A stretch of DNA of 37,391 nucleotides from a virus (IMGVR_UViG_3300019776_000202:1-37391); one strand, 5' to 3'. Shown: positions 1 to 37,391, counted from the stretch's first letter. Translations and numbers: made by a program. Notes: generated by a model from the sequence alone, not told the origin.

Positions 1-1
1 C

Positions 2-709
2 ACCAACATCACCTACACGTTCGGCATCACCCCGACGTGGCTCGCCTCCAACCCGAACAGCACGAACCACGCGCCCTGGCTGAACCCCGGATGCAACTCC
101 GCCCCCACCGACCTCGCTTACTGGGATGCCTTCGTCACGGCGATGGTCACCCGCTACGCCGGGCGCATCGGCTCCTGGCAGGTGTGGAACGAGCCGCAGC
201 TCAAGTGGTTCTGGGATGACTCGCTGGCGACGCTGTCCGAGATGACCTGTCGTGCCCGCCGCATCATCACCGGCATCGACCCCCGCGCCAAGGTCGTCGC
301 CGCACCCGTCATCCCCACCTTCCGCGACGGCGGCGCCGGGTACCTCAAGGAGCTGCGGGCCGACGGCTGGCCCGTCGACATCTGGACCGCGCACATCTAC
401 CCCAAGGCCGGCACCACCTCCATCGAGTGGGGCAACACGATCCGCGAGTGGAAGTGGATGCTGCGCGAGAACAAGGCGCCGCGCCTCCCGCTGTGGGTCA
501 CGGAGACCAACGCCAACCACGGCCACGGTCCCATCCCCGTGCGCCGCGTCCCCACCTGGATGAACGCTGTCAGCCGGCAGGCGCTCGAGCTCGGAGTTGC
601 CCGCGTCTACTGGTACGCCTACGGCTCCCACTCCGACACCTCCCTGCTCGGCATCCCCCTGACTCCCGGCTCTCCTGGCACCCGCTGGATCGCACGCCAC
701 CAGTCCTAA
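2..709 (+). CDS. Glycoside hydrolase-like protein (clan GH-A type TIM barrel), 5'-truncated
   Basis: The reading frame is open from the first bases, so the N-terminus lies outside the window; about 235 residues remain. It contains a W-N-E-P motif, the usual acid/base glutamate of clan GH-A enzymes, and a later W-V-T-E-T motif, where the nucleophile glutamate is expected. The spacing and the aromatic W-Y-A-Y segment near the end resemble GH39/GH5-like barrels. It lies immediately upstream of the holin and endolysin candidates and downstream (on a circular map) of tail-tip genes. It may therefore be a tail-associated glycan depolymerase or cell-wall glycosidase; the substrate is not determinable here. 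No C-terminal anchor or binding domain follows the barrel. Family confidence is good, role confidence low. Confidence 0.75.
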   Translation, partial: TNITYTFGITPTWLASNPNSTNHAPWLNPGCNSAPTDLAYWDAFVTAMVTRYAGRIGSWQVWNEPQLKWFWDDSLATLSEMTCRARRIITGIDPRAKVVAAPVIPTFRDGGAGYLKELRADGWPVDIWTAHIYPKAGTTSIEWGNTIREWKWMLRENKAPRLPLWVTETNANHGHGPIPVRRVPTWMNAVSRQALELGVARVYWYAYGSHSDTSLLGIPLTPGSPGTRWIARHQS

Positions 710-727
710 CACCGCACGCAGCACCGC

Positions 728-752
728 AGCCCCCGAGCATCTGCCGGGGGCT
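728..752 (+). terminator. Intergenic hairpin between glycosidase and holin genes
   Basis: Arms AGCCCCCG (728-735) and CGGGGGCT (745-752) pair perfectly around a 9-base loop, followed by CCTCC rather than a T-run. It may be an attenuator or a weak intrinsic terminator, since the downstream lysis genes have no other obvious promoter. Confidence 0.5.
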
Positions 753-773
753 CCTCCATGTCAGGGAGACCCC

Positions 774-1136
774 ATGCAGGTACTCGCCGCCATCCTCGAC
801 CCCTCCGACAACGGCTTCGACATCTCCGACCTGTCCGTCCTGCTCGGCGTCATCCTGCTGATCTCCGGCACCACCGCGACCATCGTGCGCTGGAACGCCA
901 AGCGCGTTGCCGAGGTGCGCACCCGCGAACGCGCCGAGATGGAGCAGCGGATCAAGGCCGCGGTGGAGGACGTCGCCGTCAAGGTGCAGCCGAAGAACGG
1001 CGGCACCGGGTGGTCCGACACCGCCGCCACCGTCAAGCAGATCGCCGCACGGCAGGGCGAGGTGCTGGAGTCCGTCACCTACCTGCGTAACCGGCTCGAC
1101 CAGCACATCGACTGGCACATCGAGAAGGAGAATTGA
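774..1136 (+). CDS. Single-span membrane protein with coiled tail, lysis cassette (holin/accessory candidate)
   Basis: This 120-residue protein has one hydrophobic span at about residues 20-40 (SVLLGVILLISGTTATIV) with a short acidic N-terminus in front. It is followed by a long charged helix (residues 45-120) rich in Glu, Arg and Lys that probably forms a coiled coil. An AGGGAG ribosome site lies about 6 bases before the ATG. Position between a cell-wall hydrolase and a second membrane protein just before the endolysin is typical of actinophage lysis cassettes, where one or two small membrane proteins control membrane permeabilisation. No sequence signature names a holin family, so the role is inferred from topology and neighbours. 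It could alternatively be a spanin-like or anti-holin partner of the next gene. Confidence 0.7.
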   Translation: MQVLAAILDPSDNGFDISDLSVLLGVILLISGTTATIVRWNAKRVAEVRTRERAEMEQRIKAAVEDVAVKVQPKNGGTGWSDTAATVKQIAARQGEVLESVTYLRNRLDQHIDWHIEKEN

Positions 1137-1137
1137 G

Positions 1138-1308
1138 ATGTTCACAGCCAAGGTTCGCAAGGCCATCTACGCACTGTCCGCGGTCGTCATCCCGCTGCTC
1201 GTCGTGATCGGCGTGGACCAGCATGACGCCGCCGTCTACGTCGCGGCAGCCGTCGCCGTCCTCAACGTCGTGATGGCGTTCCTCAACGTGCCCGGCGACG
1301 ATGCTTAG
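1138..1308 (+). CDS. Small two-helix membrane protein, holin candidate
   Basis: This 56-residue protein begins two bases after the previous stop, with AGGAG in the preceding gene's last codons. It has two hydrophobic segments (about residues 10-25 and 32-50) joined by a short turn containing DQHD, a basic N-terminus (TAKVRK) and an acidic C-terminus (GDD). This matches small two-span holins, which oligomerise in the cytoplasmic membrane and release or activate the endolysin. Its end overlaps the endolysin start by 8 bases, which suggests translational coupling. Assignment rests on size, topology and position; no family-specific motif is visible. Confidence 0.72.
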   Translation: MFTAKVRKAIYALSAVVIPLLVVIGVDQHDAAVYVAAAVAVLNVVMAFLNVPGDDA

Positions 1309-1780
1309 CCTCGCCAGCGCCCGCACGACGTGGAAGGGCTACACCTTCACCCGTCGCACTGCCCGCGCCCTGCGGTGGGTGGAGACACGCGCCTCCGTCG
1401 GCCCCCTCCAGATCGCTCAGGGCGGATTCAACAAGGGCGGCGTCGCGGCCAGCTCCGGCACGCACGACCTCGATTCGGTCGACCTGAGGACGAAGCACTT
1501 GACCCACCACCAGAAGCTCACCCTGCTGCGCAAGATGCGGCAGGCAGGCTTCGCCGCATGGCTGCGCCCGTACAACTGGGACGGCGCCAACGGCGGGGAG
1601 CACCTGCACGCAATCCCCGCGGGCTACCCCAAGGACATCAGCGGGGGAGCCCAGTCGCAGGTGCTCGCGTATGACGCCGGCAGGGACGGCCTGCGCGGCA
1701 ACCGGGTGGACGCCAACCCTTACCGGCCCAACCCGCGGGTCCGCTTCTCCTGGCTCCAGAACAAGCCCGTTCCGCGCTGA
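1301..1780 (+). CDS. Endolysin, M15-like (D-Ala-D-Ala carboxypeptidase-type) peptidase
   Basis: This 159-residue protein resembles actinophage M15-type lysins that cut peptidoglycan cross-links. Zinc-site candidates are the SSGTHD segment with a following aspartate (about residues 64-72) and a G-E-H-L-H motif (about 107-111), matching the usual first His/Asp and the E-x-H pattern of the family. A conserved RQAGFAAWLR-type segment lies between them. There is no signal peptide, so export would depend on the holin. The first motif reads His-x5-Asp where M15 enzymes usually have His-x6-Asp, a one-residue difference worth noting. There is no recognisable C-terminal wall-binding domain. The ATG lies inside the last codons of the holin gene, indicating coupled translation. 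Confidence 0.8.
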   Translation: MLSLASARTTWKGYTFTRRTARALRWVETRASVGPLQIAQGGFNKGGVAASSGTHDLDSVDLRTKHLTHHQKLTLLRKMRQAGFAAWLRPYNWDGANGGEHLHAIPAGYPKDISGGAQSQVLAYDAGRDGLRGNRVDANPYRPNPRVRFSWLQNKPVPR

Positions 1781-1845
1781 TGGACCTGGAGGAGGAGTAC
1801 GGGTACGACGGCACGGTCTAGTCACCCCAGCACGGGAGGCAACGC

Positions 1846-2094
1846 ATGGCGCTCACGAAGAATCGCACGCCAACGAAGTCCGTACCCGGTCCCCGCTGCT
1901 CCGTCTGCATCGCGCTGATGACGATGGACGACGCCGACCGGGCAACGCTCACCGAATGGCTCGCCAACCCGCGACTGCAATCCCTTGAGCTGGTGCAGTG
2001 GCTCGCCGCCGACGGCATTGACTTCGTCGGCCAGCAAGCCGTCCAACGCCACCGCCGCGGCGCCTGCTCAGGGACGCGCCGTGGCCTTGTCTGA
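1846..2094 (+). CDS. Small putative DNA-binding protein upstream of metallophosphoesterase
   Basis: This 82-residue basic protein starts after a good GGGAGG ribosome site. It contains a short Cys-x2-Cys pair (about residues 19-22), a predicted helical middle with DDADRATLTEWL, and a C-terminal helix-turn-helix-like stretch ending in an R-H-R-R-G segment. Proteins of this shape commonly precede a calcineurin-type phosphoesterase in actinophages and are usually labelled HTH DNA-binding. No catalytic motif is visible. The gene overlaps the next one by 14 bases, so the two are probably translated together. The function is not established from sequence; DNA binding is a reasonable guess from the residues only. 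Confidence 0.65.
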   Translation: MALTKNRTPTKSVPGPRCSVCIALMTMDDADRATLTEWLANPRLQSLELVQWLAADGIDFVGQQAVQRHRRGACSGTRRGLV

Positions 2095-3307
2095 CCACTC
2101 CCGAGATCTCGAGGCGCTCGCCGACGCCGGCACCACAGTCCGGCAGACTGGCGGCGCACCCGCAGGCTGGGAGCCCGGCATCCGCTACGAACCCGACGGC
2201 TCCTCCGTCATCACCCTGCCGCCGTCCCCGGCCCTCGCTGACGAGGCGTCATGGGCGGCGGCCATTCGTGCGCTCGGCGCCGACGTGCCCGACGGCTACC
2301 GCGTCCGCCTGGTCGAGGCGAAGTACGACCCCGCCGCGTGGCACCGAGACGAGGACCGCGTCACCGTGCCCGGCCAGAAGCATCCGGTGAAGTCTCAGGC
2401 CGTCACCCGCCCCGTCTGGCGCTACCGCTTCATCGTCGAGCCCGCGCCGTCCCGCATCGACATCGACGACCTCCTCAAGGCCGTCCGCAAGCGCCGCCCC
2501 GCGCCGCCCACCACGCGCACCGGGACCGCCAGCTACGTGTTTGCGTTCGGCGACACGCAGTGGGGCAAGCCTGACGGCGACGGCAGCGCCGGAACCGTGG
2601 AGCGGTTCTACGACACCCTCGACCGTGCCGTCACCCGCTACAAGCACCTGCGCAAGCGCGGCCTCGCCGGCCCCGTACTGCTCCTCGTCGCGGGCGACTG
2701 CCTTGAGGGCACCACCAGCCAGGGCGGCCGCCTCGTCGGCAGGCTCGACCTCACCCTCACCGAGCAGCTGCGCGTCTACCGCCGCACGCTGGCCGACGCC
2801 GTGACTGCGTTCGCCGAGCTGGACCGCACCAACGTCGCCGTCGTCCCCGGCAACCACGACGAGGTGCTGCGCGTCGGCGACAAGATGGCATCCCGCTACG
2901 ACGACTCGTGGGCCATCGAGGGCGCCTCGCAGGTCGCCGACGTCATGAAGGCGAAGGGCTACGACGTCGGCTGGACGTTCCCCGGCCACGACGGCCTCCA
3001 CCTGACCGTGGACGCAAGCGGCACCCGCATCGGACTGCTCCACGGCCACCAGACCCGAGGCAAGACCCAGGCGTGGCTGGCGTCAAAGGCGATGGACCGG
3101 GATGCGATCGGCACCGCCGACGTCGTCCTGAGCGGCCACTACCACCACCTTCGACTGGAGCAGATGGGGCCGACCACGCACATGCAGGTCGGAAGCCTCG
3201 ACGGCGGCTCGACCTGGTTCGCCCACATCGGCGGCCTGTCCGCACCGCCTGCCGCGCTGACCTTCGTCGCCGAGGGCGGCAAGTGGAACGGGCTGGAGGT
3301 CGTATGA
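2081..3307 (+). CDS. Calcineurin-like metallophosphoesterase
   Basis: With the GTG at 2081 this is a 408-residue protein. AGGGA lies just upstream and the overlap with the preceding gene is short; a longer frame reaches to 1985 but would overlap that gene heavily. All signature motifs of the calcineurin-like fold are present: GDTQWGK (157-163), G-D-C (204-206), GNHDE (257-261), HGH (321-323) and GHYHH (352-356), which together bind two metal ions. The first 150 residues are a separate poorly conserved region. Such proteins act on phosphomonoesters or phosphodiesters, often nucleic acids (as in Mre11/SbcD). The substrate here is unknown. It is the main gene of a late-positioned block after the lysis genes. 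Confidence 0.88.
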   Translation: MALSDHSRDLEALADAGTTVRQTGGAPAGWEPGIRYEPDGSSVITLPPSPALADEASWAAAIRALGADVPDGYRVRLVEAKYDPAAWHRDEDRVTVPGQKHPVKSQAVTRPVWRYRFIVEPAPSRIDIDDLLKAVRKRRPAPPTTRTGTASYVFAFGDTQWGKPDGDGSAGTVERFYDTLDRAVTRYKHLRKRGLAGPVLLLVAGDCLEGTTSQGGRLVGRLDLTLTEQLRVYRRTLADAVTAFAELDRTNVAVVPGNHDEVLRVGDKMASRYDDSWAIEGASQVADVMKAKGYDVGWTFPGHDGLHLTVDASGTRIGLLHGHQTRGKTQAWLASKAMDRDAIGTADVVLSGHYHHLRLEQMGPTTHMQVGSLDGGSTWFAHIGGLSAPPAALTFVAEGGKWNGLEVV

Positions 3308-3537
3308 CCCACGACCCGCACTGCCCCATCACATCGACCGCCATTCTCGACTGCCCCATCTGCGACCTCCTCAAGGCCGCGAGGGACGACGAGCGCCGCA
3401 AGTACCAGGAGACGTGGCGGGCGAACCTGCCTCGGATCGAGGCCCGCAACTACTGCGACGGCTTCCGAGACGCCGTCAATGGGCGCCGGATGCCGGACTG
3501 GGCCGTGCGGAACAGCGCGCCCTTGAGGCGCGGGTGA
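3304..3537 (+). CDS. Small Cys/His protein of unknown function
   Basis: This 77-residue protein starts at an ATGA overlap with the phosphoesterase stop. Its N-terminus has H-D-P-H-C followed by a C-P-I-C pair (about residues 4-25), a possible small zinc site. The rest is highly charged and helical (KAARDDERRKYQETWR) and ends in a basic R-R-G tail. No family is recognised. Tight coupling to the phosphoesterase and to the next gene suggests a shared transcript and possibly a shared function, but nothing in the sequence fixes it. It may be an accessory nucleic-acid-binding protein. Confidence 0.6.
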   Translation: MTHDPHCPITSTAILDCPICDLLKAARDDERRKYQETWRANLPRIEARNYCDGFRDAVNGRRMPDWAVRNSAPLRRG

Positions 3538-3755
3538 GTACCCGCGTCCGCGTCGGCGACGTCGAGGTCCGCGTCGAGGCCGACCTGTCGCACAAGGAGA
3601 TCAAGGCGCTCTTGCGGATGGCCGCCGGCATCGCCCTCGGCCTCGCGGAGGCGCAGGGCGAGCCGGAGCGACAGCCGTTCGGATTCAACGCCCACGTCGA
3701 GCGGGCCAGCGACCCGCCCGAGGAATCGATCTTCACCGACGACGAGCTCGAGTAG
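3534..3755 (+). CDS. Small acidic protein of unknown function
   Basis: This 73-residue protein begins with GTG in a GTGA overlap with the previous stop. Its first part is a predicted beta hairpin (TRVRVGDVEVRVEADL), followed by a helix (HKEIKALLRMAAGIALGLAE) and a strongly acidic end (DDELE). No known family is recognised. It closes the rightward late/lysis-proximal operon, with a strong hairpin 18 bases after its stop. The strand-then-helix arrangement is reminiscent of small regulatory or adaptor proteins, but no function can be assigned. Confidence 0.58.
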   Translation: MSTRVRVGDVEVRVEADLSHKEIKALLRMAAGIALGLAEAQGEPERQPFGFNAHVERASDPPEESIFTDDELE

Positions 3756-3773
3756 CACGACCCACCACAGACC

Positions 3774-3813
3774 AGCACCCCCCACCGCCGAGACCCGGCT
3801 GGTGGGGGGTGCT
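3774..3813. terminator. Strong bidirectional terminator hairpin
   Basis: Arms AGCACCCCCCACC (3774-3786) and GGTGGGGGGTGCT (3801-3813) are perfect 13-base complements, and the loop itself contains a GCCG/CGGC pairing. It lies between a rightward operon ending at 3755 and a leftward gene ending at 3822, so it can serve both converging transcripts. Confidence 0.85.
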
Positions 3814-3821
3814 TCCGCGTC

Positions 3822-4124
3822 TCAGTCCATCGGGTGCGGCACCGCGGCCGCCTTGGACGCCTCGACCTCGCGCCACTGGCGACTCTTGAGGCTGTTCCGG
3901 CCGAACAGGAACGCGACCAGGGCGCCCGTCCCGCCGGCCAGCAGATAGGGCAGCCACATGGCCTTGCCCTTCTGCGTGAAGATGACCCAGAACCCCAAGG
4001 CCGTGTCGCCGAGGCGCCCGGCCTTCGCGTCCGCGCCATACTGCGTCCACAGCAGCCACCAGAGCGCGATGCCGATGACTGCACCGGCGATGGTGACGAT
4101 CCACACGTGTCGCATTGACTTCAT
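3822..4124 (-). CDS. Two-helix membrane protein, possible lysogenic-conversion or superinfection gene
   Basis: This 100-residue minus-strand protein has a first hydrophobic segment at about residues 8-25 (VTIAGAVIGIALWWLLW) and a second at about 57-74 (LPYLLAGGTGALVAFLFG). Both ends are charged; the C-terminus has a basic stretch (NSLKSRQWR). A GGGGAGG ribosome site precedes the start. A plausible promoter (GTGACA, 18 bases, TAGCGT) lies in the divergent gap before DUF3263. Being alone on this strand, with its own promoter and terminator beside attP, it would be expressible in a lysogen and would lie at one prophage end. That position is typical of superinfection-exclusion or conversion genes, but no family is recognised. 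Confidence 0.72.
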   Translation of the reverse strand: MKSMRHVWIVTIAGAVIGIALWWLLWTQYGADAKAGRLGDTALGFWVIFTQKGKAMWLPYLLAGGTGALVAFLFGRNSLKSRQWREVEASKAAAVPHPMD

Positions 4125-4198
4125 GTCTGCCTCCCCGTCACCTAGACGCTACGCCCTGTACCGCGTGGTTGTCACCCCCTCATGGCATCCTTCTCGCC
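4125..4198 (-). promoter_or_regulatory. Candidate promoter for the minus-strand membrane protein
   Basis: On the minus strand a GTGACA box is followed after 18 bases by TAGCGT, then a GGGGAGG ribosome site about 5 bases before the ATG at 4124. The match to a housekeeping-sigma promoter is moderate. The same TAGCGT element occurs in the candidate repressor promoter near 6755, suggesting that both could be lysogeny-expressed. Confidence 0.4.
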
Positions 4199-4447
4199 AT
4201 GGCACCGCTCACCTCCTCAGACAAGGCCCTCCTCGACTTCGCCGCCCGCTGGTACCGCTACCCCGGTGCCCAGGAGCAGGCCATGCGCGACGAGCTCGAC
4301 CTCTCGGCAACGACCTACTGGCGCCGGGTGAACGACCTGCTCGAGCGCCCCGAGGCGCTTGCCTACGCGCCGACGACCGTGGGGCGCCTACGCCGGACGA
4401 GGGACACCCGGCTGGCAGCCCGGTCTCCTCAGGGGCTGCTCGGGTAG
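4199..4447 (+). CDS. DUF3263 family protein
   Basis: This 82-residue protein matches the small actinobacterial DUF3263 family. It has an LLDFAARWYRYPGAQEQA segment, then a helix-turn-helix-like ELDLSATTYWRRVNDLLERP segment, and an R-R-T-R-D basic end. The family is common in actinobacterial chromosomes and phages; its biochemical role is not established, although the helical pattern suggests nucleic-acid binding. The ATG at 4199 is chosen because the domain starts right after it. No good ribosome site precedes it, so it may be leaderless. It lies between a divergent membrane gene and attP, at what would be a prophage end. Confidence 0.8.
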   Translation: MAPLTSSDKALLDFAARWYRYPGAQEQAMRDELDLSATTYWRRVNDLLERPEALAYAPTTVGRLRRTRDTRLAARSPQGLLG

Positions 4448-4452
4448 GGCTT

Positions 4453-4473
4453 GGCTACAGTCACGGCTACACC
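4453..4473 (+). repeat. Left pair of GGCTACA arm-type repeats
   Basis: GGCTACA occurs at 4453-4459 and again as GGCTACACC at 4465-4473, 12 bases apart, in direct orientation. Together with the matching pair at 4662-4680 they flank the tRNA-like core, which is the layout expected of integrase arm-binding sites. Confidence 0.55.
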
Positions 4474-4531
4474 TGCTGATCTGGTCTGAGGGCCGCTAGG
4501 CGAAACCCCTTGGTATTCGGGGCAAAATGAG

Positions 4532-4578
4532 AGCCCCCGGTCAGGTTTGAACTGACGACCTACCGCTTACAAGGCGGC
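4532..4578 (-). other. attP: attP core: 3' half of tRNA-Thr(UGU)
   Basis: Read on the minus strand, this stretch has the anticodon stem GCCGC/GCGGT with loop CTTGTAA (anticodon TGT at 4569-4571), variable bases AGGTC, T-stem GTCAG/CTGAC with loop TTCAAAC, then the acceptor strand CGGGGGC and a T discriminator. No matching 5' acceptor strand or D-arm exists upstream, so it is not a complete tRNA. Phages that integrate into tRNA genes carry exactly this 3' portion to restore the gene. The adjacent integrase and flanking repeats support its use as attP; the expected attB is the host tRNA-Thr(UGU) gene. Confidence 0.82.
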
Positions 4579-4661
4579 AGGTAGTACCCTATGGGCAGGC
4601 CCCTGCAGCCAAAATCCCTCATAGAATGAGGGTCTTGGCAGGACAGGGCGGGACTAGGCGT

Positions 4662-4680
4662 GGCTACACCTTGGCTACAC
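4662..4680 (+). repeat. Right pair of GGCTACAC arm-type repeats
   Basis: GGCTACACC at 4662-4670 and GGCTACAC at 4673-4680 lie 11 bases apart in the same orientation as the left pair (4453-4473). They end about 30 bases before the integrase start and fit integrase arm-type sites on the other side of the attP core. Confidence 0.55.
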
Positions 4681-4712
4681 TGGACCTAGAGAAGCGGCAG
4701 ATAGGGGTCGTC

Positions 4713-5924
4713 ATGGCGATCAAGAGCAGTGGCCGAAGGCTCTCCGGGGACGGCAGCCTGTACCAGCGCAAGGACGGCCTGTGGGTCGCCGCGCTCGATC
4801 TCGGCTACGGCCCGGACGGCAAGCGCAAGCGATGGACCGGGTCAAGCCGCACCAAGGACGGCGCTCTGGCGAAGCTGCGCAAGGCCCGCGGTGAGGTCGA
4901 GACCATCGGCAACCCTCTGTCCCAAGGGTCGACACTCGGCGAGTACCTCGACGACTGGCTGGAGACAGTAGCCCGGCCGCGCATCCGCCCGAAGACCTAC
5001 AACGAGTACGAGCGATGCGTCCGGCTCCACCTCAAGCCGCGCCTCGGGCGCGAGCGCCTGGTGCGCCTGTCGCCTCAGAAGGTCCGCGCCATGGAGCAGG
5101 CGCTTGCCAGCGAACTGACACCGGCCACGGCCAACAACGTCCACCGCTGCCTGCGCACCGCCCTCAACGACGCGGTCGCCGATGGCCTCATCCCCCGCAA
5201 CCCCGCCGAGCACGTCACGCCGCCCCGCGCCGCCAAGGTCGAGCGCGCCCCCCTGACCGCCGCCCAGGCCACCACCGTCATCGCCAAGACCGCCAACGAC
5301 CCGCTCGGCTCCCGCTGGGCGTTCGGACTAATGACCGGCGTGCGCGCCGGGGAGACCCTCGGCCTCGAGTGGGACCGCGTCGACCTCGACACCGGCACCG
5401 CCGACATCTCCTGGCAGCTGCAGCGACTCACATACGACCACGGCTGCGACGGCACCTGCGGCCGCAAGCGTGGCGGCAACTGCCCCCAGCGCGTCCTCGA
5501 GGCGCCGGCCGACTTCGAGGTCCGGGCGCTCGACGACACCGGCCTTGTCCTCACCCGCCCCAAGACGGCCCGCTCCACCCGCATGGTCCCGCTCGCCCCG
5601 ACGCTCGTGGCGATGCTCAGGAAGCACCGCCGGACTCGGATCGGAGGAGGCCTGGTCTGGTCACGCCCGGATGGCCGGCCCATCGACCCGAAGGACGACG
5701 CCGCCGACTGGGACCAGCTGCTCAAGACGCTCGAGCTGCCCGACGTGCCGCTTCACTCGATGCGGCACACGACGGCCACGCTCCTCATGGAGATGGGCGT
5801 CGATGCCAAGGTCATCAAGGACATCCTCGGCCACACGTCGGTCACGACGACCCGCGGATACCAGCACACGGACGACGCGCTGGCCCGGCAGGCGCTGACC
5901 GCGCTTGGCGACTCCCTGAGCTAG
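4713..5924 (+). CDS. int: Tyrosine recombinase (phage integrase)
   Basis: This 403-residue integrase catalyses site-specific recombination between attP and the host attachment site. The ATG at 4713 with AGGGG upstream is preferred to the longer frame from 4626, which runs through the candidate arm sites. The order is an N-terminal arm-binding region (about 10-60), a SAM-like core-binding domain (about 75-170) and a catalytic domain (about 180-395). Catalytic residues visible are R211 (TGVRAGETLGLEW), K284 (RPKTARSTR), H348 and R351 (HSMRH), H374 (GHTS) and nucleophile Y383 (TTRGYQH). A Cys-rich insert (GCDGTCGRKRGGNC, about 244-257) interrupts the catalytic domain, as seen in many actinobacterial integrases. 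Its stop overlaps the convergent ImmA gene by four bases. Confidence 0.96.
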   Translation: MAIKSSGRRLSGDGSLYQRKDGLWVAALDLGYGPDGKRKRWTGSSRTKDGALAKLRKARGEVETIGNPLSQGSTLGEYLDDWLETVARPRIRPKTYNEYERCVRLHLKPRLGRERLVRLSPQKVRAMEQALASELTPATANNVHRCLRTALNDAVADGLIPRNPAEHVTPPRAAKVERAPLTAAQATTVIAKTANDPLGSRWAFGLMTGVRAGETLGLEWDRVDLDTGTADISWQLQRLTYDHGCDGTCGRKRGGNCPQRVLEAPADFEVRALDDTGLVLTRPKTARSTRMVPLAPTLVAMLRKHRRTRIGGGLVWSRPDGRPIDPKDDAADWDQLLKTLELPDVPLHSMRHTTATLLMEMGVDAKVIKDILGHTSVTTTRGYQHTDDALARQALTALGDSLS

Positions 5925-6325
5925 GCGCTCTTCTCCACCAGCGCCAGCCGGTCCTCGACGTAGGCGATCTCGTCTGCTGTCAGCGATTCGCGCATGGCCT
6001 GCACCATGCGGATGTCGATGCACAGCTCGTGGGCCACTGCGACGTCGTCCGCGCACCAGGCGAGCGCCTCGGCGAACTGGTCGAGGGTGATGAGCAGGCG
6101 GACGGCGACCCGGTCGACTGAGTTCTCCTGGCGCGCTCCGAGGACGGGATCGATGCAGGCTTCGTCGCCGCGCAGGGCGTGGACGAGCTCGTGCGCGATG
6201 GTGCTGCGGCGCTCGGGGTGTGTCAGGTCGTGGTGGAGCCAGATGATGCGGGTCTCTGGGTCCCATGCGCCGGCGAGGTCGCCGAGGTCATGGAGTCGGA
6301 TCTCGATCCGGTCAAGTGGCTGCAC
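5921..6325 (-). CDS. ImmA/IrrE-type metallopeptidase (anti-repressor)
   Basis: This protein of about 134 residues contains the zinc-peptidase motif A-H-E-L-V-H (HExxH) followed by a GDEA helix, the hallmark of the ImmA/IrrE family. In the element ICEBs1, ImmA cleaves the neighbouring immunity repressor to permit induction. Here it lies directly downstream of the repressor on the same strand and overlaps it, supporting the same role. A GTG at 6325 is chosen because an ATG start at 6394 would overlap the repressor by 83 bases; either remains possible. The gene ends tail-to-tail with the integrase, sharing four bases. No membrane or sensor domain is visible, so what triggers cleavage is unknown. 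Confidence 0.85.
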   Translation of the reverse strand: MQPLDRIEIRLHDLGDLAGAWDPETRIIWLHHDLTHPERRSTIAHELVHALRGDEACIDPVLGARQENSVDRVAVRLLITLDQFAEALAWCADDVAVAHELCIDIRMVQAMRESLTADEIAYVEDRLALVEKSA

Positions 6326-6725
6326 TTCCTTTGGTCCCCCGTTTGCGTGCGACTGACTTGAGGCCCGGCCCTGTTGGCTTCGCCTCATCCTCATCTAGAG
6401 CACTGACACGCAGCAGGAGCCCGTACTGATTCACCAGGTGACGCTTGGCTTCTGGCAGCAGGTTCGGGTCTGTGCGGATCAGTTCGACGATATCCGGCCG
6501 TGCCGACTGCTCGCCGCCTAGTCCGGCATTGTTGAGCAGCTCTGTCAGGGACATACCCATCGCGGTCGCCAGCTTGGCGAGGGAGCCGATCTGGACGTCG
6601 GCGCCCCGGCGAAGGTTGGTCATGAACGTGCCTGCGAGCCCGGCCCGGTGCATGAGTTCGTTCTGGCTCAGGTCGTTGTCCTTCCGCCAGTCGTCGATGT
6701 ACTGGGCGAGCTCGATGCTGTCCAT
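6312..6725 (-). CDS. XRE-family immunity repressor
   Basis: This 137-residue protein has an N-terminal XRE/Cro-C1 helix-turn-helix (about residues 5-62; LSQNELMHRAGLAGTFMTNL contains the recognition region). A linker and a C-terminal helical region (DIVELIRTDPNLLPEAKRHL) follow, and the tail is basic. It lacks a LexA-type Ser/Lys peptidase domain, so self-cleavage is not expected; the downstream ImmA-like protease is the likely inactivator. An AGGAG site lies about 6 bases before the ATG. It diverges from a Cro-like gene across a region with inverted repeats, the usual lysis-lysogeny switch. It is the best candidate for the maintenance repressor of the prophage. Confidence 0.9.
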   Translation of the reverse strand: MDSIELAQYIDDWRKDNDLSQNELMHRAGLAGTFMTNLRRGADVQIGSLAKLATAMGMSLTELLNNAGLGGEQSARPDIVELIRTDPNLLPEAKRHLVNQYGLLLRVSALDEDEAKPTGPGLKSVARKRGTKGSAAT

Positions 6726-6746
6726 GACACTCCTAGCCTGAACCCC

Positions 6747-6762
6747 GTAGTGCCTACGCTAC
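6747..6762. promoter_or_regulatory. Operator-like inverted repeat near the repressor promoter
   Basis: GTAG (6747-6750) and CTAC (6759-6762) face each other around an 8-base centre. On the minus strand the same stretch gives TGTAGCGTAGGCACTAC and overlaps a candidate -10 box (TAGCGT) of the repressor, with TTGTGC 18 bases upstream. It shares the TGTAG/CACTAC half-sites with the operator at 6821-6845. Confidence 0.45.
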
Positions 6763-6820
6763 ATGCAACACGCCGAAGCGCACAAGATTCCCAGAATGGC
6801 GTGCAATAGACGTTCTGTTA

Positions 6821-6845
6821 TGTAGTGTGTACCGCATGCACTACA
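6821..6845. promoter_or_regulatory. Operator-like inverted repeat over the Cro-like start codon
   Basis: Perfect arms TGTAGTG (6821-6827) and CACTACA (6839-6845) surround an 11-base spacer that includes the ATG at 6836. Binding by the repressor or Cro-like protein here would block the early rightward transcript. The position in the divergent gap is as expected for a phage switch. Confidence 0.55.
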
Positions 6846-7057
6846 CCTTGAACCGCAGAGCGGTCCTCTCGTCAGCCGCCCTCAACGATCTCACGATCAC
6901 CCAACTGGCCGAGAAGGCCGGCGTCCACCGCATCACCCTCAGCAAGGCGCTGCACCGCGAGCGCCCGTCCGAGCCGACCCTGCGCACCGTGCTTGGCCTG
7001 TCCAGCGTGCTGGGCATCCCCCTCGATGAACTGATCGAGGCCAAGGAAGCCGCGTGA
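6836..7057 (+). CDS. Cro-like small XRE helix-turn-helix protein
   Basis: This 73-residue protein is almost entirely an XRE-type helix-turn-helix domain. Its helix pair, ITQLAEKAGVHRITLSKAL, is followed by the typical LRTVLGLSSVLGIPLDELI end. It is transcribed away from the repressor and is the first gene of the early operon, so a Cro-like role is likely: repressing the lysogenic promoter or regulating early transcription. The ATG at 6836 is used here; a GTG at 6827 in frame is an alternative. Neither has a clear ribosome site, so translation may be leaderless. An inverted repeat spans the start, suggesting autoregulation. It overlaps the excisionase-like gene by four bases. Confidence 0.85.
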   Translation: MHYTLNRRAVLSSAALNDLTITQLAEKAGVHRITLSKALHRERPSEPTLRTVLGLSSVLGIPLDELIEAKEAA

Positions 7058-7248
7058 CCACCGACCTGTCTCAGCGCATCGCTGTGACCCGCGACCAGGC
7101 AGCCGACCTCGTCGGCCTGTCCAACCGGACCATCGTCCGCGCCATCCGCGCCGGCGAGCTCATCGAGCACTACGTCAGCGCCAAGCCCGTGATCCTCATC
7201 GACGACCTGCGCGAGTGGATCAAGGCCGCACCGACCAGCACCCCCTAG
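7054..7248 (+). CDS. Excisionase-like helix-turn-helix protein
   Basis: This 64-residue protein begins with GTG in a GTGA overlap with the Cro-like gene. Its sequence VTRDQAADLVGLSNRTIVRA followed by IRAGELIEHYVSAKPVILIDDLREWIKA has the layout of the short winged MerR/excisionase domain (helix-turn-helix, then a wing with a charged-aromatic strand and a last helix). Such proteins bend attachment-site DNA and direct the integrase towards excision, and some also regulate transcription. Close linkage to the integrase and switch genes supports the excisionase call. A plain transcriptional regulator is the alternative. Confidence 0.75.
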   Translation: MTTDLSQRIAVTRDQAADLVGLSNRTIVRAIRAGELIEHYVSAKPVILIDDLREWIKAAPTSTP

Positions 7249-7292
7249 ACCCGCCGCGCCCGAGTGGGGAAGCAAGGGCGCAGCGGCACAAC

Positions 7293-7307
7293 GGCACCTC
7301 TGGTGCC
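7293..7307 (+). other. Small GC-rich hairpin in the early leader
   Basis: GGCACC (7293-7298) and GGTGCC (7302-7307) form a 6-base stem with a three-base loop. It precedes a larger hairpin at 7314-7354, making a tandem structure in the 137-base gap after the excisionase-like gene. Confidence 0.5.
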
Positions 7308-7313
7308 CACATA

Positions 7314-7354
7314 GGCGGGGCGAGGTTGACCGCCCCCGTGTCCCTCGCCCCGCC
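7314..7354 (+). terminator. Strong hairpin, terminator or attenuator before the early membrane genes
   Basis: Perfect 12-base arms GGCGGGGCGAGG (7314-7325) and CCTCGCCCCGCC (7343-7354) enclose a 17-base loop. No T-run follows. It separates the switch genes from the main early operon and could regulate read-through. Confidence 0.6.
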
Positions 7355-7385
7355 ACCCCACCTCTCACCCTGCGAAGGAGACCCC

Positions 7386-7661
7386 ATGACCATCAACGGC
7401 CTTCACCTCATGCTCGCGTTCATCGCCGGCCTTGCCGCCGTCGGCTGGACCGTCGACTACCGCCGTCGCATCACCGCCGAACGTCAGCGCGACATCGCCC
7501 ACCGCATCGCACACGAGAAGGGCCGCCGCCTCATGGTGGCCCTCGACGAACGGGACGCCGCCCGCACCCACGCCGACGACGCCCAGCTCATGCTCAACGC
7601 CATCCTCGGCGACCCCGAGGCTGAGCGCGTGGTCCACCCGTCGCTGCGGGTCGTCCAGTGA
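7386..7661 (+). CDS. Small single-span membrane protein
   Basis: This 91-residue protein starts after a strong GAAGGAG ribosome site. Residues 5-24 (GLHLMLAFIAGLAAVGWTV) form one transmembrane helix, followed by a long charged cytoplasmic-type helix rich in Arg and Glu (YRRRITAERQRDIAHRIAHE) that probably forms a coiled coil. No family is recognised. It is the first gene of the main early operon after the hairpins and overlaps the next small membrane protein. The pair could form a complex at the membrane. Early membrane proteins in phages often affect host physiology or exclude other phages, but there is no direct evidence here. Confidence 0.65.
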   Translation: MTINGLHLMLAFIAGLAAVGWTVDYRRRITAERQRDIAHRIAHEKGRRLMVALDERDAARTHADDAQLMLNAILGDPEAERVVHPSLRVVQ

Positions 7662-7867
7662 GCGACCCGGAGGTGCTGCTCGTCCTGGCGGCACTCGCCC
7701 TCTGCGCCCCGTTCATCGCCCTCGCCTACTGGCTCATCGTCGATGCGCGGGACCGCGCCGAGATGAAGCGCCACCAGGCAGCCATGGCCGCGCTCGGCGC
7801 CCGCATCCACCGCGAGAACCAGGACCGCGGCCGCTACCTCGCCGACGACCCCCAACGACCGGAGTAA
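7658..7867 (+). CDS. Small single-span membrane protein, second of a pair
   Basis: This 69-residue protein begins with GTG in a GTGA overlap. Residues 6-28 (LLVLAALALCAPFIALAYWLIV) are a strongly hydrophobic span, followed by a charged helix (DARDRAEMKRHQAAMAALGARI) and an Arg/Asp-rich tail. The general plan repeats that of the preceding gene (short outside end, one span, charged helix), so the two may be partners. No known family is recognised. The next gene starts two bases after its stop, so it belongs to the same operon. Confidence 0.62.
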   Translation: MSDPEVLLVLAALALCAPFIALAYWLIVDARDRAEMKRHQAAMAALGARIHRENQDRGRYLADDPQRPE

Positions 7868-7869
7868 CG

Positions 7870-8316
7870 ATGATCGATCACCTCATCGGCGCTGCCCTCG
7901 AGGCCGCCACTGCTGTCACCGACCGCGAGCTGCACGTTGCCCGCCCGTCCCGCTCCGTGTCCGCAGTCCGGCAGGCCGCCACAGTGCCCAGCCGACTCGC
8001 CCGATGGGAGGCGTGCGTTGCCAACCGTGAGAGCCACCGCAACCCCAAGGCCCGCAACCCGCGCTCCTCGGCCCAAGGCACCTACCAGTTCCTCGACCGC
8101 CTCTGGCGCACGTCGCTGGCCGCGCAGGTCGCGGCACGACTCCGCGACCACGGACTGCCCCGCCACCAGTCCCGGCTCGTCCGCGACTACCTGACCGGCC
8201 ACGAGATCGCCACCTGGCCCGCCGTCTACCAGACCATCGGCTTCCTCGAGGTCAACGCCCGAGGCGGCTCCTACCACTGGCGCCTCGCTGGCAGCAGTTG
8301 CGAGGGGCTCCGATGA
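7870..8316 (+). CDS. Lysozyme/transglycosylase-like protein in the early operon
   Basis: This 148-residue protein has a central segment beginning WEACVANRESHRNPKARN, then S-A-Q-G-T-Y-Q-F-L and W. That pattern (E-S-x-x-N-P, then G-x-Y-Q-F and W) marks lysozyme-like transglycosylase and resuscitation-factor-type domains, where the glutamate in RES is the catalytic acid. The N-terminus has no signal peptide or transmembrane span, only a weakly amphipathic start. It lies in the early region beside two membrane proteins, far from the lysis genes and the tape measure, which is an odd place for a wall-degrading enzyme. It may act inside an early membrane complex, be a virion protein expressed early, or be a repurposed fold. 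The ATG at 7870 directly follows the previous stop. Confidence 0.7.
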   Translation: MIDHLIGAALEAATAVTDRELHVARPSRSVSAVRQAATVPSRLARWEACVANRESHRNPKARNPRSSAQGTYQFLDRLWRTSLAAQVAARLRDHGLPRHQSRLVRDYLTGHEIATWPAVYQTIGFLEVNARGGSYHWRLAGSSCEGLR

Positions 8317-8453
8317 GCGCCGTGTGGGAGTGGCTGAACCGACCGCTGACGACCGTGGACCTCATCGCCTACGGCATCGGCTGGTGGATCGGCGGCAAGG
8401 CATACGAAGCCGTCGCAGGCCGTCGTCACGGCAAGCACCGGGCGACCCGATGA
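8313..8453 (+). CDS. Very small membrane-associated protein
   Basis: This 46-residue protein lies between an ATGA overlap upstream and another downstream, so it fits the operon exactly. It has an aromatic N-terminus (SAVWEWLNRPLTT), a short hydrophobic stretch (VDLIAYGIGWWIGGKAY, about residues 15-31) and a very basic tail (GRRHGKHRATR). The pattern suggests a peripheral or single-span membrane peptide with a positive inner end. No family is recognised. It follows the lysozyme-like gene and two membrane proteins, consistent with a membrane-directed early module. Confidence 0.6.
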   Translation: MSAVWEWLNRPLTTVDLIAYGIGWWIGGKAYEAVAGRRHGKHRATR

Positions 8454-8575
8454 GCGGCGACGGCACGATCCGCCGCTGCGTCGAATGCTCCTTCGTCATG
8501 TTCGCCGAAGAGCCCTACGTGCTCGGCGAGTGGGGCTACTACCACCCCCGCTGCGTCCCCCAGGAGGCGTCATGA
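8450..8575 (+). CDS. Tiny zinc-binding-type protein
   Basis: This 41-residue protein starts in an ATGA overlap. It contains R-R-C-V-E-C (about residues 9-13) and a later Y-H-P-R-C (about 32-36), which together can form one Cys3-His zinc site. The middle has the aromatic FVMFAEEPYVLGEWGYY stretch. Small zinc-ribbon proteins of this size are frequent in actinophage early operons and are usually of unknown function. Its perfect fit between neighbouring overlaps supports it being real despite its size. Confidence 0.6.
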   Translation: MSGDGTIRRCVECSFVMFAEEPYVLGEWGYYHPRCVPQEAS

Positions 8576-8979
8576 CCTGGACCAACCCCGACCCGTGGCA
8601 CTGCTACCAGTGCGGCGCGGAAGGCCTCGGCGGCCGCGAAGCAGGCGACCACCACGACCGCACCGCCCACGCACCCAAGCCGAAGAACCCCAAGCCCGTC
8701 GGCTCCGTCGTCCCCGAAGGCGTGAACTCCTGCGACGTTCGCGCCTACGGACTCGAGAACGGCTGGCAGCTCGGCAACCGCGGCCGGCTCCCGCAAGCCC
8801 TCATCGACCAGTACGTCGCTGCCCAGCAGGCCAAGCCTCGCGGCATCAACCGCGACGACCTCCGCGAACTTCGTGACCAGGGCCTCCACCTCGAAGCCAT
8901 CGCCCAGCGACTCGGCACCACCGTCGCCGCCATCGAGAAGGCCGAGAGCCGCGACCGTGCCAAGGAGTGGTCCGCGTGA
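8572..8979 (+). CDS. Lsr2-like DNA-binding protein with N-terminal zinc motif
   Basis: This 135-residue protein has three visible parts. Residues 10-33 (H-C-Y-Q-C-G and a downstream D-H-H) form a zinc-finger-like site. Residues about 56-82 (DVRAYGLENGWQLGNRGRLP) resemble the C-terminal DNA-binding domain of Lsr2, the actinobacterial AT-rich-DNA silencer, including the R-G-R minor-groove motif. The last part (DLRELRDQGLHLEAIAQRLG and on) looks like a helix-turn-helix. Lsr2-like proteins are known in actinophages and may counter or redirect host silencing. Here the Lsr2 oligomerisation domain is replaced by a zinc motif and an extra helix-turn-helix is added, which is unusual. The gene is translationally coupled on both sides. 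Confidence 0.7.
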   Translation: MTWTNPDPWHCYQCGAEGLGGREAGDHHDRTAHAPKPKNPKPVGSVVPEGVNSCDVRAYGLENGWQLGNRGRLPQALIDQYVAAQQAKPRGINRDDLRELRDQGLHLEAIAQRLGTTVAAIEKAESRDRAKEWSA

Positions 8980-9302
8980 CGTGGGCCGAGCAGCAGCTCT
9001 CCCTGCTCCCCGACCCCATCGACGCCCGCTTCCTCGAGTTCCACCACGCCAACCCCCACATCTACCGGCAGCTCGTCGACCTGTCCCGCCAGTGGCGAGA
9101 CGCCGGCCACGAGAAGTGCTCCATGGACATGCTGTTCCACCTCCTGCGCTGGGAGTACGGCGTCCAGACCCACGCCACCGACGGGTTCCGGCTCAACGAC
9201 CACTACACGAGCCGCTACGCCCGCCTCATCGCCGCCAACGAGCCCGACCTGGCTGGCCTGTTCGCCACCCGAACCCTGCGATCCGATTGGACAGCCGCGT
9301 GA
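8976..9302 (+). CDS. Conserved actinophage protein of unknown function
   Basis: This 108-residue protein begins with GTG in a GTGA overlap. It matches a family common in phages and Gram-positive genomes, recognisable from RFLEFHHANPHIYRQLV, the middle MLFHLLRWEYGVQT, and the ending NDHYTSRYARLIAANEPDLAG. The conserved F-x-x-N-P-H, R-W-E and Y-A-R-L-I pieces are all present. The family's biochemical role is not established. It lies just before the exonuclease and RecT-like genes and may take part in early DNA metabolism. No transmembrane segments or metal motifs are seen. Confidence 0.72.
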   Translation: MTWAEQQLSLLPDPIDARFLEFHHANPHIYRQLVDLSRQWRDAGHEKCSMDMLFHLLRWEYGVQTHATDGFRLNDHYTSRYARLIAANEPDLAGLFATRTLRSDWTAA

Positions 9303-10066
9303 CGCTCAAGTTCTCCGAGAAGGCCCACCGCTACTGGCTGGACGGCAAGCCCATCCCCGGTGTCACCACCCTCATCGGAAAGGGCCTGCCCAAGGACGCG
9401 CTCATGTACTGGAGCGCCAAGATGGTCGCCGAGTACGTCACCGACAACGAGGCCGCCGTCGAGCAGCTGCGCGGCATGGGCCGCGAGTCCATGATCGGCG
9501 CGCTCAAGGGCGTGCCATGGGAGTCCCGCGACCAGGCATCCATCCGCGGCACCGACGTCCACGCCCTCGCCGAGCAGATCGTCCACGGCAACGAGGTCGA
9601 AGTGCCCGAGCACCTAGTCGAGCACGTCAGCGGCTACGCCCGCTGGCTCGACGACTTCGAGGTCGAGCCCATCCTGACCGAGCGGTCCTGCGCGAACCGG
9701 AAGCACTGGTACGCCGGCCGCTTCGACCTAGTCGCCGACATCACCCGCACCCGCTGGCTCCTCGACGTCAAGACGTCCAAGCGACCCTACGGCGACACCG
9801 CCCTGCAGACCGACGCCTACCGGCACGCCGAGTTCTACGTCGAGGACGACGACCCCGACACCGAACACCCCATGCCCGAAGGCATCGAACGCCTCGGCGT
9901 CATCCACGTCACCGACTACGGCACCACCCTGTACCCGCTCGACTCCAGCGGAGCCGCGTTCAAGGACTTCACGCACATCGCGTGGACCGCGAAGGCCCGC
10001 AAGCGCATCGACGGCTACCTCCACGACCCCATCAACGACATCACAGAGATTGGAAAGACAGCATGA
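9299..10066 (+). CDS. PD-(D/E)XK exonuclease, RecB/Cas4-like
   Basis: This 255-residue nuclease starts at GTG in a GTGA overlap. Nuclease motifs visible are R-G-T-D-V-H (83-88), G-R-F-D (140-143), L-L-D-V-K-T-S-K (154-161; catalytic Asp and Lys) and Q-T-D-A-Y-R (170-175), which are the signature residues of RecB-family nucleases. Phage members resect double-strand ends from 5' to 3'. The next gene encodes a RecT-like annealing protein, so the two together form an exonuclease-annealing recombination pair comparable to lambda Exo/Beta or RecE/RecT. A short acidic insertion (EDDDPDTEHP) lies after the active site. There is no helicase or iron-sulfur cluster motif, so it is a stand-alone nuclease. 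Confidence 0.86.
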   Translation: MTLKFSEKAHRYWLDGKPIPGVTTLIGKGLPKDALMYWSAKMVAEYVTDNEAAVEQLRGMGRESMIGALKGVPWESRDQASIRGTDVHALAEQIVHGNEVEVPEHLVEHVSGYARWLDDFEVEPILTERSCANRKHWYAGRFDLVADITRTRWLLDVKTSKRPYGDTALQTDAYRHAEFYVEDDDPDTEHPMPEGIERLGVIHVTDYGTTLYPLDSSGAAFKDFTHIAWTAKARKRIDGYLHDPINDITEIGKTA

Positions 10067-10971
10067 CCGAACTAGCCCTGCGCGACACCGACTCCTGGGC
10101 GCCGATGCTCCCAGCGGTCAACCAGCTCGCGGCCGGCATCGCCGACACCGAGTTCGTCCCCAAGGCCCTCCGGGGCAAGCAGTACGCCGTCGCCGCCTGC
10201 GTCCTCGCCGGCCGGGAGATCGGCATCGGCCCGATGGAGGCCCTGCAGAAGATCCACATGGTCGACGGCCGCCCCAGCCTGTCGTCCGAGCTGATGCGCT
10301 CCCTCGTGCTGCGCGCCGGCCACATGATCGAGTTCACCCACCTCACCGATCAGGTCTGCACCATCCGCGGCCGCCGCAACGGGTCGAGCGAGTGGACCGA
10401 ACTGTCGTGGACGCTTAAGGACGCCCAGCGCATCGGGGTGGCGAACAAGGACACCTGGAAGAAGTACCCCCGCCAGATGCTCAGCGCCCGCGCTACGTCT
10501 GAACTGTGCCGGCTGATGTTCCCCGACGCGCTCGGCGGCATCTCCTACACGCCGGAGGAGATCGAGGACGAGAAGGCGACGACGGTCAAGGTGGTGCGCG
10601 AGCCGGCGGCGTCCGGCCCGGCCAAGGTCTCCCGTACCCCCAAGGTCGCCCCGCCTGAGCCCGTCGAACCCTCGTTCGACGAGGACGTCGACACCGAGAC
10701 GGGCGAGATCGTGGACGCCGAGATCGTTGAGGACAAGGCGCCGGAGTTTCCGCTGGTGTCCGGCGCGCAGCTGACGAAGATGTCGGTGCTGTTCAACGCC
10801 TGCGGCATCAAGGACCGCGACGAGCGCCTCAACATCGTCGCCGGGATCGTCGGCCGCGAGGTCGCCTCATCCAAGGAACTGACCAAGCCCGAGGCATCCG
10901 CCGTCATCGACGCCCTCGATGCCATGGCCGCCCCCGTCGAGGAGCCCCCGTTCGAGGACGGTGCCGCATGA
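10063..10971 (+). CDS. RecT-like single-strand annealing protein
   Basis: This 302-residue protein has a RecT-type domain in the first about 165 residues. Recognisable pieces are the GKQYAVAACVLAGREIGIGP and MEALQKIHMVDGRPSLSSEL segments and then KKYPRQMLSARATSELCRLM, all typical of actinophage RecT. It anneals complementary single strands produced by the neighbouring exonuclease and supports recombination-dependent replication or repair. A linker rich in Glu, Asp and Pro (about 175-240) follows, and then a separate C-terminal helical domain (about 245-290) that resembles a small protein-binding module. The ATGA overlap upstream and downstream indicates one transcript with the nuclease and the ParB-like gene. 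Confidence 0.85.
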   Translation: MTELALRDTDSWAPMLPAVNQLAAGIADTEFVPKALRGKQYAVAACVLAGREIGIGPMEALQKIHMVDGRPSLSSELMRSLVLRAGHMIEFTHLTDQVCTIRGRRNGSSEWTELSWTLKDAQRIGVANKDTWKKYPRQMLSARATSELCRLMFPDALGGISYTPEEIEDEKATTVKVVREPAASGPAKVSRTPKVAPPEPVEPSFDEDVDTETGEIVDAEIVEDKAPEFPLVSGAQLTKMSVLFNACGIKDRDERLNIVAGIVGREVASSKELTKPEASAVIDALDAMAAPVEEPPFEDGAA

Positions 10972-12104
10972 GCTACATGGAGAAGGTCCCACTCGACCAG
11001 CTCGAGCCGCACCCGCACAACGTGCGGCGCGACCTGGGCGACCTCACCGAACTGGCCGAGTCCATCAAGGGCATGGGCCTGCTCGAGCCGCTCGTCATCG
11101 CCCCCAAGGGCAAGCCGGGGGAGGGGTTCGTCGTCATCGGCGGGCACCGCCGCCTCGCTGCCGCAGCACTGGCCGGCCTCGACGCAGTGCCGTGCATCAT
11201 GCGCCCAGACCTCAACACGCAGGCCAGCCAGATCGAAGCCATGCTCGTGGAGAACCTGCAGCGTAGCGACCTCACCGTCATGGAGGAGGCCGACGCCTAC
11301 GCGCAGCTCGAGCTGCTCGGCGCCACCGAGGTGTCCATCGCCAAGGCCACCGGCCGCGCCCGCGGCACCGTCCGGCAGCGCCTCCTCCTGGCGTCCCTGC
11401 CGACGCAGCGCCGCGAGGAGTTCGAGGGCGGCCGCCTGAGTCTCGACGCCGCCGTCCGGTGCGCGAAGCTGCGCGAGCGGTGGGCCGACGACGACGAGAT
11501 CCTCGCCATGATCGACAAGGCCGGCACCTACTCCTTCGGCGCCAACTACGGCGTCGAGTCGCAGATCCAGCGACTCCTCGAGGACCGCAAACGGGCCGCC
11601 GAACCCGAGCCCGAAGAGGACGACGAGCCTGACGGCGACTCACTCGACCTCGACGGCCGCCGGGCGTCATGGGAGGAGCGCAACCGCCTAGCCGAGGAGC
11701 GCAACAAGTCCATCCTCACCGTCGCAGGCAAGCCGCAGGAGTGGCTGCGGAAGCGGCTCAAGGGCGACGACGACGTAGAGGTCCGCTCCGGCCTCATCGC
11801 CTGGGCGCTCCACGACGTCCTTGACGAGTACGACGTCGACACGTTCCTGCCGTGGTTCGGCATCGACCCGCCCGGCGACGACGAGGACGTCGATGACGCC
11901 AACCTCCGCATCGCCAACGAGGCCATGGAACTGACCTACGCCGACCAGGTCGCGCTCCTGGCGCTCGCCATCACTGGCGCCGCTCAGACCGTCGCCGCCT
12001 GGTCGTGGCAGCGCCAGATCGAGCACTTCGTCGAGCACCTCGACTACGAACCCAGCAAGGCCGAGGCCGCCCTGCTCAAGGGAGACGACGATGAGGTGGC
12101 GTAA
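10968..12104 (+). CDS. ParB-like nuclease/CTPase-domain protein
   Basis: This 378-residue protein starts with a ParB N-terminal domain. It contains PLDQLEPHPHNVRRD, the conserved G-G-H-R-R-L-A-A box (about 60-67) and E-N-L-Q-R-S-D-L (about 92-99), then a helix-turn-helix (SIAKATGRARGTVRQRL). An acidic linker (about 205-225) and a long C-terminal region of unknown fold follow. ParB proteins bind centromere-like sites and use CTP; phage versions without a ParA partner are common and may act in recombination, replication or transcription. No ParA gene exists in the window, and the gene lies among recombination genes, so a partition role is unlikely. It overlaps the next gene by 14 bases. Confidence 0.83.
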   Translation: MSYMEKVPLDQLEPHPHNVRRDLGDLTELAESIKGMGLLEPLVIAPKGKPGEGFVVIGGHRRLAAAALAGLDAVPCIMRPDLNTQASQIEAMLVENLQRSDLTVMEEADAYAQLELLGATEVSIAKATGRARGTVRQRLLLASLPTQRREEFEGGRLSLDAAVRCAKLRERWADDDEILAMIDKAGTYSFGANYGVESQIQRLLEDRKRAAEPEPEEDDEPDGDSLDLDGRRASWEERNRLAEERNKSILTVAGKPQEWLRKRLKGDDDVEVRSGLIAWALHDVLDEYDVDTFLPWFGIDPPGDDEDVDDANLRIANEAMELTYADQVALLALAITGAAQTVAAWSWQRQIEHFVEHLDYEPSKAEAALLKGDDDEVA

Positions 12105-12330
12105 GCGCACCCCCGAGCCCGTCCTCCCGCAGCCGACACCCGACCTGCTGGCCTACGCCACCCTGCTCGACGAGCGCGACAACGCCCGCACCTACGCGCA
12201 GCGCATCGAAGAGGAGAACGCCTTCCTCCTCGCGGTGCTCCAAGAGGTCCGCGGCCTCCTCGACGGCATCCCCACCGTCGAAGAGCTGCTCGAGCCCATC
12301 GACAAGGCACTCAGGGCGGTCAAGCCATGA
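12091..12330 (+). CDS. Small coiled-coil protein of unknown function
   Basis: This 79-residue protein starts within the end of the ParB-like gene. After a short Pro-rich N-terminus (PEPVLPQPTPD) it is a long helix with heptad-like spacing (LLDERDNARTYAQRIEEENA and LLAVLQEVRGLL), indicating a coiled coil that may dimerise. No metal or membrane motif is present. Coupling to the ParB-like gene suggests a partner or adaptor, but the family is not recognised and no function can be given. Confidence 0.6.
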   Translation: MRWRKRTPEPVLPQPTPDLLAYATLLDERDNARTYAQRIEEENAFLLAVLQEVRGLLDGIPTVEELLEPIDKALRAVKP

Positions 12331-12443
12331 GCCGCTGGACATGCGACGTCTGCAAGGCCACCGGCCAGCAACCCACTGTCAAGGCAGCACGCGCCGAACT
12401 CGCCCACCACTACCTCAAGAACCACAACGAGACGGAGTGGTGA
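12327..12443 (+). CDS. Tiny C2H2-type zinc protein
   Basis: This 38-residue protein fits exactly between two overlapping neighbours. It contains C-D-V-C (residues 6-9) and a later H-H-Y-L-K-N-H (about 27-33), a C-x2-C...H-x4-H layout that would bind one zinc ion like a small zinc finger. Basic residues between the ligands could contact nucleic acid. It is one of several very small zinc-type proteins in this operon. Confidence 0.6.
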   Translation: MSRWTCDVCKATGQQPTVKAARAELAHHYLKNHNETEW

Positions 12444-12715
12444 TGGACCTCGACCGCCCCTCGCACATCAACCCCGTCGACTGGGAACGAATGCCCTGGC
12501 ACGCCCGCCAGCGTGCTGTTCGCACCCTCGTCGTCGAGGCACGCCGCACCCTCAAGCCTGCGCCAGCACCCGAGCCGCCCATCAAGCGCCGCATCCGCGT
12601 CTACCGGGTCGACCGCGGCTGCTGGGAGATCACCGACGGCGTCAGCACCGCCAGGACCGTCACCGCGCAGGCCGCTTGGCGGCTGCTCGCCCGGCTGGGC
12701 AGGTCCACCGCATGA
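12443..12715 (+). CDS. Small basic protein of unknown function
   Basis: This 90-residue protein overlaps the preceding stop by one base (TGATG). The first half is helical and basic (MPWHARQRAVRTLVVEARRT); the second half has an apparent beta hairpin (KRRIRVYRVDRGCWEITDG) and a final helix. Similar small proteins occur in actinophage early operons with no assigned function. The high Arg content would suit nucleic-acid binding. No catalytic motif is evident. Confidence 0.58.
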   Translation: MDLDRPSHINPVDWERMPWHARQRAVRTLVVEARRTLKPAPAPEPPIKRRIRVYRVDRGCWEITDGVSTARTVTAQAAWRLLARLGRSTA

Positions 12716-12924
12716 GCGGCGTCCGCGGCCACGAGCCGACCTGCCCCATCGCCCGCGAGACCTGGTGCGTCTGGACTGGCGACAAGTGCGACTGGTGCAG
12801 CGCGTACCGCAAGGGCCGCGACGACGTGCTGGCCCAGTTGGTCGCCGCGTCCACTGCCCTGGCTAACGGCCTCGTCACCGCCATCGACGCAGAACTCGCC
12901 AGCCTGCACGAGGAGGACGAGTGA
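12712..12924 (+). CDS. Small Cys-rich protein of unknown function
   Basis: This 70-residue protein starts at an ATGA overlap. The N-terminal half has Cys residues at about 11, 19, 26 and 29 (T-C-P-I, W-C-V-W, K-C-D-W-C), which could bind zinc. The C-terminal half is a helix (DDVLAQLVAASTALANGLVT) ending in an acidic tail (EEDE). No known family is recognised. It precedes the RusA-like gene with a short overlap and belongs to the same recombination/replication operon. Confidence 0.58.
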   Translation: MSGVRGHEPTCPIARETWCVWTGDKCDWCSAYRKGRDDVLAQLVAASTALANGLVTAIDAELASLHEEDE

Positions 12925-13292
12925 CCAACTCGTGGACGATCCGGTTGCCCTACACGACACCTCCCCTCGCCATGAACGACCGGATGCACTGGGCGAAGAA
13001 GGCCGCCATCACCAAGGAAGTCCGCTCCACCACGGCCACACTCACCCGCGTGCTCCACATCCCCGCCTGTCAGCGCATCCACGTCACCCTCCACTACGTC
13101 CCACGGGACAGCCGCAGGCGTGACCCGGAGGGCCTCGTCGCCACCCAGAAGCCGTGCATCGACGGCCTCGTCGACGCCGGAATCGTCGCGGATGACAGCC
13201 CCGAGTACCTCACCTGGAGCCCCCCCGTCATCGACCCCGCCAACTCCAACGAGCCCCACCTCTACCTACTGATCGAGGAGATCACCCCGTGA
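12921..13292 (+). CDS. RusA-like Holliday junction resolvase
   Basis: This 123-residue protein begins with GTG in a GTGA overlap. RusA-family features are a proline-rich start (TTPPLAMNDRMHW), a basic R-x-x-T helix, and the core R-R-D-P-E-G-L...K-P-C-I-D-G-L-V-D-A-G-I-V-A-D-D pattern. The spaced aspartates of that core bind metal in the active site. RusA cuts four-way junctions symmetrically and helps resolve recombination intermediates before packaging. It is consistent with the RecB-type nuclease, RecT-like protein and endonuclease VII encoded nearby. The first conserved Asp-x-Asp-Asn motif is degenerate (RDPEGL), so activity is likely but not certain. Confidence 0.82.
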   Translation: MTNSWTIRLPYTTPPLAMNDRMHWAKKAAITKEVRSTTATLTRVLHIPACQRIHVTLHYVPRDSRRRDPEGLVATQKPCIDGLVDAGIVADDSPEYLTWSPPVIDPANSNEPHLYLLIEEITP

Positions 13293-13633
13293 GCCTGCCG
13301 TGGGTCCGACTGGACACCGCCATCGCCGACCACCCCAAGATGCTCGCCCTCATGGACGCGAAGAAGCACCGCGCCGCCTTGGCGTACATCCTTGGCATCA
13401 CCTACAGCGGCCGGCACGAGCTCGACGGCTTCATACCCGTGGCCGCCCTTCCCTTCATCCACGCCACCAAGAGCGACGCCGCGGCACTGTGCGAGGTCGA
13501 CATGTGGTTCACCTGCCCCGGAGGCTGGCGCATCAACGGCTGGGACGAGTACCAGGTCAGCAGCGAGGACTCGCGGAAACGGCGCCAGCGGGCGCAGGAA
13601 GCGGCCAACAAGCGATGGGGGAATGAGGCGTGA
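13289..13633 (+). CDS. Replisome-organiser-like / winged-helix replication protein (short)
   Basis: This 114-residue protein starts at GTG in a GTGA overlap. Its sequence (WVRLDTAIADHPKMLALMDA, then RAALAYILGITYSGRHELDG and WFTCPGGWRINGWDEYQ) resembles the N-terminal winged-helix domain found in phage replication initiation or helicase-loader proteins, ending in a basic helix (SRKRRQRAQEAANKRWG). Full-size family members have an extra C-terminal helicase-interaction domain, which is missing here. No DNA polymerase, primase or helicase gene is visible elsewhere in the window, so this may be the main phage contribution to replication initiation. The assignment is by pattern and context. Confidence 0.6.
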   Translation: MSLPWVRLDTAIADHPKMLALMDAKKHRAALAYILGITYSGRHELDGFIPVAALPFIHATKSDAAALCEVDMWFTCPGGWRINGWDEYQVSSEDSRKRRQRAQEAANKRWGNEA

Positions 13634-14160
13634 TGCAGTGCAGCCGATGCGGGTCCGAGAGGCCACGCTCCGAGTTCGGACCGAGCGCGGAGCGGTGGCC
13701 GTCCCAGCGGGAATGCCATGCCTGCGCGCGTGGCCGCCAGCAGCGACGACGCCATGGGCTCATCGCGGCCGAGCGGCAGCAGATCGCCGATCACCAAGGC
13801 GGCTGCGCCATCTGCGGGCACACAGAGCCAGGCACACACGGCTGGGTCATTGACCACGACCGCTCCTGCTGCAACGGTGACGCCAGCTGCCCCAAGTGCC
13901 GACGCGGCGTCCTGTGCCACTGGTGCAACTCCATGCTCGGCTACGCCTTCGACCGCGCCGCCACCCTGCGGGCCGCCATTGACTACCTCGAGCAACGGGA
14001 TGCCACAGACCCGTGCAAGTGGCATATGCCAGTGGCATGTGCGCCCGGCATCTGCGGTCAGCACATGCACGGACGTAACGGACGAGACGGACTGACGCAC
14101 GTGGTGGTTACCCCAGCAGATGACATGACTCTTCGTAACGTGCGCGAGGTGCAAGCATGA
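13633..14160 (+). CDS. Recombination endonuclease VII-like protein
   Basis: This 175-residue protein has two N-terminal Cys pairs (C-S-R-C near residue 3 and C-H-A-C near 28). An endonuclease VII core follows: C-A-I-C-G-H, then W-V-I-D-H-D, C-C-N-G, C-P-K-C-R-R-G and L-C-H-W-C-N-S-M-L-G. The His/Asp and Asn residues form the His-Me (beta-beta-alpha metal) active site, and the cysteines bind zinc. T4 endonuclease VII resolves branched DNA before packaging. The extra C-terminal tail of about 45 residues has further His/Cys residues and is not typical. It overlaps the previous gene by one base and lies next to the RusA-like gene, so two different junction resolvases are encoded side by side. Confidence 0.88.
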   Translation: MQCSRCGSERPRSEFGPSAERWPSQRECHACARGRQQRRRHGLIAAERQQIADHQGGCAICGHTEPGTHGWVIDHDRSCCNGDASCPKCRRGVLCHWCNSMLGYAFDRAATLRAAIDYLEQRDATDPCKWHMPVACAPGICGQHMHGRNGRDGLTHVVVTPADDMTLRNVREVQA

Positions 14161-14945
14161 GTCATTCGTCGCGGTGTGTGATCTGCAACCATCCCGCCAA
14201 CGCCCAGGCCGGCGAACGCATCGCCTGCCCCAGCTGCGAGACCCGCATGCGCGACCAGCTCCACGACGTCCTCGAGTTCTACGCCCTTGCCGAAGGCGAA
14301 CTCATCCCCGGCTCAGGCGGAGGAGGCCGCGGCACCGAACGCTCCATCGGCGTCCGCATCGCCGCCCTGGACTTCCTTGCCGGCCACGACGCCGTCGCCA
14401 TCCTCGCCTCTTGGGAAGACAACCTCCGCGACCACTACGAACTCACCGACACCCCCACCACCCTCACCAGGCCCTCACCGCTGCTCAGTCGTTCCGTCAC
14501 CTTCATCACCACCTGGCTACCCCGCGCCTGCACCGACTTCCCCCAGATCGACGACCTCGCCACCGAACTCCGCGAATGCTGGTCCCTCGCCCAATCCGCA
14601 GCCCGCGTCTCACCCGCCCGATCCCTGTCCATCACCTGCGTCGCCGACGACGAACGCCACCAAGACGGCATCTGCGGCAAACGCATCCCCGTCGGCATCG
14701 ACGAGATCCGCGGGCGCGTCACCTGCAAGCGATGCCGCACCGACTGGGACGTCCCCCACCTCATGCACGTCGCCATCGCCACACCAGGCGCCGAGCTCTG
14801 GGCCGACCCCGAAGCTGCTGCCGGCTGGTTCAACGTCAACACCAGCACCCTCCGACGCTGGGCCATCGCCGGGCGCATCACCCGCGACCACGGCCGCTAC
14901 GAGCTCCACTCCATCCACACCGCCATCGCCGAGCACACCGCATGA
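14157..14945 (+). CDS. Zinc-ribbon/helix-turn-helix DNA-binding protein
   Basis: This 262-residue protein has an N-terminal C-V-I-C...C-P-S-C zinc ribbon (about residues 7-28), a long helical middle, a second Cys set (C-V-A-D...C-G-K-R...C-K-R-C, about 157-193) and a C-terminal MerR-like helix-turn-helix (AAGWFNVNTSTLRRWAIAGR followed by a short wing). It is a common actinophage early protein; its role as an early-late regulator or replication factor is not established. It is the last gene before a non-coding gap with a promoter-like segment and a terminator, so it ends the main early operon. Confidence 0.72.
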   Translation: MSHSSRCVICNHPANAQAGERIACPSCETRMRDQLHDVLEFYALAEGELIPGSGGGGRGTERSIGVRIAALDFLAGHDAVAILASWEDNLRDHYELTDTPTTLTRPSPLLSRSVTFITTWLPRACTDFPQIDDLATELRECWSLAQSAARVSPARSLSITCVADDERHQDGICGKRIPVGIDEIRGRVTCKRCRTDWDVPHLMHVAIATPGAELWADPEAAAGWFNVNTSTLRRWAIAGRITRDHGRYELHSIHTAIAEHTA

Positions 14946-15040
14946 ACAACGTTGCGAAGGCACTACGCAAGGAAAACCACAGGGCGCACGATGCACGCTA
15001 CAGTGTGATTGTCTGGTACTCGTGTGACCAGAACCTTGAA
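14946..15040. promoter_or_regulatory. Intergenic region with repressor-site-like sequences
   Basis: This gap between 14945 and 15083 contains GGCACTACG (14959-14967) and ACGCTACA (14995-15002), both also found in the operator-like region at 6746-6763. A possible -10 box (TACAGT) lies at about 14999-15004, without a convincing -35. It may be a secondary operator or promoter. An in-frame ATG at 14942 runs through the gap to the next gene, but the terminator and the good ribosome site at 15074 argue against that start. Confidence 0.3.
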
Positions 15041-15062
15041 CCCCGAGCCCACCCGCTCGGGG
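15041..15062 (+). terminator. Intrinsic terminator after the main early operon
   Basis: Arms CCCCGAGC (15041-15048) and GCTCGGGG (15055-15062) pair perfectly around a six-base loop and are followed by TTTCCTC. This is a compact terminator shape, located 20 bases before the next gene's start. Confidence 0.72.
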
Positions 15063-15082
15063 TTTCCTCGCATAGGAGACCA

Positions 15083-15265
15083 ATGGCGCTGTCGCTCGCC
15101 GACATAGACGAGGCACTCGAGCACCTGCGCTCAGTCCCCGAAGCCGAGCGCGGCGCCCCCTGGTCCGCGTACCTCGACTCCCTCCTCGAGCAGCGCGTCC
15201 TCCTCGCCGGCACCGACGCGCAGCTGCGCGAGACCCGCATCGTCACGTTCAGCGAGACCCGATGA
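15083..15265 (+). CDS. Small helical protein of unknown function
   Basis: This 60-residue protein starts 4 bases after an AGGAGA ribosome site. The sequence is helical and charged (ALSLADIDEALEHLRSVPEA and LDSLLEQRVLLAGTD). No known family is recognised. It is coupled by an ATGA overlap to the SAM methyltransferase gene, so a partner role is possible. The reading frame continues upstream to 14942, but the intervening terminator makes the short form more likely. Confidence 0.6.
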   Translation: MALSLADIDEALEHLRSVPEAERGAPWSAYLDSLLEQRVLLAGTDAQLRETRIVTFSETR

Positions 15266-15846
15266 CCGCCACGAAAACAGGGGGGGCAGGTATGGCCCTC
15301 ACCCTCGCCGACATCTACCCGGCCCACTCCGCTCCCGCAGGCTGGGGCGACAAGGGCACGGCTCACGACTACCTGCCCATCTACCAGCGCGAGATCACCC
15401 GCACTACGGGCGTGACGCTGCTGGAGATCGGCGTCTACGCCGGGCACTCCATCGCCATGTGGCGGGAGTACCTGACCGACTCCACTGTCATCGGCCTCGA
15501 CATCGACCTCAGCCACCTCGAGTACGGCGGCCTCGACATCCACCAATGCGACGGCACCAACGGCGCCGACGTCGAAGCCACCCTCCCCGGCCTCACCTAC
15601 GACTACGTCATCGACGACGGATCACACACCATCGCCGACCAGCTCGCCAGCCTCGCCGTGTTCCTCCCGCTCATGAATCCCGATGGCCGCTACTTCATCG
15701 AGGACATCACCGGGGACGCCGCACTCAGCGCCATCTGCCAGTACCTCGGCGACCACGGCTACGACGACATCGACATCTACGACGGCCGCGGCCCCGGCCG
15801 CCAGTCCGACGAGATCCTCCTCACGGTACGCATCCCCGCCCCATGA
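15262..15846 (+). CDS. SAM-dependent methyltransferase (class I, sugar O-methyltransferase-like)
   Basis: This 194-residue protein has a Rossmann-type methyltransferase fold. The SAM-binding motif LLEIGVYAGHSIAMW lies at about 53-67, an acidic residue after the second strand at V-I-G-L-D-I-D (about 76-82), and a post-motif D-Y-V-I-D-D-G-S-H (about 114-122). The G-T-A-H-D-Y start and the DDGSH segment resemble macrolide/sugar O-methyltransferases and related enzymes rather than DNA methylases; there is no D-P-P-Y or N-P-P-Y motif. The substrate is unknown. Sugar methylation would fit the glycosyltransferase cassette at 25433-28684, but the two lie 10 kb apart. Confidence 0.8.
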   Translation: MTATKTGGAGMALTLADIYPAHSAPAGWGDKGTAHDYLPIYQREITRTTGVTLLEIGVYAGHSIAMWREYLTDSTVIGLDIDLSHLEYGGLDIHQCDGTNGADVEATLPGLTYDYVIDDGSHTIADQLASLAVFLPLMNPDGRYFIEDITGDAALSAICQYLGDHGYDDIDIYDGRGPGRQSDEILLTVRIPAP

Positions 15847-16163
15847 TCCCCGGCGTGCGGCGCGTCTGCCTCACATGCGGCACCCTCACCAGCAACGGCA
15901 GCCACTGCGAGAACTGCGCACAGCAGAAGGAACGCACCCGCAGCAGGCAGCGCGGCACACGCCACTACACCGGCGACTACCGCAGACGAGCCGCCCAAGT
16001 CAGAGCCAACGCCACCGAATGCTGGCTCTGCCACGAAGGCGCGAAGGCAGACGACCCATGGACCGCCGACCACGTAGTACCAGGCGACCCCACCTCCCCA
16101 CTCGCGCCCGCCCATCGATCATGCAACTCGCGTCGAGGCAATCGACCCTCGATGATCCAGTGA
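15843..16163 (+). CDS. HNH endonuclease upstream of the terminase genes
   Basis: This 106-residue protein starts at an ATGA overlap with the methyltransferase. It has an N-terminal zinc ribbon (C-L-T-C...C-E-N-C) and an HNH core: C-W-L-C, then T-A-D-H-V-V-P-G, H-R-S-C-N-S-R-R-G-N. The His, Asn and His-type residues form the metal-bound nuclease site. HNH proteins near terminase genes can take part in DNA packaging (HK97 gp74 is the known example) or be homing enzymes. This one lies just before the small terminase gene across a 118-base gap with hairpins, so a packaging role is plausible. Confidence 0.84.
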   Translation: MIPGVRRVCLTCGTLTSNGSHCENCAQQKERTRSRQRGTRHYTGDYRRRAAQVRANATECWLCHEGAKADDPWTADHVVPGDPTSPLAPAHRSCNSRRGNRPSMIQ

Positions 16164-16281
16164 TCAAGACCGGGGCACGATCCCGGGGTGGGGTCGAAAC
16201 TGGCGACTCCCTGTGGACAACTACCCGCTTGTTACTCACGCGCACACCGTTCCGTAAGTCACAGCCAACCCGGAGGTTTGT
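16164..16281. other. Non-coding gap upstream of terS with two hairpins (candidate packaging site)
   Basis: The gap holds a short hairpin (CCGGGG at 16170-16175 with TCCCGG at 16181-16186) and a second one (16190-16196 with 16204-16210, seven pairs with one G-T, loop AAACTGG). Neither has a T-run. A GGAGG ribosome site (16271-16275) serves terS. Packaging sites often lie beside terS; identity as cos or pac cannot be shown from sequence alone. Confidence 0.3.
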
Positions 16282-16722
16282 ATGGCCCGCACCGGCCGCC
16301 CTCCGAAGCCCATCGAAGAGCACAAGCGCACCGGCACGTACAACGCGACGAAGCACGGGCCGCGAAACGGGCTTGCCGCTGTGGCTCCCATCGAGCCGGC
16401 CGCCGTCTCCCCATTTGAGCGTGACGCGCTGGCCGTTCTCGATGAGGTGCTTGAGCTGGGCGTCCACTGGCTTGCCCGTACGGATGCGCCAAGCCTGGTG
16501 ATGCTGCGCGACATGCTCGAGGAGCGTGGCCCTCTGCGTGTTGGTGCGATGGCTGGCAGCACTGAGGATCGCAAGGCGTTGCGCGACTTGGACAAGCAGA
16601 TCATGTCGCTGCTTGCCGATCTCGGCTTCAATCCCGCCGCGAGGTCTCGCCTGGGCTTGGCCGAGGTGAAGGCGAAGTCCAAGTTGGAAGAGCTGCGCGA
16701 GCGTCAGGCCCGCAACTCGTAG
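16282..16722 (+). CDS. terS: Terminase small subunit (P27-like)
   Basis: This 146-residue protein starts 6 bases after GGAGG. The N-terminal G-R-P-P-K-P basic hook is typical of P27-family small terminases. It is followed by a helical DNA-binding and oligomerisation region (ERDALAVLDEVLELGVHWLA, then the helical LRDMLEERGPLRVG and KALRDLDKQIMSLLADLGFN pieces). The C-terminus (SKLEELRERQARNS) is a charged helix that likely contacts the large subunit. It recognises the packaging site and regulates the large subunit's ATPase and nuclease. Its stop is followed by two hairpins and an HNH gene before terL. Codon choice here is less GC-rich at third positions than in the early operon. Confidence 0.9.
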   Translation: MARTGRPPKPIEEHKRTGTYNATKHGPRNGLAAVAPIEPAAVSPFERDALAVLDEVLELGVHWLARTDAPSLVMLRDMLEERGPLRVGAMAGSTEDRKALRDLDKQIMSLLADLGFNPAARSRLGLAEVKAKSKLEELRERQARNS

Positions 16723-16730
16723 TCACAGAC

Positions 16731-16753
16731 AGCCCCGACTGATCCTCGGGGCT
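16731..16753 (+). terminator. Hairpin after terS
   Basis: AGCCCCGA (16731-16738) pairs perfectly with TCGGGGCT (16746-16753) around a seven-base loop. It is the first of two adjacent hairpins between terS and the HNH gene and may attenuate transcription. Confidence 0.6.
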
Positions 16754-16754
16754 A

Positions 16755-16786
16755 GGAACGCCCGCATCCCTAGGTGCGGGCGTTCC
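16755..16786 (+). terminator. Second, stronger hairpin between terS and the HNH gene
   Basis: GGAACGCCCGCA (16755-16766) and TGCGGGCGTTCC (16775-16786) form a perfect 12-base stem with loop TCCCTAGG, and a related TTCCTAGG follows. With the preceding hairpin it gives a tandem structure marking the left edge of the HNH gene. Confidence 0.65.
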
Positions 16787-16806
16787 GCATTCCTAGGGGA
16801 GTAGCC

Positions 16807-17511
16807 ATGCCAGCAGCATCGGAAGAACGGTTCGGGGTCTGCGTCGAGTGCGGTGCGACGTTCAAGTCCAGCTCGTCCGGTCCTGTCGCCAAGTTCTGCT
16901 CAGGTGGCTGCCGGTACGCAGTGCGGCTTGCCCGTTCAAGAGAGCTGCGCGAACTTCGCCGGCCGCTGTCGTCCTGCCTGAATCCGTACTGCCGGCACCT
17001 GTTCTCAGAGCGGTGGCGCACGGCGTACTGCTCGGCAGAGTGCGCCGTCGTCGCTCGAGAGTGCGGCAGGGGCAAAGAGGCCGGGGAGTCTGCCGCTATC
17101 CGATTGGGATTCCTGGACGCTTGCCGCATCTTCTACGTGGACTGTGTTGATTGCGGCTGCGTCACAGTACGGCGATGGAAGGCGTCCGGCAGGCTGCCGT
17201 GCTGTCGCCCATGCGCTCGCCGTCGAAACGCGGCGCATAACGCCCGCAAGAATCACGCACGCCGGGCCGCAGGCCCCAAGGTGCTCACCATCTTCCAGAT
17301 CGCTGAGCGCGATGGTCGCAAGTGCTCTGTCTGTGGACGCCTTGTCGACATGTCTCTATCCGGTAGAGCCAAGTGGGGACCAACTATCGAGCACCTGACG
17401 CCCGTCAGTAAGGGCGGCACGAATGAGCCTGACAACCTGGCGCTGTCGCATCGCCACTGCAACACGTCCCGTGGCAACCGTGGACCCGTCCAACTGCTGA
17501 TGTCTGCCTGA
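16807..17511 (+). CDS. Multi-zinc HNH endonuclease between terminase subunits
   Basis: This 234-residue protein has several Cys pairs: C-V-E-C near residue 12, C-S-G-G-C near 33, C-L-N-P-Y-C near 57, C-S-A-E-C near 75, C-V-D-C-G-C near 112 and C-C-R-P-C near 129. A C-terminal HNH domain follows, with C-S-V-C, I-E-H-L-T-P-V-S-K-G-G-T-N, and H-R-H-C-N-T-S-R-G-N. The N-terminal zinc array probably binds DNA. Its place between terS and terL, its looser codon use with more A/T at third positions than the early genes, and flanking hairpins all suggest a homing-type acquisition. A role in terminase cleavage is also possible, since HNH proteins beside terminase genes assist packaging in some phages. 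A GTG terL start follows two bases after its stop region. Confidence 0.82.
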   Translation: MPAASEERFGVCVECGATFKSSSSGPVAKFCSGGCRYAVRLARSRELRELRRPLSSCLNPYCRHLFSERWRTAYCSAECAVVARECGRGKEAGESAAIRLGFLDACRIFYVDCVDCGCVTVRRWKASGRLPCCRPCARRRNAAHNARKNHARRAAGPKVLTIFQIAERDGRKCSVCGRLVDMSLSGRAKWGPTIEHLTPVSKGGTNEPDNLALSHRHCNTSRGNRGPVQLLMSA

Positions 17512-17512
17512 G

Positions 17513-19027
17513 GTGGCACCCCGCAAGCCGAAGGCGTGGCCTCCGGCGATCCTGACGCCCGTACCGCTGGCTGACCGCAAGCGCGGTGACGGCCGAGTCG
17601 CTGCGGACTTCATCGAGGCGATGTGCCCGCAGGTCAAGGACTCCATCGGCGGCCACGCAGGGGAGCCGTTGCACCTGCGCCCCTGGCAACGCGAGCTGCT
17701 CATCCACCTGTTCGCCAAGCGAGCGGACAAGCGATACCGGCACCGCACCGCGTTGGTGGGGCTGGCCCGCAAGAACGGTAAGTCGGCGCTTGGGTCGGGC
17801 ATCGCGCTTTATGGCCTGCTCATGGGCCCGAAGGGCGGCGAGGTCTACTCCTGCGCCGCCGACCGGGAGCAGGCGCGCATCGTGTTCGGCTCGGCCCGTG
17901 CGATGGTCGAGGCGTCCCCGGAGCTGTCCGACCAGGTGAAGCTCTACCGAGACGCCATCGAGGTCCCCTCGACCGGCAGCGTCTACCGCGTCCTGTCCGC
18001 AGAGGCGTTCACGAAAGAGGGGCTGTCCCCGACCCTGACCATCTACGACGAGCTGCACGCGGCCCCGACCGACGAGCTGTTCAACGTCATGACCCTCGCG
18101 CAGGGCGCCCGCCAGTCCCCGCTCACGCTCGGCATCACCACTGCCGGGGTCCGCTCGGACTCCACCGGGCAAGACTCCGTCTGCTACCGCCTCTACCAGC
18201 ACGGCATGAAGGTCGCATCTGGCGAGATCGACGACCCATCGTTCTTCATGGCGTGGTGGCAAGGCAGCGAGGACGCGGACCACCGTGACCCGAGGTCGTG
18301 GCCCTCAGCAAATCCCGGCATCGGCGACCTTGTCGACATCGAGGACTTCACGTCCGCGGTGAAGCGCACCCCCGAGGCCGAGTTCAAGATCAAGCGCCTG
18401 AACATGTGGGTCAACGCCGCGCAGGCGTGGCTGCCCTCCGGCATGTGGGGCAAGCTCGACCAGGCCGAGCAGATCGACCCCGACGTCCCCGTCGTGGTCG
18501 GCTTCGACGGATCGTTCTCCAACGACTCCACCTGCCTCGTCGGCTGCACCATCGAGTCGAAGCCGCGCATCTTCCTTATCCGCGCATGGGAGAAGCAGCC
18601 GACCGATGACGACACCTGGCGTGTCCCGATCGGCGAGGTCGAGCACGAGGTCATGTCGCTGCCCAGTCGGTACAACATGATCGAGCTGTGCTGCGACCCA
18701 TTCCGGTGGGCGCGCGAGATGGAGTCGTGGGCCGCCGCAGGGCTGCCTGTCGTGGAGTACAACTCCTCGTCACCTGCGCGCATGGTGCCGGCGACCGCCA
18801 AGTTCTACGACGCCGTCACGTCCGACGGCATCGCTCACGACCACAACCCCACGCTTGCGCGGCACATCGACAACTGCGCAGTCAAGACTGACCGGCTCGG
18901 GCCGCGCATCGTGAAAGAGCACCGCGGCTCGCCCCGCAAGATCGATGCGGCTGTCTGTGCCGTCCTCGCGTTCGACCGCGCGACAGCGCAGCGGGAAGCA
19001 CCACCCCCCGCCGTCAACTTCTACTAG
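17513..19027 (+). CDS. terL: Terminase large subunit
   Basis: This 504-residue protein starts with GTG. The ATPase domain shows a Walker A-like G-L-A-R-K-N-G-K-S (83-91), a Walker B L-T-I-Y-D-E-L-H-A (175-183) and a coupling segment T-T-A-G-V-R (209-214). The C-terminal nuclease domain has V-G-F-D-G-S-F-S-N-D (about 329-338) with the metal-binding Asp and a final D-A-A-V-C-A-V-L-A-F segment (about 484-493). It cuts concatemeric DNA and drives it into the prohead through the portal. The sequence is of the HK97-like Terminase_1 type. It follows the HNH gene with no gap and precedes a tiny membrane protein and the portal. Confidence 0.96.
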   Translation: MAPRKPKAWPPAILTPVPLADRKRGDGRVAADFIEAMCPQVKDSIGGHAGEPLHLRPWQRELLIHLFAKRADKRYRHRTALVGLARKNGKSALGSGIALYGLLMGPKGGEVYSCAADREQARIVFGSARAMVEASPELSDQVKLYRDAIEVPSTGSVYRVLSAEAFTKEGLSPTLTIYDELHAAPTDELFNVMTLAQGARQSPLTLGITTAGVRSDSTGQDSVCYRLYQHGMKVASGEIDDPSFFMAWWQGSEDADHRDPRSWPSANPGIGDLVDIEDFTSAVKRTPEAEFKIKRLNMWVNAAQAWLPSGMWGKLDQAEQIDPDVPVVVGFDGSFSNDSTCLVGCTIESKPRIFLIRAWEKQPTDDDTWRVPIGEVEHEVMSLPSRYNMIELCCDPFRWAREMESWAAAGLPVVEYNSSSPARMVPATAKFYDAVTSDGIAHDHNPTLARHIDNCAVKTDRLGPRIVKEHRGSPRKIDAAVCAVLAFDRATAQREAPPPAVNFY

Positions 19028-19039
19028 AAGGGATAGCCC

Positions 19040-19207
19040 ATGCGCGCACGTCTCGCCCGGCTGATCCCCGCAGGCCATGACCTTGCCCAGGCTGTCGGCG
19101 CCCTCACGGTCGCTGTCGGCGTCGGCCTCATCTTCGGACTCGGTGCGGCGCTGATCGTCGCGGGCACCGGCGTCCTGCTGTACGGGATCGCAGGGGAGCG
19201 CGGCTGA
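19040..19207 (+). CDS. Small two-helix membrane protein between terL and portal
   Basis: This 55-residue protein starts after GAAGGGA. It has two hydrophobic stretches (about residues 20-35, ALTVAVGVGLIFGLG, and 36-50, AALIVAGTGVLLYGI) with a basic N-terminus (RARLARLIPAGHD). Tiny membrane proteins between terminase and portal are frequent in actinophages but have no known role. The next gene starts in the last base of its stop, so it is transcribed and translated with the head operon. Confidence 0.65.
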   Translation: MRARLARLIPAGHDLAQAVGALTVAVGVGLIFGLGAALIVAGTGVLLYGIAGERG

Positions 19208-20622
19208 TGGGTCTCGGACGGTTGTTCCCCGGCGGCGAGCGCCGCGAGATCACCTGGCAGTCGCTGTGGATGAGCGACCAGGAGGCGCCTCAGCGCACCC
19301 TGTCGGGTGTCTCGGTGACGCAGAAGAACGTGATGGCTTTGGCGGCCGTGTTCGACGCGGTGCGCCTCATCGCGGACCCGGTGTCCACGCTGCCGATCGG
19401 GACGTTCATCCGGCAGAACGGGGAGCGGCGGCCGTTCTACCCGCAACCGGCGTGGATCGAGCAGCCTGATCCGGACCCGTCGGTGCATCGCTCGGATCAC
19501 TACCAGCAGCTGATGGTGTCGCTGCTGCTGAACGGCAACTACTACGGCCGCATCCTGCGTGACGGCGGCGAGATCATGGCTATCGCGCCCATCGACCCGA
19601 CACGGGTGGAGCCGCGGCGCACGAAGGCCGGCTTCGTCGAGTTCGTGATCGACGGTGGCGCGGCGCTGCAGTCGTCCGACATCGTCCACATCACGGACCT
19701 GCGGGAGCCAGGCGCGATCAAGGGCACGTCCCGCGTGGAGCGGATGCGGGAAGTGTTCGGCATCGGCAAGGCGCTCGACGAGTACGTGGCCCGATACTTC
19801 ACCGGCACCCTGTCGTCGGGCATCGTCACCTACCCCGGCGAGATGTCGCCCGAGCAGGCCAAGAGCCTCAAGGACGAGTTCGAGAAGAACTCGAAGGGGC
19901 TGCGCAACGCGCACCGGCCGAACATCCTGACGGGTGGCGCGAAGTACGAGCGCGTCGGTGCGACCGCCAGCGAGTCGCAGCTCACCGAGGCACGGGACTT
20001 CTTCACCCTCGAGGTGGCACGCGCATTCAAGATCCCGCCGTCGAAGCTCGGTGTCATCGCGGAGGGCACACGCTCGTACTCGTCGGTCGAGCAGGACGCC
20101 ATCGACTTCGTCACGAACACGCTTCGGTACTACATCTTCAAGATCGAGGAGGCGTACTCCCGGCTCCTGCAGCCGAAGGCCGCGTTCATCAAGATGAACA
20201 TGGAGGCTCTGCTCCGCGGCGACCAGGCGTCACGGTTCACCGCCTACAACCAGGGCATCCAGGCGGGCTTCCTGTCGATCAACGACATCCACCGGCTCGA
20301 GGACATGCGCCCCGTGGACGGCGGCGACACGTACCGGGTGCCGCTGGCGAACGTCGACCTGGGCGCGGCGAACATCACCGAGACGCAGATGCGCGTGGAG
20401 ATGGCCGTTCAGCTCATCACCTCTGGCTTCGACCCGGAGGCCGCGCTGGCGGCCGTGGGCCTGCCCGGCATTGACCACACCGGCCTCCCGTCGGTGCAGT
20501 TGCAGCAGGTCGACCAGTCGTCCTCGTCGCAGGACGACGCCCCATCCCGCCATATCCGCTCCGTCGTGCGTGACGCGGACGGAAACATCACGCAGATCAT
20601 CGACACCCCCGAGGAGCCGTAA
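19207..20622 (+). CDS. Portal protein (HK97-type)
   Basis: This 471-residue protein forms the dodecameric ring at the head vertex through which DNA enters and to which the tail joins. Family pieces visible are the V-F-D-A-V-R-L-I-A-D-P-V start, L-L-L-N-G-N-Y-Y-G-R-I, D-I-V-H-I-T-D-L-R, G-T-S-R-V-E-R, and E-V-A-R-A-F-K-I-P-P-S-K-L-G with the following Y-S-S-V-E-Q-D-A. These match the HK97-like portal family. The C-terminal about 50 residues are a Gln/Ser-rich tail. It is translationally coupled upstream (one-base overlap) and downstream (one-base overlap with the next gene). Usually a protease gene follows directly; here four other genes intervene. Confidence 0.95.
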   Translation: MGLGRLFPGGERREITWQSLWMSDQEAPQRTLSGVSVTQKNVMALAAVFDAVRLIADPVSTLPIGTFIRQNGERRPFYPQPAWIEQPDPDPSVHRSDHYQQLMVSLLLNGNYYGRILRDGGEIMAIAPIDPTRVEPRRTKAGFVEFVIDGGAALQSSDIVHITDLREPGAIKGTSRVERMREVFGIGKALDEYVARYFTGTLSSGIVTYPGEMSPEQAKSLKDEFEKNSKGLRNAHRPNILTGGAKYERVGATASESQLTEARDFFTLEVARAFKIPPSKLGVIAEGTRSYSSVEQDAIDFVTNTLRYYIFKIEEAYSRLLQPKAAFIKMNMEALLRGDQASRFTAYNQGIQAGFLSINDIHRLEDMRPVDGGDTYRVPLANVDLGAANITETQMRVEMAVQLITSGFDPEAALAAVGLPGIDHTGLPSVQLQQVDQSSSSQDDAPSRHIRSVVRDADGNITQIIDTPEEP

Positions 20623-20984
20623 TGGCAACCGTCTACTCCGACAACGGCAAGAACAGCCTGCTGGACGGGCTCGCCGCTGACGTCGCCTACCTGAGCCTGC
20701 ACACCGGCAACCCGTCCACGACGGGCGCCAACGAGGTCGCAGGCGGCTCGCCCGCCTACGCCCGCAAGTCTGTGACGTGGTCCGCGGCCTCCGCGGGCGC
20801 GCTCACCTCGTCCAACTCGCAGGTGTTCGACGTCCCGGCGGGCACGACGATTCAGTACGTGGGACTGTGGTCCGCGGTCACGACGGGCACCTTCTACGGC
20901 CACGTCACGATCACCAACGAGGCGTTCGCCGGTCAGGGCACCTACACGATCAACACGGGCGACGTCGACTTCACGGTGGCGTAG
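20622..20984 (+). CDS. Gp80-like structural protein (portal-protease insertion 1)
   Basis: This 120-residue protein resembles a small beta-rich structural family seen in actinophages. It begins with N-S-L-L-D-G-L and A-Y-L-S-L-H-T-G-N-P, followed by G-A-N-E-V-A-G-G-S-P-A-Y-A-R and later Q-Y-V-G-L-W-S-A-V and G-T-F-Y-G-H. The fold is likely an all-beta sandwich; proteins of this type have been found as virion or tail-tip components. It overlaps the portal stop by one base, so it is co-translated with head genes. It is the first of four genes inserted between portal and protease; its position suggests a head surface or neck-fibre component. Confidence 0.72.
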   Translation: MATVYSDNGKNSLLDGLAADVAYLSLHTGNPSTTGANEVAGGSPAYARKSVTWSAASAGALTSSNSQVFDVPAGTTIQYVGLWSAVTTGTFYGHVTITNEAFAGQGTYTINTGDVDFTVA

Positions 20985-20987
20985 CCC

Positions 20988-21878
20988 ATGCACGGGTTCC
21001 CCGGCGTCTTCGGCAAGCAGCGGGAAGTGAAGCCGTATACGAACACGACGGCAACGGCGACGACGATCAACCCGAACGCCACTGTCGGGGTCTACACCAC
21101 GACCCCTGTACAGCTCGTCGCCTCCACCGCGTTCGACGTCACGATGGTGCGGATCACCGCCATCGCGGCGACCGCGAACAGCGGCGCCCGCGGCGATCTG
21201 GTGCTCGACGTGATGGCTGGCGGCGCGGGCAGCGAGTACAGCATCATCGGGCCGCTGTACTTCGGCGGCCTCGGCGCCTACTCCTCCTACACGCTGCCGA
21301 TTTCCATCCCCGCCGGCACCCGGCTGTCGGGCCGCACCGCCGCGGGGGTCGCATCCCGCACCGGGCGCACGTTCATGCTCGAGTACTTCGGCTCCCCGAA
21401 CCGCGACACCTCCGGCCTGCCCAGCAGGTGGATCGCCTACGGGATGACGATCTCGTCCGGCGTCGGCGCCTACGGCACCCCGATCACCCCCGGCAGCACG
21501 AACGCCTGGGGATCGTGGACGGCGATCACGACCAGCACCACCTACGCCCACTCGCTGTGGATGCCGATGTTTGGCATCTACACGGGCACCACGATCACCG
21601 CGCTGAACTACCGCAGCCAGTTCGCCATCGCGTCCACGACGGACGCGGCGACGATGGTGACGAACAGCACGGGCGTCCATGACGGCCCGACACTGACGGG
21701 CAACACGACCGAGTCCCTCGGCCAGTGGTACACGGCGACGTTCCCGACGAAGCGCGGGCTCGAGGACATCGTCTACGCGCAGGCGCCGGACGCCTCCGCG
21801 GTGTCATGCCGGGCGATGTGCTCGGGCGCACCGGACACGAACGCCGTGTCCGCGGGAATCCTAGGGGCGGTGATGTAG
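20988..21878 (+). CDS. Putative structural protein (portal-protease insertion 2)
   Basis: This 296-residue protein is Thr/Ala/Gly-rich with alternating hydrophobic strands (VRITAIAATANSGARGD, LVLDVMAGG, YTLPISIPAGTRLSGRTAAG). The profile is of beta-sheet structural proteins with no membrane span or signal peptide. A second half contains repeated short strands (WTAITTSTTYAHSLWMPMFG). No named family is recognised. It starts three bases after the previous stop and lies in a head-gene operon, so a virion surface or fibre role is the likely one. A jelly-roll or Ig-like fold is plausible but unproved. Confidence 0.6.
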   Translation: MHGFPGVFGKQREVKPYTNTTATATTINPNATVGVYTTTPVQLVASTAFDVTMVRITAIAATANSGARGDLVLDVMAGGAGSEYSIIGPLYFGGLGAYSSYTLPISIPAGTRLSGRTAAGVASRTGRTFMLEYFGSPNRDTSGLPSRWIAYGMTISSGVGAYGTPITPGSTNAWGSWTAITTSTTYAHSLWMPMFGIYTGTTITALNYRSQFAIASTTDAATMVTNSTGVHDGPTLTGNTTESLGQWYTATFPTKRGLEDIVYAQAPDASAVSCRAMCSGAPDTNAVSAGILGAVM

Positions 21879-22211
21879 GTGGCGATCTCCGTCGCGAACG
21901 TCGGCACCCTTCTGCTGACCGGCTCCGAGGCGACCATCGGGTCGGCGCGGACGGACGGCAAGACCTACGTCCTCCAGCTCGACCTGAACACGATGGCCGC
22001 CGGCGACGTCGTCGAGATCTACGTCTACGTCAAGACGAACACGTCCGGCGGCACGGCGCGACTGCTGGACAAGCTCTACTTCACCGACGCGCAGGGCGAC
22101 CCGGCGTGGCAGTCGGTCCCCGTCGCGGCGCCGTACTCCGTGGAGTTCAAGGCCAAGCAGCCGACCGGATCAGCGCGCACCATCGAGTACGCCCTGTTCT
22201 CCATCGACTAG
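21879..22211 (+). CDS. Putative small beta-structured virion protein (insertion 3)
   Basis: This 110-residue protein starts with GTG directly after the previous stop. It contains alternating strands (LLLTGSEATIGSARTDGKTY, DVVEIYVYVKTNTSGG, PYSVEFKAKQPTGSARTIEY) typical of a compact beta-sandwich. It has no cysteines. Similar short proteins accompany fibre-type proteins in actinophages and could be adapters or decoration subunits. No family is recognised with certainty. Tight spacing with both neighbours indicates the same transcript and probably one assembly module. Confidence 0.58.
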   Translation: MAISVANVGTLLLTGSEATIGSARTDGKTYVLQLDLNTMAAGDVVEIYVYVKTNTSGGTARLLDKLYFTDAQGDPAWQSVPVAAPYSVEFKAKQPTGSARTIEYALFSID

Positions 22212-22227
22212 GTAGGGGGCAGCCCTC

Positions 22228-23283
22228 ATGGCGCGCGCCCACTACTACTACCCGTACTTCGTCCAGGCGGCGAGCAACGACAAGACCGGCACCGTCACCG
22301 GATCGGCCACGTCCACGGGCAGCGCCGCGGGAGCCAAGGGCGGCCGCGGCACGGTCACCGGCACGGCGACCGGCGCTAACGGCACCATCTCCGGGCGCAA
22401 GGCCGCGGCCGGCACCGCGGTCGGCGCCGCATCGCAGCCGCCCGGCACCGTCACCGGCAGCAAGGGCGGCCGCGGCACCGTCACGGGCGAGGCCACCGGC
22501 CCGGCCGGAACCATCACCGGCACCGCGGCGGAAGCATCCAACGACAAGACCGGCTCAGTCACGGGCACGGCCACTGCCCCCGACGGCGCGATCTCCGGCC
22601 GCAAGGCCACCACCGGCACGGTCACCGCCACCGCCCCGCAGCCCGCAGCCACCGTCGCCGGGCGCAAGGGCGCCGCAGGCACGGTCGCAGGGTCGGTCAC
22701 CGCCCCGGCCGGCACCGTCACCGGCTCGGAGGGCTCACCCGGCACCGTCACCGGGTCGGCCACCGTCTCGGGCACAATCACCGGCCGGGCTGCCCGCCGC
22801 GGCACCGTCACCGGCAGCGCACCACAGCCCACTGCAGTCATCACCGGCACCGCCGACGAGCCGAACAGGACCGGCACCGTCACCGGTGACGCCACCGTCA
22901 CTGGCACCGTCATCGGCACCGCCTACGACCCCGACGCCCCCGACGTACCGGAACCCACCGGCGGTGGCCGCAACTACTACCGCCTCCAGTCGTGGGACGC
23001 CCCCGCGCCCATCACCAGGTCCGGCAAGGCCAGCGGCACAGTCGTGGCGCGGGCCACCGTGCGCGGCCGCTACGGCGTCCGCGGCACCGTCACAGGGGCC
23101 TGCACCATCACCGGGGGCACACGCGGCCGCAAGGGCACCCGCGGCCGCGCCTGGGACTTCACCCCTGACGTGCTCGCGGACGTGCGCGGGTGTCCGACCG
23201 CACCACGCGACCCCGAGTACCTGCGCCTGTACGCCGAGGTCCGGCGGCTGCGCCACGAGAACGAACTTCTGCTCACTCTGTAG
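22228..23283 (+). CDS. Thr/Gly-rich repeat protein (insertion 4), 10-11-residue repeats
   Basis: This 351-residue protein is built from about 20 short units of 10-11 residues centred on G-T-V-T-G and its variants (GTISG, GTITG, GSVTG, GTVAG, GTVIG). A larger duplication repeats SNDKTG at about residues 17 and 105, 88 codons apart. The N-terminus is aromatic (RAHYYYPYFVQ). After the repeats comes a non-repeat part (NYYRLQSWDAPAPITRSG), then more GTVTG units and a charged C-terminal helix (EYLRLYAEVRRLRHENELLL) that could trimerise. The pattern suggests an extended beta-rich or solenoid fibre. Thr richness makes it a candidate for O-glycosylation by the cassette at 25433-28684; this is inference. 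No known family is recognised. Confidence 0.66.
   Translation: MARAHYYYPYFVQAASNDKTGTVTGSATSTGSAAGAKGGRGTVTGTATGANGTISGRKAAAGTAVGAASQPPGTVTGSKGGRGTVTGEATGPAGTITGTAAEASNDKTGSVTGTATAPDGAISGRKATTGTVTATAPQPAATVAGRKGAAGTVAGSVTAPAGTVTGSEGSPGTVTGSATVSGTITGRAARRGTVTGSAPQPTAVITGTADEPNRTGTVTGDATVTGTVIGTAYDPDAPDVPEPTGGGRNYYRLQSWDAPAPITRSGKASGTVVARATVRGRYGVRGTVTGACTITGGTRGRKGTRGRAWDFTPDVLADVRGCPTAPRDPEYLRLYAEVRRLRHENELLLTL
22270..22905 (+). repeat. Array of degenerate 30-33-base repeats coding for GTVTG units
   Basis: The DNA repeatedly contains GGCACCGTCACCGG and close variants about every 30-33 bases. Two copies of a longer unit starting at 22270 and 22534 are 264 bases apart, coding for the same SNDKTG segment. 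The array is in frame with the 22228-23283 gene and is expected to expand or contract by recombination. Confidence 0.75.
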
Positions 23284-23292
23284 GGAGATGCC

Positions 23293-24009
23293 ATGTCGAT
23301 GGAGATCCGCGAGCTGACGGCCGACCTGGCCGAACTGCGCGCCGACGGCGAGACCGAGGGGATGACCCTGAAGGGGTACGCCGCCCGGTTCAACTCCCGC
23401 AGCGAGGACATGGGGTTCCGGGAGACCATCGAACCTGGCGCGTTCGCCCGCTCCCTCAAGTCGAGGAACGACGTGAAGGCGCTGTTCAACCACGATTCCT
23501 CAATGGTTCTGGGCAGCACCCGCGCCGGCACCCTGGTCCTGACCGAGGACGACCGGGGACTGGCCGACACGATCTCCCTCCCGGAGACGTCCGTCGGGCG
23601 CGACACGGCCGTGTCAGTCAAGCGCGGCGACATCAGTGCACAGTCCTTCGGGTTCTCCGTCGTCAAGGACGAGTGGAACAGCGACTACTCCGAGCGCCGC
23701 CTCCTCGAGGTCCGGCTGCACGAGGTCAGCATCGTGGCGTTCCCGGCGTACAAGGCCACGAGCGTCAACGTCCGCGCCATCGCCCGGCTCGCCAAGCGCA
23801 CCGAGCAGGACGCCGAGACGCTGGCCGACGCCATGCAGGCGCTTGAGCGCGGCGACGAGCTGACAACCGACCAGGCCACCGTGCTCATGGAGGCCGTCGA
23901 CCGCTCCACCCCCAAGGCCGAGGTCGAGGAGGCCCCGGCACCGACGGGAACGCCGCTGTCGCTGCTGTCCAAGAAGCTCGACCTCATCAAGTTGCAGCTC
24001 GGCGCCTAG
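23293..24009 (+). CDS. Prohead protease (HK97 family)
   Basis: This 238-residue serine protease trims the capsid protein's scaffold domain during head maturation. Active-site candidates are H67 in F-N-H-D and the serine in S-A-Q-S-F-G-F (about 115-121), in the order expected for the family. The L-K-G-Y-A-A-R-F-N start and the H-E-V-S-I-V-A-F-P-A-Y segment are family hallmarks. The C-terminal part is charged and may be cleaved off. It starts after GGGAGA, 10 bases past the repeat-protein stop. It is separated from the portal by four unusual genes, and from the capsid by a hairpin region. Confidence 0.94.
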   Translation: MSMEIRELTADLAELRADGETEGMTLKGYAARFNSRSEDMGFRETIEPGAFARSLKSRNDVKALFNHDSSMVLGSTRAGTLVLTEDDRGLADTISLPETSVGRDTAVSVKRGDISAQSFGFSVVKDEWNSDYSERRLLEVRLHEVSIVAFPAYKATSVNVRAIARLAKRTEQDAETLADAMQALERGDELTTDQATVLMEAVDRSTPKAEVEEAPAPTGTPLSLLSKKLDLIKLQLGA

Positions 24010-24028
24010 CCGATCAGCCCACATTCCA

Positions 24029-24051
24029 CCCGACTGCGGAGCCGCGTCGGG
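24029..24051 (+). terminator. Hairpin between protease and capsid genes
   Basis: CCCGAC (24029-24034) pairs with GTCGGG (24046-24051), and an inner GCGG/CCGC extends the stem with one bulged T. TCTT follows. It may partly stop transcription entering the capsid gene. Confidence 0.55.
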
Positions 24052-24072
24052 TCTTGCGTCTGCGGAGCCGCG
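24034..24072 (+). repeat. Direct repeat CTGCGGAGCCGCG upstream of the capsid
   Basis: The 13-base sequence CTGCGGAGCCGCG occurs at 24034-24046 and again at 24060-24072, 26 bases apart. Each copy contains the small inverted pair GCGG/CCGC. It lies in the 113-base gap before the capsid gene and could be a regulatory or structured RNA element. Confidence 0.6.
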
Positions 24073-24122
24073 GCGCGCACCACATCACCCCTGCGCACCC
24101 ATCCCATAACCAAGGAGCACAC

Positions 24123-25328
24123 ATGTCGTATCTGCAGCGTCTCATCGACGCACAGAACGCGGACCTCCACGCGGCTCGGGCGTACATCGACCGTGCCGAC
24201 GAGGAGAACCGCGAGCTCAGCCACGAGGAGCGCACCGCCTGGGACGCCCTCAACTCCCAGATGGACCAGCGCGCCGCGCACATCGACGAGGTCAAGTCCG
24301 ACGAGGTGCGCTCGGCGCGCGTCGCCGACTCCCTCGCCGGCGCCCCCGAGCTGCGGGCCGACGCGCCCAACGCACCCGAGCCGGAGAACGTCGCGGCGAT
24401 CCTCAAGGATCTCGCCACGGGCCGTCGCTCGTCCTACGTGTTCGGCGCTGAGACCCGTGCGGTCTCCACGACCGGCACCGCGGGCGGCTACGCCATCCCC
24501 GAGGGCTTCGGCGGCCGCATCATCGCCAAGATGCTGACGGTCGGCCCGATGCTCGACGGCAACGTCGTCAACCTCATCCAGACCACGTCGAACCAGGACA
24601 TCCCGTTCCCGATTGAGAACGCCCGTCCCGTCGGCACGGCCACCGCGGAGGCAGCGACCTACGCCGACAGCACGTCCACGTTCACGCAGAAGACGCTCCG
24701 TGCGTACAAGTACGGGACTCTGCTGCTGGCCTCGGACGAGCTGCTCCAGAGCGAGGACGCTGGCCTGCAGGGCTACCTCGCCAACCAGCTCGGCGTTGCC
24801 ATCGGCACCGCCGTGAACAGCATCCTCACCCTCGGCACCGGCACCGTCCAGCCCGAGGGCCTGGCTGCCTCGGCAGGTTCCGGCGTCACGGGCTCGACCG
24901 CAGTCGCGGGCGTGCCCAACTTCGAGAACCTCGTGGACCTCGTCCACTCGGTCGACTCGCTGTACGCCGCCAGCCCCGCTGCCGGCTTCATGATGCGCCG
25001 CGCCACGCTCGGCTCTGTCCGCAAGATCAAGGACACCGCCGGCAACTACGTGTTCGTCCCGGCCCCCGCGGTCGGCATGGCGAACACGCTGTACGGCTAC
25101 CCGATCTACGAGAACCCGTACGTCGCTGCCACCGGCACGGCTACGAAGTCGATCCTGTTCGGCGACTTCTCGTACTTCCTGGTTCGCCAGGTCGGCGGCA
25201 TCGAGCTGTCCCGCTCCAACGAGCGCTTCTGGGACAGCGACCAGGTCGGCCTCAAGGTCCGCACCTGGGTGGACTCGTTCATCGGCCAGTCCGAGGCGAT
25301 CAAGTACTACCTCGGCGGCCCCAGCTAG
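24123..25328 (+). CDS. Major capsid protein (HK97 fold)
   Basis: This 401-residue protein starts after AAGGAG. The N-terminal about 100 residues form a charged coiled-coil scaffold (delta) domain (DEENRELSHEERTAWDALNS), likely removed by the protease at about residues 100-118. The mature part has the HK97 fold: the G-G-Y-A-I-P-E-G-F start, F-P-I-E-N, K-Y-G-T-L-L-L-A-S-D-E-L-L and the ending F-G-D-F-S-Y-F-L-V-R. No obvious cross-linking Lys/Asn pair can be judged from sequence alone. It sits alone between two hairpins (24029 and 25349), which would allow a separate high-level transcript. The glycosyltransferase cassette follows directly. Confidence 0.95.
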   Translation: MSYLQRLIDAQNADLHAARAYIDRADEENRELSHEERTAWDALNSQMDQRAAHIDEVKSDEVRSARVADSLAGAPELRADAPNAPEPENVAAILKDLATGRRSSYVFGAETRAVSTTGTAGGYAIPEGFGGRIIAKMLTVGPMLDGNVVNLIQTTSNQDIPFPIENARPVGTATAEAATYADSTSTFTQKTLRAYKYGTLLLASDELLQSEDAGLQGYLANQLGVAIGTAVNSILTLGTGTVQPEGLAASAGSGVTGSTAVAGVPNFENLVDLVHSVDSLYAASPAAGFMMRRATLGSVRKIKDTAGNYVFVPAPAVGMANTLYGYPIYENPYVAATGTATKSILFGDFSYFLVRQVGGIELSRSNERFWDSDQVGLKVRTWVDSFIGQSEAIKYYLGGPS

Positions 25329-25348
25329 TAGCCGCCTAGGTCGTAGAT

Positions 25349-25385
25349 GTCGAGGGGGGCGGAGCGCAGGACCGCCCCCCTCGAC
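25349..25385 (+). terminator. Strong terminator after the capsid gene
   Basis: A perfect 14-base stem joins GTCGAGGGGGGCGG (25349-25362) to CCGCCCCCCTCGAC (25372-25385) around a nine-base loop. It would end or limit the abundant capsid transcript before the sugar-modification genes. Confidence 0.82.
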
Positions 25386-25432
25386 TCACCCCTGCATCCT
25401 CCTGCGCACAACCCTGCGAACGGAATCCTGCG

Positions 25433-26710
25433 ATGAATCGAGCCGAACGCCGCCGTGCCCTGCGCGACGGAAAGACCGACAACCCGCTGGCGATCACCTG
25501 GGCCAGCAACTCCATCTTCGCCCCGACGGGCTACGGCACGCAGACGGCGCAGGCGGTTCGGCATCTTGCCGACGCCGGGCACCACGTCGCCATCGCCAAC
25601 AACTACGGCCTGCAGTCGGCGCAGATGGTGTTCGACGACATCGTCCACTACCCGCAGGGCGTCACGCCGTACAGCGACGACGTGATCGAGCCGACGTTCC
25701 ACGACTGGTCCAACCAGCACCCGGACGCGACCCCGCTGGTCATCGTGCTCTACGACGCCTGGCCGCTCAAGGCTCCCGCATGGGACCGGATGCCGGTCGC
25801 CATCTGGACGATGATCGACCATCTGCCCGCGCCGCCCGCGGTCCTGTCGTTCCTCAAGAAGTCGAACGTGACCCCGCTCGCGGCGTCGAAGTTCGCGCAT
25901 GAGCAGATCACCGCCGCGGGCATCGAGTCGATCTACGTCCCGATGGCTATCGACACGAACCTCTACAAGCCGACTGCGACATGGTCGAACGGTGACCGTG
26001 TGCTCACGGGCCGCGAGCTGATGGGCTTCGGCGACGAGGCCGAGGACGTGTTCATCTTCTCGGCCATCAACGCGAACAAGTCGGCGTCCGCGGTGCATCG
26101 CAAGGCGTGGGGCGAGAACATGCTGGCGTTCTCCGTGTTCGCGGAGATGCACGACGACGTGCGGCTCTACATCCACACGGAGCGCAACGGCCACCACGGC
26201 GGCGTGAACTTTGCCCCGCTGATGGAGTCGCTCAACATCCCGGACCACAAGTACCGCTTCGTGAACCAGTGGGCGCAGCACATCGGCATCCCGAACGACG
26301 CGATGGCCGCACTCTTCACGGCCACCGACTGCCTCTTGGCACCTACTCTGGGTGAGGGCTTCGGCCTCACCGTCGCGGAGGCGGGCGCCTGCCAGACGCC
26401 GGCCATCGTGTCGGACTTCACCTGCCAGCCCGAGCTCGTCAGCGAGGACTCCTACCTCGTCGGCGGCCAACCGTTCTGGGACTCCTACCAGGCGGCATGG
26501 TGGCAGACGCCGAACGTCGCGCAGATCGTCGAGGCGATGGAGGCCGCGTACCAGCGCGGCCGGTTCCGCAGCGTCAAGCAGCGCGAGCACGTCGTGGCGA
26601 ACTACGACGCCGACACCGTGTTCGAGACGCACTGGAAGCCCGCGCTCGAGGTTCTCGCGGCGAAGGCCGCTCCGGTTGCGGAGGTGGAGCCGTGGGCACC
26701 ATCGCGGTGA
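25433..26710 (+). CDS. GT4-like glycosyltransferase
   Basis: This 425-residue protein has GT-B fold features. The N-terminal half starts with W-A-S-N-S-I-F-A-P-T-G-Y-G-T-Q-T, a glycine-rich acceptor-side loop. The C-terminal half carries P-T-L-G-E-G-F-G-L-T-V-A-E-A-G-A-C, the E-x7-E-type motif of GT4 retaining glycosyltransferases, followed by P-A-I-V-S-D. It would transfer a sugar from a nucleotide donor to an unknown acceptor. No membrane span or secretion signal is present, so it acts in the cytoplasm, where virion proteins are made. It is the first of four genes between capsid and connector, after a terminator, with a weak ribosome site. Capsid or tail glycosylation is the favoured hypothesis; host-surface glycan change is an alternative. 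Confidence 0.86.
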   Translation: MNRAERRRALRDGKTDNPLAITWASNSIFAPTGYGTQTAQAVRHLADAGHHVAIANNYGLQSAQMVFDDIVHYPQGVTPYSDDVIEPTFHDWSNQHPDATPLVIVLYDAWPLKAPAWDRMPVAIWTMIDHLPAPPAVLSFLKKSNVTPLAASKFAHEQITAAGIESIYVPMAIDTNLYKPTATWSNGDRVLTGRELMGFGDEAEDVFIFSAINANKSASAVHRKAWGENMLAFSVFAEMHDDVRLYIHTERNGHHGGVNFAPLMESLNIPDHKYRFVNQWAQHIGIPNDAMAALFTATDCLLAPTLGEGFGLTVAEAGACQTPAIVSDFTCQPELVSEDSYLVGGQPFWDSYQAAWWQTPNVAQIVEAMEAAYQRGRFRSVKQREHVVANYDADTVFETHWKPALEVLAAKAAPVAEVEPWAPSR

Positions 26711-27399
26711 CCGGCGCGTCCGGCCACCTCGGTCGGGTGCTGGTCCCGTACCTGTGGGAGCGCGGCCACATCGTCGAGCCGGTCGGCCGGTTCATCAGCC
26801 CGGACCTCGACGCCGACGTCCTCATCCACGCCGCGGCGCCCGACTACAAGGACGACGACGCGGTGCGCGCCTTCGCCCCTTTCAACGAGGCCGTGGCCCG
26901 CTGGGCCGAGGTCACCGGCGGCCGCGTCATCAACGTCGGCTCCTGGTGGCAGTACGCCCACGGAGACGCCGCCAGGCTCGCCTACAGCCACCTCAAGGAC
27001 GACCAGTCGCAGATGTTCCCCACGACGGTGATCCCGTTCAGCGTCTACGGCTCCACCGCCCGAGAGGGCCGCGGCTTCATCCCGCAGCTGCTCGCCCACG
27101 TCCGAGGCTCTGGGACGGTCACAGCGGCGTCACGGGAGCCCCGGGACTGGTTGCATGTGCGTGACCTCTGTGATGCGCTGCGCGCCGCGCTGCGGGCACC
27201 TGACGGCATCTACGAGGCACGCACCGGACTGCAGTACAGCGCCGCGGAACTGCTCCGCTCGATGACGGGGGAGACGGTGCCGAACTGGCCCGACGTCCCG
27301 TCCTGCCGGCCCCACTACCTGTACCCGCAGGTGCCGGGCTGGACCCCGAAGGTCGACGTGCTCGCGCACCTGGCGCGCACCGTGGGGGCGGTCGCATGA
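26692..27399 (+). CDS. NAD-dependent epimerase/dehydratase-like protein (short SDR)
   Basis: This 235-residue protein starts with GTG, 19 bases inside the end of the glycosyltransferase gene, after a GGAGG-type site. The Rossmann start V-T-G-A-S-G-H-L-G-R (about residues 6-15) is the NAD(P)-binding glycine motif, and A-Y-S-H-L-K gives the catalytic Tyr-x3-Lys pair. The F-S-V-Y-G-S and D-W-L-H-V-R-D-L segments are also typical of extended SDR sugar-nucleotide epimerases. It is shorter than usual (about 300-340), with a reduced C-terminal domain. It probably makes or modifies the nucleotide sugar used by the neighbouring glycosyltransferases. Confidence 0.83.
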   Translation: MGTIAVTGASGHLGRVLVPYLWERGHIVEPVGRFISPDLDADVLIHAAAPDYKDDDAVRAFAPFNEAVARWAEVTGGRVINVGSWWQYAHGDAARLAYSHLKDDQSQMFPTTVIPFSVYGSTAREGRGFIPQLLAHVRGSGTVTAASREPRDWLHVRDLCDALRAALRAPDGIYEARTGLQYSAAELLRSMTGETVPNWPDVPSCRPHYLYPQVPGWTPKVDVLAHLARTVGAVA

Positions 27400-28040
27400 T
27401 CCCCGTGCTCATCGTCCCCGTCCTCGCCCGGCCCGAGCTGCTGTACCGGATGGTCAACTCCATCGACCACCCCGTCGGGCACCTGGTCATCATCGACAAC
27501 GGCGACGTCGTCGGTATCCCGCCCGCGACCCTGCCCGGCATCGACAAGGTCTCCGTTGTCCGGCTGCCGTCGAACCTGGGTGTGGCCGCCGCCTGGAACC
27601 TCGGGATCAAGCTCACCCCGCACGCGCCCTGGTGGCTGATCTGCAACTTCGACATCACGTTCCCGCCCGGCGCCCTCGAGCGGTTCGCCGCGATCCAGAC
27701 CGGGGGACTGGTGCTGTCCGCAGCTGCACCGCCGTGGGCGTGCTTCGCGGTCCACGACGAGACGATCCAGCACGTCGGCCTGTTCGACGAGTCGTTCTAC
27801 CCGGCCTACTGGGAGGACATCGACTACGAGCGCCGGGTCCGCTCGGCGGGCATCCCGGTGCTGCAGTCGAACATCGTCGTGGACCACGACAACTCCTCGA
27901 CCATCGCGTCGATCCCGAACCGCAACACTGAGACGTTCCACGCGAACCACGCCTACTACCAGCACAAGGTAGAGCGAGGCGACTTCTCCGAGGGCGGCTG
28001 GTCCTTGCAGCGTCGGCGCGAGCAGGCGTGGGACCGATGA
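27396..28040 (+). CDS. GT2-like glycosyltransferase
   Basis: This 214-residue protein has GT-A fold signs: an N-terminal P-V-L-I-V-P-V-L-A-R-P-E-L-L, then L-P-S-N-L-G-V-A-A-A-W-N-L-G-I (the donor-binding loop of GT2 enzymes), C-N-F-D-I-T (the D-x-D-like position) and Y-W-E-D-I-D-Y-E-R-R-V-R-S-A-G, the ED motif expected of inverting GT2 enzymes. It starts at an ATGA overlap with the epimerase gene. No transmembrane span is present. Its likely role is addition of a further sugar in the same pathway as the GT4-like enzyme. Confidence 0.84.
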   Translation: MIPVLIVPVLARPELLYRMVNSIDHPVGHLVIIDNGDVVGIPPATLPGIDKVSVVRLPSNLGVAAAWNLGIKLTPHAPWWLICNFDITFPPGALERFAAIQTGGLVLSAAAPPWACFAVHDETIQHVGLFDESFYPAYWEDIDYERRVRSAGIPVLQSNIVVDHDNSSTIASIPNRNTETFHANHAYYQHKVERGDFSEGGWSLQRRREQAWDR

Positions 28041-28684
28041 GCGACATCACGGTCATCGCCACCTGCTACGGCGACTACTGGGACACGTTCCACGAGCAGT
28101 GGGAGGCGTCCATCGCGGCGCTCGACCCGCAGCCCGCCCGCATCATCCTCGTGTCCGATGTGCCCCGCGACGTCCCAGCAGGGGTCGACAACATCGTGAT
28201 CGGCCCGGCGCACATGACCGACTACTGGATGGTTGGGGCGCTCGCCGCGACGACGACGTGGGTCAGCCTCTCGGGCTTCGACGACGTGTGGCTGCCCGAC
28301 GCCATGACGCCGTTCGAGACCGACGCCGACGTCTACGGCTTCCCCGTCATCATGACCGGCCTCATGTCAGGGATGTTCGCCTACTCCGGCGGGTACGAGT
28401 CAATCCTGCATGTCGGGCACAACCCGATGCTCGGGGACTTCTTCTACCGCCGCGACCTGCTCGAGCGGCTGCCACTGCGACGCATGGGCTACATGGACTG
28501 GGCGCACTTCTCCGAGATGCGCTACTTCGGCTACAAGTTCGACGCCGGCGGCCCGCCGCGGGCGCTCAAGACCCGGCACCCACAGGCCATCAGCCTGGTC
28601 AACCGGCCGGACTTCCAGCACGAGATCGACGACTTCAAGGCCCGGCTGCTCGCCGGACTCATCGAGGAAGGGGTGCCACTTTGA
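28037..28684 (+). CDS. GT-A-type glycosyltransferase-like protein
   Basis: This 215-residue protein starts at an ATGA overlap. Its pattern I-T-V-I-A-T-C-Y-G-D-Y-W-D, R-I-I-L-V-S-D, and G-F-D-D-V-W-L-P-D-A-M resembles a GT-A glycosyltransferase with a D-D-x-W acidic site in place of the classic D-x-D. Later segments (GDFFYRRDLLERLPLRRMGY) are poorly conserved. It is the third transferase-like gene of the cassette. Specificity is unknown. The next gene, the connector, begins with TTG inside its stop, so the cassette is translated within the structural operon rather than as a separate insertion with its own end. Confidence 0.7.
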   Translation: MSDITVIATCYGDYWDTFHEQWEASIAALDPQPARIILVSDVPRDVPAGVDNIVIGPAHMTDYWMVGALAATTTWVSLSGFDDVWLPDAMTPFETDADVYGFPVIMTGLMSGMFAYSGGYESILHVGHNPMLGDFFYRRDLLERLPLRRMGYMDWAHFSEMRYFGYKFDAGGPPRALKTRHPQAISLVNRPDFQHEIDDFKARLLAGLIEEGVPL

Positions 28685-29295
28685 GCATCACCAATGGCTA
28701 CGCCACCCTCAACCAGCTCAAGGTCTGGGTCGGCGTCGGCACCGCGGATGCGGTCGACGACACGATGTTCGAGATGGCAATCGAGTCAGCCTCCCGCATG
28801 GTGGACGATGACTGCGACCGCGTCTTCTACGCCAGCGGCACCGCCGTCGCCCGCGTGTTCGCCCCGTCCGACCACTACGTCGCGCACATCGACGACGCGA
28901 TCGCCATCACCTCCATCCAGACAGACGAGGATGAGGACGGCGTCTACGAGACGACGTGGGCCACGACCGACTACCAGACGGAGCCACTGAACGGCGTCGT
29001 CGGCGGGCAGGCGTGGCCGATCACCCGGCTGCGCGCCATCGGCACGAAGAGGTTCGACGACGACGACGCGCAAGCCACGCTCAAGGTGACCGGGCAGTGG
29101 GGCTTCGGCACCGCGACTCCCATCGCCATCACGCAGGCCACGCTCATCCTCGCCTCTCGCATCTACAAGCGCGCGGACTCGCCCCTGGGCGTCGCGGGCT
29201 TCGGCGACATGGGCGCGATGCGGGTCACCCGCAACGACCCGGACTACTCCAACCTCATCTCGCGCTACATCCGCACGAAGGTCAGCACGGCGTGA
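28681..29295 (+). CDS. Head-tail connector protein (Gp6-like)
   Basis: This 204-residue protein starts with TTG in a TTGA overlap. The N-terminal T-L-N-Q-L-K-V-W-V-G helix, then I-E-S-A-S-R-M-V-D-D-D-C-D-R-V-F-Y, and the later A-T-L-I-L-A-S-R-I-Y-K-R match the Gp6-type head-completion adaptor family. It forms the ring that joins the portal to the tail. A middle beta-rich domain (VYETTWATTDYQTEPLNGVV) is also typical. Its position after capsid-type genes and before the tail terminator and tube genes supports the call. Confidence 0.8.
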   Translation: MSITNGYATLNQLKVWVGVGTADAVDDTMFEMAIESASRMVDDDCDRVFYASGTAVARVFAPSDHYVAHIDDAIAITSIQTDEDEDGVYETTWATTDYQTEPLNGVVGGQAWPITRLRAIGTKRFDDDDAQATLKVTGQWGFGTATPIAITQATLILASRIYKRADSPLGVAGFGDMGAMRVTRNDPDYSNLISRYIRTKVSTA

Positions 29296-29702
29296 GCACG
29301 ATCTCCGAGCTGCGTGACGGCCTTGCCGCCAACGCGGCCACGATCTCCGGCCTGCGCGCGGCGGACACCGTGCCCGACAACCCGAACCCGCCCATCGCCG
29401 TGGTCATCCCCGACGGCGCGGAGTACCGGGCAGCGTTCAAGTCCACGCTCACCCGCTACCAGTTCATCGTGCTCGTCATCGTTGGCAGGGCAGATGAGCG
29501 CACGGCGCAGGACCGTCTCGACGGCTACTGCACCCCCACAGGCACGTCGTCAGTCCCGGCGGCGCTGGAGTCGGACCCGACCCTCAATGGGAAGGCAGCC
29601 GACCTAGAGGTCACAGAAATGCGGAACTACCGGCAGCTCGCACTGAGCGACGGAATCACCTATCTGGCAGCGGAGTTCGTTGTCAGTGTCATCGCGGAAT
29701 AG
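29292..29702 (+). CDS. Tail terminator/neck protein candidate
   Basis: This 136-residue protein starts with GTG in a GTGA overlap. It has an N-terminal helix (ISELRDGLAANAATISGLRA), a P-D-N-P-N-P-P-I-A-V-V-I-P segment and alternating strands (TRYQFIVLVIVGR), followed by a D-E-R-T-A-Q-D-R-L helix. This is the layout of phage tail terminator proteins that cap the tube and join it to the head. The gene directly precedes the tail tube gene, as expected. Family match is by pattern and position. Confidence 0.68.
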   Translation: MSTISELRDGLAANAATISGLRAADTVPDNPNPPIAVVIPDGAEYRAAFKSTLTRYQFIVLVIVGRADERTAQDRLDGYCTPTGTSSVPAALESDPTLNGKAADLEVTEMRNYRQLALSDGITYLAAEFVVSVIAE

Positions 29703-29711
29703 GGAGCCATC

Positions 29712-30140
29712 ATGGCAGTCCAGATCATCAAGAACCCAATGATCATCCTGAATGGTGGAACGGTCTCGTCCTCCGCCACTCAGTGCAGCATCAGCGTCGA
29801 GTGGGATGACGTGGAGACCACGTCCTTCGACTCGGCCACCGCCGGCTGGAGGACCCGCATCCAGGGCCTCGGCTCGGGCACGTTCGACGTCGAGTGGAAC
29901 CAGGACTACGCCAACGGCGCCATCGACTCGATCGTCTGGGCGCTCGCCACGGCAGCGGCCGGCACGGCCTCCGTCGAGGTCCGTCCCGCCTCCACCGCAG
30001 CCGCGGGCACGTCCAACCCGAAGTACACCTTCTCGGTCGTGCTCACGGGCTGGAATCCCATCGACTCGGCAGTCGGCGATCTCGCCACGGTCAGTACCTC
30101 GTGGCCGATCACGGGCGCAGTCACTCGCGCCACCGCGTAA
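29712..30140 (+). CDS. Major tail tube protein
   Basis: This 142-residue protein starts after GGGAG. It is beta-rich with an N-terminal A-V-Q-I-I-K-N-P-M-I-I-L-N-G-G strand, the middle V-E-W-D-D-V-E-T-T-S-F-D-S, and the ending Y-T-F-S-V-V-L-T-G-W-N-P-I-D-S-A-V-G-D, as in small siphovirus tube proteins that stack in hexameric rings. Position between the terminator candidate and the frameshifted chaperones is diagnostic. It may be a glycosylation target in some actinophages, but nothing in its sequence proves this. Confidence 0.9.
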   Translation: MAVQIIKNPMIILNGGTVSSSATQCSISVEWDDVETTSFDSATAGWRTRIQGLGSGTFDVEWNQDYANGAIDSIVWALATAAAGTASVEVRPASTAAAGTSNPKYTFSVVLTGWNPIDSAVGDLATVSTSWPITGAVTRATA

Positions 30141-30178
30141 CACCCGCTCCACACCCTGCGACGTAAGGAGTACCTGCG

Positions 30179-30469
30179 ATGCTCAACCCGATCACGTTTC
30201 AGGTAGAGGGCGAGTCCGGCCCGTTGGTCGTCACGGCCAACGGGCTGGACTACGCCGCCTACGAGGACGCCTTCGACAAGGCCGCCATCACCGGCATCGC
30301 CGAAGGTCGCTACAAGACGTGGGTCTACCTGTGCTGGCACGCCATGCACCGGCAGGAGCTCACCACGCTCAGCTTCGACGAGTTCCTCGCGGAGACGCCG
30401 AAGTTCGGGGCACCGGAGAAGGTCGAGCCCGTGCCCCCTTTGGAGAGCACAGCACCCACTGGGGAGTAG
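30179..30469 (+). CDS. Tail assembly chaperone (G-type, short product)
   Basis: This 96-residue protein starts after TAAGGAG. It lies between the tail tube and tape measure genes, the standard place for the first tail chaperone. The first part (ITFQVEGESGPLVVTANGLD) is beta-like; the second is helical (YAAYEDAFDKAAITGIAEG) and the end is acidic. It is expected to coat the tape measure protein during tail assembly. Near its end is a CCCTTTG slippery heptamer at 30436-30442, where part of the ribosomes would shift to the -1 frame to make the longer product. Confidence 0.85.
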   Translation: MLNPITFQVEGESGPLVVTANGLDYAAYEDAFDKAAITGIAEGRYKTWVYLCWHAMHRQELTTLSFDEFLAETPKFGAPEKVEPVPPLESTAPTGE

Positions 30470-30600
30470 TCCACCTGGCCTACGAGTTCCACATTTCCCC
30501 CAGTGCCGTGCTGGCCGAGACCCCTCGGATGCAGGCCACGATGATGCGCTACCTCCGCTGGCGCAGCGTGCAGATCAACAAGGCACGAAAGGGCGGGTAG
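30179..30600 (+). CDS. Tail assembly chaperone GT fusion made by -1 frameshift
   Basis: After the codon at 30440-30442 a -1 slip continues reading at 30442 in the other frame to the stop at 30598-30600. This gives a product of about 140 residues that shares its first 88 with the short form. The new C-terminal part (VVHLAYEFHISPSAVLAETP and on) resembles the T-part of phage GT chaperones, ending in M-R-Y-L-R-W-R-S-V-Q-I-N-K-A-R-K-G-G. No start codon with a ribosome site exists for the second frame alone, so frameshifting is the natural way to express it. The tape-measure-binding role follows from the family. Confidence 0.85.
30436..30442 (+). other. Slippery heptamer CCCTTTG
   Basis: In the zero frame it reads C CCT TTG, matching the X XXY YYZ form where both tRNAs can re-pair as CCC and TTT after a -1 slip. 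It lies 28 bases before the zero-frame stop. No clear downstream pseudoknot was identified by eye. Confidence 0.82.
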
Positions 30601-30602
30601 CA

Positions 30603-31118
30603 ATGGCCGGCTGGACCGTCGAGATCAGCGGACTGCGTCAGATCCTCGACGCCCTCGCCGAGGTCGACAAGAAGGCGGCCAAGCGCATCACCGACGCCAT
30701 CTCCAAGGCAGCCAAGAACGTGGCCATGGAGGCCAGCTACATCACCCCCGGCGACAACCCCGTCAGCAACTGGGGTCAGTGGTCGGCTCGCGGTCGCGAC
30801 CTGGGCTACTCCGGTGCGGCTGCCTCGGCAGGCTTCAAGGTCACCCGTAACAACTTCCGCCGCCGCGGTGTCAGCGCCGGTGCCGGCTGGGACGTCATTC
30901 AGTCCAACGCCGGCGGCAACATCTACGAGGTCATAGGCGACGGATCGCGGGTGACATCCGCATCCGGACAGAACCTCGTCGACAGCATCAACGCCCGCTT
31001 CGGCGAGCGCAAGCCACGCTCCCTGCTGCCGGCGTACTACGCCGGAATTCCGGCCGACCTGGCCGAGCAGATAAGCGAGCAGATTCTCGACGAAGCGCGA
31101 AGGGCAGGTTTGGTCTGA
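30603..31118 (+). CDS. Putative tail/neck structural protein upstream of tape measure
   Basis: This 171-residue basic protein begins two bases after the chaperone stop. It has a helical N-terminus (LRQILDALAEVDKKAAKRIT, then DAISKAAKNVAMEASYI), a Gly-rich middle with R-G-R-D-L-G-Y-S and R-R-R-G-V-S, and a strand/helix end (SLLPAYYAGIPADLAEQISE). The layout is somewhat like HK97 gp10-type neck proteins, but that gene is normally earlier in the operon. It overlaps the tape measure start by one base, so it is co-translated. The exact role is uncertain. Confidence 0.6.
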   Translation: MAGWTVEISGLRQILDALAEVDKKAAKRITDAISKAAKNVAMEASYITPGDNPVSNWGQWSARGRDLGYSGAAASAGFKVTRNNFRRRGVSAGAGWDVIQSNAGGNIYEVIGDGSRVTSASGQNLVDSINARFGERKPRSLLPAYYAGIPADLAEQISEQILDEARRAGLV

Positions 31119-33802
31119 TGGCTTCCAAGGGCGCTCGCGTACACATCTACGGTGACTGGGACGGCACCGGCGTCAAGAAGGCGCAGCAGGACATCGGTGC
31201 CTTCGAGAAGCAGGCCACCGGCCTCGCGGGCTCGTTCACCAAGTCATTCCTTGGAGCGGGCGCCGCGCTCGGTGGAGCCTTCGCCATTGGCAACATCGCC
31301 AGCAGCGCCCTCGACTTCCTCAAGGATGCCGCCGCCACGGCCATCGAGGACGAGAAGTCGATGGTCGCGCTCAAGGTCGCGATGGACAACCTCGGCCTGG
31401 GCTTCCAGAACGCTGGCGTCGAGGCGTTCACAAAGCAGCTCAGCCTGGCTTCTGGGACCGCGGATGACGTTCTCCGTCCGGCGATGTCTCGCTTGCTGCG
31501 TAGCACCGGGGATGTAGCCGAGTCGCAGAAGGCCCTCGAGATGGCCCTCTCGATCAGTGCGGCGACGGGCAAGGACGTCGGCACCGTCGCCAACGGGCTA
31601 GGCAAGGCATACGACGGCAACGCCGCCAGCCTCGGCCGCCTCGGGCTCGGCCTCGATCAGGCCACCCTCAAGGGCGGCGACATGAACAAGATCATGTCCG
31701 AGCTCACCGCGAAGTTCGGCGGCCAGTGGCAGGCAGCCGCTGCCACCTACGGCGGGCAGCTTGAGCGCCTGAGCGTCGCCGCCGACGAGGCCAAGGAGAC
31801 CATCGGCTACGCCCTGCTTGGCGCCATTGACAACGTCTCGAAGGCCATGGGCGGCACCGACGGCATGGTCGGCGGGATGAACTCCGTCGCCGACTCCCTC
31901 GCCAACGTCATCACCGCCATCGGTGGCGCGACCGCCGCCATCGTCGAGTACGCGCAGCAGACCACCATCGCCCAGGCGGCTGGCGAGGAGAACTCCGGCA
32001 CCATCGTCAAGATCGGCGCGGGCCTCCTTGCGTGGGCTCCGGCGCTGCCCATCGTCGGCGGCCTCGCGGCTTCCTACATCGGACTCAGCCAAGCCGGCGA
32101 GCGGATGGCCGACGAGCAGCAGCGCGTCAATGACGAGCTGGCGGGCACCGCTGCCCTCTACGCTGGCTACAAGGCCAACAGCGACCGAGCGCACTCCGCG
32201 ACCGTCGCCATGGCTGCTGCCGCGCAGGACGAGGCTGAGGCCCTGCAGGACGTGGCTGACGCAGCCCGGGAGTACCTCGGCGTTATCTCCGCGTCACAGA
32301 CCATCGACGACTTCCGCAAGTCGCTGGCCGACCTCAACACCACCCTCGAGAAGAACCCCCGCACCTTCAAGGGCATGGGCGATGCCGCCAAGGAGAACCG
32401 CGACACCCTGCGCGGCGCCCTCGGCGAGGCGTCCAAGATTGCCCAGCAGTGGGTCGAGGACGGCAAGATCAGTGCCGACCAGTACAACGCCGCATACAAG
32501 GGCCTCGCCAAGAAGGTCGTCAACCAGTTCGTCAAGGACGGCTTCAAGCGCAGCGACATCGTCGAGTTCCTCGGCGCCGAAGGCATCTGGACCGGCCCCG
32601 CCAAGGAGAAGCTGATCGCCGCCCAGAAGGCTGCGCTTGCCGCTGGTTACTCGGGCTTCAAGGGCGTCGGCGGCGACGTCGCCCGCGGCTTCGCTGACGG
32701 CATCACGGCCGCCACATGGAAGGCCGAGGCGCAGGCTCGAGCAATGGCCAAGATGGCCATCCTCGCCGCCAAGGACGCCCTCGACTCCAACTCGCCGTCC
32801 AAGGTCTTCATGGAGATCGGCAAGGACACTGTCGCCGGCTACATCGAGGGCATGAAGTCCAAGGACGCCGAGGTCCGCGAGCAGGCCCGCAAGTCAATGA
32901 CCGAGTCGATCAAGGCCACCATCGCTGATACGCGCACCACGCTCAAGGAAGCCGTGGCCGGTATCAAGGAGGACATGGCCTCGCTGGCCGACTCCATCAC
33001 CAGCGGCCTGATGGGCAACATCAACCTGGGCAGCGCGCAGGACATGACGACCGTCAACGATGCCGGCGAGACCGTCGCCATGTCGTTCATTGACGGCCTC
33101 AAGGCTCAGGCCACGCAGGTGACGACGTTCGTGGCCAAGATCCGCGAACTCATCTCACAGGGCATGGACCCCAACGGCCCCCTCATGCAGGGCCTTCTAG
33201 CCGAGAACGCCGTCACCGGTACCGCCATCGCACAGGAGCTGCTCGACGGGGGATCGACCCGCATCAACCAGGCGCAGGATCTGATCCTGGCCGCACAGAC
33301 GGCAGCCACAAGCCTCGGCGTGCAGACGGCCCAGTCCTTCTACGGCACCGGCCTCGAGACCGCTCGCAACCTGCTCAAGGGATTCAACGAGGACATGCGC
33401 CCCGGCGGCGATGGCTACGAGCGACTCATGAACCGCATGGACAAGCTCGCAGCCAGCATGAACCGCACAGCCAAGATCACCGTTGTCGTGGATGAGGTGG
33501 CCGGCGCCAAGGTCAACGTCTCCGGCGTCCGTGCCAAGGGTGGGCCAGTCTGGCCGGACGGCGCCTTCATCGTTGGCGAGAAAGGCCCCGAGCTGTTCAT
33601 GCCGGACACCGCTGGGACGATCATCCCGAATGGCGGCCTGCCGAGCGGTTCGGGCTTCGGCGGCAAGGGAGCGTCTGGGGCGCCGGTCTACAACATCAAC
33701 GTCAGCGCCGGTGTTGGTGATCCCCGTCAGATCGGACAGCAGGTCGTTGAGTACATCAAGAAGTTCGAGCAGACCAACGGGGCGACCTGGCGGGCAGCAT
33801 GA
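31118..33802 (+). CDS. Tape measure protein
   Basis: This 894-residue protein sets tail length, fills the tail tube, and is released on infection. It has long helical and coiled stretches, Ala/Gly-rich hydrophobic segments at about 45-68 (GAGAALGGAFAIGNIASSAL) and 295-320 (IGAGLLAWAPALPIVGGLAA), and a small end domain (GEKGPELFMPDTAGTIIPNG). The S-P-S-K-V-F-M-E-I-G-K-D-T motif is common to siphovirus tape measures. At about 0.15 nm per residue it predicts a tail near 134 nm, an estimate only. No clear lysozyme-like insertion is seen in it. Confidence 0.93.
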   Translation: MASKGARVHIYGDWDGTGVKKAQQDIGAFEKQATGLAGSFTKSFLGAGAALGGAFAIGNIASSALDFLKDAAATAIEDEKSMVALKVAMDNLGLGFQNAGVEAFTKQLSLASGTADDVLRPAMSRLLRSTGDVAESQKALEMALSISAATGKDVGTVANGLGKAYDGNAASLGRLGLGLDQATLKGGDMNKIMSELTAKFGGQWQAAAATYGGQLERLSVAADEAKETIGYALLGAIDNVSKAMGGTDGMVGGMNSVADSLANVITAIGGATAAIVEYAQQTTIAQAAGEENSGTIVKIGAGLLAWAPALPIVGGLAASYIGLSQAGERMADEQQRVNDELAGTAALYAGYKANSDRAHSATVAMAAAAQDEAEALQDVADAAREYLGVISASQTIDDFRKSLADLNTTLEKNPRTFKGMGDAAKENRDTLRGALGEASKIAQQWVEDGKISADQYNAAYKGLAKKVVNQFVKDGFKRSDIVEFLGAEGIWTGPAKEKLIAAQKAALAAGYSGFKGVGGDVARGFADGITAATWKAEAQARAMAKMAILAAKDALDSNSPSKVFMEIGKDTVAGYIEGMKSKDAEVREQARKSMTESIKATIADTRTTLKEAVAGIKEDMASLADSITSGLMGNINLGSAQDMTTVNDAGETVAMSFIDGLKAQATQVTTFVAKIRELISQGMDPNGPLMQGLLAENAVTGTAIAQELLDGGSTRINQAQDLILAAQTAATSLGVQTAQSFYGTGLETARNLLKGFNEDMRPGGDGYERLMNRMDKLAASMNRTAKITVVVDEVAGAKVNVSGVRAKGGPVWPDGAFIVGEKGPELFMPDTAGTIIPNGGLPSGSGFGGKGASGAPVYNINVSAGVGDPRQIGQQVVEYIKKFEQTNGATWRAA

Positions 33803-35103
33803 CGGCGATCACCGCGCCGGTCGTCACCATCTACTTCAACGGCACGGCCACCGACGTCAGCACCTACGTGCGCAGCGTCTCCATCCGACGTGGCCGCTCG
33901 AGGGAGTTGGACACGTTCACGGCTGGCGGCTGCACGATCACGTTCAAGAACTACGACCGCCGCTTCGACCCGACGAACCGGACAAGCCCGTACTACCGGC
34001 AGCTCGTGCCGCGGGTGCGGGTCAATGTGACCAGCGACTCGATCAGCATCTTCGACGGCATGGTCGAGGACTGGAACCTGAGCTTCGACGTGGAGGGGCG
34101 GGCCGAGGCGACGGTGTCGTGCGTGGACGGTCTGGCGATGCTGTCGCAGACGGTGCTGAGCGCGCACACGAACACCGAGAGCGAACCCGGCACTCGTATC
34201 ACGGCTGTGCTGGCGCGGTCCGAGATCGCGTACACCGGGTCGACGACGTTGAGCGCCGGGTTCAACCCGTTGCAGGCGGACACCGTCGCGGAGGGTACGA
34301 ACACGCTGCAGTACCTCCAGACGATTGCGGCGACGGACTTCGGGCGCCTGTTCGTGGACGGCTCCGGGGTGCTGCGCTACCGGGACCGCGCCGACGGGAT
34401 CACCGACTCCCCGGTCGTCGTGTTCGGCGGGACCAACGACAGCCTCGTGCAGTACCTGTCGCTGATGTCCAACGCGACACTGTGGCTGGATGCGTCGAAC
34501 CCGCGCCCGTTGCGTATCGACTCGGCGGCACTCGGGCAGGTCATCCTCCAGGACGCGACCTTGTGGCTGGATGCGAGCGACCCCGACTACATCGCTCCAG
34601 TGATCCCGTTCAACGACGTCGCTCTCGAGTACGGCTCGGAGTTCCTCTACAACCGCGTCGTCATCACCCGCGACGGTGGGACGGCACAGACGGCGACGGA
34701 TGACGTGTCGGTCGTGGACTACGGCGTCCGGGCGTACAACGCTGGCGGGCTGCTGTTCACTACCGACGCCGCGGCGTCGGAGTTCGCGGAGTTCCTGGCG
34801 GGCCTGTACGCGCAGCCGGTGGAGAGGGTGGCCGAGCACGGCATCCTGCTCCAGAACCTGTCGGACGTATCGCAGCGATACGTCAAGCGACTAGAGATCG
34901 GGGACCTCGTCCGCACGGTGTGGACGCCGCTGGACACCGGCACCGGGATGGACATCACGTCGTTCGTGGAGGGCGTGCAGCACGAGATCCAGCCGGATCG
35001 GCACTACGTGCGATTGCAGTTGACACCGCTCACTTCGACAGGAGGCTTCGTCTTGGATGACGCGACCTACGGCCTGCTAGATACCAGTGAGATGACGTAC
35101 TGA
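33799..35103 (+). CDS. Tail-tip hub/minor tail protein
   Basis: This 434-residue protein starts at an ATGA overlap with the tape measure. The N-terminal part (VVTIYFNGTATDVSTYVRSV then R-R-G-R-S-R-E-L-D) and repeated F-D-G-M-V-E-D-W, S-C-V-D-G-L-A segments resemble actinophage minor tail proteins that close the tail tip, like distal-tail/hub proteins. A L-W-L-D-A-S-(N/D)-P segment occurs twice, 27 codons apart (DNA repeat TGTGGCTGGATGCG at 34481 and 34562). It is probably at the distal tail end, contacting the fibre proteins encoded downstream. Confidence 0.78.
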   Translation: MTAITAPVVTIYFNGTATDVSTYVRSVSIRRGRSRELDTFTAGGCTITFKNYDRRFDPTNRTSPYYRQLVPRVRVNVTSDSISIFDGMVEDWNLSFDVEGRAEATVSCVDGLAMLSQTVLSAHTNTESEPGTRITAVLARSEIAYTGSTTLSAGFNPLQADTVAEGTNTLQYLQTIAATDFGRLFVDGSGVLRYRDRADGITDSPVVVFGGTNDSLVQYLSLMSNATLWLDASNPRPLRIDSAALGQVILQDATLWLDASDPDYIAPVIPFNDVALEYGSEFLYNRVVITRDGGTAQTATDDVSVVDYGVRAYNAGGLLFTTDAAASEFAEFLAGLYAQPVERVAEHGILLQNLSDVSQRYVKRLEIGDLVRTVWTPLDTGTGMDITSFVEGVQHEIQPDRHYVRLQLTPLTSTGGFVLDDATYGLLDTSEMTY

Positions 35104-35104
35104 T

Positions 35105-36397
35105 ATGGCGACTCAGACTCTCGCGAACCTTGGCACGGGCGGCACTGCGCTGAACGCGCAGATCGGCTCAACCACGGGCTCGGACTCGAACGACCCGATG
35201 TTCCTCGACTGCACCGGCACGCCCTACGTCTACCTGCCGGGCGTAAACGGCAACACGATGGCGACCCCTGACGCCGCTGCCCTGGACATCACCGGCGACA
35301 TCGACGTTCGGATGCAGGTCGCGATGGACGACTGGACCCCGGCGGCCGTGCAGGTACTCGCCTCCAAGCTGTCAATCGCTGCCAACTACTCCTGGTACCT
35401 GTACCTCAACACGGACGGCACTCTGGCCTTCTCGCACTCCTCGGACGGCACTGCCCTCAAGACGGCAACATCCTCGGCTGCGACGGGCGTGACGGACGGC
35501 GCGGTAAAGTGGATTCGGGCCACCCTCGACGTCAACAATGGCGCCGGCGGCTGGGACGTGAAGTTCTACACCTCTGACGACAACGTCACCTACTCGCAGC
35601 TAGGCGTCACGCGGACCACGGCCACGGTCACCAGCATCTTCTCCGGCACGTCGCAGATTGAGATCGGCGGCTACCTCATCGGGGCGCAGACGATGGCGGG
35701 GAAGGTGTACCGCCTACTGATCTACTCGGACCTGACCGGCACCACGAAGGTGCTGGACGTTGATGCGTCCGTCCTCACCACGGGATCAGCGGCCACGTTC
35801 ACGGCGGTCACGGGGCAGACCATTACGATCAACCGCTCGGCGGCGGCCCGCAAGGCCGTCGCGGTCGTCTCGCCGTGCTACCTGTTCGGCAGCGACGACT
35901 ACATGACCATCGCCGACAACAGCCTCCTCGACTTCGCCGCCGCGGACCCGTTCACCGTAGTGGCCGTGGTCCGGCAGTGGGCGACTCCCTACCCGTATGG
36001 AGCCTTCGCCTCGAAGCGGTCAGGCGCCAGCGGCGCGGGCTACGACATCTCGAGCAACAACACGGCGCTCTCCAACCGCACCTTCGTCACAGATGGGGCC
36101 AACTCGGCCGGGCCGACCACGGCAGTGGCAACCTCCGGCGCGCTCAGCAGCATCGTCCTCGTTGTCGACAGGGCCGCGGTCGTGGCACGCCCCTACCTCA
36201 ACGCGGTCGCCGGATCGACTGCGTCCACGTCAGCCGTCGGCTCACTGGCAAACGCGATGTCGTTCCGAGTGGGGTCGATGGGGGACTCCACCTATTACCA
36301 GGACTTCGAGCTCATCTCCGTTGCCGTGTTCCGACGCATCCTCAGCACCACCGAGATCGCCAGCATCTCCACCTACTACCAGGCGAGGTTGTCCTAA
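35105..36397 (+). CDS. Minor tail protein with two lectin-like (LamG/concanavalin-type) domains
   Basis: This 430-residue protein starts at ATG one base after the previous stop. Its first half (about 60-230) has the pattern of a concanavalin-like lectin sandwich: P-D-A-A-A-L-D-I-T-G-D-I-D-V-R, W-Y-L-Y-L-N-T-D-G-T-L-A-F and a matching ending. The second half (about 255-425) repeats the layout with D-Y-M-T-I-A-D-N-S-L-L-D-F-A-A-A-D-P-F-T-V and F-R-R-I-L-S-T-T-E-I. LamG-type domains commonly bind sugars, so this is a candidate receptor-binding or tail-fibre protein recognising surface glycans. Internal duplication of the domain is evident from the matching patterns. Confidence 0.76.
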   Translation: MATQTLANLGTGGTALNAQIGSTTGSDSNDPMFLDCTGTPYVYLPGVNGNTMATPDAAALDITGDIDVRMQVAMDDWTPAAVQVLASKLSIAANYSWYLYLNTDGTLAFSHSSDGTALKTATSSAATGVTDGAVKWIRATLDVNNGAGGWDVKFYTSDDNVTYSQLGVTRTTATVTSIFSGTSQIEIGGYLIGAQTMAGKVYRLLIYSDLTGTTKVLDVDASVLTTGSAATFTAVTGQTITINRSAAARKAVAVVSPCYLFGSDDYMTIADNSLLDFAAADPFTVVAVVRQWATPYPYGAFASKRSGASGAGYDISSNNTALSNRTFVTDGANSAGPTTAVATSGALSSIVLVVDRAAVVARPYLNAVAGSTASTSAVGSLANAMSFRVGSMGDSTYYQDFELISVAVFRRILSTTEIASISTYYQARLS

Positions 36398-37023
36398 TGT
36401 CCTTCAAGACATTCACGGCCGGAGTGCTCACCGCTAGCGAGGTCAACACCTACCTCATGAACCAGTCCGTGATCGTCTGTACTTCGGCGACCCGCCCCGG
36501 CTCGCCAAACGAGGGCATGACGATCTACGAGACCGACACCGACTACTACAAGGTGTACAGCGGCAGCACATGGGAGGACGTTCTCAAGGCCGGCGCCTGG
36601 ACGACGTACACCCCGACGATCTCCTCCAGCGGCGGCGGCACTAACTGGGTGCTCGGCAACGGAACCGTCGAGGGCGCGTACCAGAAGATCGGCCGCCTCG
36701 TCGTGGGCTGGGCGTCGGTCACCTTCGGCACGACGACGACCTTCGGCACGAACGTCCTCTACGTCAACGGCCCCGTCGCTTGCCGCGCCCGCACCGCTTC
36801 CGAGTGGGCGGCCGGCGAGTGCCGCTCTGTCGACATCTCCCCAGCCAACTCCTACCTCGGTAACGTGTGGATGCCTTCGGGCTCCTCGACACTGATCGCC
36901 CTCGGCGTCCACGCGACGTCGGGAACCTATGCCTCGAACAGCGCGGTCACCTCCACGGTGCCCTTCACCTGGACCAACGGCGACTACTTCACCGTCAACT
37001 TCCAGTACGAGGCCGCAGCCTAA
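36397..37023 (+). CDS. Tail fibre/minor tail protein (small)
   Basis: This 208-residue protein starts in the last base of the previous stop (TAATG). The N-terminus F-K-T-F-T-A-G-V-L-T-A-S-E-V-N-T-Y-L-M is a conserved motif in actinophage tail proteins, followed by P-N-E-G-M-T-I-Y-E-T-D-T-D-Y-Y-K-V-Y-S-G-S-T-W-E. The rest is beta-rich (WVLGNGTVEGAYQKIGRLVV, TVPFTWTNGDYFTVNFQYEA). It is probably a tail-tip or fibre component with an adaptor N-terminus. No enzymatic motif is visible. Confidence 0.76.
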   Translation: MSFKTFTAGVLTASEVNTYLMNQSVIVCTSATRPGSPNEGMTIYETDTDYYKVYSGSTWEDVLKAGAWTTYTPTISSSGGGTNWVLGNGTVEGAYQKIGRLVVGWASVTFGTTTTFGTNVLYVNGPVACRARTASEWAAGECRSVDISPANSYLGNVWMPSGSSTLIALGVHATSGTYASNSAVTSTVPFTWTNGDYFTVNFQYEAAA

Positions 37024-37343
37024 TGGGCATCCTGCGCTCGGCCACCGACCACACCGGCAACGAGTTCAGGGGCGTCACGCTCGGCGCCCCCGTCCGACTG
37101 CTCAACGGGGAGCCGTGCCCGACGGGCGAGACACCCGACGAGTACCGCTGGGAGCACGGCCGCCTGCCGTCCGGGCAGATCGACGCGGCCGGCGCCATCA
37201 CCCCCGATTCCACACCGCTGGGTGTCACCATCCCCAAGGGCACGAAGGCGGCGCTGAAGTGGTCCCCGCTCGAGGCCGTGTCCCGCGCCGAGTCGTTCGG
37301 TATCGCCGTCGAGTCGAGCCCGCCAGCCCTCGACACGGCCTGA
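37023..37343 (+). CDS. Small minor tail-region protein
   Basis: This 106-residue protein starts in the previous stop (TAATG). Its sequence (ILRSATDHTGNEFRGVTLGA, P-D-E-Y-R-W-E-H-G-R-L-P-S) has no recognised family; the C-terminal third is rich in Pro, Lys and Ala with a T-P-L-G-V-T-I-P-K-G segment. Tight coupling with the fibre protein suggests a chaperone or small structural protein of the tail tip. Nothing more specific can be supported. Confidence 0.6.
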   Translation: MGILRSATDHTGNEFRGVTLGAPVRLLNGEPCPTGETPDEYRWEHGRLPSGQIDAAGAITPDSTPLGVTIPKGTKAALKWSPLEAVSRAESFGIAVESSPPALDTA

Positions 37344-37348
37344 TCGTC

Positions 37349-37391
37349 ATGCCGGACGTCCGGCACGGCCTCAACGTCCTGTACCCCGACA
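37349..37391 (+). CDS. 5' end of a further tail-region gene, cut by the window end
   Basis: An ATG at 37349, five bases after the previous stop, opens a frame (MPDVRHGLNVLYPD) that reaches the last base. No strong ribosome site is seen. Only 14 codons are visible, so no function can be given. If it is the same gene as the truncated glycoside hydrolase at the window start, a gap of 3n+1 bases must lie between the two ends, because joining them directly gives the wrong frame. Confidence 0.45.
   Translation, partial: MPDVRHGLNVLYPD

Follow-up and report, generated by a model that had tools for sequence, protein, structure and literature searches.

Why does a phage carry four sugar-enzyme genes inside its head-tail operon, directly after the gene for its major capsid protein (MCP), and what do their products modify? 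We took up this question in the window (37,391 bp, an entire virus record of IMG/VR), for which a first-pass annotation had proposed a translationally coupled cassette that glycosylates the virion with a sugar tailored by the phage itself.

Gene layout and enzyme families

Four plus-strand open reading frames (ORFs) for sugar enzymes were confirmed between the MCP gene and the TTG-started connector, now with family or fold support (Table 1). All cassette junctions overlap: the GT4 and SDR genes share 19 nt, and the following junctions are ATGA, ATGA and TTGA, the last leading into the connector gene. These overlaps fit the translational coupling that had been proposed for the four genes. In comparison with two close relatives, dN/dS was 0.19–0.42 for the four genes, 0.25 for MCP and 0.33–0.35 for the connector. 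All four are thus under purifying selection and are therefore not chance ORFs.

Table 1. Features of the MCP-connector region, in window coordinates
Feature	Coordinates	Strand	Evidence or remark
MCP, HK97-type	24123..25328	+	Phage_capsid 3.3e-51; constant upstream neighbour of the island
14-bp hairpin 3' of the MCP stop, loop AGCGCAGGA	25349..25385	+	no U-tract
TCCTGCGC, putative pseudoknot partner upstream of the GT4 start	25400..25407	+	perfect 8-nt loop complement
Second CCTGCG copy	25413..25418	+	alternative loop partner
Third CCTGCG copy	25427..25432	+	abuts the GT4 ATG
GT4 (GT-B) glycosyltransferase	25433..26710	+	PF00534 1.1e-8, phrog_2170 9e-27; constant core gene among the island versions
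Compact extended-SDR nucleotide-sugar epimerase/dehydratase/reductase, 235 aa	26692..27399	+	PF01370 5.7e-14; GTG start
GT2-family (GT-A) glycosyltransferase	27396..28040	+	PF00535 2e-6, phrog_29879 4.5e-42
Second GT-A glycosyltransferase (fourth gene)	28037..28684	+	phrog_9549 1e-4; alignment; predicted fold
Head-tail connector, TTG start	28681..29295	+	phrog_5938 6e-14; constant downstream border of the island

The first gene encodes a GT4 enzyme: its C-terminal GT-B nucleotide-sugar domain scored above the PF00534 cut-off and carries the EX7E motif, as EGFGLTVAE. When 29 sequences were aligned, G307-E308-G309-F310-G311 was invariant and E316 nearly so. The nearest solved structure to the GT4 profile was that of chlorovirus B736L (3oy2; 1e-11, with about 146 profile positions aligned).

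The second gene had been read as a short epimerase/dehydratase. Its identity held up (an Epimerase match, PF01370, above the cut-off), whereas its start required correction: the long ORF opens at ATG 26497, and the start conserved in relatives is GTG 26692, which follows a strong Shine-Dalgarno sequence, GGAGGTGGAG. The extended-SDR signature (TGxxGxxG with S/T and YxxxK) is present as TGxxGHLG, S/T84 and Y98xxxK102, all intact, as are T7, G8, G11 and G14 (5/5 aligned members). The protein is only 235 aa long, against ∼300–350 residues for the full-length fold. Since the motifs are kept and the length is similar in all five members, we regard the enzyme as probably intact and naturally compact, not truncated. 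Profile searches matched MoeE5, dTDP-glucose 4,6-dehydratase and UDP-glucose 4-epimerase (GalE), neighbours that are not enough to name its sugar. Judging its fold or naming its reaction from a predicted structure was dropped, the model being too poor (pLDDT 49).

The third protein scored above the cut-off for PF00535, the GT2 family with its GT-A fold and DxD-like motif. The fourth protein alone gave no significant Pfam match. Among 15 aligned relatives its D82-D83 and D154-W155 are invariant, and its AlphaFold2 model (pLDDT 77) was matched by Foldseek best to the fucosyltransferase WrtF (E 1e-9) and also to RmlT (E 4e-9), so that it is predicted to be a GT-A fold glycosyltransferase. The identities and order given in the first-pass annotation (GT4, epimerase/dehydratase, GT2, GT-A) were in this way each supported by homology, fold or motif.

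Elsewhere the window encodes an integrase (4626-5924), RecT-like and ParB-like proteins, terminase, portal, prohead protease and tail genes; a tRNA called within the protease gene was dismissed as spurious. Upstream of the terminase genes, a Methyltransf_24-like protein (15262-15846; 2.5e-5, a weak match just under the cut-off) could have either sugar or DNA as its substrate. Just 5' of the protease gene, 22228-23283 encodes a protein of repeated GTVTG-type segments, for which no family match was found. A tail-region protein (35105-36397) has a concanavalin A-like lectin domain (Laminin_G_3, 2.8e-7) that makes it a likely glycan binder. Searches of cultured phages gave no match by megablast with the region or by tblastn with the epimerase and the fourth gene, and a connector-profile search of genome contigs, made to find a prophage or host, revealed no relative.

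GT4 beside the capsid gene

Synteny was scanned using the connector or MCP as bait, never a glycosyltransferase (GT), and taking the best 80 matches each. GT4 lay directly after MCP and before the connector in 44/44 loci listed by the connector-baited scan that contained both. The MCP-profile scan placed GT4 next after MCP in all 74 listed loci with at least 700 nt of downstream DNA, and between MCP and connector in all 49 that reached the connector; these matches include near-duplicates and a few shared contigs, and the constancy is that of this clade. It spans considerable divergence, with MCP identity among the GT4-bearing listed loci dropping to about 34%. By contrast, GT-less relatives of the MCP or connector have no GT between the two genes. 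In the Rhodococcus phages Shagrat and REQ1, and in five GT-less MCP relatives (Rhizobium, Sinorhizobium, Escherichia, Serratia and Ruminococcus phages), MCP leads to the connector region directly or via one small ORF.

Divergence of GT4 follows that of MCP. Over 74 slots the GT4-MCP distance correlation was rho 0.83, a value reached by 0/500 permutations, compared with 0.76 for GT4-connector and 0.70 for MCP-connector. Adjacency alone could explain part of this correlation.

The rest of the slot varies. Among the matches listed, ∼100 distinct slots held ∼15 gene combinations, from GT4 alone (L042, L090) up to four or five genes. Their contents include GT2, two GT-A families, several SDR families (epimerases and RmlD-like proteins among them), cytidylyltransferase, methyltransferases and a second GT-B-like family without a Pfam match of its own. 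The gap from GT4 to connector was less than 120 nt in ten listed slots, one of them L113, where a GT4-GT2 fusion occupies the whole slot as one 669-aa protein (L113:5004-7013). The window's four genes recur at 75–88% identity in two close relatives, L038/L118/L119 (one contig) and L040. Both L038 and L040 have extra DNA between the SDR and GT2 genes that is absent from the window; in L038 an HNH endonuclease gene has been inserted within the sugar cassette (L038:5132-5719). Judged from these sequences, the cassette represents one form of an island that varies in content but keeps GT4 as its first gene. The first-pass annotation had missed this pattern, in which GT4 is the only constant gene and the other island genes are exchanged.

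Hairpin after the capsid gene and putative pseudoknot

A terminator had been assigned between MCP and the cassette, and this assignment did not survive. The hairpin there is not followed by the U-run that a GC-rich intrinsic terminator has, and a terminator scan gave no call in the window; some relatives do have a T-run. The element is more likely a structured RNA. All 126 of 126 distinct loci have a strong hairpin 3' of the MCP stop. In 81 of the 126, at least 6 nt of the loop are perfectly complementary to a site inside the next 70 nt, and 22 of 31 GT4 lineages show such a complement in at least half of their members. Controls gave far lower values: swaps between dissimilar loops yielded a complement in 5.9%, and other hairpins in 30 of the loci in 2/32 (6%). 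The loop and its partner change together, with pairs such as CGCAGG/CCTGCG, TTGTAGGT/ACCTACAA, GTGCAG/CTGCAC, GCACAG/CTGTGC, CCCGTG/CACGGG, GCCTGTG/CACAGGC and TTCACGG/CCGTGAA. Counted back from the predicted start of GT4, the partner begins at a median of 22 nt, which puts it immediately upstream of where the ribosome-binding site is expected. In the largest lineage fewer than half of the members have a 6-nt match, many having one of 5 nt, and eight further lineages are also below this level; the element as defined is therefore not universal. No Rfam model matched the element, either in the window or in six relatives.

Further CCTGCG copies were noted in the MCP leader (24090-24095) and in the leader of the gene after the tail tube (30155-30178), and the loop might pair with these as well. 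We also considered the loop motif as a repeated double-stranded operator and rejected this reading: same-orientation matches of at least 6 nt occurred in 5/126 loci, as against 81/126 with complementary ones. Their rarity favours base pairing, though CCTGCG does recur at the two leaders just named. Pairing of the loop with the GT4 leader is probably a pseudoknot, previously unreported, that controls GT4 expression. It offers a concrete regulatory RNA candidate where annotations usually show a simple terminator.

Proposed function and known systems

Virion glycosylation, with the capsid as most likely acceptor, is in our judgement the best explanation of the island, and a likely one. It is supported by the enzyme families and folds, by MCP-GT4 synteny and by the exchange of sugar genes. 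The earlier proposal that the phage glycosylates its virion with a sugar of its own tailoring thereby gained support from homology and from synteny found with non-GT baits. MCP is the likely acceptor because it is the fixed neighbour and because GT4 divergence tracks it best; the late-operon neighbourhood itself is a sign of timing and linkage, not of substrate, and the GT4 sequence does not itself point to an acceptor. A conserved G-G-A-S tail at the MCP C terminus was considered as the acceptor site and rejected, one GT-less MCP ending in MAAS and others differing. In the scheme we propose, GT4, constant in the clade, would attach or begin the sugar on a virion protein, most likely MCP. The SDR enzyme would turn a host precursor into a modified nucleotide sugar, while extension or capping of the glycan would fall to the GT2 and GT-A enzymes. 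Swapped accessory genes would probably lead each lineage to display a different glycan, and pairing of the hairpin loop with the GT4 leader would probably set GT4 translation relative to capsid.

The acceptor might instead be the tail tube or another tail protein, in which case this would still be virion glycosylation. Connector and tail genes come directly after the island, and PMC12619734 describes both capsid and tail-tube subunits of mycobacteriophages as glycosylated. We nevertheless think a tail acceptor unlikely: the fixed neighbour is MCP, and GT4 tracks MCP more closely than it does the connector or next gene, in a comparison that covered genes other than the tail tube. More doubtful is a role at the host surface, where the enzymes, like those of seroconverting prophages, would alter a glycan and so keep out superinfecting phages or stop progeny from re-adsorbing. 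Seroconversion cassettes normally lie near the integrase or attachment site, with flippases or membrane GTs; the genes here have a fixed place between capsid and connector, and the domains they match are of the soluble kind. The window phage does have an integrase, and its nucleotide-sugar enzymes and GT2 chains are reminiscent of genes for wall polysaccharides, yet phiPsal1, lytic according to its authors (PMC6106888), retains the same slot.

A paper on freshwater actinophages reads their GTs as serving DNA protection, cell-wall modification or superinfection control (PMC10202952), a view that counts against virion glycosylation and favours DNA protection or cell-wall modification. Glycosylation of phage DNA against host nucleases, which is known in other phages, seems improbable at this locus all the same. 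No base-hydroxymethylating or other base-priming enzyme was found among the window ORFs tested, the Pfam families of T4-type DNA glucosyltransferases were unmatched, and the site is a late operon, by the capsid gene. Least credible is that the slot simply tolerates the insertion of genes gained by horizontal transfer that have no function in common. Its content varies and the close relative L038 even has an HNH endonuclease there, but GT4 is invariably first, the recognisable contents are almost all sugar enzymes, and the genes are under purifying selection.

Returning to virion glycosylation, we tentatively put forward a fuller picture: a large, mostly uncultured clade may have an obligatory capsid-glycosylation gene beside MCP, exchangeable sugar genes that give each lineage its own glycan, and a new pseudoknot between hairpin loop and GT4 leader that holds enzyme output proportional to capsid. 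The literature searched yielded no description of a variable GT island linked to MCP. Three points appear new: the constant association of GT4 with MCP, the exchange of glycan genes and the probable pseudoknot.

The closest known arrangement is that of the Pontimonas phage phiPsal1 (MG835450), among the relatives found the sole cultured phage whose slot holds GT4 as well as GT2. Its order is MCP, GT4, methyltransferase, GT2, neck. The slot is thus the same, between MCP and neck/connector; GT4 and GT2 are 37% and 44% identical to those of the window, and its portal, protease, MCP and connector are also homologous. It differs in having neither the epimerase nor the second GT-A enzyme, and instead a methyltransferase on the opposite strand. 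The phiPsal1 genome paper does not discuss these genes, and reports that the phage was lost (PMC6106888). Microcystis phage Mae-JY09 and Synechococcus phage S-CBS4 resemble the window in carrying GT4 with other sugar genes in the head cluster. Their loci differ in identity (26–34%) and order, the S-CBS4 genes preceding protease and MCP. The closest solved GT4 relative by profile, B736L, is from a eukaryotic algal virus and is distant; chloroviruses glycosylate their own capsid. For the RNA element, a parallel is repZ of ColIb-P9, whose translation depends on a pseudoknot upstream of its ribosome-binding site (PMC8383071). The placement is alike, whereas repZ is a plasmid replication gene with an antisense RNA, and the pairing proposed here is putative.

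The first-pass annotation had pointed to mycobacteriophages, in some of which GTs beside structural genes would glycosylate capsid or tail proteins. According to PMC12363180 and PMC12619734, which cite Freeman 2023, capsid or tail-tube proteins of Che8, Corndog and Myrna are glycosylated by phage GTs. The parallel stands for phage-encoded GTs that decorate the virion; for Che8, the phage compared, it does not extend to kinship with GT4 or to location. In Che8 the three GT genes form a row (gp108-110) at 56.2-58.7 kb in a genome of 59.5 kb, a long way from the genes for structural proteins, whereas the window cassette adjoins MCP. A blastp comparison of gp108-110 with the island proteins gave no match at E 0.01; gp109 has a weak profile match to the GT2 family, and the three are not detectably homologous to the GT4 or GT-A enzyme. 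Virion glycosylation is known from a few mycobacteriophages and usually seen as an accessory trait. In the present clade, which is environmental and widespread, a gene for sugar transfer seems to belong to the core of the head module, while the glycan chemistry around it is changeable. This core position suggests a basic role for the glycan, for example in particle stability or host attachment.
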